Below are positions 1-64,000 of a stretch of 64,000 nucleotides of DNA, in pieces. Source of the stretch: Novacetimonas maltaceti (GTDB lineage Bacteria > Pseudomonadota > Alphaproteobacteria > Acetobacterales > Acetobacteraceae); contig NZ_POTC01000006.1 in the NCBI RefSeq assembly GCF_002906255.1, positions 45,302 through 109,301 of the forward strand, written 5' to 3'. The translations under genes and the position numbers were made by a program. Numbering within the stretch: position 1 is the first letter of the stretch; each line of letters opens with the position of its first letter. The notes beneath the pieces were generated by a model. The model was not told the DNA's origin, did not search any database, and saw only the letters and a list, made by a program, of their open reading frames with translations.

Positions 1-1
1 G

Positions 2-496
2 CTTTCGACACGGGCGCGGCGTCGCGCGGGCATCGGCTACCTCAGCGCCGAACGCGCGGGCGAGAGCCTGTGCCTTGACGCCAGCCTGCGTGACAACGTG
101 GTCGCCGGGCGGCACGACGCCATGCCGTTTGCCGCATGGGGCCTGCGACGCGATGCGGCGATCACGGGGCATACGCGCGCGCTGCTGGACCGTTTTGGCG
201 TGCGCCGCGCGACCGACCTGCTGGCGTCGGGGCGGCTGTCGGGTGGCAACCAGCAGCGCGTGGCCATGGCGCGCGAACTCGACGCGCGGCCCTGCGTGCT
301 GCTGGTGGCGCAGCCGACGCGCGGCGTGGACCTGGAGGGGATCGACGTCATCCACCACCGGATCGTGGAATTCGCGGCCGCCGGCGGGGCCGTGCTGCTG
401 GTGTCGGAGGAAGAGGACGAACTGCGCACCCTGTCCACCCGCCTTCTGGCGCTGGGGGCGGTGGTCACGGATGGCGGCATCGGGGGGCACGCGTGA
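2..496 (+). CDS. Sugar/nucleoside ABC transporter ATPase, C-terminal part
   Basis: This is the 3' end of an ATPase that begins before the window; the open frame runs in from base 2. The product energises uptake through the two permeases that follow. The ABC signature LSGGNQQRVAMAREL is visible, followed by a Walker B region read as CVLLVAQPTRGVDLEG and a switch-like LLVSEEEDE segment. LSGGNQQ is typical of the second nucleotide-binding domain of RbsA/NupO-type tandem ATPases. In that domain a Walker B glutamate is often altered, and here the usual D-E pair reads A-Q. The stop overlaps the next start as GTGATG. The substrate-binding lipoprotein expected upstream is outside the window. Family assignment is firm; substrate is inferred from neighbours. 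Confidence 0.88.
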   Translation, partial: LSTRARRRAGIGYLSAERAGESLCLDASLRDNVVAGRHDAMPFAAWGLRRDAAITGHTRALLDRFGVRRATDLLASGRLSGGNQQRVAMARELDARPCVLLVAQPTRGVDLEGIDVIHHRIVEFAAAGGAVLLVSEEEDELRTLSTRLLALGAVVTDGGIGGHA

Positions 497-1563
497 TGGA
501 GGTCCACCCGCAGGCGGCATTGCCGCACACGCCCCGCCGCGACCTGCTGCGTGGCCTTGGCGCCCGCCTTGCGCCGCATGCCTTCCCGGTGGTGGGCGCG
601 CTGGTGTGCGCGGGATGCGTCCTCGCACTGTGCGGGTTCAACCCGTTCATGGTGGGCGCGCTGATCGTGCGTGCGGGCATGGGCGACATGGCGGCGCTGG
701 CGCAGACGCTCAACGCCACCACGCCGCTGGTCCTGACGGGGGTCGCCACGGCCATTTCCTTTCGCAGCGGCATCTTCAACACCGGGGTGGAGGGATGTTT
801 TGTACTGGGCGGTCTGGCGGCGGCGGTGATCGCGCCGTCCTGCGCGGGGCTGCCGCATGTGCTGGCCGTTGCCGTGCCCGCCTGTGGCGGCATCGCGGCC
901 GGGGCGGCGTGGATGGCGCTGTCGGCGGCACTGGTGGTGGGGCTGGGGCTGGATGATGTCGTCGCGACGCTGATGCTCAATTTCGTCGCCCTCGACCTTG
1001 CGGCGTGGCTGGTGGAATATTTCTTCCTCGCGCCCGGCGCGGCCAATTCCGCCACCGCCATGATCCCGCAGGCCAGCCACATGCCCGACATCGTCGCGCA
1101 CGGGCTGAACCTTTCCTTTGCCGTCGCGCTGGTGGTGGCGGTGGGCTACGGGCTGTGGTGCCGCCATACGGTGCTGGGATACGCCACGCGCATCGTCGGC
1201 ATGAACCGCCGCTTCGCCACCGCCTGCGGGTTCGACGTGCGGCGCGTGCTGGTGTCGGCCATGCTGCTCAGCGGGGCGGTGGGCGGGCTGGCGGGCGGGC
1301 TGCACACGCTGGGCAATGTCCACCGCTATGTCGCGGGGTTTTCGGCGGAATACGGCTTCCTTGGCCTGACGGTCGCGATCCTTGGGGCGAACCGCGCGCC
1401 GGGCATCATCGCGGCGGCGGCGCTGCTGGGGCTGCTGGTGGTGTCGGGCATCGGCATCCAGCTGATTTCCGCCGTGCCGGAAGAAGTCACCCAACTGCTG
1501 GAGGCGACGCTGATCATCTTCGCCTCCGCCCGGTGGCGGCGCCATGGGGGGACGGGACGATGA
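496..1563 (+). CDS. ABC transporter permease (nucleoside/simple-sugar type, NupP-like)
   Basis: Inner-membrane permease of 355 residues in the BPD_transp_2 family. It is strongly hydrophobic, with about eight to ten predicted helices. The segment LTGVATAISFRSGIFNTGVEG is the conserved region of the YufP/NupP-type subunit, where a GxFNIGxEGQ-like motif is typical. The ATG lies inside the stop of the ATPase gene (4-base overlap), which decides the start and implies translational coupling. It pairs with the next gene as the two halves of one pore. Nucleoside or purine substrates are likely because of the downstream phosphorylase and kinase, but this is inference. Confidence 0.85.
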   Translation: MEVHPQAALPHTPRRDLLRGLGARLAPHAFPVVGALVCAGCVLALCGFNPFMVGALIVRAGMGDMAALAQTLNATTPLVLTGVATAISFRSGIFNTGVEGCFVLGGLAAAVIAPSCAGLPHVLAVAVPACGGIAAGAAWMALSAALVVGLGLDDVVATLMLNFVALDLAAWLVEYFFLAPGAANSATAMIPQASHMPDIVAHGLNLSFAVALVVAVGYGLWCRHTVLGYATRIVGMNRRFATACGFDVRRVLVSAMLLSGAVGGLAGGLHTLGNVHRYVAGFSAEYGFLGLTVAILGANRAPGIIAAAALLGLLVVSGIGIQLISAVPEEVTQLLEATLIIFASARWRRHGGTGR

Positions 1564-2432
1564 GCGTGCCGACCTTCATCGGTGACTGCCTGTCACAGAC
1601 GACGCCGCTGCTGCTGGCCGCGCTGGGCGGGGCGTTCAGCCGCCGCGCGGGGCTGGTGAACGTGGGGCTGGATGCGTTCATCCTGCTGGGCGCGCTGGTG
1701 GCGGCGGTCGTGGCGCGGGCCACGGGGTCGGCCATGGCCGGGCTGGTGCTGGCGGCGGCGGCGGGAAGTGCCGGCGCATGCCTGATGGCGGCGGTGGTGT
1801 CCGTGCTGCGCACCAATCCCATCGTCACCGGCCTTGGCTTCAACCTGCTGTCGCATGCCTTCTGCCGCCTGGTGGTCAAGGCCGCGTTCGGCGTGTCGGG
1901 CCTGCTGATGGTGGCCCCGGCAGCCCGCCTCGCCCCGCTGCCGCTGCCCGTGCCGCTGCACCTCGACATCCTCGCCTTCGCGGCATGGGGGTGCGTGTTC
2001 GCGATGGACTGGTTCTTCCGCCACCACTGGCTGGGCCTGCACCTGCGCGCGGCGGGCGCGGCCCCGGCCATGGCGCGCGCGGTGGGCATTTCCGCACGCC
2101 GGATGCTGTTTGCCGGCATGGCCGTGGCCGGCGCGCTGTGCGGGCTTGGCGGGGCGGACCTTTCGCTGGGCATCGTCGGCGCCTTCAGCGACGACATCTC
2201 CGCCGGGCGGGGATACGTGGCGCTGGCGGCCTTTTACGTGGGGCGTGACCATCCGTGGCCCACCGCCCTTGTCTGCCTTGTGCTGGGCGTGGCCGCGCAT
2301 CTGGCGACCGATGCGCAGGTGATCGGGCTGCCGGTCTCCATCGCCCAGGCTTTTCCCTATGTCGCGGTGCTGGTCCTGATGTGCCTGCAGCAGGTCCGCG
2401 CACGCCGCATGAATGGAGGTTTCGCGTCATGA
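1560..2432 (+). CDS. ABC transporter permease (nucleoside/simple-sugar type, NupQ-like)
   Basis: Second permease of the importer, 290 residues, with multiple hydrophobic segments. The N-terminal stretch TTPLLLAALGGAFSRRAGLVN followed by VGLDAF is the signature region of YufQ/NupQ-type subunits. It overlaps the preceding gene by 4 bases (ATGA), and its own stop overlaps the next gene in the same way. This subunit is normally shorter than its partner, as here. Substrate specificity cannot be read from the sequence. Confidence 0.85.
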   Translation: MSVPTFIGDCLSQTTPLLLAALGGAFSRRAGLVNVGLDAFILLGALVAAVVARATGSAMAGLVLAAAAGSAGACLMAAVVSVLRTNPIVTGLGFNLLSHAFCRLVVKAAFGVSGLLMVAPAARLAPLPLPVPLHLDILAFAAWGCVFAMDWFFRHHWLGLHLRAAGAAPAMARAVGISARRMLFAGMAVAGALCGLGGADLSLGIVGAFSDDISAGRGYVALAAFYVGRDHPWPTALVCLVLGVAAHLATDAQVIGLPVSIAQAFPYVAVLVLMCLQQVRARRMNGGFAS

Positions 2433-2989
2433 CGTCCCGATCCCGGACAGCGCTGGTGCTGGTCGATGTCATCAATTCGTTCTTCGATCCCGAAGAACCC
2501 AACTGCTACCCCGCGGCGGGGCAGGTGCTCGCGCCGATCGCGACCCTGCTGGCGGCGGCGCGCGCGTCGGGCACGCTGGTGGTCCACGCGGTGGAGCGCC
2601 ACCGCCCCGACCTGCATGATTTCGAGTGGGGGAAGCTGCCGGTCCACCATATCGAGGGGTCGGACGCCTGCGGCTTCGTCGCGGGCTTTGAACCCCTGCC
2701 GGGCGAGCCCGTGGTGGCCAAGCGCCGCTACAGCGCGTTCTTCGCCACCGACATGGCGCTGATGCTGCATGAACAGGGGATCGGGCGGCTGGTCATCGTG
2801 GGGGTGAAGACCAACTGCTGCATCCGCGCGACGGTGCAGGACGCGTTCGCCAACGGGTTCGAACCGATTGTCGTGCGCGAGGCGACCAATTCCAACCGCC
2901 CCCACCTGGCCGAGGCGTCGCTGGAGGATATCGAACGCTATTTCGGCAGGGTCGTCCCGCTTGAGGACGGGGTCATGGCCCTGTCATGA
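2429..2989 (+). CDS. Cysteine hydrolase, isochorismatase family
   Basis: A 186-residue alpha/beta hydrolase of the isochorismatase/nicotinamidase superfamily. The family triad is visible: Asp in LVLVDVINSFF near the N-terminus, Lys in VVAKRRYSAF, and the nucleophile Cys in VGVKTNCCIRAT. A cis-peptide-type GVKTN segment precedes the cysteine. Members hydrolyse amides or ureido acids such as nicotinamide, N-carbamoyl compounds or ureidoacrylate. In this operon a role in opening a nucleobase-derived amide is plausible but not shown. The ATGA overlap with the permease gene selects this start, and the stop overlaps the next start. Confidence 0.85.
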   Translation: MTSRSRTALVLVDVINSFFDPEEPNCYPAAGQVLAPIATLLAAARASGTLVVHAVERHRPDLHDFEWGKLPVHHIEGSDACGFVAGFEPLPGEPVVAKRRYSAFFATDMALMLHEQGIGRLVIVGVKTNCCIRATVQDAFANGFEPIVVREATNSNRPHLAEASLEDIERYFGRVVPLEDGVMALS

Positions 2990-3876
2990 GCGGCGTTGCG
3001 ATCCTTGGCTATGCCAGCATGGACCATGTGCTGGCGCTGGAGGGGCCGCCCGCGCTGGGCCGCACGACGCACGTCACGCGCCGCGACGCGGCCGCGTGGG
3101 GGCGTCCGGGGGGCGCGCCGTATTTCGTCGCCCGCGCCATGGCCGCCGCCGGCGTGCCCCACCCCGCGCCCGTCAGCTGGATCGGCGATGACGCGGACGG
3201 CACGGCCTATCGCGCGGCGGTGGCGCGCTGTGGCGCGGATGACCGCGGGCTTGCGGTCATTGCGGGCGGGCGCACGCCGCTGACGATGATGGTGTACGAC
3301 CCCACGGGCGAATGCATGTGCCTGTATGACGCGCTGGAACATGATGCGCGCGCGCCCATCGTGACCCCGGCGCAGGCGGACCTGATCGCCACGGCGCGGT
3401 GCGTGTGCCTGACGGTGGCGCCGGCGCAGGCCACGCGCGCCGCACTGGCGCTGTGCGCGGACACGGCGCGCGTGGCGTGGGTGGCCAAGCACGATGTCCG
3501 CGCCCTGCCCGATGACCTGCTGCGCGCGGTGGCGGGACGGGCGGACATCATCTTCTTTTCCGAAACCGAAGGCCCGCTGGTGCGCGACGCGCTGGCGGCG
3601 GCGGCCCCGCGTGCGGGCCGCATGCTGGTGGAAACCCATGGCCCGCGCGGGGCCGTGCTGGAAACGGCGGACGGGCGCACCGCGCGCCCGCCGGTCGCGG
3701 CCCTGCGGGTGGATGACCCGTGCGGGGCGGGCGACACGCTGGCGGGGGGGATGCTGGCGCACCTGCTGGCGCACCCGCACGACCCGCCGGGCGCGCTGGA
3801 CGCGGGGATCGGCGCCGCATTCGCATTACTGAGATCACGACAGAAAGAAAGCAGGGACGAACCGTTCAATGGCTGA
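2986..3876 (+). CDS. PfkB-family carbohydrate/nucleoside kinase
   Basis: A 296-residue ribokinase-like sugar or nucleoside kinase. The C-terminal motif DDPCGAGDTLAGG corresponds to the PfkB signature DTxGAGD, whose Asp is the catalytic base and whose GAG forms the anion hole. An N-terminal GRPGGAPYFVARAMA region matches the conserved sugar-binding GGxxxNxA segment, with variation at the Asn. It would phosphorylate a pentose or nucleoside released by the neighbouring phosphorylase. The exact substrate is not recognisable. It overlaps the hydrolase gene by 4 bases and the next gene by 8. Confidence 0.8.
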   Translation: MSGVAILGYASMDHVLALEGPPALGRTTHVTRRDAAAWGRPGGAPYFVARAMAAAGVPHPAPVSWIGDDADGTAYRAAVARCGADDRGLAVIAGGRTPLTMMVYDPTGECMCLYDALEHDARAPIVTPAQADLIATARCVCLTVAPAQATRAALALCADTARVAWVAKHDVRALPDDLLRAVAGRADIIFFSETEGPLVRDALAAAAPRAGRMLVETHGPRGAVLETADGRTARPPVAALRVDDPCGAGDTLAGGMLAHLLAHPHDPPGALDAGIGAAFALLRSRQKESRDEPFNG

Positions 3877-4642
3877 GAACATTCCAGAAAAAAGCGCGTG
3901 GTATATCGGCGCGACCCCGCGTGACGTGGGCGATGTCGCGATCCTGATCGGCGATCCCGCGCGCGTGGAGCGCATTGCCACCCACCTTGACGACGTGCAC
4001 CGCGTGCCGGTCAACCGGGGGCTGCAGACCATCACCGGCACGCGGGCGGGCACGCGCATCACCGCCACCGCATTCGGCATGGGCGCGCCCATCGCCGCCG
4101 TCGTGCTGGAGGAACTGCGTGCGCTGGGGGTGCATACCTTCGTGCGCATCGGCACCGCCATGGCCGCCGGCGCGGTGCAGCTGGGCGATTTCGTGCTGGC
4201 CGAAGCCGCGCTGCGGCGCGAGGGCACGTCCGACAGCTATGCCCCGCCCGGATACCCGGCGGTGTCGGACACGACGCTCAATGCCGCCATCACCGATACC
4301 CTGCACGCGCAGTCCACGCGCCGCCACCATACCGGCGTGTTCGCCAGCTATGACGGGTTCTATTCCCAGATGTTCGCCCTGCCGGGATCGCGCAGCCGCG
4401 TGCGCGAGGAGCTGCTTGACGATATCGCGCGCTTTGGCCTGATCGCGGCCGACATGGAAACCTCCGCCCTGCTGGTGGCGGGGCGGATGCTGGGCGCGCG
4501 CACCTCCAGCCTGTGCGTCGCGACCGTCGATCCCGTCAGCCAGGAGAAGCTCGACGCCGGGCGCATGGCTGCGGCGGAACATGACCTGTTCGAGGCGGCG
4601 ATCAACGCGCTGTGCCATCCCACGCTCAAGGAAACACGATAA
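3869..4642 (+). CDS. Nucleoside phosphorylase (uridine/purine phosphorylase family)
   Basis: A 257-residue member of the PNP_UDP_1 family, which cleaves nucleosides with phosphate to a base and a pentose-1-phosphate. Visible family features are the N-terminal ILIGDPARVERIA (phosphate-binding GDPxR), FGMGAPIAAVVLEEL, and the RIGTAMAAG segment corresponding to RxGTxG. The C-terminal ADMETSALL matches the MExA/S nucleoside-binding glutamate. It overlaps the kinase gene and shares one base with the following start (TAATG). The operon context strongly suggests salvage of imported nucleosides. Purine versus pyrimidine preference is open. Confidence 0.85.
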   Translation: MAENIPEKSAWYIGATPRDVGDVAILIGDPARVERIATHLDDVHRVPVNRGLQTITGTRAGTRITATAFGMGAPIAAVVLEELRALGVHTFVRIGTAMAAGAVQLGDFVLAEAALRREGTSDSYAPPGYPAVSDTTLNAAITDTLHAQSTRRHHTGVFASYDGFYSQMFALPGSRSRVREELLDDIARFGLIAADMETSALLVAGRMLGARTSSLCVATVDPVSQEKLDAGRMAAAEHDLFEAAINALCHPTLKETR

Positions 4643-5409
4643 TGACCGATATCATCGAGGAATATTTCGACGTCCTGATCGCGCGCCTGGGCCGTGTGCG
4701 CGACACGCAGGCCGAGAACATCCGCGCGGCGGCGAAGCTGTGCGCGCGCAGCATCGCGCGCGACAAGCTGGTCTTCACCTTCGGCACCGGCCATGGCGCC
4801 CTGCCCGCGATCGAGACGTTCCCGCGCACCGGCACGGTGGCGGGTTTCCGCCCCATCGTCGAAAGCAGCATGATCTCCTTCCACCATGTGCTGGGCGACC
4901 AGGGCGCGCGGCAGTACCGCTTCATCCATGCGGTGGAAGGCTATGGCAAGGCGATCCTGTCGGCGCATCACCTCGATGCGGAAGACACGCTGATCCTGTT
5001 TTCACATTCGGGCATCAATGCCGTCATCCTCGACATGGCGCTGCAGGCGAAGGCGCTGGGCATGAAGGTCATCGCGGTGACGTCGCTGCCGCATTCCTCC
5101 ACCACCGCGTCGCGCCATTCCAGCGGGCAGCGCCTGTTCGAGGTCGCGGACGTGGTGATCGACACCGGCGTGCCAAAGGCCGACGCCAGCCTGAAGATCG
5201 CGGGGCTGGAGGCGCCGGTGGGGGCCAGTTCGACCTCCATCACCATCGCGATCGCGCATGCCATCGTGTCCGCCACGGCGCAGGAACTCGTGGCGCAGGG
5301 GATCACCCCGCGCGTCATGATCAACCCGAACACGGAACACAAGGAAGCCGCGAACCGCCACAACGACGAAAATTACGCCGATATGTGGCGTCGCCTGCGC
5401 GCACGCTGA
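4642..5409 (+). CDS. SIS-domain protein (UPF0309-like sugar isomerase family)
   Basis: A 255-residue protein with one SIS (sugar isomerase) fold. The phosphosugar-binding loops are visible as FTFGTGHGALPA near residues 40-50 and TLILFSHSGINAVILDMA near residues 115-132. SIS proteins isomerise or bind phosphosugars, and this fits handling of the pentose phosphate made by the upstream enzymes. The ATG at TAATG is preferred over an ATG 30 bases upstream because it is coupled to the phosphorylase stop. The reaction is not assigned. Confidence 0.75.
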   Translation: MTDIIEEYFDVLIARLGRVRDTQAENIRAAAKLCARSIARDKLVFTFGTGHGALPAIETFPRTGTVAGFRPIVESSMISFHHVLGDQGARQYRFIHAVEGYGKAILSAHHLDAEDTLILFSHSGINAVILDMALQAKALGMKVIAVTSLPHSSTTASRHSSGQRLFEVADVVIDTGVPKADASLKIAGLEAPVGASSTSITIAIAHAIVSATAQELVAQGITPRVMINPNTEHKEAANRHNDENYADMWRRLRAR

Positions 5410-5426
5410 ACAGGACGGGCATCATC

Positions 5427-6902
5427 ATGGACATCACCGACAACACACGCCCCCTGTTCATCGGCGGGCAATGGGTCGCGCCGCAGGGCGGTACGTACCG
5501 ACCGGTCATCGACCCGGCGACGGGACAGGCGATCGGCCGGACGGCCATTGCCGATGGCGTGGACGTGGAACACGCGGTGGCTGCGGCGCACGCGGCCTTT
5601 CCCGCATGGTCACGCGCCATGCCCGATGCGCGCGCGGCCATCATGCGGCGCGCGGCAGACCTGATCGAACAGCGCGTCGACCACATCGCCACCGCCCTGA
5701 CGCGCGAACAGGGCAAGCCGGTTCCCGATTCGCGCAAGGAGATCCTGTTTGGCGCCGAGGTCCTGCGCTATTACGCGGAGGAAGGGCGGCGCATGGGCGG
5801 CACGCTGCGCCCGTCGGTGCGGCCCGACATCCGCAGCATCGTCTCCTCCGGTCCGGTGGGCGTGGTTGCGGCCATTGTCCCATGGAACTATCCCGTGGAC
5901 CTGTATGCATGGAAAATCGCCCCGGCGCTAGCCGCCGGATGCACCATGGTGGTCAAGCCGCCCCCCGAAACCCCGTTCGCCATCGCCGCCGTCATCGACT
6001 GCCTGACCGAGGCGGGGCTGCCGGCGGGGGTGCTCAACGACATTCCGGGCGACGGGCCGGATGTGGGGGCCGCGCTGTCGGCGCATCCGGGCATCAGCCT
6101 GATTTCCGCCACCGCGTCGGTCCCGGCGGGGCAGGCGATCATGCGCGCGGCGGCAGGCAACCTAAAGCGCGTGGCGCTGGAACTGGGCGGGCAGTGCCCG
6201 TTCGTGGTGCTTGACGACGCGGATATCGAGGACGCGGCCGCCGCCGCCGCACGGCGCAGTTTTTCCAACATGGGGCAGATCTGCATCGCGGTGAACCGCA
6301 TCCTGGTCGCGCGCAGCGTGCAGGACCGCTTTGTCGAGGCGCTGGTGGCCATCACGTCGGCCATCCGTCCGGGGCCGGGCATCGAACCCGGCGTCACCTA
6401 TGGCCCGGTGATGAACGACAGCGTGCGCGAACGCGCGGACCTGCATGTGCGCGACGCCGTGGACCGGGGGGCAAGGCTGCTGTGCGGGGGGCATGCGCTG
6501 CATGACGGCGTGCCCGAAGGCGGGTTCTATTACAGTCCCGCCGTCCTGACGGACGTGCCGGCCGACGCGCTGGCGATGACGCACGAGACGTTCGGCCCGG
6601 TCGCGGCCATCCATGCGTTCGACACCGATGCGCAGGCGCTGTCGCTGGCCAATGCCCTGCCCTTTGGCCTGGCGGCCTATGTCTACAGCCGCGACCTGGA
6701 GCGGGCATGGGGCCTGGCCGATCATATCGAGGCCGGGGGCATCGGCATCAATGTCAATGACGTCAGCGAACTCCAGGCCCCCTTTGGCGGCTGGAAGATG
6801 AGCGGGCACGGGCGCGAACTCGGCCCCGAGGGGCTGGCGCTGTACCGCGAGAGCCGACACATCCGCATGCGGGTCCGCCCGCCTGCCCTCCCGCCCGGAT
6901 AG
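5427..6902 (+). CDS. NAD(P)-dependent aldehyde dehydrogenase
   Basis: A 491-residue cytoplasmic aldehyde dehydrogenase of normal family length. The general base Glu is in the VALELGGQCPF motif near residue 255, and the catalytic Cys is in the NMGQICIAVNR segment about 35 residues later. The NAD site includes VVAAIVPWNYPV and the Rossmann segment around LISATASVPAG, where the usual FTGS reads SATA. It is closest to succinate-semialdehyde/lactaldehyde-type enzymes. It is the last gene of the operon, 17 bases after the SIS gene with an AGGACG-like ribosome site. It may oxidise an aldehyde from pentose breakdown; the substrate is unknown. Confidence 0.88.
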   Translation: MDITDNTRPLFIGGQWVAPQGGTYRPVIDPATGQAIGRTAIADGVDVEHAVAAAHAAFPAWSRAMPDARAAIMRRAADLIEQRVDHIATALTREQGKPVPDSRKEILFGAEVLRYYAEEGRRMGGTLRPSVRPDIRSIVSSGPVGVVAAIVPWNYPVDLYAWKIAPALAAGCTMVVKPPPETPFAIAAVIDCLTEAGLPAGVLNDIPGDGPDVGAALSAHPGISLISATASVPAGQAIMRAAAGNLKRVALELGGQCPFVVLDDADIEDAAAAAARRSFSNMGQICIAVNRILVARSVQDRFVEALVAITSAIRPGPGIEPGVTYGPVMNDSVRERADLHVRDAVDRGARLLCGGHALHDGVPEGGFYYSPAVLTDVPADALAMTHETFGPVAAIHAFDTDAQALSLANALPFGLAAYVYSRDLERAWGLADHIEAGGIGINVNDVSELQAPFGGWKMSGHGRELGPEGLALYRESRHIRMRVRPPALPPG

Positions 6903-6982
6903 GCGGGGGACGTGCGCCTTTAACGCGCTCTTTTTGTTGCGTTATCGTAATGTTTTAACATCTCACGCAAGGGGACCAAGTC

Positions 6983-9382
6983 ATGCGTTCGAAGTATCTG
7001 CTGTTTGTCTCTCTCTTTGCCTTCCTGCCCCTTGATACCGTCCTGGCGCAGGATCGCCCCAATTCGCCCACGCCCGACCCGCGCCTGCACGCCAACAAGG
7101 CCAAGCCCACGGGCGGCGGCACGGCCACGAAAAAAGCCACGCAGCAGCCACCGCAGGTCATGGAGAACATCAACGTCACGTCCAACGCGGCCGCCACCAA
7201 CGGCGTCACCGGCGCGGGCGTTGGCGCGGGCCTGATCCGCAGGGAGACCGCCCCGCGTTCGGTCAGCACCGTTTCGGCCAACTACATCCAGAAACAGACC
7301 CCCGGCACCAGCGCGCTGCAACTGATCAAGATGCTGCCGGGCGCGAATGTGGGCGGGTCGGACCCGATCGGCCTGTCGGACCAGTCCACGCTGTCGATCC
7401 GCGGGTTGGGACAGGATGAGATCGGTTACGTGATGGAGGGCATCCCCCTCAATGACAGTGGCATCTACATCCAGGATGCGTCCGAATGGGCGGATTCCGA
7501 AAACATGAGTTCGATTTCCGTGGCACAGGGCGCGCCCGGCCTGACGGACCCGGTCTATACCTCCGCCGGGGGCGTGATGACGGTGGGCATCCGCAACCCG
7601 TCGAACAAGTTCGGCATCTTCACCGACGCCGCCTATGGCACCTATACCACCAACCGCGAGTTCATCCGCCTCGATACCGGGGAGCTTGGCCATACCGGGG
7701 TCAAGGCGTTCGTCTCCTTCTCCGCCGCGAGCAGCCAGAACTCCCACGGGCCGGGGTGGAACCACCGCCGCCATGTGGATTTCAAGCTGCAGAAGGAATG
7801 GGGCGACAACAGCATATCCCTGTTCGGGTCGTATAACAGCCGCGATGTCGCCTATTACATGGAACCGACCATGTCGCAATGGAACGCGCTGCATTATTCG
7901 GCCAACTATGCCGGCAGCTATACGCCGGGCAAGACGAATTACTGGAAGAACTATATCGGCGGGTGGAACGATTTCATGATCAGCGCGCCGATCAGGCTGG
8001 CGCTGACGGACCACCTGCATTTCACCAGCACGCCGTATTTCTACTGGGGCAGCGGCTATTACCCCGGCGGCACCATGGTGAACGAGACGGGGAATTACAT
8101 CGGCACGCAGTACCATCCCGAAAGCCTCAACCTGCCGGGGGCGATCAACAACCAGGTCAACGCGCTGGGGCAGTACCTGGAACAGGAATACACCTATGGC
8201 ATCAACAGCGCGCTGCATTACGACATCGGACGACACAAGATCACGCTGGGATACTGGTATGATTACCAGAGCAACGCCGTGCAGATGCCCTTCGCCGCGC
8301 TGAATTCACGCGGGGAGGCCCGCAACGCCATGGGCGGCTACAGCATCACCTACCCCGACGGGCAACTGCTGCTGGCGGGCAACAACTTCACCGGCACGCA
8401 GATCAACGGCATCTATGTCGGGGACAAGGTCTCGCTCGACCATGACCGGCTGCAGATCAGCGCGGGCTTCCGCGAGATGATGATCTCGCGCAAGGGCGAC
8501 AACTACCTGCCGGGGCCGCAGTCGCATGTGGGGGAAAACACGTCACAGCCGCTGCCGCAGTTCTCGCTGAGCTACCGGCCGAGCCCGTACCACCAGATCT
8601 TCGTCTCCGCCAGCGGCAATTTCCGCCCGCCCTCGACCTCCAACCTGTTCAACAACTACAGCATCACCACCGGCGCGATCACCAGCATCCCGAACACGAA
8701 GCTGAAGGATGAATATTCGATCCAGGAGGAAATCGGATACCGGTATCAAAAGGACATCGTCGCGTCGGTCACGTTCTTCAACTACAACTTCACCAACCGG
8801 CAGATTTCGACCATCATCCCCGAAAATGGCGCGCTGGTCAGTTCGTACATCAATGCGGGCGGGCAGACGTCGCGCGGCTTTGACGCGGAAATCGGCACGA
8901 AACCGTACCATCATTTCAGCCCCTATGCCTCGGTCGAGTACCTGCACGCCACGACCGACAGCAACATCGCCGTGGGCGGGGACTACCTGCATACCGCGGG
9001 CAAGACCGCCATCCGCAGCCCGCAGTGGCAGGCCGCCGTCGGGCTGTCCTATGACGACGGGATGTTCTTTGCCAACGGGAACATGAAATATGTCGGCAGC
9101 CAGTATTCGACCTTCATGGATGACGAGAAGATGCCAAGCTACATCACCGGCGACCTTGCGCTGGGTGTGCGGCTGAAGAAGGTGTGGGTGGCGAAGGCGC
9201 CTGAATTCCGCCTGAACTTCATCAATATCGGCAACACGAAATACCTGTCGGGCATCGCGGGCGCCGCCCTGAACGCCAAGAGCTATACCGGCATGCGCGG
9301 GACCCAGATCTCCGGCTCCTCCGCTTCGTATTTCGTCGGTGCGGGCTTTGCGATGATGGGGAGCTTCCAGACCGCCTTCTGA
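6983..9382 (+). CDS. TonB-dependent outer-membrane receptor
   Basis: A 799-residue outer-membrane receptor. It has a signal peptide (MRSKYLLFVSLFAFLPLD, cleavage near VLAQ), a low-complexity linker, then a plug domain from about residue 55. The plug segments ALQLIKMLPGANV and LSIRGLGQDEIGYVMEGIP are typical. A long beta-barrel follows and ends in a C-terminal Phe, as expected for BAM recognition. AAGGGGACC lies just before the ATG. Such receptors import siderophores, cobalamin or carbohydrates using TonB energy. The upstream operon might hint at a nucleoside-related ligand, but an 80-bp gap and the lack of direct evidence keep this open. Confidence 0.9.
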   Translation: MRSKYLLFVSLFAFLPLDTVLAQDRPNSPTPDPRLHANKAKPTGGGTATKKATQQPPQVMENINVTSNAAATNGVTGAGVGAGLIRRETAPRSVSTVSANYIQKQTPGTSALQLIKMLPGANVGGSDPIGLSDQSTLSIRGLGQDEIGYVMEGIPLNDSGIYIQDASEWADSENMSSISVAQGAPGLTDPVYTSAGGVMTVGIRNPSNKFGIFTDAAYGTYTTNREFIRLDTGELGHTGVKAFVSFSAASSQNSHGPGWNHRRHVDFKLQKEWGDNSISLFGSYNSRDVAYYMEPTMSQWNALHYSANYAGSYTPGKTNYWKNYIGGWNDFMISAPIRLALTDHLHFTSTPYFYWGSGYYPGGTMVNETGNYIGTQYHPESLNLPGAINNQVNALGQYLEQEYTYGINSALHYDIGRHKITLGYWYDYQSNAVQMPFAALNSRGEARNAMGGYSITYPDGQLLLAGNNFTGTQINGIYVGDKVSLDHDRLQISAGFREMMISRKGDNYLPGPQSHVGENTSQPLPQFSLSYRPSPYHQIFVSASGNFRPPSTSNLFNNYSITTGAITSIPNTKLKDEYSIQEEIGYRYQKDIVASVTFFNYNFTNRQISTIIPENGALVSSYINAGGQTSRGFDAEIGTKPYHHFSPYASVEYLHATTDSNIAVGGDYLHTAGKTAIRSPQWQAAVGLSYDDGMFFANGNMKYVGSQYSTFMDDEKMPSYITGDLALGVRLKKVWVAKAPEFRLNFINIGNTKYLSGIAGAALNAKSYTGMRGTQISGSSASYFVGAGFAMMGSFQTAF

Positions 9383-9408
9383 AACATGTCCTGACCGTCC
9401 GGAAGCGT

Positions 9409-9440
9409 CACGGGGACCGGCCCCACACCGGGGCCCCGTG
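9409..9440 (+). terminator. Hairpin after the TonB receptor gene
   Basis: A GC-rich inverted repeat, CACGGGG...CCCCGTG with a further CCGG pairing inside, begins 27 bases after the receptor stop. There is no clear T-run after it, so it may act as a weak or factor-assisted terminator, or only protect the 3' end of the message. Confidence 0.4.
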
Positions 9441-9489
9441 ATCGGGACGTCATAACACAGCGCCACCACGCATACCATGTCCACCGCCC

Positions 9490-9660
9490 TTCCCTGCCCC
9501 CCACCTGGCGCGTGCGCCAGCGCAGGGAGGGGATCGGGATCGACTTCATCGACAATGGCATGGATTCTGGTGGTCAGTCCGCCACGGGATCGGCCGATGG
9601 CCTGATCCGCGCCCTTTTTTTATCCGCTCCCACCAGCCATCGCCCTGGCCATAGCGTCGC
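9490..9660 (-). pseudogene. IS5-type transposase remnant
   Basis: On the minus strand one frame reads GRSRGGLTTRIHAIVDE, which matches the conserved GRSRGG(L/F)TTKIH block around the first catalytic region of IS5-family DDE transposases. An adjacent frame carries RRYGQGDGWWERIKKG, like the block just before it. The two pieces are in different frames with a short A-run between them. Start, end and the other catalytic residues are missing. It is a broken fragment, about 80 bases beyond the last gene of the WXG/FtsK operon. Confidence 0.65.
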
Positions 9661-9739
9661 ATGCGCACTCCCCCCGTTCCAGAAACGGAAAGGAAACATC
9701 ACCGATCAAACGGGAGTACGCGCGGCATGATCCTCCCGC

Positions 9740-10198
9740 TTAACAGACGTACGGCGGGGTCTGGGCGGCGGCATGCGTCGCCTGCGCGTCACATTCGCGG
9801 CCGTAGGATTCCGCGCGGGAGATTTCCATATGCACATCCGGCAGGCGCGCCATCAGCGTGCTGCCGGTATGGTCGATACTGTCCATGGTGCGCCCGGCGT
9901 AACAGGACTGCGCCCATGCTTCCATCAGGGCGGTGCCTGCCATGTCATTCTCTGTGGCAAGGTCCGTCAGGTCCGTCCCGATCGCCTCGCGCGCCTCCGT
10001 GGTGGGCCTGATGTTCCGTTCCATGACCGAACGCCCCGCCGCGTCAAGCCACAGGGCGGCAAGGGATTCGACCTCATTGCGCCACGACAGCAACATCTCG
10101 TGCAGTTCCTCAAGGCGTTCGTGCGCGTCACGCGCATGGCCGTGAAGGACCTCCAGGCTGGAGGTCGGCGTTACGTTATCGCGGTCGATGCTGAACAT
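9740..10198 (-). CDS. Hypothetical helical protein, last gene of the T7SS-like operon
   Basis: A 152-residue, mostly helical, acidic protein with no signal peptide or membrane segment. Residues 20-80 contain LLSWRNEVESLAALWLDAAGRSVMERN written here in two parts: LLSWRNEVESLAALW, then LDAAGRSVMERN. The W-x-x-A-x-G spacing resembles the turn of WXG100 proteins, so it may be a third, longer WXG-like member. A strong GAGGAGG ribosome site precedes the ATG. It lies 18 bases after the 332-residue gene and is probably co-transcribed from 22 kb. No function is recognised; secreted substrate or chaperone are options. Confidence 0.7.
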   Translation of the reverse strand: MFSIDRDNVTPTSSLEVLHGHARDAHERLEELHEMLLSWRNEVESLAALWLDAAGRSVMERNIRPTTEAREAIGTDLTDLATENDMAGTALMEAWAQSCYAGRTMDSIDHTGSTLMARLPDVHMEISRAESYGRECDAQATHAAAQTPPYVC

Positions 10199-10216
10199 CG
10201 TCGGGCCTCCTCGACC

Positions 10217-11215
10217 TTACAGGGTTCGGGTGTCAAATTTCTGCATCAGCGCCGCCTTGTCCATCAGGCGGTCATCCGCGCGCGTCGCGTCGTGCGCATT
10301 GTCCCCGGCGCGGGCGCGGATGCTGTGGAACTGCTCCGTGCCGATATCGACATGATTGCGCCCGACCTGGGCCTGACGGGCGCAGGCATCGGCATGTTCG
10401 CGCATCACGTCAAGCAGGCGGTCCATTTCCTGCACCAGGGGATAGATGTCCCTGGCGGTGCGTATGACGTCATTCGCGCTCGCCACGGCCTGGCGCCCGA
10501 CACGGACGGCATGCCCCGCAATAGAGACCGCGTGAATCCCCCGATTGCGGCAGTCGGTGCAGATGTTTTCACGCGCCTGCGCATGGCCCAGCGCCTGATG
10601 CGCGCCGTTCAGTGCGCATTCGGCGCCGAACACCTCGGTCTGGGCATGTTCCAGTTGGGATTGCGCGGCATATACCGCATTGGCATAGGACGCGCAGTTG
10701 GGATAGACGATGTGTCCCTGGTTATCATAGCTGACATCCGCCTCACAACTCGCCAGAGCGGACTGCGCGCTCGACAGCGCGGACTGGGCGCTCCCCGCCC
10801 GGTTCTGCGCCATCATCAACCGCCCCGATGCGGCGGAGACAGCGGCCTGCGCGTTGGTGCGCTCGATGATGGCCATGCTCAGTTGGCCTTCCCAGTGGTG
10901 CAGCACGCTATTGGCCTCGCATTCCACCTGCCTGGCGCGCGCCTCTCGACTGCTGGCGGCGCTGTGGGCGGACTGCGCCGCCGCATGGACGGCGTCCAGT
11001 TCGCTGCGCCAGTACTGCACGCGCTGCATCGCCTCATGCAGGGCCTCGCCCGTGGCCTGCGCGCGCGCGATGGCGTCCGACGCCTCCTCCATCAGCAGGG
11101 CCTGCACGGTGCCAAAGACCGCCACGGCATCGACCAGCGCGCGCTGCGGGTCGTAATGACGGTCTTTCGTCTCCTCCATCAGGCCGACCACGGCAGCCGG
11201 TTCGATCATGTCCAT
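10217..11215 (-). CDS. Long helical (coiled-coil) protein of the T7SS-like operon
   Basis: A 332-residue alanine- and glutamine-rich protein predicted to be almost entirely helical, with coiled-coil stretches (for example SAQSALSSAQSALASCEAD). It has no signal peptide or transmembrane segment. Several cysteines lie in the middle, including CASY and an ICTDCRNRG motif. It sits 8 bases after a WXG100-like gene. Its length and helical build resemble the WXG/LXG-type helical stalk of secreted effectors or a PPE/Esp-like substrate, but no toxin domain is visible. An alternative start two codons in (second Met) is possible. Confidence 0.72.
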   Translation of the reverse strand: MDMIEPAAVVGLMEETKDRHYDPQRALVDAVAVFGTVQALLMEEASDAIARAQATGEALHEAMQRVQYWRSELDAVHAAAQSAHSAASSREARARQVECEANSVLHHWEGQLSMAIIERTNAQAAVSAASGRLMMAQNRAGSAQSALSSAQSALASCEADVSYDNQGHIVYPNCASYANAVYAAQSQLEHAQTEVFGAECALNGAHQALGHAQARENICTDCRNRGIHAVSIAGHAVRVGRQAVASANDVIRTARDIYPLVQEMDRLLDVMREHADACARQAQVGRNHVDIGTEQFHSIRARAGDNAHDATRADDRLMDKAALMQKFDTRTL

Positions 11216-11223
11216 GGCAGGAA

Positions 11224-11505
11224 TCAGATCCCGGCGCCCGCCGTGTCAAGGCGCGTGAGCACTTCGATACGGACCTGCAGCGCCTTCTGGATCGCGTCCA
11301 TCGCCTCGTTACATTCACGCATCTTCAGGACGCTGGCGTTGAACATGTCGGCGAACTGCTCCGCCGCCTGCCCGGAATAGACGGTGGCGAACATGGTCCA
11401 GCTCTGCTCCAGCTGCTCGAAGGCCGCCTGGATGGCCTCACGGCTGCGCAGCAGCGCCGCGTCGTAATCGTTGAGAACGCCAATCAGGGCTGTCGTGTCG
11501 ATCAT
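11224..11505 (-). CDS. WXG100-like small helical protein
   Basis: A 93-residue protein predicted as two helices joined by a turn. The turn region SWTMFATVYSGQAAEQFADM matches the WXG100 layout: Trp, then a Gly-x-Ala-x-x-x-Phe pattern about nine residues on. The Trp and Gly are spaced further apart than in classical ESAT-6 proteins. It overlaps the upstream partner gene by 4 bases (ATGA), as esxA/esxB-type pairs often do. In ESX systems such proteins are secreted as dimers by an FtsK/SpoIIIE ATPase, and an ATPase of this type is encoded just upstream. Family assignment is by size, pattern and context, not by search. Confidence 0.65.
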   Translation of the reverse strand: MIDTTALIGVLNDYDAALLRSREAIQAAFEQLEQSWTMFATVYSGQAAEQFADMFNASVLKMRECNEAMDAIQKALQVRIEVLTRLDTAGAGI

Positions 11506-11783
11506 TGTCCGGCCTCCATGTATTCCTCAAGGATCGCAAGCTTCTCCGCGATGAACTCACGATAGGCGGGCGCGTCCTGCGTGCTCCACAGGTTCAGCGC
11601 CTCGCTCAGTTCCTGCCACGAGGCATTGTAGCGCATCGAACTCTGGTCATTGTCCCATGCGGCCATCGCCTCGTCATGGAAGCGTGTCAGCTCCACGAGC
11701 GTACTGGACAGTACGTCGCTGAACTCCTCCAGGCTCCTGTTGAACTGCTGCATCTGTTCGAATGTCTCATCAAGCGATGACAT
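11502..11783 (-). CDS. WXG100-like small helical protein (partner)
   Basis: A 93-residue acidic helical-hairpin protein. The central FHDEAMAAWDNDQSSMRY has the helix-W-x-N/D-turn-helix form seen in many divergent WXG100 proteins outside actinobacteria. The ATG at 11783 is preferred over an upstream TTG because GGGAGAGC precedes it at good spacing. It overlaps the following gene by 4 bases, suggesting paired translation and possibly a heterodimer. It lies 74 bases after the FtsK/SpoIIIE-type ATPase gene. It is likely either the secreted substrate or a structural adaptor of that machine. Confidence 0.65.
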   Translation of the reverse strand: MSSLDETFEQMQQFNRSLEEFSDVLSSTLVELTRFHDEAMAAWDNDQSSMRYNASWQELSEALNLWSTQDAPAYREFIAEKLAILEEYMEAGQ

Positions 11784-11857
11784 CGTCCGCTCTCCCAAGC
11801 AAAGTATGGTCCACGATTCCCGGCGCAGGTGTCCTGCGTGCCGCCATCAGTCCGCGC

Positions 11858-14800
11858 TCATTCCCCGAACAGGGTCACCAGCGACCTTTCCTGCGACGGC
11901 CCCATCAGGTTTACCGTCGTCACGTTTTCTTCCGCGTCGTCGCGGCTGCGGCTGGTCGGGGTGCTGACCCCCACCCCGCGCGCAAGCTCACGCGTCAGGA
12001 TGTCGAACACGATCCAGTGGAACGTCTCCCCAAGCGCGTTCGCCCGCGCCTGGAACACCTTGCCCACCTCCGCCATCGTATTGCACAGCATGATCGTGTG
12101 CTGCCCCGTCTCCGGCCCCTTGCCCAGCCGCTTCGACAGCGCGTTGCCCGCGCTGCGCGCGGCCAGCGTGTCCGGGACCCGCAGGTCCGGCGCCTGGTCG
12201 GGACCGATCAGCAGCAGCACGTCGGCGCTGCCGTCCGGGGCGCGGGCCTCCAGGAAGTCCTTTGCGTCGGCGGCATTTTCCGACACCACCCAGTGCGCGG
12301 GCATCGGCCGCCCGGTCAGGGCGATGGCAGCGTCGATCACCCCACGGAAGGTATCGGCATACAGCGCGGTATTGAGGATGCGCACCGATCCCACCACCGA
12401 AGGCGCCAGCGAGGCGAGCGAGACGATGATCCCGGCCAGCAGCTTGCCCTGCAGGTCGCTGTCCTTGACCACCGACAGCAGGTTTTCCCCATCCCCGCGC
12501 CACAGCACCGCGCTGGCCTGCCCATGCAGGGAGGTGTCGCGTCCCAGCAGCAGCGGCACGGGATGGATCTGCGCATCGAGCCGGACGGGGAAAAGGCCCT
12601 TCTCCTCCGGCCGCTGCGCGGCCAGCGCCTCGAGCGCCGCAGCGTCGAGCGGCGCGCCCGTGGCCTGCATGCGCTGCAGCAGGAAGTTGCCCGACAGCGT
12701 CGGCAGCGTCAGCCCGTCGATCACCTCCAGCCGCGGCCAGTGCGCCTTCTGCGCGTCGGTCCGGCGGCGGGCCAGTTCGTCGAATTTCGCAAACAGCGGC
12801 GCCAGCCGCGCATTGTCGTCCTGCGATGCGCCGGGGGCGTTGATCTCCGCATCGCTCCGGCCATCGAGCAGGTCCACATGCCCGACGACGTTGCCATCCT
12901 TGCCGCCGTCGCTGTTGACCAGGATGTCACCGCGTTCACGGACCATGCTGCGCAGCAGGGCCTTGCCCTCGCGGTTGAATTCCTCCAGCCCCTCGATCGC
13001 ATCCCCCGACAGTTTCATCGACATGCGCAGCGCGATGTTGCTGAAGATGTTCCGGCCCTGCGTCATGCCGGGCGCCTTCATGCTCTGCGATGACAGCAGG
13101 ATGTGGATGCCCGCCGAACGCCCCTTGGCGACCAGGTTCTGGATCACCTTGGAAATCTTCGGCGCCTGGTCGGCGTTGCGGAACATGACCTGGTATTCGT
13201 CGATCACGATCAGGAGGCGCGGCGCGGGGCCACGGGGCTGGCCCGCATTGTGATAGGCGGTGATGTTCTTGAACTGCCCGTGCCCGTCGTCATTGTCACG
13301 GAACAGCTTGATGTTGCGCCGGGTCATCTCCGCATCGAGGTTCTCCAGCAGCGAGCCGACATACGGCAGCGCCGTGCTGGTCGCGATGACCGCCGTGTGC
13401 GGCATCTGCCGGTAGATGTTGAACTCCGTCCCGTCCTTGAGGTCCACGAGGTAGAACTGCAGTTCATCGGGGGAATAGCGCATCGCAAGGCCAAAGATCA
13501 GCACTTCGAGCATCTTCGACTTGCCGCTGCCGGTCTGCCCCGCCAGCACGCCCGCCGTGACGATGCGGCACAGGCCATCGGGTTCCTCCCCGAACAGGAC
13601 GCTCGGGCCGTCGGGCGTGTTCGTCAGGGGGGTCTGGATGAAATGCACCGCCCTGTGGGTCCACCATTTGCTCACGGGCGGGATCACGGCGAAACTGCTG
13701 CCCTTCACCGGGCGGGCCAGCGATTGCAGGATCCGCGTATGCAGCGGCGCGGGCGGCAGGCGGTCCACCGCGATGCCGGCCCCCGTCGCGGCCCCCGCCG
13801 CAAGGGTGCGCAGGTCGATGACATGCGCGCCCTTGCGGACGTCATCGAACCCCTGCGGCAGCTTCTCGACGCCGTCGCCGCGCGCGCCGAACTGGTGCGC
13901 AGGCGGCGTGACATTGACATGCGCGACAAGGTAGCGCCCCACCGGCGGGCCGTTGAGGGCGATCTCGCGCAGCTTCGCGGACAGGGCGTCATATTTCGGG
14001 TCGCCCACGTCCAGCGCGCAGACCACCTCGTATCCCCCCGCAAGCTTCTGCTCCTCGCGGGTCCAGGAATGGAAGTCGGGACGCCCCTGCAGCATCGTGC
14101 GCGTCGCATCCACCAGGTCGTTGCAGATCGTCGCCAGCGCATTGGCCGGCTGCGCGGAATCGACCGGGCGGCATGACGGCAGGTATGTCTGCTGCGCGAA
14201 CGCACGGCCAAGCCCCACCGGGTCAAGCAGGCTGAAGCGCACGTCATCGGTCATCATGCACGCAAGGCGCAGCACCAGCACGCGCACCAGTTCATGGGCC
14301 ATGTCCTTCGTGCTGTCATCGGACAGGATCAGCCACGATTTCTGCCCCGCGATCAGCGGCAGGTACGCAATGGCGCCCGACGGGCCACGTTCCCTGCCCC
14401 AGCGCAGCAGGAAACCGTCATCGCCGTTGCGCGTCAGGCCCGCGGGCCTGCCACTGCGGCGCCAGCGCAGCCATTGCGGCGCCCATTCGGCCCGCAGCCC
14501 CGCGCAGTCATCGGCAGTGAAGGACGCGTTGAGGTGGAAATGATCCGGCGCGAACATCGCCTCGCGCACGGTTGCGCCCGCGTCACCGACGATGTGCGCG
14601 CACAGCGCGACCGACGGCGCGCTGTCCGTGCCGCCGCCCTGCGCCACCAGCCGGTCATGTTCCGCCCGCCACGCCGCGTTGCATGCCTCCTGCCCTTCCA
14701 CCGCGATGGCGCGCAGCAGCGCGTGCGGCGGCCTGCTGCCGGGGGGGGCGGACCTCGGCGGCGGCGCGACCTCGGGGGCCGCTTCGGGCGTGGGTTCGGG

Positions 14801-14863
14801 CGCGGGTTCGGGTGTTGCGGCAGGCGTGGGAACCATGCTCAGGAGGTCTTCAATGGACTTCAT
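11858..14863 (-). CDS. FtsK/SpoIIIE-family ATPase, EssC/EccC-like
   Basis: A 1,001-residue soluble motor ATPase. Residues 1-60 are a Pro/Ala/Glu-rich linker, and there is no transmembrane helix. The first ATPase domain is canonical: Walker A GQTGSGKS at residues 442-449, then FYLVDLKDGTEF, and Walker B LLIVIDEY with Asp555-Glu556. VAKGRSAGIHILLSSQ follows, as in FtsK/SpoIIIE proteins. A second domain after about residue 740 keeps the fold pattern, but the P-loop is degenerate (KDSDLQGKL near 800) and Walker B reads VLLLIGPDQ near 887. Tandem domains with degenerate copies recall EssC/EccC of type VII secretion. The Sel1 gene precedes it and WXG100-like genes follow. A DNA translocase role is less likely. 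Confidence 0.85.
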   Translation of the reverse strand: MKSIEDLLSMVPTPAATPEPAPEPTPEAAPEVAPPPRSAPPGSRPPHALLRAIAVEGQEACNAAWRAEHDRLVAQGGGTDSAPSVALCAHIVGDAGATVREAMFAPDHFHLNASFTADDCAGLRAEWAPQWLRWRRSGRPAGLTRNGDDGFLLRWGRERGPSGAIAYLPLIAGQKSWLILSDDSTKDMAHELVRVLVLRLACMMTDDVRFSLLDPVGLGRAFAQQTYLPSCRPVDSAQPANALATICNDLVDATRTMLQGRPDFHSWTREEQKLAGGYEVVCALDVGDPKYDALSAKLREIALNGPPVGRYLVAHVNVTPPAHQFGARGDGVEKLPQGFDDVRKGAHVIDLRTLAAGAATGAGIAVDRLPPAPLHTRILQSLARPVKGSSFAVIPPVSKWWTHRAVHFIQTPLTNTPDGPSVLFGEEPDGLCRIVTAGVLAGQTGSGKSKMLEVLIFGLAMRYSPDELQFYLVDLKDGTEFNIYRQMPHTAVIATSTALPYVGSLLENLDAEMTRRNIKLFRDNDDGHGQFKNITAYHNAGQPRGPAPRLLIVIDEYQVMFRNADQAPKISKVIQNLVAKGRSAGIHILLSSQSMKAPGMTQGRNIFSNIALRMSMKLSGDAIEGLEEFNREGKALLRSMVRERGDILVNSDGGKDGNVVGHVDLLDGRSDAEINAPGASQDDNARLAPLFAKFDELARRRTDAQKAHWPRLEVIDGLTLPTLSGNFLLQRMQATGAPLDAAALEALAAQRPEEKGLFPVRLDAQIHPVPLLLGRDTSLHGQASAVLWRGDGENLLSVVKDSDLQGKLLAGIIVSLASLAPSVVGSVRILNTALYADTFRGVIDAAIALTGRPMPAHWVVSENAADAKDFLEARAPDGSADVLLLIGPDQAPDLRVPDTLAARSAGNALSKRLGKGPETGQHTIMLCNTMAEVGKVFQARANALGETFHWIVFDILTRELARGVGVSTPTSRSRDDAEENVTTVNLMGPSQERSLVTLFGE

Positions 14864-14940
14864 GGTTCTTCAGATCCTTTGCTGCCGGGAATACGGGTGC
14901 GATGATCGCGCGGCATGCACGCGCCTTGGGATGGCATGCA

Positions 14941-17900
14941 TCATGAAATGGTCTCCAGCACCTTCACCGAAGGCATCAGGATACGGCAGAAGCAGGTCTC
15001 CTTGTCCTTGCCCATGTGCTGCGCCATCCATGCGCTGGTGCACGGCAGGATATGCGCAAGCCGCATCTGGTCCACAGCCTTGCCCCTGAGGATAGGGAGG
15101 ACGAGGGGAACATTCGTGTCCGGGTTCACGACATCCAGCTTCACCGGCAGCGCTCTGATGCTCTGGCCCAGATCGGGGATCGTTTTCCTGAAAGCGACAG
15201 TGTCCACGTCCTCGCTCATCAGTCCGTTGAGGAACGGGACATACCTGTTCATGTCGGGAAGCGCTTTCGTGGCGGCCTTCAGCAGGTCAAAACCGTGCTT
15301 CTCGTTACGGAAAAAGAGAGCGCGGTGCTGGTAGAGGTAGTACATCCCTTCGCCGAACAGGCCCCAGCCGACCTTCTTTTTCGCCAACTGTTCGAAAATC
15401 TTCAGGGCCGTGGTCTCGCTTTGCGAAACACCGATGCCAAGGGCATGGCAGTAGGCCAGACGCAACAGCGCCCATTCACTACCGCTGTCCGCGGCACGCC
15501 TGGTCCATTTGAACATCCTGTCCGGGTCGGCGCACGGGTTTTCGGTATGGGCGGAATAGACGTACGACAGGATCAGCATCGACCCATGATCGCCCTTCTC
15601 CGCCAACTGCTCGTACTGCTCGAGCGCAATCCGGCGGTAACGCCCCTCCGCCAGCGAACCGGCGCCGAGATACGCGCGCAGGTACACCCGCAACTGGGGA
15701 TCTTCCCCGGCGGCAATGGCACGTTCGTAATACTGTGCCGCCTGCAGGTAGTAGGCCTTGACCATGTCCGTGGCGGCAGGGTTGCCATCATATGTCCGCC
15801 CTGCCGCAGCGCGGAAGAAATCCCCCACGAACGCCAGAGGCGTCAACAACTCTTTCGTGTTGATGCAGCGTTCGGCGCGCTCCGGATCCTGCATGTAACC
15901 GACGCACCGGTTGAACGGTACGTCGCCGACGGCAGGGTCATTCATCCAGCACAGCATCAGTCCCAGCACGGCCCGGGCATCGTACTTCCCCTCACCCGTC
16001 GGCGTCAGGACGTCGCCATACCATTTGCTGGCCTTGACATAGTTCTTGCGGTTCCGTTCGGTGTCGCCAAGCAGGATTTGCACATCCGGATGATCCGCCA
16101 CGCCGGGTTCGGTGAGCATCGCCACACCGCCATCGACATCAAGGGGGCAGAACTTCCCGTCAATCATCAGCTTGCCGTACAGACGCTTTGCGTTCACGCT
16201 CCCCTTGGCCACCCCCTGCCGGAGCAGGTCGATCGCACGGGTCTTGTCGGGCGCGCCGGGCACGACATTGCTCAGCGCAAGCGACGCCAGCAACCCCATG
16301 GCATCGGCATTTCCCAGTTCCACGGCCTTTTCCAGCCATGAAATCGCGTCGGGCCATTCCTGCCTGCCCACACGGAATTTGCCCAGTTCATACATCGCCC
16401 GCGCGCTGTCCGGAACCTTCGCCTCCGCCGCCTGCGTAAACAGTGCGACGGCACGCTCGCGCACCGTGGGGTCCGTTTCCTGCACATACAGGCAGCCAGC
16501 CGCGATCATGGCCTCGACGCTGCCCATTTCGACCGCCTTCAGGTACCACTCCAGGGCCTCGGGGGTATCGTGCGCCACACCGTTGCCATCGCGCAGGCTG
16601 TCGGCATAGCGCACCATCGACTGCCGGTTCCCCCCCCGCGCCGCCATGGCATCGAAATGGGCCGCCTTGCGCGGATCCGGCGCGAACGGAATTTTCCCCT
16701 CCACGCGCCCCCGTCTGATGGAGCGCCAGCTATACAGGCAGCCCAGCGTGTTCATTGCATCCACGGAGCCCAGTTTGACCGCCTGCTCCAGCAGGCGCAG
16801 CCCTTCGTCCACCTCGGGCTTCAGCACGTCCTTCACGCCAATGACGCAGCACATGCCAAGGTAGCTCATGACCTTAGGGTCATCCCCGGAGGCGGCAGCC
16901 AGCTTGAGCCAGCGGATCGCCTCTGCAAGGCTGACGTCCGACGTATTCTCGAAAACCTGCAGCCCCAGCTTCTTCTGCGCGGCGCAATCGCCCAGTCCGG
17001 CTGCCTCCCGACATGCGGCAAGGGCCGCCGCATCATCCTTCGGCCCCCCGATCCCCTGTTCGAAACACCGGACCAGCAGGACAAAGGCCGCGCGCCGCTC
17101 GACCGGGTCGAGGGAACTTCGCTCTGCCGTCGCCTGCTTCAGCAGCGCCACCGCGCGCGCGGCCTCGGCCGGGGCGGGGCTGTCGCCATCAAGGATCTGC
17201 TTCGCCGCCTGATACGCATACGAGAAGTTCCCAAGCTCGACCGCCCGGTTCTCCCACCTGCGCAGGTCGTTCGTGTCGGAGTCGTGGCGGCAGAGTTCGA
17301 TCAGCTTCTGCACGGCCTTCAGCGCCAGCGCGTCCGTGCTCTGCGCGACGCGCATCAGCCACTTCTTCGCCTTGTCGCGGGTGGCGGGATCGGGCGGCAG
17401 CATGGCGGCATACGTCATCCCCGCGCCGAACATGCCCTGCATATTCCGCCTGTTTCCCGCCTTTTCATACCAGGCGGCGCTGGCGGCGAAGTCGGGGCTC
17501 AGCCGGGCGGCGTGCAGCATGGCCTCCACATTGCCCGCGGTCCCCGCCTTTTCATACCATTTCAGCGCATCCGCCTTGTCCGGGCTCAGCCGGGCGGCAT
17601 TCATCATGCCGTCGACGTCGCCCGCGGCCCCCGCCTTTTCATACCATTTCAGCGCATCCGCCTTGTCCGGGCTCAGCCGGGCGGCGGCCATCATGCCGTC
17701 GACGTTGCCCGCGGCCCCCGCCTTCCCGTACCAGTCCAGGGCCCCGGAGAGGCTGACCTCAACCCCTTTGCCTTCCTCAAGGAAGCAGCCGTAATTGAAC
17801 ATGCCCTCGCCAGAGCCCTTCTGCGCCGCCATGAGATAGTATTCGGCCGCGGCCTTCAGGTCGGTGGCAAACGGGCTTTGGCCCTCCAGTTCCTCGAAGG

Positions 17901-20900
17901 TGACTGTCTTTTTCTCATAAAGCTCGCCAAGCACCAGCATCGCATCATCGTCGCCAAGCTGGCATGCCTCATTGAGCAGCCGCTCCCCTTTCCTCAGGTC
18001 GACCTTGAGGTCCCGGCGCGGGCCGACCAGGTAGCACCAGCCCAGTACGGTCATGAGGGAGGAGTCCTTCTTTTCGGCCCCTTTCATCAGCCACGACAGC
18101 GCCTCGTCCGCCGGAAGGCCATAGCTTGGAAACGCATACAGGACGCCCATCTTGCGGGCGCAATCCCCGTTGCCAAGTTCCGCCCCGGCGCGCAAGTAAT
18201 CGATCCCGGCGCCATAGTCGCAATCGCTGTCCCCGTACAAGCCTAACGCCGACGAGGCCAGCAGATCCAGCGCCGCGCCACGCTGTGCATTGTTGGCCCC
18301 ACTGTCCTTTGCCACGACCTTCTTCAGCAGCGACATCGCGCGCGCGCGCATGGTGGCGGAAGGAGCCCGTTTCCCAAGGAGGTTGCGCGCGACCGCCACG
18401 CCGGTGTCCACGTCGCCCAGCGCGAAGGCGCGGTCTTGCCACCGGTACCGTTCGGTCGGGTCGGGATCGCGCGCATGGACCCGCATCAGGGCACGCGAGG
18501 CCTGCAGCGCGAAACTGCTGTCGCCCAGGGCGACCTTCTGCAGCAGCGCGATTCCGCGGCTGCGGTCGGCAGGGGATGCCCCTTCGACGCAGTAAAGCTG
18601 CCCCGCGCCCAGTTCGCCTTCGGCATTCCCCTTGGCCGCGGCCCGGTTGTAGAATTCCAGCGACCGTGCCTCATCCCCACACAGCCGTGCCACGCCCAGC
18701 ATGCCAAGGACCTCGCCCCCGTTGGCGGCCTTTTCATACCATTGCAGGGCGGCATCGCGGTTCTGCGCGACGCCCGCGCCTTCGGCCAGGCAGTCGGCAT
18801 AGCGCGCCATCGCGAACATCCGGACCCAGGCTTCGCGCGGCGGCACATTGTCCTGCCCCGCCGCGCGGGCATACAGTTCGGCCGCCTTGTCCATCTTCAC
18901 CGCAAGCGGGCTGTGCCCACTGACGGTCCCACATGAGAATTCACCATCGGACGCATACAGATCGGCCAGCGTCACCATGGCGGGGACATGGTTGAACTTG
19001 GTCGCCGCCGTGTTCAGCAGGCCCGTTCCCCTGGCCACGTCGACGACAACCGCCCCACCCACGCCAAGGATATAGCAGACCCCCAGGCGGCCCATGCAGT
19101 CGGGGACCTGCGCGTCGGCGCCTTTCTTCAGCCACTCCAGCGCCTCCGCCGGCGGGAGGCTGCTGTCTTTCTTGAAATAGCGTTCGCCCAGCCACCGCAG
19201 GGCATCGGGATCGCCCAGTCCGGCGGCGCGCACGCGCAGGGCAAGGCCCGCCTCGACACCGGCCTCGACGCTGTGCGGATCCTCGTCATCGTCAGCGATC
19301 GTGCCACCGGCCGCGTTGTCCGCGCATCGCGCCAGCAGGTTGAACGCCGCGCCACGCAGCGCATCGTCCGCGCCACTTCCGTCCGCCGCGACCTTCTTCA
19401 GCAACGCCTGCGCACGTGCGCGGCGCGCGGCGTCGGGGGCCGGGGCGACGGCCAGGGCGTCGATGATCTGCCGCGCCACGTCAAAGGCGACCTGCAGGTC
19501 GCCAAGTTCGATCGCCCGGTCTTGCCAGAACTGCAGTTCGGCCGGGTTGCTGGACGCGCGATACAGTTCCATCAGTTCATGCGTGGCCGGCAGCGCGTTC
19601 GCCCCCCCGCCCTGCGCGACCTGCATGAACAGCGCGATGCCCCTGGCGCGGTCCGCCGCACCCGACGACGGGTCGCAACAGATCCGCCCCGCGCCCAGCA
19701 TGCCGTCAAGGTTGCCCTTGGCCGCGGCCTTTTCATACCATTGCAGGGCGGCGGGCACGTCACGTTCGCATCCCATGCCATCGCGCAGGCAGTCGGCATG
19801 GCGCACCATCGCGATCACGTCGCCCTTTGCCGCGCCCATGGCATAGGCGGCGGCGGCCTTGTCCATGTCCACTGCCGGGGGGCTGTCGCCACGCACGGCG
19901 CCAAGCGCGACCCGCTTCGTGGCATGCAGGTCGCCCAGCAGCCGCATCGCATAGCCCGAATCCAGCTTCGCCGCCTCGTCCAGCAGCATCAGCCCCGTGC
20001 GGATGTCGCGCGACACCTTCCCGGCCATGCCGATGACCTCGCAGAAGCCGAGGTTGGCCATGCTGACGGGGTTCTTCAGGTCGGCGGATTTACGCAGCCA
20101 CTCCAGCGCCTCCGCCTGCGGGACGGCCCTGTCGCGGATGAAATACGCCTCCCCCAGCCAGAAGATGGCATCGACATTGCCCAGTTCGGCCGCGCTCACG
20201 CGGCGGGCGGCTTCCTGCGCGGGATCGGCGCTGCCGCCCTGTTCGTCATATTTGACCTGCAGGTTCAGCGCCATGCCGCGCTGCGCATCGGTTGCGCCGC
20301 TGCCTTTTGCCGTGACCTGCTCCAGCAGGGCCATGCCGCGCGCGCGCTGCGCCGCACCGGCCGCGGGCGTGTCAAGGATCCGCTGCGCCGCGTCGAGCGC
20401 GACCTGAATGTCCCCCAGTTCGATCGCCCGGTCTTCCCACCGGTACAGTTCGGCCGGGTCGGCATCGTGCACATGAAGCCCGATCAGCTCACACGCCGCC
20501 ACGCGGGCGTTAGCATCGGTGCCCCACGCCACCTGCCGCAGCAGGTCGATCCCCTTCGCCCGGTCCGCCACGCCCGATTTCGGGTCGCAGTACATCTGCC
20601 CCGCGCCGAGCATGCCGTCGAGGTCGCCCGCCGCCGCGGCCTTTTCATACCAGCGCAGGGCCTCGGCGGTGTCCTGCGCAACACCCGCGCCATCGCGCAG
20701 GCAGCGGGCGTGGCGCACCATCGCGCCGACATCGCCGTGTTCCGCCGCCATGCGGTAATACTGGTCCGCCTTCGCCATATCCACCGCAAGCGGGCTTTCG
20801 CCACGCACGGCGCCAAGGGCGGCATCCGCCGACGCATACAGGTTGCCCAGCGTCACCATCGCAAGGACGCTGCCGGCCTGCGCCGCCTTCTCCAGCAGGG

Positions 20901-22071
20901 CCACGCCCTGCGCCACGTCGCCCGCAAGGCCGACGACACAGCAGAAGCCAAGCCGCGCCATGCTGGCGCCATCCCCGGCATCGGCGGCCCTGCGCAGCCA
21001 CTCCAGCGCCTCTTCACGCGGGATCGGCCCGTTCGCATCCATGCAGGTCGCGCCCAGCGCCGCCATGGCCCCGACACCGCCAAGGCGCGCCGCCTCCCGC
21101 CGCCAGTGCATCGCGCGCGCGGCATCGCGCGCGGTGCCCACGCCATCGCGGCAGCATTCCATCAGGCGGGTGGCCGCCCATTCGCGATTGAGCGGCGTGC
21201 CGCCGGGGGCCGCGACCGCGCGTTCCAGCAGGGGCACGGCGTAGGCCGGACTGCCCCCGCGCCCGGCCAGCATGTCCGCCGCGACAAGCAGCATCGACAG
21301 CACGTCGCCCCCATCGGCGGCCTGCGCCAGCGCGATGCGTCCTTCCTGCCGGGTGGCTTCGGTCGCGCCCGGACCCGCCAGCAGGCGGCGGGCATGCGCG
21401 CCGATGGCGGCGGTATCGCCGTGCCCGATCGCCAGTTGCAGCCAGGCGTCCAGTTCCGGCAGGGGCGGCACGGCGGGCAGCAGGGCAGAGGCACGCGCAT
21501 CCATGTCCGGCGGCACAAGGCCGGCATATCCCCCAAGGTCCGCCAGCCACGCGGCGGCGCCGGCGATGCCCTCCCCCGCCGCGCGCCGCATCCAGTCGAT
21601 CGCGTCGGCGGTGGGGGGATTGGCCATCACGGACTCAACGATACCGGACAGTCCCCCGTCCACGCCCACATGCACGACATCGAAATAGGCAGCCAGCGCA
21701 CCGTCCACCTGCGGCGGGGCCCACAGGCGCGCGATGTCGAAGACCGACGTGCTTTCCTCGTCATCATCGACGACGGCCTCGCCATAATACTTCAGGGCCT
21801 GTTCGTACCCCTGCGCCAGCATGGTGTCGTCCGCTGCGGGATCGTGGCCACCCAGCGCATACCAGTCGCCCAGGGCGACATAGCCTTCGGGCGCGCCATC
21901 GCGCACGGCGGCGGCGCAGCGCGCGCCACGGGCAAGGCGGTAGGCCTGCATGTCAGTCGGGTCGGTCACCCCCAGCAGCGCGGCGGAGCGGACCTGGGTC
22001 ATCCGGACCGCCAGCGGGACATCATCGGTGCCTGTCTGAGGGTCCTGCTGTGGAATATCGACGACTGACAT
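14941..22071 (-). CDS. Giant Sel1-repeat solenoid protein
   Basis: A protein of about 2,377 residues composed almost wholly of Sel1-like (SLR) alpha-alpha repeats. Typical units read WYEKAAAAGDLDGMLGAGQ and AMVRHARCLRDGAGVAQDT. No signal peptide or membrane segment is seen. Repeats are organised in larger blocks of about 300-395 residues, each containing a RWEDRAIELGD-like segment. SLR solenoids scaffold protein complexes. It is the first gene of the leftward operon, so it may organise the secretion ATPase and substrates. ATG at 22071 is chosen over a GTG 15 bases upstream because ACGGGG lies before it; neither site is strong. Length is far above usual SLR proteins. Confidence 0.85.
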   Translation of the reverse strand: MSVVDIPQQDPQTGTDDVPLAVRMTQVRSAALLGVTDPTDMQAYRLARGARCAAAVRDGAPEGYVALGDWYALGGHDPAADDTMLAQGYEQALKYYGEAVVDDDEESTSVFDIARLWAPPQVDGALAAYFDVVHVGVDGGLSGIVESVMANPPTADAIDWMRRAAGEGIAGAAAWLADLGGYAGLVPPDMDARASALLPAVPPLPELDAWLQLAIGHGDTAAIGAHARRLLAGPGATEATRQEGRIALAQAADGGDVLSMLLVAADMLAGRGGSPAYAVPLLERAVAAPGGTPLNREWAATRLMECCRDGVGTARDAARAMHWRREAARLGGVGAMAALGATCMDANGPIPREEALEWLRRAADAGDGASMARLGFCCVVGLAGDVAQGVALLEKAAQAGSVLAMVTLGNLYASADAALGAVRGESPLAVDMAKADQYYRMAAEHGDVGAMVRHARCLRDGAGVAQDTAEALRWYEKAAAAGDLDGMLGAGQMYCDPKSGVADRAKGIDLLRQVAWGTDANARVAACELIGLHVHDADPAELYRWEDRAIELGDIQVALDAAQRILDTPAAGAAQRARGMALLEQVTAKGSGATDAQRGMALNLQVKYDEQGGSADPAQEAARRVSAAELGNVDAIFWLGEAYFIRDRAVPQAEALEWLRKSADLKNPVSMANLGFCEVIGMAGKVSRDIRTGLMLLDEAAKLDSGYAMRLLGDLHATKRVALGAVRGDSPPAVDMDKAAAAYAMGAAKGDVIAMVRHADCLRDGMGCERDVPAALQWYEKAAAKGNLDGMLGAGRICCDPSSGAADRARGIALFMQVAQGGGANALPATHELMELYRASSNPAELQFWQDRAIELGDLQVAFDVARQIIDALAVAPAPDAARRARAQALLKKVAADGSGADDALRGAAFNLLARCADNAAGGTIADDDEDPHSVEAGVEAGLALRVRAAGLGDPDALRWLGERYFKKDSSLPPAEALEWLKKGADAQVPDCMGRLGVCYILGVGGAVVVDVARGTGLLNTAATKFNHVPAMVTLADLYASDGEFSCGTVSGHSPLAVKMDKAAELYARAAGQDNVPPREAWVRMFAMARYADCLAEGAGVAQNRDAALQWYEKAANGGEVLGMLGVARLCGDEARSLEFYNRAAAKGNAEGELGAGQLYCVEGASPADRSRGIALLQKVALGDSSFALQASRALMRVHARDPDPTERYRWQDRAFALGDVDTGVAVARNLLGKRAPSATMRARAMSLLKKVVAKDSGANNAQRGAALDLLASSALGLYGDSDCDYGAGIDYLRAGAELGNGDCARKMGVLYAFPSYGLPADEALSWLMKGAEKKDSSLMTVLGWCYLVGPRRDLKVDLRKGERLLNEACQLGDDDAMLVLGELYEKKTVTFEELEGQSPFATDLKAAAEYYLMAAQKGSGEGMFNYGCFLEEGKGVEVSLSGALDWYGKAGAAGNVDGMMAAARLSPDKADALKWYEKAGAAGDVDGMMNAARLSPDKADALKWYEKAGTAGNVEAMLHAARLSPDFAASAAWYEKAGNRRNMQGMFGAGMTYAAMLPPDPATRDKAKKWLMRVAQSTDALALKAVQKLIELCRHDSDTNDLRRWENRAVELGNFSYAYQAAKQILDGDSPAPAEAARAVALLKQATAERSSLDPVERRAAFVLLVRCFEQGIGGPKDDAAALAACREAAGLGDCAAQKKLGLQVFENTSDVSLAEAIRWLKLAAASGDDPKVMSYLGMCCVIGVKDVLKPEVDEGLRLLEQAVKLGSVDAMNTLGCLYSWRSIRRGRVEGKIPFAPDPRKAAHFDAMAARGGNRQSMVRYADSLRDGNGVAHDTPEALEWYLKAVEMGSVEAMIAAGCLYVQETDPTVRERAVALFTQAAEAKVPDSARAMYELGKFRVGRQEWPDAISWLEKAVELGNADAMGLLASLALSNVVPGAPDKTRAIDLLRQGVAKGSVNAKRLYGKLMIDGKFCPLDVDGGVAMLTEPGVADHPDVQILLGDTERNRKNYVKASKWYGDVLTPTGEGKYDARAVLGLMLCWMNDPAVGDVPFNRCVGYMQDPERAERCINTKELLTPLAFVGDFFRAAAGRTYDGNPAATDMVKAYYLQAAQYYERAIAAGEDPQLRVYLRAYLGAGSLAEGRYRRIALEQYEQLAEKGDHGSMLILSYVYSAHTENPCADPDRMFKWTRRAADSGSEWALLRLAYCHALGIGVSQSETTALKIFEQLAKKKVGWGLFGEGMYYLYQHRALFFRNEKHGFDLLKAATKALPDMNRYVPFLNGLMSEDVDTVAFRKTIPDLGQSIRALPVKLDVVNPDTNVPLVLPILRGKAVDQMRLAHILPCTSAWMAQHMGKDKETCFCRILMPSVKVLETIS

Positions 22072-22334
22072 ATATGCCCCGTACACTTTTTTTGACCAAG
22101 CGCGTTATAGCAGGGTGACAAGTTACACGTCGATACGATATTTGAAATAAATAGACCGGGTAGACACGGCGGACAAAATGACCCGCTGCGGGCGAAGACG
22201 TGCGCCCGCGCGTGCATGCTGCAACAATTCCGTCATGATTACAGGAACACGCATTAAATATGACCTTCCGCGCAATTCCCATTACTTCACCCTGCGTGCC
22301 CGATCCTTTGCCAGAGGGGCGCAGGCGGGGCCGG
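22072..22334. promoter_or_regulatory. Divergent promoter region of the T7SS-like locus
   Basis: A 263-base spacer between the leftward Sel1/FtsK/WXG operon and the rightward exported/membrane protein pair. It is more AT-rich than its surroundings (for example around 22085-22160). A TATAAC-like -10 for the leftward operon lies at about 22106-22111, but no convincing -35 is seen. No operator or riboswitch was recognised. The divergent layout implies shared control of both gene sets. Confidence 0.4.
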
Positions 22335-23144
22335 ATGTTCCGCCATGTCGCGCACATGCGCCATGGCCGGGGCCTGATGCTTGCGGCGGCATGCGCGGCC
22401 ATGGGCCTGCACGCGCCCGCCCATCCGGCCCACGCGCAGGGGGCATACACCACGCGTGAGACGTTTTTATACCAGAACGATACCATCGCGCTCCAGACCG
22501 ACGCGCAGGGAAACGATTACGTCACGGTCATGGAAAAAGGCATGTCGTCCGCGCTGAAGATGCACGATGCGCATATCGTGCAGGTCTTTGACCTGCCGGA
22601 CGAAACCGTGGCCGTCATGCGCGGGCGCAGCGATGCGTGCGCCACGGGATACGCGACGGTTTCGCTGTGGGACGGGCATAACATGCGGATCGACAGCCTG
22701 CCCGCGCCCTGCGCCGAATATGGCGTCGGCAACATGGACCGCAACATGATCGCCTTTCGCGGCATGGGGCAGGACGACACGCTCTACCTTTACATGCAGC
22801 ACAGGTTCATGGAATCCAGCGCCCGCGACATGCCCGCCACGGGGCAGGACGGGATGCAGTACACGCACGTCACGCGCGCCGATGACTCTGCGGTCGAAAA
22901 CCCCGACGACCCGTTCTCCCCCCTCAGCCAGCAGTGGGTGGACAACCCGGCGGCGTACCGACCGGCACATGCCGTACCGGACGCCACGCAGGCCGCCCCG
23001 GCCCATGACACGCCGCCCGTACGCCATGTGACGCATCATCGCCGCAGCATGGCGGTCCCGCACATGGAAAAGATCCCCACCAGTATCCCGCGGGCGGATG
23101 AAACCGATACCTCGCAGCCTGTCAAACTGGACCTGACACAGTGA
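22335..23144 (+). CDS. Exported protein of unknown function beside the T7SS-like operon
   Basis: A 269-residue protein with an N-terminal signal peptide: a basic start (MFRHVAHMRHGRG), a hydrophobic core (LMLAAACAAMGL) and a probable cleavage after AHPAHA. The mature part has a beta-rich region to about residue 170, then a Pro/His-rich tail. The ATG at 22335 is chosen because it places the signal sequence at the N-terminus; an earlier start 75 bases upstream adds an atypical leader. The gene overlaps the following membrane-protein gene as GTGA. It could be a periplasmic part of the secretion machine. No domain is recognised. Confidence 0.65.
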   Translation: MFRHVAHMRHGRGLMLAAACAAMGLHAPAHPAHAQGAYTTRETFLYQNDTIALQTDAQGNDYVTVMEKGMSSALKMHDAHIVQVFDLPDETVAVMRGRSDACATGYATVSLWDGHNMRIDSLPAPCAEYGVGNMDRNMIAFRGMGQDDTLYLYMQHRFMESSARDMPATGQDGMQYTHVTRADDSAVENPDDPFSPLSQQWVDNPAAYRPAHAVPDATQAAPAHDTPPVRHVTHHRRSMAVPHMEKIPTSIPRADETDTSQPVKLDLTQ

Positions 23145-24640
23145 CACTCCTTGATTTCGAGCAGTACAGGGAATCGCGCAACAGACGCGCGTATGTCCCG
23201 CTCATGCTTTTCCTGACCGTAATCTACCTGGCCTTCGAACTGGCGTTCAATGCACGCCTGCTGGATATTACAGGGACTTTCGCAACACGGCACGATGTTG
23301 ACGCGATCGAATTCTATGGCCGCGTCATTTCCGGCCTTGCCCTGACGCTTGCGGTCTGGGGCATGATCCTGCGCCATGCGAATGCGACGTACCAGCCCTC
23401 GCGCACGGTCATCAGCACGCTGTTCTGGGCTGCGGCCCTCCTGTTGCCCGCGACCTATTTCGGCGAGAAGATGCTGCTTGACCGGATCGTGGCGCATTCC
23501 ACGGGCGAACAGCGCCGCGACGCGATGTTCCTGCAATATATCAAGCGCGACATCGTCCGCGGCACGATAGATGCACAGCAGATCACACTTGACGCCGCGG
23601 TCCGCCAGTCGCCGGAGGGCAAGGCCTTCCTGTCGATCCTGCCATTAATGGCCATGTCGGTCGATAATATCGACGAAAAGGCGCAGGAGAAGGTCAAGGA
23701 GGCGATGGCCAGCACCGTCCGCCAGGACATGGGCGGGTCGGACGGCCACGTCTTCAACGAACAGTTCGTCGGCCCGGCGGAACAGATCCGCGCGAAGTTC
23801 AACCGGTATGAAGACCTGGCGGCCGCCTTCGTGCGTTCGGGGCGCACGCGGCATGCGCGCACGGTGTATGAAAACGCCCTGGCCAACGAGATCACGGGCA
23901 CGCGCGACTTCATCCCGCCGGGCCTGAAATTCGACGCCTTCGCCAACCTGCCGCCGTTTGTCGCGACGATGCGCGCGGCGCTGAAGGTGCCCGATGACAT
24001 CCCCATTTCCGCCAGCATGACGGCAGAGCAGTTCGCAGCGCAGGTCCGCGAGCCCATGGTCACGCAGGAGGTGGAGCGGCGGATTGCGGAACTTGACTAC
24101 CAGCCGGAAACATTCCTCGACGGGCAGGAACACGCCACGATCGGCCGCGAGGCGATGGAGGCGGTGATTGCCCCGGCCCTTGCGCTTGTCTTTTCCGTGC
24201 TGGGCGCGCTGGTGCACCTGTACAAGAGCGCGTACTACCTGCTCTACAGCGTGCGCACCCCGACCGCGCTCGCGCATGGGATCGTCAGTTGCCTGCTGGT
24301 GGGCGTCATCATCTTCCTGGTGCGTTCGCCCAATGAGATCACGCGCTCGAAACTGTTCACATCGCTGGAGGAACAGGTCAACAGCGCCAGCCACTGGGGG
24401 ATGGGCCATGTGCTCAACACCTCGGTCCGGTGGATGATCCAGGCACAGCCGCGTTTCTATCCCTTCAATGAGGCGGACCGGCGCATGCTGCACCTGACCT
24501 TTGGCACGCGGGATCTCGATACATCGGAAAAGGCCGCCCCGGCCCCCGCCCTGCGGGACACCGCGACACAGGACACCACAACACAGGACACCACGGCGCA
24601 GGACAGCAACGCGAAGGATGCGGCCCCGCCGTCGCCCTGA
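23141..24640 (+). CDS. Multi-pass membrane protein of the T7SS-like locus
   Basis: A 499-residue integral membrane protein starting with GTG inside the stop of the preceding gene. Hydrophobic helices lie near residues 18-38, 62-79 and 92-106, then a soluble domain of about 230 residues, and two more helices near 342-365 and 380-396. The C-terminal 40 residues are a low-complexity Thr/Gln/Asp tail (repeats of DTTTQ and DTTAQ). The soluble ATPase nearby lacks membrane anchors, so this protein is a candidate inner-membrane channel or anchor for it. No family was recognised. Confidence 0.7.
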   Translation: MTLLDFEQYRESRNRRAYVPLMLFLTVIYLAFELAFNARLLDITGTFATRHDVDAIEFYGRVISGLALTLAVWGMILRHANATYQPSRTVISTLFWAAALLLPATYFGEKMLLDRIVAHSTGEQRRDAMFLQYIKRDIVRGTIDAQQITLDAAVRQSPEGKAFLSILPLMAMSVDNIDEKAQEKVKEAMASTVRQDMGGSDGHVFNEQFVGPAEQIRAKFNRYEDLAAAFVRSGRTRHARTVYENALANEITGTRDFIPPGLKFDAFANLPPFVATMRAALKVPDDIPISASMTAEQFAAQVREPMVTQEVERRIAELDYQPETFLDGQEHATIGREAMEAVIAPALALVFSVLGALVHLYKSAYYLLYSVRTPTALAHGIVSCLLVGVIIFLVRSPNEITRSKLFTSLEEQVNSASHWGMGHVLNTSVRWMIQAQPRFYPFNEADRRMLHLTFGTRDLDTSEKAAPAPALRDTATQDTTTQDTTAQDSNAKDAAPPSP

Positions 24641-24859
24641 CGGACGGGCCCTCCCCACGCCACAGACGGCATCGCCTGCATTGCGGGCGGTGCCGTTTTT
24701 CGTTGGCCCGCATGGCGTGGTCACGAAGGATTGGCTTTCCCCGCCATGCCCATGGCGCGACAGTGCACGGACCGACAGGGATGCAGCGCCATGCCCGCCG
24801 TGCCCCCGCATGGCCGGGACGGTCCCCCGCATGACCGCAACAACGAAAAAGGAAATTCC

Positions 24860-25402
24860 ATGTCCCCACGCCTTCGACAGATTGCCGTGCTGGCCTGCGG
24901 CATCGCCGCGCTTGGCACCTCCGCCCTGCCTGCCCGCGCCCATGCCGCCGATACGGCCTCCGGCACCCTGATGGGCACGGACGGGACGGCGCGTGGCAAC
25001 GTGCAGGTCACCGCCGCCCCCCATGGCGTGATCCTGCGCATTACGGCGCAGGGGCTGATCCCCGGATGGCACGGCGTGCATTTCCATGAGAAAGGCAGTT
25101 GCGGCGCACCGAAATTCACCAGCGCGGGCGCGCATGTCCACGCCACGACCCCGGTCGTGCATGGCCTGCTGAACGCCAACGCCAATGACGCGGGCGACCT
25201 GCCCAACATCTTCGTCGGGCCGGACGGCAGCGCCACCGTGGAACTGTATTCCACACTCGTCACGCTCAACGGAACGGACGGGCACCCCGGACTGCTCGAC
25301 GCCGATGGCTCCTCGCTTGTCATCCACGCCAACCCCGATGATTACCGCAGCCAGCCCATCGGCGGCGCGGGCGATCGCGTGGCGTGCGCCGTGATCAAAT
25401 AA
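24860..25402 (+). CDS. Cu/Zn superoxide dismutase-family protein, exported
   Basis: A 180-residue periplasmic protein with a signal peptide (LACGIAALGTSALPARAHA). The start is fixed by AAAGGAAATTCC before the ATG at 24860. Copper ligands are visible in GVHFHEKGSC (two His) and VIHANPDDY, the bridging His in SAGAHVHA, and a zinc His in PVVHG. The segment NDAGDLPN corresponds to the family RHxGDLxN block, but the usual zinc-ligand His is Asp. The paired cysteines in GSCG and VACAV fit the conserved disulfide. The enzyme would convert superoxide to peroxide and oxygen. Activity may be altered by the ligand change. Confidence 0.82.
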   Translation: MSPRLRQIAVLACGIAALGTSALPARAHAADTASGTLMGTDGTARGNVQVTAAPHGVILRITAQGLIPGWHGVHFHEKGSCGAPKFTSAGAHVHATTPVVHGLLNANANDAGDLPNIFVGPDGSATVELYSTLVTLNGTDGHPGLLDADGSSLVIHANPDDYRSQPIGGAGDRVACAVIK

Positions 25403-25420
25403 CCCCCCGCGCGAGCACGA

Positions 25421-25705
25421 AACATCCGGGCTCTGCCCGGACCCGGCAGGGAGCGCACTCCCTGCACCCTGATTCGTTTAAAAGTAACGGTTTCCAAAGG
25501 TCCACGACCTTTGGTGGGGGTGCGGGGGCAAAGCCCCTGCGGATGGTTGCCCCCGCCCGACGCCAGTGGCGCATGTGATCTCCGGGCTCTGCCCGGGCCC
25601 GGCAGGGAGCCTGCTCCCTGCACCCTGATTCGTTTAAAAATAACGGTTTCCAAAGGTCCGCGACCTTTGGTGGGGGTGCGGGGGCAAAGCCCCTGCGGGT
25701 GGTCG
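25421..25705 (+). repeat. Palindromic intergenic repeat family A, two tandem copies
   Basis: Two copies of a roughly 120-base element with four consecutive hairpins: CCGGGCTCTGCCCGG, GCAGGGAGCGCGCTCCCTGC (CTGCTCC in the second copy), a CAAAGGT...ACCTTTGG stem, and GGGGGCAAAGCCCC. A spacer reading CCTGATTCGTTTAAAA lies in the middle. It fills the gap between the dismutase and the peroxiredoxin-like gene. Other copies lie at 32619, 48720, 51792, 54677, 58498, 60667 and, partial, at 62521 and 63498. Confidence 0.85.
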
Positions 25706-25872
25706 CGCAAACCACGCTTCCGATACGTAAAACCACATCCAACAAAACACACATGCAACCGTTGTTAATGCGTCCAGAAAAGACGATTTACGTTGTGGTT
25801 TTGTTGACTCCCCATCATTCGTGTGTTTTTATCCCTTCAAGGCAGACAGTCCTGCCGGGAGGGAATAAGGCG

Positions 25873-26352
25873 ATGGCGTTATTTTCAGGACACGCGGCAC
25901 CCGGTTTCACGGCGCGGACCACATTGGGGCGGCTGTGTTTCCATGACTGGCTGGCGGGGGCGTGGGGCGTGCTGCTGACGCATCCGCACGACTTTCACCC
26001 CGGCAGCATCGCGGCGCTGGACCGTTCGGTAAAGGTGCTTTCCCTGCCGCCCCTGCCCCATCATGACGATGTGCATCCCATCACGCCGGGACTGCCGTGC
26101 GCATGGGCGACGGTGTGCGACGCGCGCGACGCCGCCGCGATACGCGCGCTGTATTCCGGCGCGCAGTTCGAGGATGTTCCCGCCGCACCGGTGGACGAAC
26201 ATGTGGTGTTCCTCATCGCGCCCGACATGACGATCCGCGCCACGCTGTCCTACCCGCCCGGTGGCAACAGGGATTTTGGCGATGTGGTGCGGATGCTGGA
26301 CCTGTTCGGAGCGGATCGCGCGACACCCCCAACCCGCATGGCCGCGGCCTGA
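25873..26352 (+). CDS. Peroxiredoxin-like protein lacking the peroxidatic cysteine
   Basis: A 159-residue thioredoxin-fold protein. The N-terminal AAPGFTARTTLGRLCFHDWL and GAWGVLLTHPHDFHPGS track the 1-Cys (Prx6/AhpC) signature, in which DFTPVC carries the catalytic Cys. Here the position reads DFHPGS, so the peroxidatic Cys is missing. The protein is also shorter than the usual 210-220 residues. GGAGGGAATAAGGCG before the ATG at 25873 supports this start. It probably has no peroxidase activity and may be a relic or a binding protein. The RBBP9-like gene follows after 21 bases. Confidence 0.65.
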   Translation: MALFSGHAAPGFTARTTLGRLCFHDWLAGAWGVLLTHPHDFHPGSIAALDRSVKVLSLPPLPHHDDVHPITPGLPCAWATVCDARDAAAIRALYSGAQFEDVPAAPVDEHVVFLIAPDMTIRATLSYPPGGNRDFGDVVRMLDLFGADRATPPTRMAAA

Positions 26353-26373
26353 ACGCACGGTGCGAGGCGTAAG

Positions 26374-27066
26374 ATGACCTTCAACACATCCCTGCGGTCC
26401 GGCACCGCCCCCCTGCCCGCCCCGACAATGGCGGGGCAGGCGCTTTCCCCCACGCCCGACGACACGGCCATGCTGGTGCGGCGGGTGCGCGACCTGCTGT
26501 CGCCCCATGACCTGGTGATCGTGCCGGGACTGCATGATTCCGGGCCACGGCACTGGCAGTCGCGCTGGCATGCGCTGCTGCCGTCGCGGCGGGTGCGGCA
26601 GGTGGACTGGGACCATCCGACCTATGACACATGGGTGCAGGGGCTGGAGCGCACGCTGGCGCACTGCCGCCGCCCGGTGGTGTTCGCCGCGCACAGCCTT
26701 GGCTCCATACTGGTTGCGCGCTGGGCCATGCAGCAGGCGCGCATCCCCGTGGCCGGGGCGTTCCTTGTCGCGCCGGCGGACCTGCATGGCCCGCGTGCGC
26801 GACAGGTGCCGGGCCTGCTGCACCATTTCGCGCCTGCCGCGCTGGCGCCGCTGCCCTTTGGCGCGCGCGTGGTCGCCAGCAGCGATGACGAATGGCTGTC
26901 CGCGTCCCGCGCCCGCGACCTTGCCGCCGGATGGGGCGCGCGCCTGCTGGTGGCGGGGGCGCATGGCCATCTGGGCAATGCCTCCGCCGTGGGGGCCTGG
27001 GAGCAGGGCCTGCGGTGGATGGCGGAATTCCTTGAAACCCTCCCTTCCACGCGCACCGCGCCATGA
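26374..27066 (+). CDS. RBBP9/YdeN-family serine hydrolase
   Basis: A 230-residue alpha/beta hydrolase. DLVIVPGLHDSGPRHWQSRW at residues 46-65 is the family N-terminal signature. The nucleophile elbow is FAAHSLGS, the acid lies in ASSDDEWLS, and the catalytic His in GAHGHLGNAS. About 40 residues at the N-terminus are low complexity and may not be needed. The gene follows the peroxiredoxin-like gene closely and is probably co-transcribed with it and the Rrf2 gene. The natural substrate is unknown for the family. Confidence 0.85.
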   Translation: MTFNTSLRSGTAPLPAPTMAGQALSPTPDDTAMLVRRVRDLLSPHDLVIVPGLHDSGPRHWQSRWHALLPSRRVRQVDWDHPTYDTWVQGLERTLAHCRRPVVFAAHSLGSILVARWAMQQARIPVAGAFLVAPADLHGPRARQVPGLLHHFAPAALAPLPFGARVVASSDDEWLSASRARDLAAGWGARLLVAGAHGHLGNASAVGAWEQGLRWMAEFLETLPSTRTAP

Positions 27067-27126
27067 CACCACGCCGCATCGTGGCGCGGCCTGTCGTGAC
27101 GCGGGCATAACCACGGGACATACGAC

Positions 27127-27582
27127 ATGCAGGGCCTTCGCGACCGCACGGTCACGGCAATCTTCATCATGCTGGACATCGCGTTCCATGGCATGCACGG
27201 CAATACCGTCAGCGCCACCGAAATCGCGCGCCGGTCGGGCATGGCGCGACGCGGGATCGAACCGCTGCTGCAGGTGCTGTCACGCTCTGGCCTGCTGGCG
27301 GGGGTACGGGGGCCGCACGGGGGATACCGGCTGGGCCACCCGGCGCGCGAAATCCTGCTGTCGGACATCCACCAGGCCATCGTGACACGCCATGACCGCA
27401 TGGAACGGCGCAACGGGCCACTGTTCAATACCGTCATCCGGCCGTTCCTGAACCAGATGGAAGGGATGCTGGAACGCGAATACCGCAAGGTCACGCTCGA
27501 CGAACTGGTGCGGCAGGCCGAAAGCCACGGCCTGCCCCGGCCCGAACGCCCGGTGGCACAGGTGGCAGGTTTTTCCATCTGA
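27127..27582 (+). CDS. Rrf2-family transcriptional regulator
   Basis: A 151-residue regulator with an N-terminal winged helix. TEIARRSGMARRGIEPLLQVL is the recognition helix region (given here at 21 letters only as TEIARRSGMARRGIEPLLQV plus L), and GLLAGVRGPHGGYRLG is the Rrf2 wing. The Fe-S cysteines found in IscR and NsrR are absent, so it is not an obvious iron-sulfur sensor. It sits 60 bases after the hydrolase gene and may control these neighbours. No operator was identified. Confidence 0.82.
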   Translation: MQGLRDRTVTAIFIMLDIAFHGMHGNTVSATEIARRSGMARRGIEPLLQVLSRSGLLAGVRGPHGGYRLGHPAREILLSDIHQAIVTRHDRMERRNGPLFNTVIRPFLNQMEGMLEREYRKVTLDELVRQAESHGLPRPERPVAQVAGFSI

Positions 27583-27598
27583 ATGAAGGTCGGGCGCA

Positions 27599-27900
27599 GG
27601 ACGCCGCCTTTTTGAAAAAAGCCGGCACCCAAAAACTTCCATCCGAAAAACACCCCCGCCCGCACGGCAGGAGCCTCCATCCCCCCGGCAGGACGCGAGC
27701 CCTTAACTGATCAAAGTTTTTGGTGAAGCTTTTTTCAAAAAGCTTCAAAGAACGCCGCCTTTTTGAAAAAAGCCGGCACCCAAAAACTTCCATCCGAAAA
27801 ACACCCCCGCCCGCACGGCAGGAGCCTCCATCCCCCCCGGCAGAACGCGAGCCCTTAACTGATCAAAGTTTTTGGTGAAGCTTTTTTCAAAAAGCTTCAA
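27599..27900. repeat. Repeat family B, tandem duplication of about 150 bases
   Basis: Two nearly identical 150-base units (27599-27748 and 27749-27900). Each contains GCCGCCTTTTTGAAAAAAGCCGGC, written in halves GCCGCCTTTTTG and AAAAAAGCCGGC, plus a CCAAAAACTT end, an AAGTTTTTGGTG end and the stem AAGCTTTTTTCAAAAAGCTT. The units differ by only a few bases, so the duplication is recent. The block lies between the convergent Rrf2 and mtnK genes and could act as a two-way terminator. It overlaps the mtnK stop slightly. Confidence 0.8.
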
Positions 27901-29159
27901 ACCCCCTTCACATCTTCCCGCGCCAACGCACCAAAGGCGGCCTCCACGTCACCCTGCGTCCCATGGGCATCCAGCAGCCCACAGGCAAAGGCCAGCGCCG
28001 CGCGGCGGCGTGCAGTGCGGGTATCGTGCGTGGGGATGACATCGAAATCCGCCGTGTGGGCATAACCGATGATGCGGCGGATGATTTCCATGGCGCAGTA
28101 TCCCACCATGTCACCGAACACCGCGCGCAGGAACGCGGCGCGCCCCGGCGAGGCGTCGCCTTCATCGGGGACAAAGAACGCGCACGGCCCCGACGGGGCG
28201 GAGGGCGTGGGATGTGCCGCCGCCCACAGCCGGGTGAATTCGGCCGCGAACGTGTCCCAGAAACGCTGTATGTCCGCAACACAGCGCCGCCCCGCATCGG
28301 GCGCGAGGTCGGCAAAGCGGCGCAGCACGAGGTTGCCGATGAACATCCCGCAATCGAAGCCGATGGGGCCATAGATCGCGAATTCCCCGTCGATGACGCG
28401 CGTATCGGTGGCTGTCGCCATGATGGAGCCCGTATGCAGGTCCCCATGCAGCAGCGCCTGCGGGCAGGTCAGGAAGCGCAGGCGCAACCCGTCCACCGCC
28501 CGCCGCACCCCGTGCGAGGCGCGGATCCGCCCCACCACGTCATCAAGGCGCGCATCGTCCCAGTGGTTGCGCGGATGGTCGTGGTACGGGTCATCAAGCA
28601 CAAGGTCCAGCGTGATGCGCCGCAATGTCTGGTTGCGGGCATAGACCGCCTGCCGGTCGAACACGCACTCGAACGGTTCGGACAGGACCGAGGTGCCAAA
28701 GGTTGCCCGCGCGACAAAGGTGGCGATGTCGGGCACCACGCGCGGCCAGTCCACGCCCGACATCAGGGCCGTACGGTACACCGCATGCCCCGCCAGGCTT
28801 TCGACCACCAGCACGAACAGGTCCGGGTCGAAATGCAGGCAACGCGTCGTAAGCCCGGGCACGAGGGGATGGATGTCACGCAGGTACGCGGCCTCGAAAA
28901 ACGTGCGGTCCAGCGGCATCTTCCATGACGGGTCCACGCGCACATGCGGCAGCGACTGCTTCACGCACACGCCGCCGCGCGGGCCATCGACCACGAACAC
29001 GTTGTTGAGGTTGCCGTCGCTGACCTCGCGGATCGTCCACTGCGCCACCGTCGCGCCAAGCCGTTGCGCGATATCGGGCAGGCCGGACAGGAACGCAAGG
29101 ATGCCGGGCATGTCCAGCGTGCGGTAACGGGGGGTCTTCGGGGGGGCATGCACGTTCAT
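27897..29159 (-). CDS. mtnK: S-methyl-5-thioribose kinase
   Basis: A 420-residue kinase that phosphorylates 5-methylthioribose in the methionine salvage pathway. It has the APH/choline-kinase-like fold: VSDGNLNNVFVV at the glycine-rich loop, LLHGDLHTGSIMA as the catalytic loop, and VIDGEFAIYGPIGFD as the metal-binding DxE segment. Together these are characteristic of MtnK. The ATG at 29159 is preferred over one 111 bases upstream, which adds an atypical Arg-rich leader. It belongs with ssuD, the flavin reductase and metA in a sulfur-related cluster, though transcribed in the opposite direction. Confidence 0.85.
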   Translation of the reverse strand: MNVHAPPKTPRYRTLDMPGILAFLSGLPDIAQRLGATVAQWTIREVSDGNLNNVFVVDGPRGGVCVKQSLPHVRVDPSWKMPLDRTFFEAAYLRDIHPLVPGLTTRCLHFDPDLFVLVVESLAGHAVYRTALMSGVDWPRVVPDIATFVARATFGTSVLSEPFECVFDRQAVYARNQTLRRITLDLVLDDPYHDHPRNHWDDARLDDVVGRIRASHGVRRAVDGLRLRFLTCPQALLHGDLHTGSIMATATDTRVIDGEFAIYGPIGFDCGMFIGNLVLRRFADLAPDAGRRCVADIQRFWDTFAAEFTRLWAAAHPTPSAPSGPCAFFVPDEGDASPGRAAFLRAVFGDMVGYCAMEIIRRIIGYAHTADFDVIPTHDTRTARRRAALAFACGLLDAHGTQGDVEAAFGALAREDVKGV

Positions 29160-29612
29160 CGGGGGTCTCCGTCCTGCTGTGGCCGCCGTGACGGGCCACA
29201 CCAACCGGGATGACGCGACCGCGCGCCGATTGCAAGGGAGCGGCCCCATGCGGGGCGGCATGAAATGCACGATCCTGCATCGTTAATCATGGCGGGATGT
29301 GGCGCGGCCCGGACTCCACGATATAACTCATTACATATCAACATGATGGACAAAAATCCCCGTTCCCTTGCGGCGTGTGTCACGCGGGCTTTTCACGCAG
29401 GGGCATGGCGTAATTTCGCGCATCCCCGACCCGGAATCGACGATAACACAAAAAATACACGCACAATATTTTATTGACTCATATTGTACCGTTGATAATG
29501 TCATTAATGTAATAATACGCACTCATGATCGTTAATATCCACGCCCCCGCATCGCGCGGGACACGCAACGGCACGACCGCAGCGACCCTGCCACCCCTTT
29601 TGCCAAGGCATC
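29160..29612. promoter_or_regulatory. Divergent intergenic region between mtnK and ssuD
   Basis: A 453-base region without a supported gene. Its right part (29440-29520) is strongly AT-rich, with TTGACT at 29474-29479 and overlapping TTGATA/TAATAAT elements, making it the likely ssuD promoter area. On the minus strand, just before mtnK, a TGTGGCC...GGCCACA hairpin (about 29175-29201) lies in the leader. It could be a leader structure, but no known riboswitch consensus was matched. Confidence 0.4.
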
Positions 29613-30788
29613 ATGACCATGTCGGACACCTACACCATCCCTGAAAAGATCAACGCCCTGTGGTTCCTGCCCACGCATGGCGACACCCGCTACCTCGGCA
29701 CGCAGAAGGGCGGGCGCGCGGTGGACCTGCCCTACCTGCAGCAGGTGGCGCAGGCGGCGGACACGCTGGGCTATTACGGGGTGCTGATCCCCACCGGCCG
29801 CAGTTGCGAGGACAGCTGGGTCACGGCCTCCGCCCTCGCGCCGCTGACACGGCGGCTGCGGTTCCTGATCGCGCTGCGGCCGGGGCTGCTGTCGCCCACG
29901 CTGGCGGCCCGCATGACCGCGACGCTGGACCGGTTTTCGCAGGGGCGGCTGCTGATCAACATCGTCACCGGCGGCGACCCCGCGGAAAACGCGGGAGACG
30001 GGCTGTTTGCCGACCACGCCACGCGGTACGAGATCACGGACGAATTCCTCGACATCTACCGCGCGCTGCTGCGGGGGGAACATGTGACGTATGAGGGGAA
30101 ACATATCCAGGTGCGCGACGGCCACCTGCTGTTCCCCGCGTTCCAGAAGGACGGGCCGCCGGTCTATTTCGGTGGATCGTCGGAGGCCGCGTCCCATGTC
30201 GCCGCGAAATCGGTGGACAAGTACCTGACATGGGGCGAACCGCCCGCGCAGGTAGCGGAAAAGATCGCGCACATCCGTGCGCTGGCGCGCGCACGCGGGC
30301 GGGAGGTGTCGTTCGGCATCCGCCTGCATGTCATCGTGCGCGAAACCACGGCCGAGGCATGGGCCGACGCCGAGCGCCTGATCAGCCACCTTGACGATGC
30401 GACGGTGGCCAAGGCGCAGTCGGTGTTTGCGCGGATGGATTCCGTGGGGCAGTCGCGCATGCGCGCCCTGCATGGCGGGCGACGCGACAAATTGGAGATC
30501 AGCCCCAACCTGTGGGCGGGCGTGGGGCTGGTGCGCGGCGGCGCGGGCACGGCGCTGGTCGGGGATGCGGCGACGGTGGCCGAACGCATCGACGAATACC
30601 GGCGCCTGGGCATCGATACGTTCATCTTCTCCGGCTATCCGCATGTGGAGGAAGCCTACCAGTTCGGCGAACGCGTGCTGCCGCTGCTGCCGCTGTCACA
30701 CCCTCTGCGCGCCGGGGCGGCAGGCCACAACATGGGCCCGTTTGGGGAGACGATCGCCAACGACCACCGCCCGCCCAACGCAGCCTGA
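29613..30788 (+). CDS. ssuD: FMNH2-dependent alkanesulfonate monooxygenase
   Basis: A 391-residue bacterial luciferase-like monooxygenase that releases sulfite from alkanesulfonates using FMNH2 and oxygen. SsuD hallmarks are visible: [14 protein letters not shown] near the N-terminus, [35 protein letters not shown], and [12 protein letters not shown]. Length matches the family (about 380-390). A flavin reductase gene lies 136 bases downstream and can supply FMNH2. No ssuABC transporter genes are nearby. The ATG two codons later (MSDTYT) is an alternative start. Confidence 0.92.
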
Positions 30789-30796
30789 AGGCCTAT

Positions 30797-30886
30797 GTAT
30801 CAAAAGTTTTTGGGTGCCGCCTTTTTTTCAAAAAGGCGGCGTCTTTCGAAGCTTTTTGGAAAAAGCTTCACCAAAAACTTTTATCA
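30797..30886. repeat. Repeat family B, single copy between ssuD and flavin reductase
   Basis: A 90-base element with inverted ends (AAAAGTTTTTGGGTG and CACCAAAAACTTTT). Two internal stems are present: GCCGCCTTTTT...AAAAAGGCGGC and AAGCTTTTTGGAAAAAGCTT. It sits between two co-oriented genes and may attenuate read-through. Confidence 0.8.
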
Positions 30887-30923
30887 CTCAATCCATTTCA
30901 TCTTATGATCCTGAGAAGCCATC

Positions 30924-31457
30924 ATGACCGTACTCCTCGACCCCGTGGTGTCCGCCGCCGCCTTTCGCGACGGCATGGCGGCACTCGCCAGCGCCATCAG
31001 CATCGTCACCACCGATGGGCCGGGCGGGGCGCATGGCTTTACCGCCTCGGCCGTGTGCAGCGTGTCCGACGCGCCGCCGACCGTGCTGGTGTGCATCAAC
31101 CGCACCACCAGCGCGCATCCGCACATCGTGCGCCACGGGGTGCTGGCGATCAACGTGCTGCATGCGGGGCAGTCCGCCCTGTCGGACCGCTTCGCCAGCC
31201 GCAGCCTCACGATGGCCGAACGCTTTGCCGGGGCCACATGGCGGCGCGGGCCGACCGGCGCGCCGCTGCTGGAGGGGGCACTTGCCAGCCTTGACTGCCG
31301 CATCAGCGATGTCCGCGATGTCGGCACGCATGCGGTGGTGTTCGCCCATGTCCTCTCCATCACGCACGCGGCGCAGGCCGCCCCGCCCGCGCTGCTGTGG
31401 TTCAGGCGTGGCTATGGCCGGGCTTCACAGGATGGGGAGGATGCTTTTCGGGCTTGA
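30924..31457 (+). CDS. Flavin reductase (HpaC/RutF-like domain), likely SsuD partner
   Basis: A 177-residue flavin reductase-like split-barrel protein. FRDGMAALASAISIVTTDG at the N-terminus, GFTASAVCSVSDAPPTVLVC, and NVLHAGQSALSDRFAS are family blocks for flavin binding. The C-terminus carries LLWFRRGYG. It would reduce FMN with NAD(P)H for the monooxygenase just upstream. It is of the HpaC type, not the flavodoxin-like SsuE type, so the symbol ssuE is not used. Confidence 0.85.
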   Translation: MTVLLDPVVSAAAFRDGMAALASAISIVTTDGPGGAHGFTASAVCSVSDAPPTVLVCINRTTSAHPHIVRHGVLAINVLHAGQSALSDRFASRSLTMAERFAGATWRRGPTGAPLLEGALASLDCRISDVRDVGTHAVVFAHVLSITHAAQAAPPALLWFRRGYGRASQDGEDAFRA

Positions 31458-31486
31458 AATGACGCGCGGGCAGGCATAGAAGGGTC

Positions 31487-31568
31487 GCCAGCATCAGGAG
31501 TTGGGGCGACGCCCAACGCCAACCTGCCGTTCCGGGCAAGGTGGCGCTTCCGCAAGGAAGGATGTGGC
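31487..31568 (+). promoter_or_regulatory. SAM-I-like (S-box family) riboswitch upstream of metA
   Basis: An 82-base structured leader. The closing stem pairs GCCAgCATC (31487-31495) with GATGTGGC (31561-31568). Inside are three hairpins: GTTGGG...CCCAAC, ACCTGCC...GGGCAAGGT, and CTTCC-GCAA-GGAAG. The order and joining segments follow the S-box core: AGGAG after P1, GCCAACC and GGTGGCGCTTCC for the GCAACC/GGTGC-TTCC consensus, and GATG at the closing strand. P2 is shorter than in classical SAM-I and the kink-turn is not obvious, so it may be a variant of the SAM-I/IV clan. SAM binding would lower metA expression. Confidence 0.65.
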
Positions 31569-31640
31569 CGGACCCGGCAACCAAACGGATCAAGCCACAA
31601 GCGTTCGGCCCGACAAGACGTAGTTGGAGCACGAACGTAA

Positions 31641-32609
31641 ATGCCAATCAGGATTCCCGACGACCTTCCCGCCCGCGCCACGCTGGAACGCGAAGGCGTC
31701 ATGGTCATGGGCGAGGCCGACGCCATCCGCCAGGATGTGCGCCCCCTGCGGATCGGGCTTCTGAACCTGATGCCCAACAAGATCTGCACCGAAACCCAGA
31801 TTGCCCGCCTGATCGGGGCGACGCCGCTGCAGGTCGAACTGACGCTGGTGCGCATCAGCGGCCATATCCCGCGCCATACCTCCGCCGACCACATGACCTC
31901 GTTCTACCGCGCGTGGGAAGACGTGCGCTCCGAACGCTTTGACGGGTTCATCATCACCGGCGCCCCGGTGGAGCGGCTGTCATTTTCCGATGTCACCTAC
32001 TGGGACGAACTGCGCCGCGTGTTCGACTGGACGCAGACGAACGTGCACCGATGTCTCAACATCTGCTGGGCGGCGCAGGCGGCGGTGCACCATTTCCATG
32101 GCATGCCAAAGCACTGCCTGGGGCAGAAGGCGTTCGGGGTGTACGAACATCGCGTGCTGGTCCCGGCCTCGCCCTACCTGGTCGGGTTTTCCGACGACGT
32201 GTGCGTCCCCGTCTCCCGCTGGACGGAGGTGCGGCGCGAGGACATCCCCGCCCACAGCGGCATGACCGTCCTTGCGGAAAGCGCGCAGACGGGGCTGTGC
32301 CTGCTGGATGACCCGTCGCACCATTCGCTGCACATGTTCAACCACCTGGAATATGATTCCACGTCGCTGGCCGATGAATATTTCCGCGATATCGAGGCCG
32401 GGATGGACATCGGCGTGCCCTACAACTACTTCCCCGATGACGACCCGACCCGCGCGCCGATCAACCGCTGGCGCAGCCATGCGCACCTGCTGGCGGGGAA
32501 CTGGATCAACCGCATTTACCAGACCACGCCGTTCGACATCACCCGCATCGGCCGCCCCCACGCCGGAAGCCCGCGCGTGCGCGAAGCCATCGCCGCAGGG
32601 CCCGCATAA
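31641..32609 (+). CDS. metA: Homoserine O-succinyltransferase/acetyltransferase
   Basis: A 322-residue MetA-family acyltransferase, the first committed step of methionine synthesis, which activates homoserine by acylation. [14 protein letters not shown] is the N-terminal signature, and the nucleophile Cys lies in [16 protein letters not shown]. The His and Glu of the catalytic set are in [21 protein letters not shown] is also diagnostic. MetA enzymes of alphaproteobacteria may use acetyl-CoA, and the acyl donor cannot be decided here. It is preceded by a 183-base leader with a SAM-responsive element. Confidence 0.93.
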
Positions 32610-32618
32610 ACACACGCC

Positions 32619-32834
32619 CCCTGATCCGTCAAAAGTCATGGTTTCCAAAGGGTAATACCCTTTGGTGGGGGTTCGGGGGCAAAGCCCCTGAGGACATCGT
32701 CACTCGCAGCATCCGGGCGGCTTGCTCCGGACCCGGCAGGGAGCGCGCTCCCTGCACCCTGATTCGTTTAAAAGTCGTGGTTCCCAAAGGGCAATGCCCT
32801 TTGGTGGGGGTCTCGGGGGCAAAGCCCCTGAGGC
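32619..32834 (+). repeat. Repeat family A, one partial and one full copy
   Basis: The first copy (32619-32692) has only the CAAAGGGTAATACCCTTTG and GGGGGCAAAGCCCC hairpins. The second (about 32708-32834) is complete and has CCGGGCGGCTTGCTCCGG instead of CCGGGCTCTGCCCGG for the first stem. Both lie after metA and could terminate its message. Confidence 0.85.
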
Positions 32835-32935
32835 AGCCGGCGCAACTGCGCATGGCATCCCGCGTTCGTGTCGAACAGCCTGCCGTGCCCCATGGCATGC
32901 GGGTGTCCGGTCTTCGGACAAGGGAGTTCCTCACC

Positions 32936-33304
32936 ATGACCCGACCGACCCACATCATCACGCTGGCGCTGGCGCTGTCATGCGCCGTCCCCGCGACGGG
33001 CGCGCTGGCGCAACCCGCGCCCGGCGGCGCGATGCCCACCAGCCCGACGCAGGACATGCCGGACAAGGCGGCAACCGACCGCAGCGGCCAGTCCTCCATC
33101 CAGAACCATTCCGAACGGGTGCAGCGCAAGCCTGCCTCCGACTACAACAACGCCCCGTACCTGCAGGACCACAAGGCATTGGGGGACAAGGCGCGGCAGT
33201 CGCGCCTGTCGCACGGGAAATCCCCCACCAGCGAGGAATACATCCCCCCCGGCATGAACGCCCCCAACGTGCAGCGCGACCCCGCACAGCCGCCGCCCGA
33301 CTGA
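32936..33304 (+). CDS. Small exported hypothetical protein
   Basis: A 122-residue protein with a clear signal peptide (IITLALALSCAVPATGALA, cleavage before QPAP). The mature part is hydrophilic, rich in Pro, Asp, Gln and Ser, and probably disordered. AGGGAG precedes the ATG at 32936. No domain is recognised. It precedes two other small genes on the same strand but is not tightly coupled to them. Confidence 0.65.
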   Translation: MTRPTHIITLALALSCAVPATGALAQPAPGGAMPTSPTQDMPDKAATDRSGQSSIQNHSERVQRKPASDYNNAPYLQDHKALGDKARQSRLSHGKSPTSEEYIPPGMNAPNVQRDPAQPPPD

Positions 33305-33343
33305 CCCGCCGGGACATGCCGCAACAGGGGGGAACAAACGGAC

Positions 33344-33676
33344 ATGGACACGCAACGGATCATCGACGCCTATGGCGAGGTGCTGGCGCAGATCGACAGG
33401 AGTTCCGCCGCCATCGTCGCCATGGCGGAGGGGCTGCGCCCGCGCGTGCGCCTGCGGGACCCGGCGGCGGTGGCGCAGATGCGCCATGTGCAGGCGCTGG
33501 CCCGGTCATGCCAGGACAGGCGCCAGCAGCTGGCCCGCCTGTGGCTTGCGCTGTGCCGGGCGTGCCCGGACCTTCCGCGCTATCCCATGGATGACGCGGA
33601 TGGCCGCCCCGTGGACGAATCGAAACCACACGAAGGCCGCCTCAACACCCTGTTGCGCCGCCTGCGGGGGGAATGA
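33344..33676 (+). CDS. Hypothetical protein, 110 residues
   Basis: A small, arginine-rich, mostly helical protein (for example QMRHVQALARSCQDRRQQLA) without signal or membrane segment. It lies 39 bases after the exported protein gene. No family was recognised. It may be a cytoplasmic DNA-linked or adaptor protein, but nothing in the sequence proves this. Confidence 0.5.
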   Translation: MDTQRIIDAYGEVLAQIDRSSAAIVAMAEGLRPRVRLRDPAAVAQMRHVQALARSCQDRRQQLARLWLALCRACPDLPRYPMDDADGRPVDESKPHEGRLNTLLRRLRGE

Positions 33677-33760
33677 CGCCGGTTTGCCATGCGCCGCATT
33701 TCGTGATTACACAGGGGCCGGATATCACCAGACGATATCGTTACCGGAGCCGAGGACATC

Positions 33761-33967
33761 ATGAAAATCAGCGCACGCAACCAGATCGCCGGGACCATCA
33801 CCCAGATCACCAAGGGCGCGACCACGTCACATGTCGGCATCGACATCGGCGGCGGCACGATCATCACCGCCTCCATCACCAACGAAGCCGTGGCCGAGCT
33901 GAAGCTGAAGGTCGGGGAACCCGCAACCGCCATCATCAAGGCCTCCGACGTCATGGTGGGCGTCTGA
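33761..33967 (+). CDS. Molbindin (Mop/TOBE-domain) molybdate-binding protein
   Basis: A 68-residue single TOBE/Mop domain. MKISARNQIAGTITQITKGA, HVGIDIGGGTIITASITNEA and AIIKASDVMVGV are the classic molbindin pattern of two beta-alpha-beta halves. Such proteins assemble as hexamers and bind or store molybdate for molybdoenzymes. The coding region is complete and is followed 7 bases later by a strong hairpin. Confidence 0.92.
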   Translation: MKISARNQIAGTITQITKGATTSHVGIDIGGGTIITASITNEAVAELKLKVGEPATAIIKASDVMVGV

Positions 33968-33974
33968 TCCCCTC

Positions 33975-33996
33975 CCCCACCCCATCGCGGGTGGGG
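33975..33996 (+). terminator. Hairpin after the molbindin gene
   Basis: An inverted repeat CCCCACCC-(loop)-GGGTGGGG, followed by ACTTCCTTTC. It lies directly after the molbindin stop and marks the border between chromosomal genes and the prophage lysis genes of opposite strand. Confidence 0.5.
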
Positions 33997-34049
33997 ACTT
34001 CCTTTCATGAACGGCAGTTTTCTGGTTCTTTTTTCCAAAAAAAGAACAT

Positions 34050-34184
34050 CTACCCCGCCCCCAGCGCCATGCGCACCGCCATCGCCCGCCGCCGCCTGCG
34101 CCACACGAACAGCCCCACCCCGGCCCCAGCCGAGATGAAGCCGCCCGCAAACCCGGCGAGCAGGCCCGCGACGAAGATGCTCAC
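34050..34184 (-). CDS. Small membrane protein at the end of the prophage lysis region
   Basis: A 44-residue protein starting with GTG that overlaps the upstream stop (GTGA). It has one glycine-rich hydrophobic segment (IFVAGLLAGFAGGFISAG) followed by a run of arginines. Size and position suggest an accessory holin-type or lysis membrane protein. The short length makes the call tentative. Confidence 0.5.
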   Translation of the reverse strand: MSIFVAGLLAGFAGGFISAGAGVGLFVWRRRRRAMAVRMALGAG

Positions 34185-34381
34185 GACGCCTGAATCGCGG
34201 CGTTGTCGGCCTTGCATCTGGCATAGATCGCCTCGATCTCCGCGACACTCGGGCCGGTCGTGCTTTTGCTGGTTTCCACCGCTTCCTTGATGGTGGCCCA
34301 TGCCTCGGGGCCGTATTTCTCGATCAGGGCGAGGACCGCGCCCGCCGCGCTGGCGATCGCGCTGATTTCGGTTGCATCCAT
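34181..34381 (-). CDS. Small hypothetical prophage protein
   Basis: A 66-residue protein (MDATEISAIASAAGAVLALI at the start) with a short amphipathic or hydrophobic N-terminal helix and an acidic helical tail. It lies 4 bases after the lipoprotein gene and overlaps the small membrane protein gene. It is part of the lysis cassette by position; no family was recognised. Confidence 0.5.
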   Translation of the reverse strand: MDATEISAIASAAGAVLALIEKYGPEAWATIKEAVETSKSTTGPSVAEIEAIYARCKADNAAIQAS

Positions 34382-34385
34382 GATG

Positions 34386-34793
34386 TCAGTTCCCCGTGGT
34401 GATGGTGGTGGCAAGGCCGGCGCAGGCCGAGGGCTGCTGCCCCGCCTTCACGCCGGTCCAGCAGGCCTCGAGCGAGGCAAAGTCGGTTTCCAGCGCGGAA
34501 ACGGCGGTGGCGGTGATCGACTTCCCGCCCTCGATCGAGGTCTCAAGCGACGTGATCTCGTTGAACACGCTCTGGCTGGCGGACTTCACCAGCGTCTTTT
34601 CCGCGTCCGTCAGGGTGACGCCCGGCAACTTGCCCGCCATCACGTCGGGCATCGGTTCGGCCATGACGTGATAGGCGCTGTCGATGTCATAGACCGACTG
34701 TTTCAGCTTGCCCTGCCCGCTGCTGGCGCAGGCGGCAAGGCCACACAGCACGGACAGGGCGGCGCACCGGGCGGGGGTTACGCGTTTGGTCAT
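34386..34793 (-). CDS. Prophage lipoprotein (possible outer spanin-type)
   Basis: A 135-residue protein with a lipoprotein signal: a basic start, a hydrophobic core and the lipobox LAAC at about residues 19-22. The mature part is helical, with one Cys pair near the C-terminus. It lies in the lysis region, two genes from a coiled-coil membrane protein that could be the inner partner. Spanin function is inferred from position, and the length is somewhat more than usual for outer spanins. Confidence 0.6.
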   Translation of the reverse strand: MTKRVTPARCAALSVLCGLAACASSGQGKLKQSVYDIDSAYHVMAEPMPDVMAGKLPGVTLTDAEKTLVKSASQSVFNEITSLETSIEGGKSITATAVSALETDFASLEACWTGVKAGQQPSACAGLATTITTGN

Positions 34794-34841
34794 GGGATGG
34801 CTCCAGTAAAAAACCGCCTCAAATGGGCGGTTCGTGGTCGG

Positions 34842-35180
34842 TCAGGATGCGGGGGTGTTGCCGGCATGCGGCGCGTTGGGCCGCGTGGCGTCGGGATGCA
34901 GGCCCAGCGTCGCGGCGGCGGCGGCGCGGGGCGTGTCTTTTGGCACCATCAGCGCCTTGCGGTCCGGCTGGTACGCGGGCGCGTTCCACCCGCGCGCCTG
35001 CGCCATGGCGGAGACGACCATCCACACCGCCGCCGCGCGCGACCCGGCGGCGGGCGGCCGCCAGTAGCGCATGACCAGCGCGGATGTCGCGATGAGGAAG
35101 GTCACCCAGTCCACCACCGCGCCGACATAGGGCGCGGGAATGAAGGGCAGCAGATCGGAAAGGATCGTTGAAGGGTCCAT
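34842..35180 (-). CDS. Probable holin-like membrane protein
   Basis: A 112-residue protein with hydrophobic segments near residues 9-33 (PFIPAPYVGAVVDWVTFLIA) and around 50-60, and a hydrophilic C-terminus. The N-terminal TILSDLLPFIPAPYVGAVVD pattern occurs in proteins beside phage endolysins. It is a likely holin or holin accessory protein in the lysis cassette. An exact family is not assigned. Confidence 0.6.
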   Translation of the reverse strand: MDPSTILSDLLPFIPAPYVGAVVDWVTFLIATSALVMRYWRPPAAGSRAAAVWMVVSAMAQARGWNAPAYQPDRKALMVPKDTPRAAAAATLGLHPDATRPNAPHAGNTPAS

Positions 35181-35200
35181 CGTCGGTCCTCGATATGATG

Positions 35201-35671
35201 TCAGCCGATGTTCTGCGCGGGCGGTGGCGCGGCGGCGATTCCATGATGGCGGTGCAGGAACGGGACATTGGCGAAGAAGAAGTCGTCCCATGTCTGGCTC
35301 GACAGCAGGGTGCCGCCCACCGCGCCGAACACGGCAAAGACCAGCCCGCAGATGGCCGCGCGCTTCTTCCACCGGCTTTCGGCAATGCGCGCCTTCGTCA
35401 GCTTCGCCTGCTCCAGCCGGTTACGCTCCTTCTGCGCGCCGGTATGTTCGGCCAACTGGCGGGTCAGGTCCTGTATGTCGCGCGACTGCCGCTCCATCGC
35501 GGCGGCGGAGACGGCGGAACGCTCCTTCCCCTCGGCCCGCACGGCGCCAAGTTCGTGACGGATGTCGTCCAGCTTCCCGTCCACGCCATCGCGCCAGCGT
35601 TCGAGGGAGCCGATACGCTCCCCATGGTCGTCGAGGATGCCCTGCACGTCGGGCGTCAGGTCTTCGGTCAT
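35201..35671 (-). CDS. Coiled-coil membrane protein of the lysis region
   Basis: A 156-residue protein with a long charged coiled coil (residues 10-105, including GSLERWRDGVDGKLDDIRHE) and one transmembrane helix near 110-130 (AAICGLVFAVFGAVGGTLL). Such a build is common for phage DUF1515-like/holin-associated or inner-spanin-like proteins. The start at 35671 (MTEDLTPD) is preferred to one 15 bases earlier. Function is inferred from position only. Confidence 0.6.
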   Translation of the reverse strand: MTEDLTPDVQGILDDHGERIGSLERWRDGVDGKLDDIRHELGAVRAEGKERSAVSAAAMERQSRDIQDLTRQLAEHTGAQKERNRLEQAKLTKARIAESRWKKRAAICGLVFAVFGAVGGTLLSSQTWDDFFFANVPFLHRHHGIAAAPPPAQNIG

Positions 35672-35737
35672 CTGTGTTCCAGGCAATAAAAAACCGCCTC
35701 ATCGGGCGGCGGGACAGGCGCGGATTGTGCGGTGTGA

Positions 35738-36151
35738 TTACGCGGCGGGGGCGGTCCCCAGCGCCTGTTCGATCTGCGCCATCGTCAGGTGCCCCGGCCC
35801 GTTCTCCACCACGGAAATCCCGCAGATCAGGCGTGCCATCGTGGCCGTGTCGCGCAGGTCCAGCACGGTGTCGGGGCCAACGCCCATCCGCTGGCACAGG
35901 ATCGAAATATACGCGCCCGTCGCGTTCTCACACGCGGGCGCATAGACGCACACGATGGACGAAACCGTGGTCAGTCCCCGCGCACCGTAGCGGATCAACT
36001 GGTCGCGCAGCGCCCGGATGCCATCCGCCATGGTCGGGAACGCGGCAAAGCGTGGGTCGGCCACGCCGGTTTCCAGATGCGCGCCCGCCTGCCCCACGTA
36101 ATCGAGGTTGCCCGGATTGTTGTTGCGGATGCCACGTGGAAGGACGCTCAT
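35738..36151 (-). CDS. Phage cell-wall hydrolase (structural protein P5-like)
   Basis: A 137-residue protein beginning MSVLPRGIRNNNPGNLDY, the signature of the lytic P5/muramidase-like family in phages and their hosts. It probably cleaves peptidoglycan during lysis or entry. It continues with FAAFPTMADGIRALRDQL and TTVSSIVCVYAPACENAT, also conserved in the group. It overlaps the preceding gene by 4 bases (ATGA). It is the best endolysin candidate in the prophage. Confidence 0.82.
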   Translation of the reverse strand: MSVLPRGIRNNNPGNLDYVGQAGAHLETGVADPRFAAFPTMADGIRALRDQLIRYGARGLTTVSSIVCVYAPACENATGAYISILCQRMGVGPDTVLDLRDTATMARLICGISVVENGPGHLTMAQIEQALGTAPAA

Positions 36152-36432
36152 GCCGTTGTGGCCGTGGTTGCGGGCGGCGTGTAGATGCTGCCGACCGGGT
36201 AGGATTTCGCCGCATCCAGCGCATAGGCAAACCCGTCCGGCGGGGTCAGGCCGTCCATGCCGGTCATCGACCATGTGGACACGACCGTGCCCACCGCCCC
36301 GGCGACGGTGGCGGCCGGGATGACGGGCGTCTCACCCGCAAGGTAGCTGTAGGGCGGCTGCAACATCAGCGCCTTGGTGCGATACAGGATATAGTTCTGC
36401 ATCGTGGGGGCCGTGGTGGTGGTATCGGTCAT
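36148..36432 (-). CDS. Small hypothetical protein after the tail-fibre genes
   Basis: A 94-residue Thr/Ala/Pro-rich protein (MTDTTTTAPTMQNYILYRTK) without membrane segments. It lies between the fibre-assembly gene and the hydrolase gene and overlaps the latter. Position suggests a small virion or fibre-related protein, but no domain is recognised. Confidence 0.55.
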   Translation of the reverse strand: MTDTTTTAPTMQNYILYRTKALMLQPPYSYLAGETPVIPAATVAGAVGTVVSTWSMTGMDGLTPPDGFAYALDAAKSYPVGSIYTPPATTATTA

Positions 36433-36447
36433 TTCGGGTTCCTGCGG

Positions 36448-36873
36448 TTATGCAATGGCGGGCGCGGGCGGCAGGCCAGGGCCTGTCGCATCCGCGCCAT
36501 CGGCAATGGCCCTGAGCGTTTTCTGGTAATCCACCCACTGCGGCGGCGGGGCGATCCCCAGCGATCCGTATTCGTCCCACACGACCTGCCGCGCAAGCCG
36601 CAGCGCCTGCGCCGCCCTGTCGGAAAGCGGGGCGGCCCGCGCCTGCGTGTGTTCCACCAGTTTTCCGCCGCGCACGCCATGTCCGACCGCCTTGCGCGAC
36701 GCCCATTCTTCCGGCGTCAGGGGGAGCAGGACTTCGGCGGGTGGAAGGTGCGATATGTCCCTGTAGAAGGCGGCATCGTACCACCCGGTCACCGGCGTCG
36801 GCTGCGCGGCGGTGCGGTCATACGCCGCGTAATACCGGGCCGGGTGTGTGGTTTTCCATTCCGTGTTCATCAT
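36448..36873 (-). CDS. Tail fibre assembly chaperone-like protein
   Basis: A 141-residue protein immediately downstream of, and overlapping by 4 bases, the tail fibre gene. The centre reads VLLPLTPEEWASRKAVGHGV, similar to the LT-x-E-EW region of tail-fibre assembly (Gp37/DUF4376-type) proteins, and the C-terminal half is helical. Such proteins help fold and attach the fibre. The start has two consecutive Met codons. Confidence 0.65.
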   Translation of the reverse strand: MMNTEWKTTHPARYYAAYDRTAAQPTPVTGWYDAAFYRDISHLPPAEVLLPLTPEEWASRKAVGHGVRGGKLVEHTQARAAPLSDRAAQALRLARQVVWDEYGSLGIAPPPQWVDYQKTLRAIADGADATGPGLPPAPAIA

Positions 36874-38348
36874 ACCGGTCCTTCCGCGATGACCTGGACC
36901 AGGCCATAGGCGTCATAATCGACCCCACCCGCCGCCGAGCGGGTGAACAGCGTGACGCCTGTCGCTGTCGGGGCGCTGTGCAGGTTGCACCATGCGCTGA
37001 CACCGCCTGTCGTGTTGGTGTTTGCCAGCATCGCGACGACCGAAGGCGCGGATGCGAACGCAATGGGGAACGTGATCGTGGGTGTTGCGGTCGTGGTGTT
37101 GACCGTGAACGCCAGCCGCATCACGCCATTGATGACCGAGAACGTGCCACCAGACACGGTGCCGGAACGCACGTTCCCCGAAACCGGCAGCTGGAGGTCA
37201 ATGGCGCCGGGCGACCCGCCCACGGAAAACATGGCATTGCCGCTGGCGTCGTAGAAAACGGCGTTCCCGTCTTCCTGCAATGCGAAGCTGTAGGCATTGC
37301 CGCCGCCATAGTAATACTTGGTCCAGCCGCCATTCGGGACGTTGTAGTTGAAGCCGACCGTGCCGGAGAAATCGATTGCCCCCCCGATCGTGACATTCCC
37401 CGTCAGCGGCACGTAATTCGCGAAATTGGCCGTCAGGGCCGCGACCTCGTTGGCGCGGGCCGTGGATTCCGCCGCAAGGTTCGCATTGGTCGCCTGCAAC
37501 TGTGGCTGGCTGGCGAAGATCAGGATGCCGCCGTCATAGCTGATAAAGGCCGTCCCCCAGGAGGGGCGATAGGCCAGCACCGTAACCTGCGCGTCGCTCT
37601 GCGTCGGGTCGCCAACACCGGAAACCAATCTGGCTTCAGCAGCCTCGGCGCGGGCAATTTCCCCTGTCAGGGAATTGGACAGCACGCCTTCCGCCTGTTG
37701 GGCGCGGGAAATCTCCCCGACAAGGAAGGCGGAAAGCGTGTTCTCGGCCGTTGTGGCGCGTGTGACCTCGTCCGTCACGTCCGAATGGTTGGCAAGCGGC
37801 CCCTTGTCCGTGCCATCCACCTGATACGCCAGACGGCCGGCATACGTCCCCTGCCCCCAGCCGAGGTATATTTTATTGCCCCCCTGCTGCGTGCCGCCCC
37901 CCTGCTGCACCGGGGTGAAGCCAAGCGCCACCTGCAGTCCGGCAAACAGCGACTGCCACGCCGCCCCCGCGGCCCCCGGCGTAGTCATGTTGTCATCGGT
38001 GGTGGAGACGTAATACGTGCCCGCCGCCACCCCCGACACGATGGCGTTCATCGGGTATCCGCCGATCGCGGTTGCAAACGTGCTGTCCCACGCGCCCAGA
38101 TATCCCGACTGGTACGCCTGCAGCACGGACGTCACCCAGTTGAGGATGCCGTTCATGTCCGCCCCCGATGGCGGCGTCCCCCCGGCGGAGACCGGGTCGA
38201 ACGTCACCGGCGGGAAGCCGTCCGCCAGGGACGCGGCCCCCGCCGTCACCCCGACCTGCGACGCCTGCGGGATCGCGCGGATATAGGCCGCCCCCGCGCC
38301 AGAGGCGAAGGGAAGCGCGAACTTTGCCGGAAAGGAACCCTGTTTCAC
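36870..38348 (-). CDS. Tail fibre protein
   Basis: A 492-residue receptor-binding tail fibre. GTG at 38348 is preceded by GGAGG at ideal distance and is coupled to the previous stop. The N-terminal half (PFASGAGAAYIRAIPQASQ and PVTFDPVSAGGTPPSGADMN) is the conserved baseplate-binding region of such fibres. Residues 230-330 contain short coiled-coil repeats typical of trimeric fibres. The C-terminal 150 residues form a Gly/Thr-rich beta domain likely to contact the host surface. Confidence 0.82.
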   Translation of the reverse strand: MKQGSFPAKFALPFASGAGAAYIRAIPQASQVGVTAGAASLADGFPPVTFDPVSAGGTPPSGADMNGILNWVTSVLQAYQSGYLGAWDSTFATAIGGYPMNAIVSGVAAGTYYVSTTDDNMTTPGAAGAAWQSLFAGLQVALGFTPVQQGGGTQQGGNKIYLGWGQGTYAGRLAYQVDGTDKGPLANHSDVTDEVTRATTAENTLSAFLVGEISRAQQAEGVLSNSLTGEIARAEAAEARLVSGVGDPTQSDAQVTVLAYRPSWGTAFISYDGGILIFASQPQLQATNANLAAESTARANEVAALTANFANYVPLTGNVTIGGAIDFSGTVGFNYNVPNGGWTKYYYGGGNAYSFALQEDGNAVFYDASGNAMFSVGGSPGAIDLQLPVSGNVRSGTVSGGTFSVINGVMRLAFTVNTTTATPTITFPIAFASAPSVVAMLANTNTTGGVSAWCNLHSAPTATGVTLFTRSAAGGVDYDAYGLVQVIAEGPV

Positions 38349-38917
38349 GAAACCTCCATACGGTAGGCGACAGAGACACCGGCGGGGCGGGGCAGCACGC
38401 CCGACGCCTCGACAATGGAAATCTCCACCGGGGTCAACTGGAAATCGAAACTGTAGGTCATGGTCATGTCGCCGCCATCGGCCACCCACGCATTGCCGCG
38501 CCCGGCAAACAGCGTCATCAGGATGGCGTTCAGGCTGAGGACCGAGCCATCGGTGATGTTCGCCATGGCCTTGGCATAGATCAGGGTGCGGAACGCATCG
38601 TCCGCCAGCGCGTAATTGGCGGTGGAGACGGACCCGTTATAGAACGGCCCCTGCCCGAAGGGGGCGGCGGACGTGTTGCCGGCCTCCCCAAAACCCCAGA
38701 ACAGGTCTTCGGTGATCGTAAGCACCCGGCTGATGCCGACAATGCGGCCCCACACGTCAAGGCCATGGCCCTGCGCCGTCTGCACGTTCCAGACCAGGTC
38801 ATAAAAGCTGTCGATGCTGGCCGTCGGGTCGATGCACTGGTTCCATGCGTCGATCAGGGTGCAGATCGTGGGGCTGCTGGCATACTGGCTGAGGATCGTC
38901 CGTTGCACGTTATCCAT
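38345..38917 (-). CDS. DUF2612 baseplate protein (tail protein I-like)
   Basis: A 190-residue protein of the DUF2612 type found next to baseplate J in contractile phages. TILSQYASSPTICTLIDAWN at the N-terminus and FYDLVWNVQTAQGHGLDVWG are the diagnostic blocks. It probably connects the fibre to the baseplate wedge. It starts one base after the baseplate J stop and overlaps the fibre start. Confidence 0.8.
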   Translation of the reverse strand: MDNVQRTILSQYASSPTICTLIDAWNQCIDPTASIDSFYDLVWNVQTAQGHGLDVWGRIVGISRVLTITEDLFWGFGEAGNTSAAPFGQGPFYNGSVSTANYALADDAFRTLIYAKAMANITDGSVLSLNAILMTLFAGRGNAWVADGGDMTMTYSFDFQLTPVEISIVEASGVLPRPAGVSVAYRMEVS

Positions 38918-38918
38918 G

Positions 38919-40136
38919 TCACACCAGCGCCAGCGTGATGTTGGCGGGGTCGAGCGTGGGGGCCTGGCTGATGTCCATCTGCACCGTAAAGCCGGTGGGC
39001 GTGGCGGCCGTGCCGATCGTGATTTCCACGATCTGCGCCCATGTGCCCAGTGCCGCGATCCCGGCATAGAACCGGCTGGCATACAGCCTGCTTGCGATGC
39101 GCGCGCGCGTCCCGCCATCCGTGCCGTCGAACGCGGCGGCCACCGCCGCCTGTATCTGCGTCAGCGCATCCGACGGCACGCCCGCCGAACTGGCGATCGA
39201 CACGGCAATGAAAATGGGCGTGGGCGTCGCGTAATCGAACGACACGGCATAGGACGGCGCGGTGGTATAGGCCGCGTTCGGGTCCGACACCGTGACCGTG
39301 GTGCCGCCGGTATAGCCACATCCCGGCGGCTTTTTGTGCAAGATCGCCAGTGCAATGGCCGACGCATCGCCCCCCACCACGCTGGCATAGACGCTGTGCG
39401 CGGCAATCGCGACGCCGCCCGTGGTGACGGTGGCGGACGTGGGATTGTCCGTCACATACGCATCCGTCACCCCCGAAACCGACAGGATGTTCGCAAGGAT
39501 GGCGGCGTTGGAGCCGATGGAATTCCCCGCCACGGTGGCGGCACGCCGTGCCTCGAACGCGGCGCGGCCCTCAAGGTCCGTGCCCGTCACGCCTGCCGCC
39601 GTGTTCGTGACCGACACCAGTCCCGCCACCGCCTGGTAGACCGAGATCGCACCCGCCGGACACGACACCGGCCCCGTGGTGGTGCAGGCGAACTCCATCA
39701 CCAGCGTGCCCGTCGCGGGGATCGTCCCGGCCGAGGTCGCGGCATAATGGTATCCCGCGCTGTCCTGCACCAGCGTGCCGGCCGGGACGACCGTCCCCGC
39801 AGCACCCGCGCACACGCACGACACCACGGTCGCCGTCGCCGCCTTGCGGGAGATGAAGTAGATCCGTGCGATCGCATCCTGCATCCGTCCCGACGCGAAC
39901 GCCGGGTCCACCCCGTTCGCAAGGGCTGCGAACGCATCGTTGCAGTCACCGATGATGGCACTCAGGCTGCTGGCCAACTGCCCCTGCGGCGTGGACAGGT
40001 CGGTATTGAGGCTGCCGCCGAACGCGGCGCTGATATCGGCCATCACCCCGGTCAGGATGTCGCTTTCGGCGGGCGCGACAAAGCCGGTGGCGCCCAGCGT
40101 GGCGGACGGCACGGACGTGGTGCTAGAAACTGACAC
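38919..40136 (-). CDS. Baseplate J-like wedge protein
   Basis: A 405-residue baseplate J/gp47-type protein. N-terminal ESDILTGVMADISAAFGGSL and QLASSLSAIIGDCNDAFAAL, the central GRAAFEARRAATVAGNSIGS, and VSGVTDAYVTDNPT are conserved across the family. It forms part of the baseplate wedge that triggers sheath contraction. It overlaps the preceding small baseplate gene by 14 bases. Confidence 0.87.
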   Translation of the reverse strand: MSVSSTTSVPSATLGATGFVAPAESDILTGVMADISAAFGGSLNTDLSTPQGQLASSLSAIIGDCNDAFAALANGVDPAFASGRMQDAIARIYFISRKAATATVVSCVCAGAAGTVVPAGTLVQDSAGYHYAATSAGTIPATGTLVMEFACTTTGPVSCPAGAISVYQAVAGLVSVTNTAAGVTGTDLEGRAAFEARRAATVAGNSIGSNAAILANILSVSGVTDAYVTDNPTSATVTTGGVAIAAHSVYASVVGGDASAIALAILHKKPPGCGYTGGTTVTVSDPNAAYTTAPSYAVSFDYATPTPIFIAVSIASSAGVPSDALTQIQAAVAAAFDGTDGGTRARIASRLYASRFYAGIAALGTWAQIVEITIGTAATPTGFTVQMDISQAPTLDPANITLALV

Positions 40137-40476
40137 TTGCGGTTCCTCCCGTGGTCAGGGTGACAAGGATGGCGCCCGACAGCACCCGGTCCGCGCCGAT
40201 GGCCGTCAGCACGCACCGCGCATCGGCCACCCCGGACACCGCGCGCGCCGTGGCCTCCACCTGCGCGCGAAAGGCCGCGGGCGACTGCCCCACCCCCAGC
40301 ACGAGGTTGAAATAGGCAATCCCCTTCGCCGTGTCGTACCAGCATTCCCCCACGAACGTCCGCACCGCCGTCGCCACGTCCTGCAGCACGCAGTACGGCG
40401 CGGACGCCACCGCAATGTCACGCGACGCCGTGACACACAGGTCCCACGTCGTGCGGTCCAGAAGAAGCGAGGTCAT
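40123..40476 (-). CDS. Baseplate protein, Mu gp46/GPW-gp25-like
   Basis: A 117-residue protein (MTSLLLDRTTWDLCVTASRD at the start). The segments FVGECWYDTAKGIAYFN and ATARAVSGVADARCVL correspond to the gp46-type family that precedes baseplate J. The ATG at 40476 is chosen because further upstream codons fall in a repeat element. Its end overlaps the baseplate J start. Identification is by order and motif. Confidence 0.75.
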   Translation of the reverse strand: MTSLLLDRTTWDLCVTASRDIAVASAPYCVLQDVATAVRTFVGECWYDTAKGIAYFNLVLGVGQSPAAFRAQVEATARAVSGVADARCVLTAIGADRVLSGAILVTLTTGGTASVSF

Positions 40477-40500
40477 GATGTGCCTTTCATGTTGGGGCAT

Positions 40501-40781
40501 GGGCAAAGGCGTTCTTTTTTGAAAAAAAAGAACCAAAAAACTTCTGATTACATAAAGGGAAAATGCGCGTGCGCGTTCTGCGGACACAAATGGACAGAAG
40601 TCTTTTTGCTTCTTTTTCTCCAGAAAAAGAAGGGACAGTCCCATTCGCGGCAAAGGCGTTCTTTTTTGAAAAAAGAACCAAAAAACTTCTGATTACATAA
40701 GGGGAAAATGCGCGTGCGCGTTCTGCGGACACAAATGGATAGAAGTCTTTCTGCTTCTTTTTCTCCAGAAAAAGAAGGCCC
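40501..40781. repeat. Repeat family C, two tandem copies
   Basis: Two near-identical units (about 40501-40636 and 40649-40781). Each has a GTTCTTTTTTGAAAAAA(A)GAAC hairpin, a middle with GCGCGTGCGCG, and a CTTCTTTTTCTCCAGAAAAAGAAG hairpin given here in halves: CTTCTTTTTCTCC and AGAAAAAGAAG. They separate the spike gene from the gp46-like gene and interrupt an otherwise overlapping late operon. A related single hairpin occurs at 34020-34050. Confidence 0.8.
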
Positions 40782-41438
40782 TTACTCCGGCGTTCCTGTC
40801 TTGCCCGGTGCGGCGCTGACTGGATGAGTATGGCTTTTGCCGGAAATCCCGGCGGCGACGACATCGGCCTGTCCGGTGATGGTGCCACTCGACGTGATGT
40901 CGCAACTGACCTTCATGCTGGCGGCGTCCACCTCGAACGTGCCGGCGGTCTTCAGCCTGATCCCGTTGCCGGTCAGCCAGACATACTCGCTTGGCGCAGC
41001 GTTGAGGATCGGGGCGACATAGATCGCGTCCGCCATGTCATGGATGCGGAAGCTGCCGGGGGCGGCGGGGGCCCTGCTGGCCTTGGCGGCGCTGATGTCG
41101 CGGCCGCAGATGATGATGGCCCCGATATCGCCCACGCAGGGGTCGCAGATGACGGCGCTTGTGCCGCCCTGCATGCGGACATAGGGCACGTTGCGGATGA
41201 CGCCGTGCGGCATCGCCTGGCCCAGCGCGTCCTGCATGTGCACCAGCGGCTGCACATCGACAAAGCCGACCGGGTTCAGACCCGTGCCATTGACGGCAAC
41301 GACGCGCACCGGCGTATCCGCCCCCATCATCGCCAGCAGGCGGCGGCCCACCGCCTCGATGGAGCCATAGTCCGACCCGCCATCCTGCCGCGTCTGGAAC
41401 CCCGGAAAAGTCGTGTCCTGTCCTGCCATTTCCATCAT
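40782..41438 (-). CDS. Baseplate spike protein, gp138/gpV-like
   Basis: A 218-residue central spike protein. The region FVDVQPLVHMQDALGQAMPH, then VRMQGGTSAVICDPCVGDIG, is the Gp138 N-terminal OB-fold signature. The C-terminus SGKSHTHPVSAAPGKTG gives the short His-containing tip common in such spikes. It would pierce the outer membrane on contraction. The start overlaps the preceding stop (ATGA). Confidence 0.82.
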   Translation of the reverse strand: MMEMAGQDTTFPGFQTRQDGGSDYGSIEAVGRRLLAMMGADTPVRVVAVNGTGLNPVGFVDVQPLVHMQDALGQAMPHGVIRNVPYVRMQGGTSAVICDPCVGDIGAIIICGRDISAAKASRAPAAPGSFRIHDMADAIYVAPILNAAPSEYVWLTGNGIRLKTAGTFEVDAASMKVSCDITSSGTITGQADVVAAGISGKSHTHPVSAAPGKTGTPE

Positions 41439-42364
41439 CCTCCCACGGCGGGGCTGCCGGTGCGCAGGGCCGCGACATCGGTGAACCATGCGCCCTCTGG
41501 CACCTCGCTCTGCAGGTGGTGCGTGATCCGGTACGGCGTCCACACCCCATCCGATGCCATGGACAGTCCCCCCGCCGCAACGCCGGAGCGCACCCGCACG
41601 GGCGAAAGATAGGCGATGTCCGGCCGGAACAGCGTGCGAAACGATACCCCGTCCTGGTTATAGGCGGGATAGCCCAACAGCCCGGTCCCCGCGCTGATGA
41701 GCGGCGGCGTGCCCGCATCCCCATCGGTGGCGAGGTCGCGGCCCCATGCGGTCAGTGTACCATCCTGTATGTTGATGACGATGCCCGCGGCATGGCGGAT
41801 GCGTTCGATCCGGTCACGCGCGCAGCCCCATCCGTAATGGTCATGGATCATCACCCCGCCAAGGTTGTGCGCCACCAGGCGCAGCCCGCATTGCGCGGCA
41901 ATGTCCGACAGCACCGTTTCCACCGACACCGCCCCGGCATAGCCACCGGGCGGCAGGGGTAGCACCTGCAACCCGGCAATCGAACTGGCGGTGACGACAA
42001 ACGCCACGTCGGGGGCGGTGGCGAAATCGGTGAAGGCGTCGACCACCACGCCGCGAAACACCGCGACCATGGTATCGCCATGGGTGGCCTGCAGCGTGAC
42101 CGTGTTGCCGCAGGCCTGCATCTGCTGCTGCGGCGCGGTGGCGACCGGCATGGCCGACAGCACCGACAGGCGGTTCATCATCGGCAGGTCCATCCCCCCG
42201 ATCCGCAGCAACAGCGTGCTGCCGCTTGGCATGCCCGCATGCGTTACCTCGGCATGGCAGCGCAGGCCCGACAGCGTCAGCGTATCCGCCCCGCCCGCGC
42301 CAAACCCGCCCGACGCCACGGTGAAGGTCACGTCCAGCGCCCTTTGCATGAAATCAGGCTGCAT
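41435..42364 (-). CDS. Baseplate hub protein
   Basis: A 309-residue protein with features of Mu gp44/gpD-like hubs: TLTLSGLRCHAEVTHAG early, ITHHLQSEVPEGAWFTDVAA at the C-terminus, and a middle SVETVLSDIAAQCGLRLVAH domain like the hub tower. It supports the spike and tube. The ATG at 42364 (MQPDFMQ) is chosen as the first Met near the previous stop; the genes overlap by 11 bases. Confidence 0.75.
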   Translation of the reverse strand: MQPDFMQRALDVTFTVASGGFGAGGADTLTLSGLRCHAEVTHAGMPSGSTLLLRIGGMDLPMMNRLSVLSAMPVATAPQQQMQACGNTVTLQATHGDTMVAVFRGVVVDAFTDFATAPDVAFVVTASSIAGLQVLPLPPGGYAGAVSVETVLSDIAAQCGLRLVAHNLGGVMIHDHYGWGCARDRIERIRHAAGIVINIQDGTLTAWGRDLATDGDAGTPPLISAGTGLLGYPAYNQDGVSFRTLFRPDIAYLSPVRVRSGVAAGGLSMASDGVWTPYRITHHLQSEVPEGAWFTDVAALRTGSPAVGG

Positions 42365-42665
42365 CCTGCCCCTCCGCATAGGTCAGGACATAGCGCGCGC
42401 CCAGTCCCTCATATGACGGGTCGGTTGTCCCCTCGAGGTCGAGGAACGCAAGGTCGCCGGGCAGGCCGAAATGGCCATCGCGCACGATCCACGTCCGGTC
42501 GCGGCACAGCACGCCGCACAGGACCTGCGTGCCATTGCACCACACATCCATGAACAGCCCGGTGGAACGCTGCCTGACATCAAGGCGCAGCACCTGTCGG
42601 GAGACGACGACATTGACCGACTGCGCCGCGATGGCGGACAGGGGAATGACCTGTGGGGTCGCCAT
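42354..42665 (-). CDS. Small baseplate/tail protein (DUF6983-like)
   Basis: A 103-residue beta-rich protein (IPLSAIAAQSVNVVVSRQVL early; DLAFLDLEGTTDPSYEGLG late) of the kind that sits between the tail protein and hub genes in this phage type. It is co-directional and overlaps the hub gene. Function in baseplate assembly is inferred from order. Confidence 0.65.
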   Translation of the reverse strand: MATPQVIPLSAIAAQSVNVVVSRQVLRLDVRQRSTGLFMDVWCNGTQVLCGVLCRDRTWIVRDGHFGLPGDLAFLDLEGTTDPSYEGLGARYVLTYAEGQDAA

Positions 42666-42692
42666 TTACTGTACCTTTTGGAAAAGGATTTA

Positions 42693-42778
42693 AGGAATAA
42701 AAGTTTTTGGTGAAGCTTTTTCCAAAAAGCTTCGAAAGACGCCGCCTTTTTGAAAAAATCCGGCACCCGGAAACTTTT
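42693..42778. repeat. Repeat family B copy inside the prophage tail genes
   Basis: An 86-base copy with AAAAGTTTTTGGTG at one end and AAACTTTT at the other. It includes AAGCTTTTTCCAAAAAGCTT and a GCCGCCTTTTTG...CCGGC part-stem. It lies exactly between two tail genes. Confidence 0.8.
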
Positions 42779-42779
42779 A

Positions 42780-43511
42780 CTACAGGACTTCGGACAGCGC
42801 GGCGGCCTGCGTCGTGTCCGCATCGGTGGCCTGCACCGTGCCGCCGGACTGCATCACCTGTCCCGCCGCCGTCGCGGTGGTGGCATAGGACCGGGTCGCG
42901 GTGCACCGCACCTCCACCAGCATGACCTGCACCACCAGCAGCGTCACACCGCCGCGTGTCTCGCGCCGGTAACGGTGGCCGACCACATTGACCGACGCCA
43001 GCGAATATTCCGGCGTATGCACGGCATAGGTCGCGGTGTCGTCCTCCATCGCCGCAAGGGTCGCGAGGAACGACGCCCGCACCATCCGCGCGCCATCGCC
43101 CGTCATGTTGCCCCACGCAGCAATGGGCGAATACTGCGCCACAAGGCTGTCGAGGCCGCCGCTGCCCCCCTGCGACCCGTCGCACAGCATCTCCAGCATG
43201 AAACGGCGGGGGGCGGCGACCTTGTTGTACGAAACAAAAGCGCCGTCTTCCTGCGGGGCGTCGGAAATGGCATGCGCGCTTTCGAACTCCACCGCGCGCA
43301 CATGCGCCGCACCCAGCACCTGCGCGCCGGTGGCGTCAAAGATACCCCACAGGCTGGCCGCACTGCTGATCTGGTAGTCATCGAGCATGGTGCCCAGCGT
43401 GACCGAGCCCATGGCCTGCGCATCGTCGGCGACATTCCCCAGCACGGAGGGCACGCCCTGCATCGACGGCAGGTTCCACGTTGCGGGCATGGAGACGGGG
43501 ATGATGGTCAT
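42780..43511 (-). CDS. Prophage tail/baseplate protein
   Basis: A 243-residue protein starting MTIIPVSMPATWNLPSMQGV. It lies between the tape measure and the hub, where LysM-type or distal-tail proteins sit in contractile phages. No LysM is clear, but the beta-rich C-terminal half (SLASVNVVGHRYRRETRGGV) resembles the structural tail proteins at this place. The assignment rests on order and direction. Confidence 0.65.
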   Translation of the reverse strand: MTIIPVSMPATWNLPSMQGVPSVLGNVADDAQAMGSVTLGTMLDDYQISSAASLWGIFDATGAQVLGAAHVRAVEFESAHAISDAPQEDGAFVSYNKVAAPRRFMLEMLCDGSQGGSGGLDSLVAQYSPIAAWGNMTGDGARMVRASFLATLAAMEDDTATYAVHTPEYSLASVNVVGHRYRRETRGGVTLLVVQVMLVEVRCTATRSYATTATAAGQVMQSGGTVQATDADTTQAAALSEVL

Positions 43512-43548
43512 GGGCCTCTCCTGCGGGATGATGGTTCGTTCATGTGCC

Positions 43549-43612
43549 GTCTTTTTTCAGGACGGCGGCGTCTTTCGAAGCTTTTTGGAAAAAGCTTCAC
43601 CAAAAACCTTTA
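43549..43612. repeat. Repeat family B, short copy
   Basis: A 64-base partial copy with GACGGCGGCGTCTTTCGAAG, AAGCTTTTTGGAAAAAGCTT and CACCAAAAACC. It flanks the start of the tail protein gene and the small exported protein gene. Confidence 0.75.
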
Positions 43613-43655
43613 TTATTCCACCAGGTTATCTGACTTAATTTTTTCAAATAATCTC

Positions 43656-43943
43656 TTACGGCTTGAGGGGTTTGCATCTGACCCAGTGCATTTCAGCCTC
43701 AATGACGTCACGCGGTCCCCAGCAGATGTTGCGCTTTTCCAGAACGCCCAGAACCGCATCACGCCGATCACAGGCCGCCATGGTCGCCCGTGAAGTGCCG
43801 AGGCCGCCCCGGCATTGGTCATTCAGGTTCTCTTCCTTCGCCATCAGCGCCTGATCGGACAGACGCGGCCGCCCCGCATGCGCAGAACCACAAACCGCCG
43901 CCCCCATCAACAGGGCCAGCACCACCAATGTCTGCTTCATCAT
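43656..43943 (-). CDS. Small exported Cys-rich protein within the prophage (moron-like)
   Basis: A 95-residue protein with a signal peptide (LVVLALLMGAAVCGSAHA). The mature part has a pattern of four Cys: NDQCRGG, MAACDRRD, ICWGP and VRCKP. It resembles small periplasmic proteins with an N-D-x-C-R-G and C-W-G-P layout. It is not a virion gene by look; insertion between tail genes and flanking repeats suggest a cargo (moron) gene. Function is unknown. Confidence 0.65.
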   Translation of the reverse strand: MMKQTLVVLALLMGAAVCGSAHAGRPRLSDQALMAKEENLNDQCRGGLGTSRATMAACDRRDAVLGVLEKRNICWGPRDVIEAEMHWVRCKPLKP

Positions 43944-44024
43944 GTCATCCTTGGTTTCCGTACCTGCATCATATCATGCAGCAGGTTATGACACTTTTGA
44001 AACATGTCATTGATGCAGATGAAT

Positions 44025-45392
44025 TCACCGCTGACCGGTGTTCGTCAGCGCCGGAAGCGACTGGCGCAACTGGTTATGTATCTGTGTTGCAATCCTGTTC
44101 CCGTCATGGGTATTCGCATGCACGATGATATCACCGACATGCACTTCTGTTTTATGGCCTGCCATCGCACCTGGAACAGTATTCGCCATGTCCAGTTGCC
44201 GACTGACGACATCCGCCCAGTCACCACGTTTCCAGTCGCCACGCTGGCGTCCTTCCGCTTCTTCCCGGTCTTCTGGGCGCGGGTCAGATCCGTGCAGGGG
44301 GGCGGATGCCTGACCGGGCGGACGAAAACCTGACAGGAGCCGCCGTCCCGCCTTTCGGGCGCCGGCATCAGGACCAGACGGTATCCCAAGGCCATATGCC
44401 CTGACCTGATCGGCAATTCTTGCGGCGCGTACGCCAATGCCCGGTCCCTGCATCATCGCCTGCGCGCGCGGTGCTTGCCATTGCCCGACACCGAAAGCAC
44501 GGCCCGCATCGCCGCGATGCACTTCATCAAACCCATGTCCCTGCCCCCCACTCCCGGCGGCCCCGACCGCGACCAGTGGCAGAAAGCCCATTTCCCCGGA
44601 AACCCGGATGGTCCGCATTTCGCGCAAACTGGTTTCCTTATCACGAAGTTTTCGATCCGGCGGGCGTGGGTCCGCCCCCAAAACCGTGCGTTCGGTGTCG
44701 TCTGCGGGCGCAGGCGCACCCTGCGGGACGGGGGCCATGGGTGCGCCATCCTGCGGTGCCCGCTGCATCCCGGCCTGCATGGGCGGCACCGCGCCACCCG
44801 AAGCAACAGCCCCACCCGTGACAGCCTGATGCTGCACCGGGGTCAGGGCTGGTGGTTCCCTGCGGGCCTCATCCCCCCGCACGGCACTGCGCGGCCCGGT
44901 CGGCCCACGTGCATCGTGCCCGCGCCTGCCCCCTGCATCAGCGGCCCGGCGCTGCACCGGGGTCAGGGCCGGCGGTTCCCTGCAGACGTCATCCCCCTGT
45001 GCTGCACCAGGCGGCCCGGCAGGACCGCGCGCCTCATCCCCGCGCCTGCCCGCCGCACCCTCCACAGGGTACATCGCGTCGTACATCGCGCCGCGCAGGC
45101 GCCGCACCCGCCCGCGCAACCGGGCCGCCGCCGCCCCGTGGCCGGGGAGCAGCACTTTCGCCGCCCCTGCGCGCCGGCTGGCGGCGGCGGCAGCGCGCGC
45201 GGCGCCCGGCGATGGCCGCGCACCATCGAACAACGCCATCGCCGCCCTGCGCCGGGCGGCAATCGTGCGCACGAACCCCGGGGCCTGGCGTTCGAACTGG
45301 CGCACCTGCCGCATGGCGCGTGACAGGCCACGGGCACCATCCGCGCGTCCAGTCCCGGCCCCCGTGGCGGGGGAGTTGGTGACAGGTGCCAT
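44025..45392 (-). CDS. Short tail tape-measure protein
   Basis: A 455-residue Arg/Ala/Gly-rich protein between the tail chaperone and tail protein genes. The C-terminus (VHVGDIIVHANTHDGNRIAT, then QIHNQLRQSL) matches the end of many tape measures. It has repeated segments REPPALTPVQ at two places and no strong hydrophobic stretch. Tape measures set tail length; this one is short for a contractile tail, so it may be internally deleted. Start ATG at 45392 lies just after the chaperone frameshift stop. Confidence 0.7.
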   Translation of the reverse strand: MAPVTNSPATGAGTGRADGARGLSRAMRQVRQFERQAPGFVRTIAARRRAAMALFDGARPSPGAARAAAAASRRAGAAKVLLPGHGAAAARLRGRVRRLRGAMYDAMYPVEGAAGRRGDEARGPAGPPGAAQGDDVCREPPALTPVQRRAADAGGRRGHDARGPTGPRSAVRGDEARREPPALTPVQHQAVTGGAVASGGAVPPMQAGMQRAPQDGAPMAPVPQGAPAPADDTERTVLGADPRPPDRKLRDKETSLREMRTIRVSGEMGFLPLVAVGAAGSGGQGHGFDEVHRGDAGRAFGVGQWQAPRAQAMMQGPGIGVRAARIADQVRAYGLGIPSGPDAGARKAGRRLLSGFRPPGQASAPLHGSDPRPEDREEAEGRQRGDWKRGDWADVVSRQLDMANTVPGAMAGHKTEVHVGDIIVHANTHDGNRIATQIHNQLRQSLPALTNTGQR

Positions 45393-45393
45393 A

Positions 45394-45560
45394 TCACTGA
45401 TCCACGCTGCTGTTGTGGGTGCTGACCGCCGCGATTTCCAGCAGGTCGTACAGGTCTTCGGTGTCATACACGTCCTGCAGTTCATGCAGGCGCGCCAGGC
45501 GCGATGCGATCACGCAGGCGATGGCGCGCGAGACGTTGGCGCACTCCGCGCGTCTTCGCC
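45394..45560 (-). CDS. Frameshift extension of the tail assembly chaperone (gpGT-like)
   Basis: A +1 (equivalently -2) frame relative to the chaperone gene encodes ECANVSRAIACVIASRLARL then HELQDVYDTEDLYDLLEIAA, and stops 2 bases before the tape-measure start. No start codon of its own is seen. The zero-frame chaperone ends inside this segment with an apparently random tail. In many contractile phages a programmed shift joins two such frames. A GTGGGCGAA stretch (plus-strand 45555-45563) lies near the likely crossing point. Confidence 0.55.
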
Positions 45561-46001
45561 CACCGCCTGCAGGAGTTGGGCGACGGGGAGGAAGATGAAC
45601 ACGCTTGCGCCGGAAAAAAAATCCGTGTGCAGCCGCATCGCCTCCATCTGCAACAGGCCCACGGTCCCGACCTCCTGTATGTCGGCGGGGATCACCGGCT
45701 GCGGGGTGGGATGGGCGGGGTCGCGGATGATGCGCACGCACTGCATCAGGCGGTCCAGCAGCCGGTCCGCGGCCTCGGGCGCCATCATGCCGAAGATGCG
45801 GATGCCTGCTTCGGCAATGCTGGCCATCCCCTCCGCCGCGTCGTCGCCATCGGGCGCGCGATAGCCACCGGCAAGGGCCGCATGCAGCACATGGCGGCCC
45901 CAGCGGTCGGCGTCGAATGCGCTCATGCGGGTGATGACGAAGACCTTGCCTTGGTCCTCGCCTTCCTCCGCCACGGTATATTCGATGGATTTCAGCGCCA
46001 T
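45510..46001 (-). CDS. Tail assembly chaperone (gpG-like)
   Basis: A 163-residue protein (MALKSIEYTVAEEGEDQGKV at the start) placed between the tube and tape-measure genes. The region YTVAEEGEDQGKVFVITRMS then DADRWGRHVL is typical of phage tail chaperones. A FFSGASVFIFLPVAQLLQAV segment precedes the end. The last 15 residues (SAPTSRAPSPA-type) look like noise, and a better ending lies in the shifted frame. The start overlaps the tube stop. Confidence 0.7.
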   Translation of the reverse strand: MALKSIEYTVAEEGEDQGKVFVITRMSAFDADRWGRHVLHAALAGGYRAPDGDDAAEGMASIAEAGIRIFGMMAPEAADRLLDRLMQCVRIIRDPAHPTPQPVIPADIQEVGTVGLLQMEAMRLHTDFFSGASVFIFLPVAQLLQAVGEDARSAPTSRAPSPA

Positions 46002-46438
46002 TACAGCGCTGCGGGCAGGACCCGCTCCCACAGGATGTCGAACCGCCGCGCATCGAGCACCCGCCCCGCATTGGGCAGGGCGCTGGCCGCGCGCAGCACC
46101 CCGCGCAGCAGCGTATAGCGCCGCCCCACGGACGGCAGCTGGATCTCGCCCCCGATGCGATAGATCGTGCGCGCGACATCCTGCGCCGTGACGATGGATT
46201 CAAAGACGAGGCAGCTGTCCGAACTCGCGGCGAGCGAGACGGACTGGCGCACCGGCTGCGGCACCCACCCGGCGGAGAGGTAGCCATCGACCGACATCTG
46301 CGTTTCCACCAGTTCGCGCTGCTCGGCCTCGAACGCGCGGTCGGCGCTGTAGTTCGACAGCGTGACCGGCGCGTTGAACAGGCTGCTGACGGTGATGGTA
46401 AAGACCGAGTTGGCGTCGGAAATGTTATAGTCGCTCAT
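46001..46438 (-). CDS. Tail tube protein
   Basis: A 145-residue protein in the fixed place after the sheath gene, where the inner tube gene lies. SVFTITVSSLFNAPVTLSNY and RAFEAEQRELVETQMSVDG are consistent with the tube fold of this group. Expected to form the hexameric inner tube. Identification is mainly by gene order. Confidence 0.7.
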   Translation of the reverse strand: MSDYNISDANSVFTITVSSLFNAPVTLSNYSADRAFEAEQRELVETQMSVDGYLSAGWVPQPVRQSVSLAASSDSCLVFESIVTAQDVARTIYRIGGEIQLPSVGRRYTLLRGVLRAASALPNAGRVLDARRFDILWERVLPAAL

Positions 46439-46441
46439 GGA

Positions 46442-47830
46442 TTACTGCACCTCCAGCGAAGACAGGCTGATGGACTGGACCGACCCGCCATCGGTGTACC
46501 AGAACTGGCACGGGGGCGAGGCCCGCGATGCGCGCACGGTGGCGGCGGCGGTGGAGGCACCGGGCAGGAAATACCATCCCCGCGTCGCCAGCGTGTCGGC
46601 AATGGTGCGTCCCGCCGCGTTGTTGACCTGCTGCTGCTGCGCCGCCGTCAGGGCCACGCCCGCGCGGATCAGCCCGAACGCCAGCGCCTGGTTGATCGTG
46701 TCCTGCACGCTTGCGGCAATCAGCACGTCGCCATCGGCATTGTACGGGATCTGCCCGGTATTGAGCAGAAGGTTCGCAAGTGCCAACTGGAACGCACCAT
46801 TGAGCCACACCTGCCCGATATAGCTGTCGGCCCACGCGAACGGCCCCGACACCGCGCCATCGGACAGGAACTGGAAATCCGTCCCCGACCCGGCATAGCT
46901 GCCGTAATAGCTGTAGCCATTGGCGGCCAGCGTGGTCGCCAGCGTCGCGGTCGCCACCGTGGGGGTGATCAGGCCGTTCTGCCGGAATTTCAGCGTCGTG
47001 CGCCCCGATGTGGCGGAAAAGTCCAGCGCCGCCATCCACCCCAGCGCAAGGGCGGCGACCATCGGGTCGGCATAGATGGGGGTGACGCCCGCGATGCCCT
47101 GGGCTGCAACCCACGCACCAAAGGCTTCGGTCGTGCCGGGCACCGCCGCCTGCGGGTCGGTATCCCACGGCACGTACCAGAAGCGCGAGCCCTGCGCCGC
47201 CGTCCATTGTGCGAACGCCTGCTTGTCCGCAAGCGACGGCTCGAACGACGTGGTAAAGCCGGTCCAGTCCGCATTGCCCGCCACCAGCGCATCCATCACC
47301 GTCCCCGGCGTGGTGCCCGCGGCGGGGGCGGAAAGTGTAACGGTCGGGACAGAACTGTATCCGCTGCCGCCCGCGCTGACCGCAATCGCGGTGACCACAC
47401 CATCGGTTACCGTCGCGGTGGCGGTCGCCCCGGTGCCGCCGCCGCCCGACAGGGTGACGGTGGGGGCGGTGGCATACCCGCTGCCGCCATCGGCAATCGC
47501 GATGGACTGCACCGCCCCCGCCGACAGCGTGGCGGTGGCCGTGGCCTGCGTGGCATCGGCAAAGGCGGGGCACGCGGCCATCAGCAGGGTGGAGGGTGTC
47601 TGCGCCGCGTTGGCGTAGCCCGTGAAATAGACCTGCGCCATGTCGTATTCGACGCTGTCCTCGCCACACATCGCCGCGACATCGGCGGCAGAGGTGAACA
47701 CGGTGACGCCGGATGCGGGCAGCCCCGCATTGCGCGACAGCACCAGCCCGTTGAGGAACGCGACACCGCCCCCCGCCGCAAGGACGCCGGGCGTGACCCG
47801 GACGATGGAAGAAACAGGAATGCCGGCCAT
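46442..47830 (-). CDS. Tail sheath protein (DUF3383 family)
   Basis: A 462-residue contractile sheath protein. MAGIPVSSIVRVTPGVLAAG and FLNGLVLSRNAGLPASGV start the conserved first domain, and GRTIADTLATRGWYFLPGAS closes the last. An insert at about residues 100-165 contains two [23 protein letters not shown] beta repeats. A nearly identical type of insert is in the prophage cement protein. The sheath contracts to drive the tube through the cell envelope. Confidence 0.85.
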   Translation of the reverse strand: MAGIPVSSIVRVTPGVLAAGGGVAFLNGLVLSRNAGLPASGVTVFTSAADVAAMCGEDSVEYDMAQVYFTGYANAAQTPSTLLMAACPAFADATQATATATLSAGAVQSIAIADGGSGYATAPTVTLSGGGGTGATATATVTDGVVTAIAVSAGGSGYSSVPTVTLSAPAAGTTPGTVMDALVAGNADWTGFTTSFEPSLADKQAFAQWTAAQGSRFWYVPWDTDPQAAVPGTTEAFGAWVAAQGIAGVTPIYADPMVAALALGWMAALDFSATSGRTTLKFRQNGLITPTVATATLATTLAANGYSYYGSYAGSGTDFQFLSDGAVSGPFAWADSYIGQVWLNGAFQLALANLLLNTGQIPYNADGDVLIAASVQDTINQALAFGLIRAGVALTAAQQQQVNNAAGRTIADTLATRGWYFLPGASTAAATVRASRASPPCQFWYTDGGSVQSISLSSLEVQ

Positions 47831-47833
47831 ATC

Positions 47834-48370
47834 TTACTCCGGTGGAAAGGTTGCGTCGGTCTCGAAAATCCCGACATTGAGTGTGTCCGCGAACTCCTGC
47901 GCGAAGGTCGCTGTGGAATTGACCTGCAATGACAGCGTGACCTGCCATGTGTCCTCGTACTGCGCGGCGTCGGACACGAAATCGCGCTGCACCGGCGGGT
48001 CGGCATGCAGGGGCGCGATGCTCCCGAACCCCGCCAGGAAGTCCGCGCAGGCCGGGTCACGAAACAGCAGCGCCACACGCCCAGCACCATCGCCTGCCCC
48101 CGCGCCATGCAGGTCCACGCGCACGTCGATGCGCTGCTGCATCCACACGGTGCGGCATCCCGCGCCATAGGTCGTGCGGTTGGTGGCAATCCGCCCACGC
48201 CCCGCCACCGTCATGATGGCGAACGTGCCGCACGGCGGGGCCACGCGGTTGACCTGCCCCACCATCACCGCGTCCGCCGACAGCGAAAGGGTGGCGCACA
48301 GCCATTGCCCCAGCGCCGCCAGCACCGTGCCCTCGGTCACGTCTGGCGGCGCACCATCAGCTTCGACCAT
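47834..48370 (-). CDS. Prophage tail/head-tail joining protein
   Basis: A 178-residue protein just upstream of the sheath gene. TEGTVLAALGQWLCATLSLS at the start and VQRDFVSDAAQYEDTWQVTL late are like LIC_12616-type phage proteins. ATG at 48370 is preferred over a GTG 12 bases upstream because GGGGGA precedes it. It probably acts in tail-head joining or tail termination. Confidence 0.65.
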   Translation of the reverse strand: MVEADGAPPDVTEGTVLAALGQWLCATLSLSADAVMVGQVNRVAPPCGTFAIMTVAGRGRIATNRTTYGAGCRTVWMQQRIDVRVDLHGAGAGDGAGRVALLFRDPACADFLAGFGSIAPLHADPPVQRDFVSDAAQYEDTWQVTLSLQVNSTATFAQEFADTLNVGIFETDATFPPE

Positions 48371-48702
48371 GCCGTCCCCCACTGTTCCATCTGGCGCACC
48401 ACCAGCCAGTCCGCGCCGTCAAAATTCACCACGTCCCCGCCCGTGCCCGCCGCGCGGTCCATGCCGCCGACAACGCCCGCGACATACACGACCCGCAGCG
48501 CGCCCTGCTGGCTCAGGTCGCCCACATGCTGCAACTCGTCCGACGACAGCGCCTGCACCCAGATCGTCGCCGGGACCTCGCGATATTGCGCGGTGCGGGT
48601 GAAGTCCGCATTGCCCGCGCTGCCGGTGGACAGCTTCAGCATGGCCGGAACACCCGGCCCCACCGCACCCACCGCCCCGCAGGCCGCACCAAAGAGGTTC
48701 AT
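48337..48702 (-). CDS. Head-tail connector-region protein
   Basis: A 121-residue protein (MNLFGAACGAVGAVGPGVPA at the start) with FDGADWLVVRQMEQWGTAWS at the C-terminus. It lies between the DUF4054 protein and the tail terminator-like protein and overlaps the latter by 34 bases. The family is not certain; a stopper or joining role fits the order. Confidence 0.6.
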   Translation of the reverse strand: MNLFGAACGAVGAVGPGVPAMLKLSTGSAGNADFTRTAQYREVPATIWVQALSSDELQHVGDLSQQGALRVVYVAGVVGGMDRAAGTGGDVVNFDGADWLVVRQMEQWGTAWSKLMVRRQT

Positions 48703-48719
48703 GTCGGTTGGTCCTTGTT

Positions 48720-49113
48720 CCCTCAGGGGCGTTGCCCCCGAACCCCCACCAAAGGGCATTGCCCTTTAGAAACCACGATTTTTAATGAATCAGGGTGCAG
48801 GGAGCGCGCTCCCTGCCGGGTCCGGGCAGAGCCCGGGTGTCGCATGCGCCGACTGCCTCAGGGGCTTCGCCCCCGAACCCCCACCAAAGGGTATTACCCT
48901 TTGGAAACCAGAACTTTTAATCAGATCAGGGTGCAGGGAGCGCGCTCCCTGCCGGGTCCGGGCAGAGCCCGGATGTCGCATGCGCCGACTGCCTCAGGGG
49001 CTTCGCCCCCGAACCCCCACCAAAGGGCATTGCCCTTTGGAAACCATGACTTTTAATCAGATCAGGGTGCAGGGAGCATGCTCCCTGCCGGGTCCGGGCA
49101 GAGCCCGGGTGTC
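48720..49113 (-). repeat. Repeat family A, three copies
   Basis: Three full copies in minus orientation start near 48721, 48857 and 48991. Loop and stem changes are paired: GCAATGCC versus GTAATACC in the third hairpin, GGGAGCGCGCTCCC versus GGGAGCATGCTCCC in the second. They separate the DUF4054 gene from the connector gene. Confidence 0.88.
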
Positions 49114-49123
49114 GCCCTCATAC

Positions 49124-49537
49124 TCACGGCCACACGGCGGCCCGCTGCGGCCATCCGGGCACATAGCGCGCCAGGCGCAGGCGGCGCGACATGGCCCAGA
49201 ACTGCGCCCCGTAGGAGGTCTGGTTGAACCACGCGGCGGAAGCGCCCTGCCCCTCCATCTGGGTGCGCACGGTGATGCTGCCCTGTGTGGCGTCACTGAC
49301 CCGCCCGACAAGGCCGTTGCCCTGCGCCACCTGCAATTCCAGCTGCGCGACATGCGCCACCAGCAGGTTCAGCAGCACCGCCCGCCGCGCCATATCCTGC
49401 GCGGTGCGGGCACGCGGCGAGAGGATCAGCGTGGCCTGCGCATAATATGCGGCGGCCTGCGTGGCGCCCACCTGCGCCGCCAGCAGCGGGAAACGCTGCG
49501 CCCATGTTGCGTAATCGAACGCCACGCCGCCACTCAT
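49124..49537 (-). CDS. DUF4054 head completion protein
   Basis: A 137-residue protein of the DUF4054 type. FDYATWAQRFPLLAAQVGAT and LLNLLVAHVAQLELQVAQGN are its conserved blocks, and TSYGAQFWAMSRRLRLARY is near the end. It would plug the head-tail interface. It starts within the stop of the preceding gene (ATGA). Confidence 0.8.
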   Translation of the reverse strand: MSGGVAFDYATWAQRFPLLAAQVGATQAAAYYAQATLILSPRARTAQDMARRAVLLNLLVAHVAQLELQVAQGNGLVGRVSDATQGSITVRTQMEGQGASAAWFNQTSYGAQFWAMSRRLRLARYVPGWPQRAAVWP

Positions 49538-49965
49538 GCCGCGTCGCGACGGGTCACGCCCACCACCGGCAGCGCATCGGGGTCCAGCGGCTCCAGCCCC
49601 GTGCGCGTGCCGCCATGTTCCCGCAGCCACGATGTTGCGCGATCCGCCGTGCGTTCCGCCGCGATCAGGCCGTTGCGCAACGGGGCAAAGTCCGGGTTCT
49701 GCGCACACCATGCGGTCCAGAACTCGGCCGGCACCTCCGTCCGGCCCGCCATGCCCAGCAGGCGGTTGTCGCGCGGGTGGTAACGCGGGTCACGCCGCGC
49801 ACCCGCCAGCCGCACCGACGCACGCGGCACCGGGGGCGCCATCGCGCCATGCCCGCGCCGCATCTCCCCCGCGCGCGCGGCCAGCATCGCATCATCATAC
49901 AGGTCCAGCACCAGCCCGGAGGGCATGCGGCACAGGACCGTGACCGTTGTGTTCGCTGTCGCCAT
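49534..49965 (-). CDS. Hypothetical head-region protein
   Basis: A 143-residue protein (MATANTTVTVLCRMPSGLVL at the start) between the major capsid and DUF4054 genes. The first segment is like the small head-region proteins with a LCRMPSGLxLD pattern. The last half has PAEFWTAWCAQNPDFAPLRN. Probably a structural head protein. It overlaps the DUF4054 gene by 4 bases. Confidence 0.65.
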   Translation of the reverse strand: MATANTTVTVLCRMPSGLVLDLYDDAMLAARAGEMRRGHGAMAPPVPRASVRLAGARRDPRYHPRDNRLLGMAGRTEVPAEFWTAWCAQNPDFAPLRNGLIAAERTADRATSWLREHGGTRTGLEPLDPDALPVVGVTRRDAA

Positions 49966-49970
49966 ATCCG

Positions 49971-51029
49971 TCAGATCCCCGTCATGGTGGCGCAGGCCTG
50001 CGGGTAGAACCACAGCGTCCCCCACGTGCCCTGCGATTTCTTCTGCCGCACGGAGGTGGAGTGACGCTCCACCGCGTGCGCGCGCATCTTCTCCGTAAAG
50101 CCGGTGGACACGCTGGCCTGTCCCTCGACCTCGTTGACGAAAAGCTGCATCATCGTGCTGGCCACCATGCCACCGCCCAGCGCGGTCCCGGCTTCGGGCA
50201 GGGTTTCGATGCGCAGGTTCGGCAGGCTTTCGGACAGCAGTTCGCGCAGCTTCACGTTGTACTGGTTGGCATAGAGAAGGCACTGCTGCCGCTCGGTCGG
50301 CAGGACCAGCGTCATCGGCGTCTCCAGCGTCAGGTTGCCGCCCATCTGGGTGACCAACTGCGCATACAGCCGCAGCACGTCGTCAAAGCACTGCAACGGG
50401 TCGGACATCGCCAGCCAGTCGGCAGCCCCCGTCGCCGTGCCGTTGGCCGAAACCTTCGGCAGCGGCTGGATCGCGGCGGGAAGCTGCGGGTCATTGAGCG
50501 CGCCGTAACATTCCAGCCCCGCCACCCCGAACAGGTAGGTCAGGTTCTGCTGTTTCCCCAGCACGGAGATCGACGCAAGGTTGCGCTGGTTCACCAGGTC
50601 GATGCGCGCCGCCCCCATGCGCGCGACCTCGCGCTCGCCCCAGCGGGTCCAGGTCTGGTAATGGAAGGACTGGCGGCTGATCCAGTTGGCGTTGGCGTCC
50701 ACCTCGCCGTCCGCGCTGTAATCGCCATACGCCGCCGTGCGCCCCGACAGTTCGACCACCGGGAACATCGCCGTGTCGGTGACCCAGTCGCCCTTGCGCA
50801 CCTCGCCATAGATCTGGGCCGCGCGGGTCGGCGCGATCAGCGCGCGGATCACCACCGGGTCGGTATAGGTGGTGAAGATGGCCGGGATGCCGGAATTGGC
50901 CGCCGTCACCGCGCCATCGGCGTCCATGGCGAGGCCGCCTTCGGGAAAATACTCCCGCACGCCGTCAAGGTGGATGCCATACTGCCGCGCCAGCACCGGC
51001 GCGTCGTTGCGAAACAGGGATGCGTTCAT
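49971..51029 (-). CDS. Major capsid protein (DUF2184 family)
   Basis: A 352-residue HK97-fold-type capsid protein of the DUF2184 group. IPAIFTTYTDPVVIRALIAP, YSADGEVDANANWISRQSF and ASTMMQLFVNEVEGQASVST are family blocks. Length fits known members. It follows the cement protein gene with a 1-base overlap, which supports equal expression of the two. Confidence 0.87.
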   Translation of the reverse strand: MNASLFRNDAPVLARQYGIHLDGVREYFPEGGLAMDADGAVTAANSGIPAIFTTYTDPVVIRALIAPTRAAQIYGEVRKGDWVTDTAMFPVVELSGRTAAYGDYSADGEVDANANWISRQSFHYQTWTRWGEREVARMGAARIDLVNQRNLASISVLGKQQNLTYLFGVAGLECYGALNDPQLPAAIQPLPKVSANGTATGAADWLAMSDPLQCFDDVLRLYAQLVTQMGGNLTLETPMTLVLPTERQQCLLYANQYNVKLRELLSESLPNLRIETLPEAGTALGGGMVASTMMQLFVNEVEGQASVSTGFTEKMRAHAVERHSTSVRQKKSQGTWGTLWFYPQACATMTGI

Positions 51030-51769
51030 CAGGAAGCCGCTTTCGTAATGGCGATCAGGCCGCCGGTTGTGGCAGGCAGGGCAACGCGCCAGCCGGTCGC
51101 GACGTAGCCTTCGGGCACGTCAGCACCAGGGGCCGTGGCGGTAATCGTCCCATCCGTGGTGGAGGCACAGACCACGTCCCCCCGCGCGGCGTCACCGGCG
51201 CAGGCGCAGAACACGTCGCCCCCATCCGCCAGCGTGACCATGAAGCCCTGCGGGATGGTCATCGTCGCTTCCTGCAGGTACTGCGTCATCAGCCCCTGCT
51301 GTTCACGCACGACAAACCCGTCAGGTGCGGCGGGCGTCGCCACCGGGGCCGCGATCGTGACCGTCGGCGCGGTGGTGTAGCCCGTGCCGGGGGCCGTGAC
51401 CGTAATGCCCGTCACCACGCCGTTGCTGATCGTGGCCGTGGCCTGCGCCCCGCTGCCGCCCCCGCCCGACAGTGTAACGGTCGGGACAGATTCATAGCCC
51501 GCGCCGCCGGACGTGACCGCAATGGCCGACACCGCACCGGCCGCGACACTGGCGTCCGCCGTGGCCGTCGCCGTCGCATCGGACGGCGGCGTGTTCAGCA
51601 CCGACGCCCCGTCCGCCTGCACCCACGCAAACGCCGCGACAGCAACGCCGCCCGCACCCGCCCGCAGGCCATTCGCCCACGCCAGCACCGACCGGCGCGG
51701 GTTTTCAGACGCCCACGCACCCGGAAAGGATACGGGCCAGTTGTAATTGACCGTATTGGGAAAAGGCAT
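51029..51769 (-). CDS. Structural cement protein with beta-repeat insert
   Basis: A 246-residue protein. [20 protein letters not shown] at the start and [20 protein letters not shown] late resemble capsid decoration (cement) proteins. Residues about 80-140 carry two [24 protein letters not shown] units of the same type as in the sheath. It should sit on the capsid surface. The insert is modular and may be exchanged between structural genes. Confidence 0.75.
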
Positions 51770-51791
51770 GTACAGCCTCCATGTTTGTTCA

Positions 51792-52145
51792 GTAAAACCG
51801 CCTCAGGGGCGTTGCCCCCGACCCCCCACCAAAGGGTATTACCCTTTGGAAACCATGACTTTTAATCAGATCAGGGTGCAGGGAGCGCGCTCCCTGCCGG
51901 GTCCGGGCAGAGCCCGGGTATTGCATGCGCCGACTGCCTCGGGGGCTTTGCCCCCGACCCCCCACCAAAGGGCATTGCCCTTTGGAAACCATGACTTTTA
52001 ATGAATCAGGGTGCAGGGATCGTGATCCCTGCCGGGTCCGGGCAGAGCCCGGGTGTTGCGTGCACCGACTGCCTCAGGGGCGTTGCCCCCGAACCCCCAC
52101 CAAAGGGCATTGCCCTTTGGAAACCATGACTTTTAACGGATCAGG
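51792..52145 (-). repeat. Repeat family A, two full and one partial copy
   Basis: Minus-orientation copies from about 51792, 51937 and 52071 (the last lacks the first two hairpins). Stem variants include GGGATCGTGATCCC in the second copy. They lie between the DUF2213 gene and the cement gene. Confidence 0.88.
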
Positions 52146-52159
52146 GCGTGGGAAGCCGC

Positions 52160-53221
52160 CTACAGCACGCGCGGCGCGCGGGTTACGCCGAAACGGGCAT
52201 TGAAATCCGGCGCGGCGTCGGCAGCCAGCGCGGCGCCGGGGGCGGCCTGCCGTGTCCCGATCACCACATCGATCATCGGGCGCAGGGCCGACGCATGCAC
52301 GCCCGCCGCGTCATGCCCGACCTGCCCCAGGGCATAGCGGTAGATGGCATCCGCGCTGTCCATGCCGATCACCTCGCCCACCAGCGGGCGGACGGCGCGG
52401 CGTGCGTCCTCCACCGCGCCAAGGCGGGTGCGCTCGGCCTCCAGCGCGCGGGCCACGGCGTCGCGCACGGCGGCGTCGGACGCCATTTCCGGCGGGGCGT
52501 CGGGCGGACTGGCGGGTGTTGCGTCAAGTTCCGCGCGCGCGGCCAGCAGCGCCGCCGACAGCGCATCGGGCGCGGTGTCGGGCGTCAGCGCCCCGGTGCG
52601 CAGGGCGTGGCCGATGACCTGCACCGTGAAGGTCGCATCGGGTTCGGGTAAGGGTGCCATCATGTTCTCCTGTAGTGCGGAATCGGCCACCAGCACGTCC
52701 GGCCCCGCGCGTCCGGCGGGGACAAGGGCGACATGGTTGCCGCGAATGTTGCGCATCACCCCGTCATAGGGCTGCCCCCGCCACCGCCCCGGCGTCATGT
52801 CCGCGTCATAGCGGTAGGCGCAGGACAGTTCGCGCCGCCCGCCATCGCGCACCATCGCGATGGCGGCCGCGTCCCAGATCGCCAGCGCGTTGTCCAGATA
52901 CGGATCGGCAAAGGCGCAGTCGGTGCCGGTCGCCCCCACGGTGATGTCGCGGCGCGGGTTGTCCGCCGACACATGCGCATGGTCCGCCAGCACGGGGATG
53001 GCGTTGAACGTCGGGGCCGCGCGCGCCAGTTCGTCGGGCGCGCGCAACAGTCGGTACAGAGCGTCCGCCCGCAGCCCCAGCGCCGCATGTCCGGGGATTT
53101 CCGACCCCCGGTAGGTGTTGACGCCTGCCTTTGAAATATGGGTCCGCGCGACATACAGCCTCCCGTCCTCGTCCGTGACACGGACCGAACCGATCCGGTC
53201 ATGGGCCAGCATATCGGTCAT
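52160..53221 (-). CDS. DUF2213 capsid-maturation protein (putative protease)
   Basis: A 353-residue protein. The N-terminal DGRLYVARTHISKAGVNTYR and IPVLADHAHVSADNPRRDIT are the DUF2213 pattern, a group thought to act as prohead protease. ELSCAYRYDADMTPG follows. The C-terminal 170 residues are helical and may act as a scaffold. The start overlaps the portal stop. Confidence 0.8.
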   Translation of the reverse strand: MTDMLAHDRIGSVRVTDEDGRLYVARTHISKAGVNTYRGSEIPGHAALGLRADALYRLLRAPDELARAAPTFNAIPVLADHAHVSADNPRRDITVGATGTDCAFADPYLDNALAIWDAAAIAMVRDGGRRELSCAYRYDADMTPGRWRGQPYDGVMRNIRGNHVALVPAGRAGPDVLVADSALQENMMAPLPEPDATFTVQVIGHALRTGALTPDTAPDALSAALLAARAELDATPASPPDAPPEMASDAAVRDAVARALEAERTRLGAVEDARRAVRPLVGEVIGMDSADAIYRYALGQVGHDAAGVHASALRPMIDVVIGTRQAAPGAALAADAAPDFNARFGVTRAPRVL

Positions 53222-54636
53222 GAATGTCCTTTCATCGGGGCGACGCCCGCCGCCGCGCGCAGGGCGTCGATGCGCGCACGGGCATGGTCGATGTCCGCGC
53301 GCTGCGCATCGTCCATCTGCCACAGCGGCACGAACGCGAAATCCAGCCGGGGATCGACCTCCCCCCACAGGTGCAGCTGCACCATGCGGAACATCCGCTC
53401 CAGCACCGGGGCGATGTGGGCCTCCTGAAATGCCGTGATCTCGTCATAGAAAACCCGGATTTCCCCATCCGACGACGCATTCAGCCCGGCCGGCTGGATC
53501 CCGAACAGCTTGACCAGCGGGATGCCGGGGATGGACGCCATGAACTCCTGCGACTGGGCCTGCAATTCGCTCAGCCCCGAAAGCGGGGTGGCGACGATGG
53601 CGAAATCCTCGTGCGTGCGGTCGATGACGAAGGTGCCGTGGTTCGACTGGTACGCATTCATCGCCTCCACCCGGCCCGTCAGGCTGTCGGTATCAACCTG
53701 CGCGGGACCGTCGTCCCCGTCACCCATCGCGCCGGCCATGTCGGTTTTCAGCACCTTGGTCGCAAAGTTGCTGACCAGGTCGGACACGGACTGGCGCGTG
53801 CGCAGGAAGTTGTGGACATAGGTGCGCAGCATCTGCGTCAGGCTGGGACCGCCGAAATTGAAGGCGGGCTTGAAAATGTCCGAGACCTCGAACGGCACCA
53901 TCGAAAACAGGCGGCTGGCGTCCACCAGCGTCCCCTGCACCCACCACGCGCGCGGGCGAAAGTAATCGGGCCGCAGCGGCATGTCGGCGTTATAGCTGTC
54001 GGGCGTGGTCCACAGTGGCTCCACATTCAGAAAACGCCTGATCGCGCCACGGGCGATGCCGTTCGGCCCGATCACCAGCGGCGTGCCCTGTCCCGCGCTG
54101 CTTAACGGCTGGCCCATGTCGGGCCACACATGCCCAAGGCCAAAGCCCAGCGCGTGGATCACCTGCCGGCGCAGCACCTCACGCACGCGCAGGCGGCGCA
54201 TCTCGGCACGCAACTGCGTCATACGCGACAGCAGCGCATCGTCCGGCGCGTCGGTTTCGGGCGTGGTGATGCGGATCCATTCGCGCGTGGCCTCACGCGC
54301 GATGACCTCGACCGGCTTGCGGAACTCCGCACGCTGCATCATCTGCGCCAGCAGGGGATAGCCGATAAAGCCCAGCGCATCGCCAAACGCGCCCCCGCCA
54401 TCGCCCAGGCCATCCCCGGCCCAGTCATGCACCCCCGACAGCGCCCGGTCCATCGCCAGCGCCCCCGCCCCGCGCACCCCCGGCGGCGGGACATAGGGCC
54501 GCAGCCCGTCCCGCGCATCGGGCAGCACGGCAGACGCCGCCCGGCCAAAGCGCGGCATCGCGTCCGCACGCGGCACGACACGCGGTTCACGCCGCACGCG
54601 GGGCGGCGTGGGCGCGCGGTGGAACCAGTGTTTCAT
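53218..54636 (-). CDS. Portal protein (DUF1073-like)
   Basis: A 472-residue phage portal. FIGYPLLAQMMQRAEFRKPV and EVIAREATREWIRITTP are the diagnostic DUF1073 blocks, and LVKLFGIQPAGLNASSDGEI the conserved late one. The ATG at 54636 is chosen over earlier in-frame codons that fall inside repeat A. AGGAAAA lies before it. It forms the packaging and connector ring. Confidence 0.87.
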   Translation of the reverse strand: MKHWFHRAPTPPRVRREPRVVPRADAMPRFGRAASAVLPDARDGLRPYVPPPGVRGAGALAMDRALSGVHDWAGDGLGDGGGAFGDALGFIGYPLLAQMMQRAEFRKPVEVIAREATREWIRITTPETDAPDDALLSRMTQLRAEMRRLRVREVLRRQVIHALGFGLGHVWPDMGQPLSSAGQGTPLVIGPNGIARGAIRRFLNVEPLWTTPDSYNADMPLRPDYFRPRAWWVQGTLVDASRLFSMVPFEVSDIFKPAFNFGGPSLTQMLRTYVHNFLRTRQSVSDLVSNFATKVLKTDMAGAMGDGDDGPAQVDTDSLTGRVEAMNAYQSNHGTFVIDRTHEDFAIVATPLSGLSELQAQSQEFMASIPGIPLVKLFGIQPAGLNASSDGEIRVFYDEITAFQEAHIAPVLERMFRMVQLHLWGEVDPRLDFAFVPLWQMDDAQRADIDHARARIDALRAAAGVAPMKGHS

Positions 54637-54676
54637 CGTGTTTTTTCCTGAACGTGTGGAGGCAGTCGACGTGTGC

Positions 54677-55075
54677 ACCATCCGGGCTCTGCCCGGACCC
54701 GGCAGGGATCGCGATCCCTGCACCCTGATTCGCTAAAACGTCATGGTTTCCAAAGGGTAATACCCTTTGGTGGGGGTTCGGGGGCAAAGCCCCTGAGGAC
54801 ATCGCCACCCGCAACACCCGGGCTCTGCCCGGACCCGGCAGGGATCACGATCCCTGCACCCTGATTCGTTTAAAAGTCATGGTTTCCAAAGGGCAATGCC
54901 CTTTGGTGGGGGTTCGGGGGCAAAGCCCCTGAGGACATCGCCACCCGCAACACCCGGGCGGCTTGCTCCGGACCCGGCAGGGATCACGATCCCTGCACCC
55001 TGATTCGCTAAAACGTCATGGTTTTCAAAGGGCAATGCCCTTTGGTGGGGGTTCGGGGGCAACGCCCCTGAGGGA
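54677..55075 (+). repeat. Repeat family A, three copies
   Basis: Plus-orientation copies from about 54677, 54816 and 54950. The second stems read GGGATCGCGATCCC, GGGATCACGATCCC and GGGATCACGATCCC in order. They lie between the large terminase and portal genes and fill the whole gap. Confidence 0.88.
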
Positions 55076-55081
55076 CGCTGT

Positions 55082-56296
55082 TCAGATCCCCCGCAACGCC
55101 GCCGCCGTAAAGGCGGGCATGCGCCGACGGTTGCGGATCACGCCGTCCAACGCATAACGCAACGCGTCGATCCCGTGGTCCCACCCATCGGCCAGCACCG
55201 GCAGCACGTCCCCCGTCAGGCGGTCCACGCGCCACGAATACATCCGCAGTTCCCGGGCGATATTCTCGCACCGCGGATGAACGCGGATGCGGCGGAAGGC
55301 ACGCAGGCGGGCGATGCCGTCCTGCACCGATCCGGGCCATTTCGCCGCCGCCGTGATGCGAAAGCCAAAGCGCGTGGCGAGGTAGCTGATCGTCTCCGGC
55401 CGGGACGCATCGGCACGCACGGGCCAGTCGCGCGATCCCGGCACCCGGTCGAACAGGGTGGCAAGCGCGTCCATCTCCACCCCCGTGGCAAACACCTCGT
55501 GGTCAACATGCAAGATGTCGTCGGCAATGAAACAGCGCACCATCACCGTCGGGTCCCGCGCAAAGCCCCAGTCCACGCCAAAATACAGCCGCGCATCCGG
55601 CGGGGTCGTAAACGCCGCGACCTCCACATGGCCGCCAAACACCACCGCGTCGCTGCGGGTGCGGCACTCGCCCTCCCACACATGGTCATAGGCATCGGGG
55701 TCGTGGCGCAGCATGCGGCGGCGCTCCGCGTCCAGTTCGGCGGGAAACCACGGGTTGTCGCGCCACCCCACCCGGCGCACGATCGCGTCCGGATCGTCGC
55801 GCAGGGCACACATCATCTGGTGCATCGGCGCGTCCTCGCGCTCCGGGTTATAGGTGAACCAGATTTCCGACCCCGGCGCGCGGATGGTCGGCAGAAGGAT
55901 GTCGAGGCTGGCGCGGCTGAGCGTCTGGGCTTCCTCCACCCAGCACAGGTCCACCTTCTCCGTTGACTTGATCGCCTCCACATTGCGGCCCAGCCCACGG
56001 AACAGGATTTCCGAACCGCACGTCGTTGTCATAAGGTTTTCACGGATGCGGAACCACGGCCCCAGCCCAAGTGCCGCGACCTGGTCCGACAGCAGCCGCC
56101 GCACCGAATCGGCCATGGAGCTGTGATATTCCCGGCAGCACAGGATGCGCATCGGGCGGGCGGCGGCCATGGCCACGATCACCCGCGCCACCGTCCAGCT
56201 CTTGCCGCTGCCGCGCCCGCCATACAGGATCTTGTACCGCGCGGGACGCAGGATGCCGGCGCAGGCGGGCGGGATTTCGACACGCACCACCGTCAT
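55082..56296 (-). CDS. Terminase large subunit
   Basis: A 404-residue packaging ATPase/nuclease. Walker A is GGRGSGKSW near residues 28-36, Walker B is VDLCWVEEAQ near 97-106. Motif GVDWGFARDPT opens the nuclease domain, and HGIDALRYALDG closes it. The ATG at 56296 overlaps the small terminase stop. Family is PBSX/terminase_3-type. Confidence 0.9.
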   Translation of the reverse strand: MTVVRVEIPPACAGILRPARYKILYGGRGSGKSWTVARVIVAMAAARPMRILCCREYHSSMADSVRRLLSDQVAALGLGPWFRIRENLMTTTCGSEILFRGLGRNVEAIKSTEKVDLCWVEEAQTLSRASLDILLPTIRAPGSEIWFTYNPEREDAPMHQMMCALRDDPDAIVRRVGWRDNPWFPAELDAERRRMLRHDPDAYDHVWEGECRTRSDAVVFGGHVEVAAFTTPPDARLYFGVDWGFARDPTVMVRCFIADDILHVDHEVFATGVEMDALATLFDRVPGSRDWPVRADASRPETISYLATRFGFRITAAAKWPGSVQDGIARLRAFRRIRVHPRCENIARELRMYSWRVDRLTGDVLPVLADGWDHGIDALRYALDGVIRNRRRMPAFTAAALRGI

Positions 56297-56568
56297 TCCC
56301 GCCCCTGCCCCTGCGCCACATCCGGCCGCAGCAGCGCGGGCGCGATCAGCAGCGTCGGCGCAACCGGCGCGGGGGGCGTGTCGGCGGCAGGGGCGGCGGC
56401 CTTGCCCCACCCCCGGTCCAGCATCTCCTTCAGCGCGGCAAGGCGTGTCGCCTCGCTCGACGCGTGGCATGCAAGGTCAAGCAGCGCCGCCACCACCACG
56501 TCACGATGGGTCCGCAGCACCGCCTCAAGCGACTGCTGCGGGGACGCACCCGCGCCGGGATCGGGCAT
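56293..56568 (-). CDS. Terminase small subunit-like protein
   Basis: A 91-residue protein upstream of and overlapping the large subunit gene. It is helical in the first 50 residues (VVVAALLDLACHASSEATRL) and Pro/Ala-rich at the end. Size and place fit a small terminase, though the usual HTH is not clear. Confidence 0.6.
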   Translation of the reverse strand: MPDPGAGASPQQSLEAVLRTHRDVVVAALLDLACHASSEATRLAALKEMLDRGWGKAAAPAADTPPAPVAPTLLIAPALLRPDVAQGQGRE

Positions 56569-56770
56569 GGGGGGCCTCCGTCATCATTTTTTCATGAAAG
56601 GGCGCAGGCCGGGCAATGGCCCGTCTTTTTGAAAAACGGGCGGCATCGCTGCAACTTCCGGGGGCTGCGCGGGCTGTCACGGCCCCGGGGCGCACCCCTG
56701 ACCGAGTAAGCGCACTATGTCGCGAAACCTGACATCCCTCAAGAAAAAAACATGCCGCAGGCCGCCCTGC

Positions 56771-56992
56771 TCAATCCCACTGGATCGCGGCGGCTTCGTG
56801 GATCATGACCCATTTCTGAAAATCACTGACCGTCTCGTAAATGATGCCGTCCGCGGGCTGCTGCGTGTCGGTCACGAACCCGACCCGCCCGATGCTGCAT
56901 TCCAGCACGATCCGCTTTTCCCTGCCCCGGAACAGCGGGGTCCAGATCTGGCCGCCACAGACATGGAAATGATGATGCTTCATGACCAGCAT
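56771..56992 (-). CDS. Small hypothetical protein near the terminase
   Basis: A 73-residue protein (MLVMKHHHFHVCGGQIWTPL at the start), with FVTDTQQPADGIIYETVSDF near the end. Base composition is less GC-rich than the late genes, as is the gap around it. A GGGAG site lies just upstream; the Met three codons later is an alternative start. No family was recognised. The flanks (56569-56770 and 56993-57449) hold no other supported gene, only a CCCGTTTTTC-type inverted repeat near 56630 and AT-rich DNA. Confidence 0.5.
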   Translation of the reverse strand: MLVMKHHHFHVCGGQIWTPLFRGREKRIVLECSIGRVGFVTDTQQPADGIIYETVSDFQKWVMIHEAAAIQWD

Positions 56993-57449
56993 ATCTCCCG
57001 CACTCGCCTGAAAAATGAATTGCATCCATATGGATAAATAAAGGTTAACGCATGAAAATAATCCGGCCATCCCGCCGGGTCCCGGTCGAATATTCGTGAC
57101 CGCAATCTCCCCACCCCCATAATGGAGGCATCATATATGTGTCATTTCAAATATGAACATTGACCATATACCATCCCCGAAAGGCCGGCCCGCATAAAAA
57201 TGCCGCAGATTTCGTTTCTTTTCTTCATAGATGTATCATGAATGCGCATTTTTATGATCCAATACTCAATTTCAAACAGAAATTATCCTATTTCCCGCTG
57301 TTTATGTTTTGCAACACAAATGTCAAGCCTTCCGCCCGCTGCCCGTCACGTGGCGCACAGGTGCAACGCAGTGGGGGTCCGTTCCGTTGGGGCTGCACTT
57401 ATTGTAACCTGCATGCGCGAGACTGACGCCAGAACGGACAAGGACACCC

Positions 57450-58019
57450 ATGAGCAGCCCCCTTCCCGATCATGCCGAAACCGTTGCCCGGATTGGGGAA
57501 CTGTTCCGCACCCACGGATATGCCGGCACGTCGCTGTCGCAGATCACCCAGGCCACCGGCAAGGGCAAGGGAAGCCTGTACCACTTCTTCCCCGGCGGGA
57601 AGCAGGACATGGCCGAACAGGTCCTGGCGCAGGTGGAGGGCTGGTTCGGCGCCAACGTGTTCGAGGTGCTTGACACCGCCCCCCCGCACGAGGCCGTCGC
57701 ACGCATGTTCGCCGCCGTGACGCAGTGGTATCGCGCGGGGCGGCGCGGCAGCCTGTTCGCCGCCTTCACGCAGGAGGCCGCGACCCGCGCGCTGTTCGCC
57801 CGCCGCATCGAGGTGTTCTTCCGCCGCTGGGTTGTCGCCCTGCGCAACATGCTGCGCCGCGCGGGCGTGACCGGGGGGCAGGCGACCTACCTGGCCGAAG
57901 ACACCATCGCCGCCATCCATGGCGCGCTGATGCTGGCGCAGGGGCTGGACACGCCGCGCCTGTTCGGCCGCATGATGGACCGTGCGCAGCACACGCTGCG
58001 CGCCGCCCTGCCGCAATAG
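57450..58019 (+). CDS. TetR-family transcriptional regulator
   Basis: A 189-residue repressor. The N-terminal HTH is clear: ELFRTHGYAGTSLSQITQAT then GKGKGSLYHFFPGGKQDM. The C-terminal part resembles YxaF/AcrR-like ligand domains (AFTQEAATRALFARRIEVFF). It is flanked by phage genes but looks like a host-type regulator. It might be cargo or a sign that the region right of the late genes was rearranged. Its targets are unknown. An AT-rich 400-base leader precedes it. Confidence 0.85.
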   Translation: MSSPLPDHAETVARIGELFRTHGYAGTSLSQITQATGKGKGSLYHFFPGGKQDMAEQVLAQVEGWFGANVFEVLDTAPPHEAVARMFAAVTQWYRAGRRGSLFAAFTQEAATRALFARRIEVFFRRWVVALRNMLRRAGVTGGQATYLAEDTIAAIHGALMLAQGLDTPRLFGRMMDRAQHTLRAALPQ

Positions 58020-58097
58020 GGGCAGGCACCCTTTTCCACAGATTCTGGGGAAGGATTCACGCACAATCCTGTGGATAACGGCTCAGTACCGCCTGAA

Positions 58098-58409
58098 TCA
58101 CGGGGGAGCCTCCCCTTCACACAGGCGCAGGTCGCGCGCGGCGTCGGCCGCATCGGCGGCACGGTCCTGCGCCGCCGCGTGCGCGCGCTGCGCCACCTCG
58201 TCCTCCACCCGCGCCAGCGCCAGTCGCAGGGTGTCGCACTCATCCTCCAGATAGCCCAGAAGGTCCGCGCCGTCATACGTACCCTCGAACCGGGTGGCCG
58301 AAAGCTCCGCCCGGATCTGCCCCAGACGCGCCAGACGCGCCTTCAACTGCGCCTCATACCGCACCGCCCAGTCCGGATAATCCGCACATATCGCCGCATC
58401 CCACCGCAT
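58098..58409 (-). CDS. Hypothetical helical protein
   Basis: A 103-residue protein (MRWDAAICADYPDWAVRYEA at the start) with a long charged helix (LLGYLEDECDTLRLALARVE). It lies opposite to the TetR gene, just past it. The shape suggests a small adaptor or a phage accessory protein. No family was recognised. Confidence 0.5.
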   Translation of the reverse strand: MRWDAAICADYPDWAVRYEAQLKARLARLGQIRAELSATRFEGTYDGADLLGYLEDECDTLRLALARVEDEVAQRAHAAAQDRAADAADAARDLRLCEGEAPP

Positions 58410-58497
58410 GGCCGCTCCTCCCGCCTGTCTGTCATGCAGCCTTATTGTGCGACTTTTATGCACAAAGGCGCAAGGTGAAAGGCCATCGCCGCACGCA

Positions 58498-58890
58498 CCA
58501 TCCGGGCGCTGCCCGGACCCGGCAGGGATCTCGATCCCTGCACCCTGATTCGTTCAGAAGTCCCGGTTTCCAAAGGGTAATACCCTTTGGTGGGGGTTCG
58601 GGGGCAACGCCCCTGAGACTGTCGCCGCACGCACCATCCGGGCGCTGCCCGGACCCGGCAGGGAGCGCGCTCCCTGCACCCTGATTCGTTCAGAAGTCCC
58701 GGTTTCCAAAGGGCAATGCCCTTTGGTGGGGGTTCGGGGGCAAAGCCCCTGAGACTGTCGCCGTACGCACCACCCGGGCGCTGCCCGGACCCGGCAGGGA
58801 GCGCGCTCCCTGCACCCTGATTCGTTTAAAAGTCCCGGTTTCCAAAGGGCAATGCCCTTTGGTGGGGGTTCGGGGGCAAAGCCCCTGAGA
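58498..58890 (+). repeat. Repeat family A, three copies
   Basis: Plus-orientation copies from about 58498, 58635 and 58774. Second stems read GGGATCTCGATCCC, GGGAGCGCGCTCCC and GGGAGCGCGCTCCC. The first stem is CCGGGCGCTGCCCGG in all three. They fill the gap before the rightward early-type genes. Confidence 0.88.
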
Positions 58891-58956
58891 CTGTCGCCCG
58901 CCCATGTGCGAAAATTTCGCTTGCATTTCGTACACATTTATCGCACATCCGTTTGT

Positions 58957-59316
58957 ATGAAAAACATGCACACAAAGCCGGATGAAGGTCCGGCCCCCCA
59001 CACCCGGCCTGCGGCAGTGCGTCCGGGCGTGGTCCGTCGCACGCGTCCGCCGCGCATTGACTGGTCGCGGCTGGACCCGGAAGTCGCGCGCCTGCGGGCG
59101 AGCGGCCTGAGCAACCGGGAGACGGCGCGGCGGCTGAAGCTGAACGTCAAGACGATGGAGACCCGGCTGCGGCACCTGCGCCTGCACCGTGCGGCGGGGC
59201 ATGCGACCCTGCGCGCGGACGAGGTACGGCGCACCTGCCTGAACTGTGACGCGCCGTTCATTGCGGACGGGCGTTTCCTGCGCCTGTGCCCGGCGTGCCG
59301 GACGATGTTTGGATGA
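58957..59316 (+). CDS. HTH and zinc-ribbon DNA-binding protein of the prophage
   Basis: A 119-residue basic protein. A LuxR/sigma-70 region 4-like HTH is seen in LRASGLSNRETARRLKLNVK. A C-terminal zinc ribbon has CLNC and CPAC pairs about 15 residues apart. It is the first of four rightward phage genes and is a likely regulator of early or late transcription. The ATG at 58957 has no obvious ribosome site; AT-rich DNA lies upstream. Confidence 0.65.
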   Translation: MKNMHTKPDEGPAPHTRPAAVRPGVVRRTRPPRIDWSRLDPEVARLRASGLSNRETARRLKLNVKTMETRLRHLRLHRAAGHATLRADEVRRTCLNCDAPFIADGRFLRLCPACRTMFG

Positions 59317-60146
59317 GCGGCCATCCCGACCATCCCCCCGGCCCGTGCGCCGATGCGCCCGCGCCGCTGTCGCCGCCGGAATGCGACCTGCGCGGGTATG
59401 ACTTCATGCCCCTGTTCGGGCACCGGCTGTTCTGCGGGCGGATGTATACCCACTGCACCGATGCGGAGTTCCGCGCGGCGCTGCGGCTGTGGTGGGCGGC
59501 ATGGAACCAGGTCCCGGCGGGCAGCCTGCCGATGGACGATCGCGCGCTGGCGACGCTGGCGGATTTCGGGCGTGACGTGCGGGCGTGGCGGCGGGTGCGC
59601 GCGCGGGCGCTGGACGGGTTTGTCGCCTGTTCGGACGGGCGTCTGTACCATCCGTTACTCTCGCGTGAGGCCGTGCGCGCCCATGTCGGCCGCCTCCGGG
59701 CGCAGCGCCGCCGCAATGACGATGCCGAACGCCTGCGCCGCTGGCGTGATGCGCGCGCCGATACGGCGGCGGACATGCCCGCGAAACGCGTTTCACCCGG
59801 CGTGGACAGCAACAGTGAGAGCGAGAGTCACCCCACCGCCGCGCGCCACGCGGCGCGTCCGCCGGCATCCGGCGCGCGGGACGTGGCGGGGATGATCGCA
59901 CGCACGGGCGACCTGACCGGGCGCGGCACGCGGCAGGCGCGCGCACTGGTGGGACAATGGCTGAAGATGGCGGGGGATGATGCGGTGCTGCTTGATGGGG
60001 TGCTGCACGATGCGCTGGCATTGCGCCCGGCGTACCCGGTGGCGTGGGTGCGGGCCTCCCTGCACCAGCGCACCGACGGCGATGGCACGGCGCGCGCCAC
60101 GCACCTTGCGGCGTGGGACGTGATCCCGAACCTGCGGGGGGTCTGA
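59313..60146 (+). CDS. DUF1376-domain phage replication-type protein
   Basis: A 277-residue protein starting at the ATGA overlap with the HTH gene. The first 110 residues carry the DUF1376 pattern: YDFMPLFGHRLFCGRMYTHC, FRAALRLWWAAWNQVPAGSL, and ALDGFVACSDGRLYHPLLS. Such proteins accompany phage replication genes and are probably DNA-binding. The rest has an Arg-rich linker and a helical C-terminus. Confidence 0.78.
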   Translation: MSGHPDHPPGPCADAPAPLSPPECDLRGYDFMPLFGHRLFCGRMYTHCTDAEFRAALRLWWAAWNQVPAGSLPMDDRALATLADFGRDVRAWRRVRARALDGFVACSDGRLYHPLLSREAVRAHVGRLRAQRRRNDDAERLRRWRDARADTAADMPAKRVSPGVDSNSESESHPTAARHAARPPASGARDVAGMIARTGDLTGRGTRQARALVGQWLKMAGDDAVLLDGVLHDALALRPAYPVAWVRASLHQRTDGDGTARATHLAAWDVIPNLRGV

Positions 60147-60149
60147 ACG

Positions 60150-60659
60150 ATGCACGACATGACCGGCCCGCACATCCACGCCCCCGCCACCGTGCCCGAC
60201 GGGTGCACGTGGCGTCCGGCGACGGGCGATGTCGGCGGACTGCTGGCGGCGGCGCGCGCGGGCATGGCCATCCTGCCGCGCGACCTGACGCCCGCGCGCC
60301 TGCACGCCCTGCGCACGCAGATGGCCCATGCCGACATCGCCGCGCGCCCCGCCCCGCCGGTGGTCATTGCCGCGTGGCTGAAGAAGCTCGCCCCGCTGGT
60401 CAGCAACCCGCCCCCGCCCGCGCAGGTCGTGGGACAGGCCGCCGCCATTGCCGAGGTCTGCGCCGACATCCCCCTTGGCGCATGGACGCCCGCCACCCGC
60501 ATGGCCTGGTGCCGACAGCCGCCCCGCAACGGATACCCCGCCGGCGCACGCTGGCCCGCGCCCGGCGAACTGCACGCCGTGCTGTACCCGACGGCACAAC
60601 GCATCCGTGCGGAGCAGCATCAGCTGCGGCGGTTGCTGGCATTGCGGGAAAGGGGGTGA
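60150..60659 (+). CDS. Hypothetical prophage protein
   Basis: A 169-residue protein beginning 4 bases after the DUF1376 gene. Its middle has VVIAAWLKKLAPLVSNPPPP and its C-terminus ARWPAPGELHAVLYPTAQRI. Helical content and location suggest a role with the replication-type protein, for example helicase loading. This is inference. Confidence 0.6.
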   Translation: MHDMTGPHIHAPATVPDGCTWRPATGDVGGLLAAARAGMAILPRDLTPARLHALRTQMAHADIAARPAPPVVIAAWLKKLAPLVSNPPPPAQVVGQAAAIAEVCADIPLGAWTPATRMAWCRQPPRNGYPAGARWPAPGELHAVLYPTAQRIRAEQHQLRRLLALRERG

Positions 60660-60666
60660 GGACCGT

Positions 60667-60930
60667 GCCTCAGGGGCTTTGCCCCCGAACCCCCACCAAA
60701 GGGCATTGCCCTTTGGAAACCATGACTTTTAACGAATCAGGGTGCAGGGAGCACGCTCCCTGCCGGGTCCGGGCAGCGCCAGGGTGTTACATGCGACGAC
60801 TGCTCCTCAGGGGCTTTGCCCCCGAACCCCCACCAAAGGGTATTACCCTTTGGAAACCAGGACTTTTAGTGAATCAGGGTGCAGGGATCGCGATCCCTGC
60901 CGGGTCCGGGCGGAGCCCGGGTGTTTCATA
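60667..60930 (-). repeat. Repeat family A, two copies
   Basis: Minus-orientation copies from about 60667 and 60807. Second stems are GGGAGCACGCTCCC and GGGATCGCGATCCC. They separate the hypothetical protein gene from the 60984 gene. Confidence 0.88.
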
Positions 60931-60983
60931 CCACCACTTCCTCAACATCCTTGTGCCATAATGTCTTTTCAGGAGTATCCCAC

Positions 60984-61475
60984 ATGCCCCGCCTTCATTC
61001 CCCTGCCTCCCCACGTACCGACATGGGCGCACCCGGCCCGGCCGCACGGGCGCGGGAGGTCGTGTCGGACATGGTCGTCACCACGCCGCGCACCCCGGCG
61101 CAGGCGGTGCGCCGGGTGCGGTGCGAGTGCATGCTCGACCGATTGTTCCACCGCACCAACAGCGCCATCGATCCCGCGCAGTATCGGGCGGGCCTGCGCT
61201 TTCGCGCCCTGTGGGCACGCGCGGCGCGGCAGACGCCATTGACACAGTCCTATCGCCCCACCACGGGGGCCGCGCGTGGCCCGGCAGGCGGGCATGACCC
61301 GGTGACGTGGGCGGTGCTGGAACTGAACGATGCCCTGTCGTGCCTGAGTGCGCCGCAACGCCGCGCCGTCATCGCCACATGCGGCATGGACGAACCGGTC
61401 GGCCTGCGCACGCGCACGCTGCGTGCGGGGCTGAGTGCGCTGGACACGTTCTGGCGCAGGGCCGCGCATCAATGA
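60984..61475 (+). CDS. Prophage protein, possible late regulator
   Basis: A 163-residue protein with AGGAG before its ATG. The C-terminal region (LNDALSCLSAPQRRAVIATC, then GMDEPVGLRTRTLRAGLSAL) has a sigma-like helical pattern seen in small phage regulators or antitermination-type proteins at the end of the early operon. It is the last phage-like gene to the right. Function is inferred. Confidence 0.55.
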   Translation: MPRLHSPASPRTDMGAPGPAARAREVVSDMVVTTPRTPAQAVRRVRCECMLDRLFHRTNSAIDPAQYRAGLRFRALWARAARQTPLTQSYRPTTGAARGPAGGHDPVTWAVLELNDALSCLSAPQRRAVIATCGMDEPVGLRTRTLRAGLSALDTFWRRAAHQ

Positions 61476-61578
61476 CAACCGCCAGATAACGGGACACCTG
61501 AATACAGGCTCCGGCAACGCGGCATATTAAAGATGGCTCAACCGCATATTTTTTCCCCGCCATGGGTTTCCAGCGATA

Positions 61579-61651
61579 TGAAACATTATATAATGATATG
61601 ATACATCTATGTTAATTATATTTACAGCAACAAGCTGGAACGACGCAGGAT
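61579..61651 (+). promoter_or_regulatory. AT-rich leader shared by two paralogues
   Basis: The block GATATGAAACATTATATAAT at 61575-61594 recurs almost exactly as ATATGAAACATTCTATAATA before the third paralogue (63680-63700). It contains a TATAAT-like -10. TTTACAGCAACAAGC also recurs as ATTACAGCAATCAGC. This suggests a duplicated promoter unit. Confidence 0.5.
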
Positions 61652-62332
61652 ATGATCAATATTACTCTTTCACACGGAACACCTATGTGGCTCTATGGTG
61701 TCCATGGCACGGTATCGGATGTCAAGAAATGGTCGGAAACCCATGTCTCGGCCTCGTCCACCTCGGACAATAACAATCACCAACTATCGGTCAACAGCAC
61801 CGTAGAGGATGCCGGTGAATTCTGGGTCACCACCGCGGGTGGACGCCAGGAAATCATCAAGGAACCACTTGCAGTCCGCGAAAGTCAGGAAGTCACCATG
61901 GTCTGGGGGAACCTCCAGAACATTTCCAGCGGAAATTACATCCTGTTCCGCAATTATACCACCGGCAGGGACACGTCCTTTACCGGCAGGCTGGGGAGCG
62001 CCAATACGCCGCTGTTCCAGGCCTTTGCAGAGCCTGAAATATCCGCCTACCGCAAAAAATTCCGGTTTCTGATCCTTATGCTGGTGATTACGATTACGGT
62101 GCTCATACTGCTTTCGATGAACAATAGTGATGGCGCCCCCCATTCGTTCGCGGGGCATGTAGTGGGGACTGTAATCATCATGCTTGTTCCTTTGGTCATC
62201 CTTGCGTTGATCGTCACCGCGATCAAGTTTAACAAGACCAAGAAGCGATTGCTACAGCAGCTCCGAACCGAACTGGCGACCGTCAGTCGCTCCGCCCTGG
62301 CGAACCCTGCTTTCATGCGCGATGTCAGCTAA
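61652..62332 (+). CDS. Two-helix membrane protein with N-terminal beta domain (paralogue 1, intact)
   Basis: A 226-residue protein. Residues 1-125 are beta-rich and soluble (INITLSHGTPMWLYGVHGTV; VTMVWGNLQNISSGNYILF). Two transmembrane helices lie near 136-154 (FLILMLVITITVLILLSM) and 170-192 (VGTVIIMLVPLVILALIVTA). A short basic-to-polar tail follows. Base composition is clearly less GC-rich than its neighbours, suggesting transfer. Two related copies, both damaged, lie downstream. No function is recognised; a link to the type VII-like locus is only a guess. Confidence 0.7.
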   Translation: MINITLSHGTPMWLYGVHGTVSDVKKWSETHVSASSTSDNNNHQLSVNSTVEDAGEFWVTTAGGRQEIIKEPLAVRESQEVTMVWGNLQNISSGNYILFRNYTTGRDTSFTGRLGSANTPLFQAFAEPEISAYRKKFRFLILMLVITITVLILLSMNNSDGAPHSFAGHVVGTVIIMLVPLVILALIVTAIKFNKTKKRLLQQLRTELATVSRSALANPAFMRDVS

Positions 62333-62520
62333 CGCCGTAACGATGCGGCCATCGCGCTGCTGAATACTTATGCAACGAAGGCATAGCGTGACCGGTCCCG
62401 CCAACAACGATCCGCCACCATCGTGCCGGAACCTGCCATGGGGCGCAAAAACGCGGCGCCCCATCATCCGCTTTCGCCCCTGAATGCCGGGCCACCGACG
62501 CATGACCCATCCGGGTCTGT

Positions 62521-62588
62521 TTTAAAAATCATGGTTTCCAAAGGGTAATACCCTTTGGTGGGGGGCTCGGGGGCAAGGCCCCTGAGGA
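62521..62588 (+). repeat. Repeat family A, partial copy
   Basis: Only the CAAAGGGTAATACCCTTTG and GGGGGCAAGGCCCC hairpins remain. It lies where the N-terminal half of paralogue 2 would be expected, so its insertion or a nearby rearrangement may have caused the loss. The stretch 62333-62520 holds nothing recognisable. Confidence 0.8.
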
Positions 62589-62675
62589 CACGGGCAGGGA
62601 TTTTCGCGGCGTGCGAACCATCCCGTTACTGTCGCGATTACAGCAGACAGCCTGCGCCCCGCCCGCCTTGCGCCT

Positions 62676-62765
62676 CCCCGAACCCTGCCCCTCGCGCAGG
62701 GTAGACCGACACGGTGTTGTGGGGTAACATTTCCAAGAACAGGAACGGCAATTACTTTTCTGTTT
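62676..62765 (+). pseudogene. Decayed N-terminal part of paralogue 2
   Basis: One frame reads TDTVLWGNISKNRNGNYFSV, which lines up with EVTMVWGNLQNISSGNYIL of paralogue 1. The frame then shifts near 62755, and the rest continues as FVNGTGRNSQNFLADRSGKT in the next gene. A stop lies just before this piece. It is a broken remnant of the missing beta domain. Confidence 0.55.
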
Positions 62766-63494
62766 GTGAATGGCACAGGCAGGAACAGCCAGAATTTTCT
62801 TGCGGACCGGTCTGGTAAAACGCCCCTGTTCCGGACCCATGGCGCATCGGAAGTACGAGCCTACACCATGTTATTCATCTTCAGCGTGCTGATCGGCCTC
62901 TATTCACTCTACCTGATCAGCACGGGCAGCCATGTAACAGGCAGCCTGCTGCTCATCACGGCTCTCATCTGTGCCGTGCGGTTTACTTACGTGGCAAGAA
63001 GGATACTCCGGACGCAGATACAGGCCGATGCCGCGCAAAGCCAGGAGCCCGCGCCGCGCCAGGATGAACGGCCCGGCCCGCATGAAATCCACCAGCCGAC
63101 ACCCCACGTTCCCGCCGATGCCGGCGAACGGCAGGCACGCATGAACGGTCCGGCGACAGGCACCCCCACGACAGAATTGATGACGTCGAGCATGGACATG
63201 CTGCGTGCGCTCGCGGATGAGATCGCGACCGGCAAGGCCACCAGGCCCCCGCCAAGCGTCTATGACAGGGCGGCCGAAGCCGGGGCCCTGACAGTCCGCA
63301 ACGCCCTGGCGCGCGTTACGCGAGAGGACGGGGATGTCGAGGGGATGCGCCGCATCGCGGAAACCATCTTCTGCCACGGATTCAACCAGCATCTGGAGGA
63401 AGAAAACGTGGACTTCCAGTCGCGCGAAAGCTGCGCGGAAATGGAACTGGCCATCATGACATGGAAAAGCCGCAACCCCGATCTGTTTCAGTAA
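62766..63494 (+). CDS. Two-helix membrane protein (paralogue 2, truncated N-terminus)
   Basis: A 242-residue frame beginning at GTG. Its first 30 residues (TGRNSQNFLADRSGKTPLFR) match TGRDTSFTGRLGSANTPLFQ of paralogue 1. Two transmembrane helices follow near 37-55 and 60-75. The remaining 160 residues form a polar tail, with a Pro-rich linker and a helical end (VDFQSRESCAEMELAIMTWK), not present in paralogue 1. The beta domain is missing or in another frame. Whether the protein is made is uncertain. Confidence 0.55.
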   Translation: MNGTGRNSQNFLADRSGKTPLFRTHGASEVRAYTMLFIFSVLIGLYSLYLISTGSHVTGSLLLITALICAVRFTYVARRILRTQIQADAAQSQEPAPRQDERPGPHEIHQPTPHVPADAGERQARMNGPATGTPTTELMTSSMDMLRALADEIATGKATRPPPSVYDRAAEAGALTVRNALARVTREDGDVEGMRRIAETIFCHGFNQHLEEENVDFQSRESCAEMELAIMTWKSRNPDLFQ

Positions 63495-63497
63495 GGT

Positions 63498-63557
63498 CAT
63501 GGTTTCCAAAGGGGAATATCCTTTGGTTGGGTTTCAGGGGCAACGCCCCTGAGGCAG
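63498..63557 (+). repeat. Repeat family A, degenerate partial copy
   Basis: Two hairpins remain: CAAAGGGGAATATCCTTTGG (imperfect) and CAGGGGCAACGCCCCTG. It begins right after the paralogue 2 stop. Confidence 0.7.
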
Positions 63558-63736
63558 TCGGCGCATGCAACACCCGGGCGGCAATTTACTGCCGTTGTCC
63601 CCCTGAAATACCTGCGTGACGCGCCACGCCACAAAATATGTGCGGAGTGCACATTTTTTTCCGGGAAGGGTATTCGCACAATATGAAACATTCTATAATA
63701 ATATGATTACAGCAATCAGCCGGAATTGGACAAGAG

Positions 63737-63916
63737 ATGGTCGATATTACGCTTTCACGCGGCACAAAGATCTGGATCGAGGGCGTGCATGGCAAGGTTG
63801 GCAGTAACCAGAAATGGTCGGATACGTATGTCTCCGGTGCAGGAAATAGTGTCAGCAGCCGCACTGTCGCCCGTGGAGGGATCGAAGAACCCTTGATTGA
63901 TGTGCTTGGCCGGTAA
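63737..63916 (+). pseudogene. Paralogue 3, interrupted after about 46 residues
   Basis: The frame begins MVDITLSRGTKIWIEGVHGK, then VGSNQKWSDTYVSG, close to the start of paralogue 1. From about 63873 the similarity stops and the frame runs 15 codons into foreign-looking, AT-richer DNA to a stop. It is a truncated gene, probably cut by a mobile element. AAGAG lies before the ATG. Confidence 0.7.
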
Positions 63917-64000
63917 TTTCTGGGTTTTGGCGATTTGATTGACGGTTTTTGCGATGGCGTCCAGTCTGCGTTTTGAGCAGATTGGGAGTTGTCTCTCGCT
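63873..64000. mobile_element. Probable insertion-element end at the window edge
   Basis: The boundary is defined only by the sudden loss of similarity to paralogue 1. The sequence beyond has a different composition and an open minus-strand frame (SERQLPICSKRRLDAIAKTV, then NQIAKTQKLPAKHI) that could be a transposase end. No terminal inverted repeat or family could be identified because the element continues outside the window. Confidence 0.4.

What the first reader, a model, noticed from the sequence alone, without database searches (positions are those of the whole stretch)
9740..24640. Type VII (ESX)-like secretion locus with Sel1 scaffold in a proteobacterium
Seen: a leftward operon of a giant Sel1-repeat protein, a tandem-domain FtsK/SpoIIIE ATPase, two overlapping WXG100-like genes, and two further helical proteins, plus a divergent pair encoding exported and multi-pass membrane proteins. 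Known: EssC/EccC-type ATPases plus WXG100 proteins define type VII secretion, mainly of Firmicutes and Actinobacteria. Inference: this is a compact diderm version in which the ATPase is soluble and the membrane part is supplied by the divergent genes.
Basis: partly seen in the sequence, partly recalled or inferred. Interest (0 to 1): 0.93.

Follow-up and report, generated by a model that had tools for sequence, protein, structure and literature searches.

The report
ESX-like export machine in acetic-acid bacterium
An acetic-acid bacterium with two cell membranes carries an eight-gene cluster built around an ATPase and a hairpin protein of the kinds that drive type VII protein export in Gram-positive bacteria; the same core gene order recurs in Vibrio-family bacteria and on a Deinococcus plasmid, and it is predicted to export a long helical protein, though no export has been shown.

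Summary
Window 9740-24640 (genus Novacetimonas, Acetobacteraceae) encodes a leftward run Sel1 giant - FtsK/SpoIIIE ATPase - two overlapping small genes (W1, W2) - 332-aa coiled-coil protein (CC) - 152-aa helical protein (W3), and a divergent exported/multi-pass membrane pair (Lip, Mem). The ATPase is EccC-like (NCBIfam EccCa 114.6 bits; Foldseek's top 8 are EccC/EssC) but soluble, with three FtsK-type domains and one P-loop. W2 is modelled as a WXG100-type hairpin turning at Y-S-G. The order ATPase-W1-W2-CC-W3 recurs in 14 of 14 strongly matching Vibrionaceae genomes, Neokomagataea and a Deinococcus plasmid; there a small tail-anchored protein precedes the ATPase where Novacetimonas has Sel1. 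Lip-Mem is accessory (10 of 14). CC is distantly related to a coiled-coil-nuclease of TerY-P-linked WXG100/FtsK loci, so it probably sits in the cargo slot. Stand-alone diderm loci of this kind were noted in print (2012, 2024): a new variant of a known kind, not a member of T7SSa-j. Export is untested; intracellular defence is the main rival.

The parts
9740..10198 (-). W3 (P0001, 152 aa): helical protein with a W-x-D motif, possible third hairpin/Lap-like partner
   Evidence: ortholog in N. cocois 28%; weak phmmer hits (best 21.6 bits) to Vibrionaceae 148-aa proteins in the same slot; W-x-D in 8 of 8; no pairwise BLAST support against the Neokomagataea protein
10217..11215 (-). CC (P0002, 332 aa): long coiled-coil protein, proposed cargo/carrier
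   Evidence: profile in 7 of 9 genomes searched; hhalign 96.3% to the TerY-P-linked coiled-coil-nuclease pair
11224..11505 (-). W2 (P0003, 93 aa): WXG100-type hairpin protein
   Evidence: Pfam WXG100 27.6 bits; AlphaFold2 pLDDT 88.6, helices 4-42 and 46-90; Foldseek top hit EsxA:EsxB 4lws_A, TM 0.86, E 8e-3
11371..11379 (-). Y43-S44-G45, the W-x-G-type turn of W2
   Evidence: Y and G invariant in 13 of 13 aligned W2 sequences; lies between the two helices of the model
11502..11783 (-). W1 (P0004 from its ATG, 93 aa): small helical partner overlapping W2 by 4 bases
   Evidence: profile match in the same slot in the 14 strong Vibrionaceae loci, Neokomagataea and others; Pfam WXG100 only 15.7 bits
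11858..14863 (-). EccC-like soluble ATPase (P0005, 1001 aa), three FtsK-type domains, only the middle one with Walker motifs
13517..13540 (-). Walker A GQTGSGKS of the ATPase (residues 442-449)
13193..13216 (-). Walker B LLIVIDEY of the ATPase (residues 550-557)
14941..22086 (-). Giant Sel1-repeat protein (P0006, 2381 aa, GTG start), several long internal repeats about 300-400 aa apart; stands upstream of the ATPase, where other genera have a tail-anchored gene
   Evidence: orthologs 2376 aa in N. hansenii and 1112 aa in N. cocois
22087..22259 (.). Divergent intergenic region between the Sel1 gene and the Lip gene
   Evidence: ORF coordinates
22260..23144 (+). Lip (P0007, 294 aa): exported protein (signal peptide read by eye); its slot holds a GDPD-domain lipoprotein in Vibrionaceae
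   Evidence: GDPD in Vibrionaceae; homology to that protein is not shown
23141..24640 (+). Mem (P0008, 499 aa): multi-pass membrane protein, overlaps Lip by 4 bases
   Evidence: 70-81 bits to the 787-799-aa Mem of Vibrionaceae

Best explanation
This locus encodes an EccC-like ATPase, a WXG100-type hairpin protein and their partners, which together likely form a type VII-like machine that exports a long helical cargo protein from a two-membrane bacterium. Shown by sequence or model: the three-domain ATPase with one P-loop and no evident transmembrane helix, the W2 hairpin, the recurring order ATPase-W1-W2-CC-W3 in Pseudomonadota and on a Deinococcus plasmid. Inferred: W1 and W2 pair (overlapping genes) and present CC, alone or with W3, to the ATPase hexamer, much as Esx and Lap proteins do for LXG or PPE substrates; CC is the cargo or its carrier, because a related coiled-coil domain bears a nuclease in TerY-P-linked loci. 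Inferred: the motor is docked on the inner membrane by a tail-anchored protein in most genera seen, and in Novacetimonas by the Sel1 giant bridging to Mem, with Lip-Mem serving the periplasmic side. Not known: the channel, the route over the outer membrane, and any toxic activity; no toxin or immunity gene was recognised in this locus.
For: EccC affinity: EccCa is the best NCBIfam model and FtsK far behind, for the window protein and two Vibrionaceae relatives; hhalign of the family to EccC-like proteins 99.9% over 695 columns, residues 186-968 (of the 19 reference proteins P0016 was checked and passes the EccCa and EccCb cut-offs); Foldseek ranks 1-8 all EccC/EssC, before FtsK. WXG100. Synteny: 14 of 14 strong Vibrionaceae loci, 6 of them from genomes that supplied no profile seed, Neokomagataea, Deinococcus plasmid, G567 with weak small-gene scores. 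ATPase clade of 20 rows, support 100/99. Cargo slot: hhalign CC to coiled-coil-nuclease 96.3%, two unrelated coiled-coil controls at about 0.2% or less; a Helicobacter plasmid has WXG100-like - helical+HNH nuclease - SUKH immunity - FtsK. A Mem-GDPD fusion in Azospirillum supports Lip and Mem acting together.
Confidence: 0.5

Rival explanations
1. An intracellular defence or stress machine: the ATPase and its hairpin and coiled-coil partners act on nucleic acid or on invading elements inside the cell and export nothing.
Against: PADLOC, run on seven window proteins without Sel1 and three Vibrio ones, gives FtsK-domain cross-hits to the ATPase and one chance-level hit to W1 (E 0.048), no system. 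No nuclease, helicase or kinase lies in the core of this clade where Pfam was run. EccC/EssC, not HerA, rank first among structures. Tail-anchored, exported and membrane components recur.
Confidence: 0.25
2. A surface- or envelope-building machine: CC and the hairpins are placed in the envelope as structural parts and are not delivered to other cells.
For: CC here has no recognised C-terminal enzyme domain. The Vibrionaceae Lip carries a GDPD domain, an enzyme class that acts on glycerophosphodiesters.
Against: Lip-Mem is missing from 4 of 14 loci; the related coiled-coil domain carries a nuclease elsewhere (PMC11090510).
Confidence: 0.13
3. A DNA-transfer accessory: the ATPase is a DNA pump and the pair Lip-Mem is a plasmid transfer module.
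For: Mem relatives lie on plasmids, some near conjugation genes; a core locus occurs on a plasmid.
Against: No relaxase or coupling protein among the eight proteins or the ten flanking ORFs scanned; EccC models far outscore FtsK and conjugation models; a WXG100-type partner is not known from DNA pumps (general knowledge).
Confidence: 0.06

Closest known systems
Mobile diderm 'solo WXG + YueA-like ATPase with three HerA/FtsK domains, only the middle one active' (Zhang et al. 2012, PMC3482391, Table 1 footnote; passage read)
   Same: Three FtsK-type domains with one P-loop in the middle, WXG partner, patchy spread
   Different: The footnote lists beta, epsilon and gamma but not alpha proteobacteria; in the passages seen no CC, W3, tail anchor, Sel1 or Lip-Mem is named
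EssC-like ATPase/WXG100/coiled-coil-nuclease cassette of TerY-P and Type III-A CoCoNuT loci (PMC11090510; passages)
   Same: Soluble three-domain ATPase active only in the centre, two small hairpin proteins (one without WxG), a coiled-coil protein with a region like CC
   Different: Here no VWA/PP2C/kinase, no recognised nuclease on CC, different gene order, and a separate ATPase clade
Type VII secretion systems T7SSa-T7SSj (PMC11217815; passages)
   Same: EccC/EssC-family motor plus WXG100-type hairpin; helical cargo with small helical partners
   Different: Motor without evident membrane part, none of the known T7SS membrane parts or ubiquitin-like protein found, no YxxxD/E tail; a two-membrane host
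H. pylori HP0062/HP0066 WXG100 secretion cluster (PMC3397514, PMC4978471; passages)
   Same: Diderm WXG-type hairpin with an FtsK/SpoIIIE ATPase; HP0062 (3fx7) is among the W2 fold matches
   Different: The Helicobacter sp. plasmid version read here has a distant ATPase and carries a nuclease and an immunity gene

Membership tests
Type VII secretion system (T7SSa-j) | EccC/EssC-family FtsK/SpoIIIE ATPase | tested here: met
   NCBIfam equivalog cut-off not reached (114.6 of 509 bits)
Type VII secretion system (T7SSa-j) | The ATPase is membrane-bound (own transmembrane helices) | tested here: not met
   hydropathy only; the single peak at 809-827 lies in a modelled helix-and-strand domain
Type VII secretion system (T7SSa-j) | WXG100 hairpin protein encoded with the ATPase | tested here: met
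   W2; borderline
Type VII secretion system (T7SSa-j) | Subtype membrane components (EccB/D/E, EssA/EssB/EsaA) or ubiquitin-like EsaB | tested here: not met
   none among the 8 window proteins or 8 Vibrio proteins by Pfam; a diverged one could be missed, and the rest of the genome was not searched for them
Type VII secretion system (T7SSa-j) | C-terminal YxxxD/E export signal | tested here: not met
   absent from the last 25 residues of P0001-P0004; among relatives it occurs in 2 of 8 W1, 0 of 9 W2, 3 of 11 CC and 0 of 8 W3 tails, window proteins included
Type VII secretion system (T7SSa-j) | ATPase-dependent export of WXG100 proteins | not testable with these tools
   needs a secretome experiment
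Mobile diderm WXG/three-domain ATPase loci (PMC3482391) | Three FtsK/HerA domains, only the middle active | tested here: met
   (activity inferred from motifs)
Mobile diderm WXG/three-domain ATPase loci (PMC3482391) | Stand-alone WXG domain protein alongside | tested here: met
Mobile diderm WXG/three-domain ATPase loci (PMC3482391) | Mobile or patchy distribution | tested here: met
   4 of 299 Acetobacteraceae, 15 of 247 Vibrionaceae, a Deinococcus plasmid with IS elements
TerY-P/CoCoNuT EssC-like cassette (PMC11090510) | VWA, PP2C and kinase neighbours; nuclease on the coiled-coil protein | tested here: not met
   eight locus proteins and ten flanking ORFs; CC has no Pfam nuclease
WXG100 (PF06013) | Score over the curated cut-off | tested here: inconclusive
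   W2 27.6 against 27.3, 26.9 in the six-frame scan; W1 15.7, under it
FtsK / conjugation coupling ATPases | Best match to FtsK or coupling-protein models; relaxase nearby | tested here: not met

The most novel reading that the evidence does not exclude
A distinct class of type VII-like export machine of two-membrane bacteria: a soluble EccC-like motor is docked on the inner membrane by a separate tail-anchored protein, replaced in Novacetimonas by a Sel1 giant, and drives a four-part helical package (W1, W2, CC, W3) outward, with a lipoprotein/membrane pair helping it over the envelope.
Probability: 0.35. Interest if true: 0.85.

Novelty: new variant of a known kind. Interest (0 to 1): 0.6.

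Why it matters
Current accounts place type VII secretion in Gram-positive phyla (PMC11217815), while three papers mention diderm WXG/FtsK loci from sequence (PMC3482391, PMC4978471, PMC11090510) and a review notes the HP0062 structure and its FtsK neighbour (PMC3397514). No test of export by one came up in my ten paper searches (open-licence papers only, seen as listings and passages). This locus gives a part list, a recurring core order and an ATPase clade in culturable hosts, so the question whether two-membrane bacteria export proteins this way can be put to a plain deletion-and-secretome test. It also suggests a swap of the membrane-docking part (tail anchor for Sel1 giant).
Full report
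What is there. The window holds, on the minus strand and in reading order, a 2381-aa Sel1 protein (14941-22086), a 1001-aa FtsK/SpoIIIE ATPase (11858-14863), W1 (11502-11783, 93 aa from ATG), W2 (11224-11505, 93 aa), CC (10217-11215, 332 aa) and W3 (9740-10198, 152 aa); divergently, Lip (22260-23144) and Mem (23141-24640).

The hairpins. W2 reaches the Pfam WXG100 cut-off narrowly (27.6 against 27.3) and misses it in the six-frame scan (26.9). Its model is confident (pLDDT 88.6): helices 4-42 and 46-90 with Y43-S44-G45 at the turn; Y and G are invariant in 13 of 13 relatives aligned. Foldseek's hits are led by EsxA:EsxB, CFP10-ESAT6 and EsxA, with HP0062 at rank 12; the best E is 8e-3. VIA-align warns that hairpins are common. 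W1 is only weakly WXG100-like and lacks a W-x-[GND] in the Vibrionaceae sequences listed. W3 keeps W-x-D in 8 of 8; HP0062 has W-R-D at its bend (PMC3397514, passage).

Conservation. In N. cocois all eight genes keep order and orientation. A scan of genome contigs gave 25 loci from 155 matching stretches. Profiles then found the ATPase (E <= 1e-40) in 4 of 299 Acetobacteraceae, 4 of 398 Pseudomonadota, the window genome included, and 15 of 247 Vibrionaceae. Of the 15, 14 score above 1200 bits and all 14 have tail-anchored gene - ATPase - W1 - W2 - CC - W3 on one strand; 10 of 14 add Lip - Mem. Six of the 14 are genomes not among the loci. The fifteenth (G830, 212 bits) is of the TerY-P type. 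Neokomagataea has ATPase - W1 - W2 - CC - W3 and, upstream, a 130-aa frame ending in a hydrophobic stretch. A Deinococcus actinosclerus plasmid has a 142-aa gene with a hydrophobic end and the whole core, W3 weakly. Two metagenome bins have ATPase - W1 - W2 - CC. The upstream protein has its most hydrophobic stretch within 21 residues of its end in 12 of 12 checked; in Neokomagataea, Deinococcus and G567 it was picked by position, not matched by profile. In the ATPase tree, 20 rows form one clade (100/99), apart from EccC, TerY-P-linked, planctomycete and cyanobacterial ATPases; all core loci put into the tree fall in it, P0012 in it has no neighbourhood read, and L075 is a long branch.

Sel1, Lip and Mem. 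Sel1 was met only in Novacetimonas, upstream of the ATPase where others have the tail anchor; lengths are 2381, 2376 and 1112 aa. Lip-Mem is a module: relatives of Mem with an exported or lipobox-bearing gene upstream (read by eye) lie on plasmids of Acetobacter, Salmonella and Aeromonas without ATPase or W genes by profile in the 15-18 kb read on each side. In Vibrionaceae the Lip slot holds a GDPD lipoprotein (4 of 4 scanned), and in Azospirillum Mem and GDPD are one protein. The window's Lip has no GDPD match.

What moves. CC matches the N-terminal part of a 436/443-aa protein of the Caballeronia plasmid and G830 at 96.3% in hhalign, with two unrelated coiled-coil controls at about 0.2% or less. 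Against 2000 block-shuffled sequences the Vibrionaceae protein stands clear (37.4 bits against a best of 23.8) and the Caballeronia one barely (25.3). Pfam finds no domain in either; the printed account of such loci describes a coiled coil fused to a D-ExK restriction-endonuclease-like domain and suggests defensive secretion (PMC11090510, passages). A Helicobacter plasmid has WXG100-like - helical part with HNH nuclease - SUKH immunity - a 77-aa gene - FtsK, but no detectable CC link. CC therefore probably sits in the cargo slot; in this clade it bears no recognised enzyme where scanned.

Known or new. Stand-alone diderm WXG loci with a three-domain ATPase active only in the middle are noted in a table footnote of PMC3482391 and recalled in PMC11090510; H. 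pylori versions are in PMC4978471. T7SSa-j are described from Gram-positive bacteria with a membrane-bound motor (PMC11217815, passages). The locus fails that and other features, so I do not file it there; it works like one by inference. The core part list, the tail anchor, the Sel1 swap and an alphaproteobacterial host were not met in the listings and passages of my searches.

Verdict. A real, conserved system; a new variant of a known kind whose export I found no test of. Export is likely but unproven (0.5); intracellular defence is the chief rival (0.25).

Noticed in passing
window 25410-25710: A dispersed intergenic repeat: DNA search with the right flank gave 56 matches in the window's genome and 50 in G001, most of those listed to this stretch.
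   Followed up: no
window about 9545-9595, minus strand: Next to the end of W3 a short broken frame reads like an IS5-type transposase remnant (motif recalled, translation).
   Followed up: partly
window 24860-25402: A Cu/Zn superoxide dismutase gene (Pfam Sod_Cu) follows Mem; matching DNA follows Mem in N. cocois and N. hansenii too.
   Followed up: partly
L090 4869-18932 and L093 5829-19264: TerY-P-like WXG100/FtsK clusters with VWA, Card1-like nuclease, PP2C and kinase genes in a Vibrionaceae genome and on a Caballeronia plasmid, the latter with a scanned helicase.
   Followed up: partly
L091 5134-9536: Helicobacter sp. plasmid with WXG100-like gene, helical protein with an HNH nuclease end, SUKH immunity gene, a 77-aa gene and FtsK ATPase in a row.
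   Followed up: partly
L052 14992-17907: Azospirillum protein fusing Mem to a GDPD domain.
   Followed up: no
L046 17111-19314, L047 17199-19296, L049 14144-16650, L050 14192-16626: Plasmid-borne pairs of an exported/lipobox gene and a Mem relative without the ATPase nearby; in both Acetobacter plasmids one gene away from a site-specific integrase gene.
   Followed up: partly
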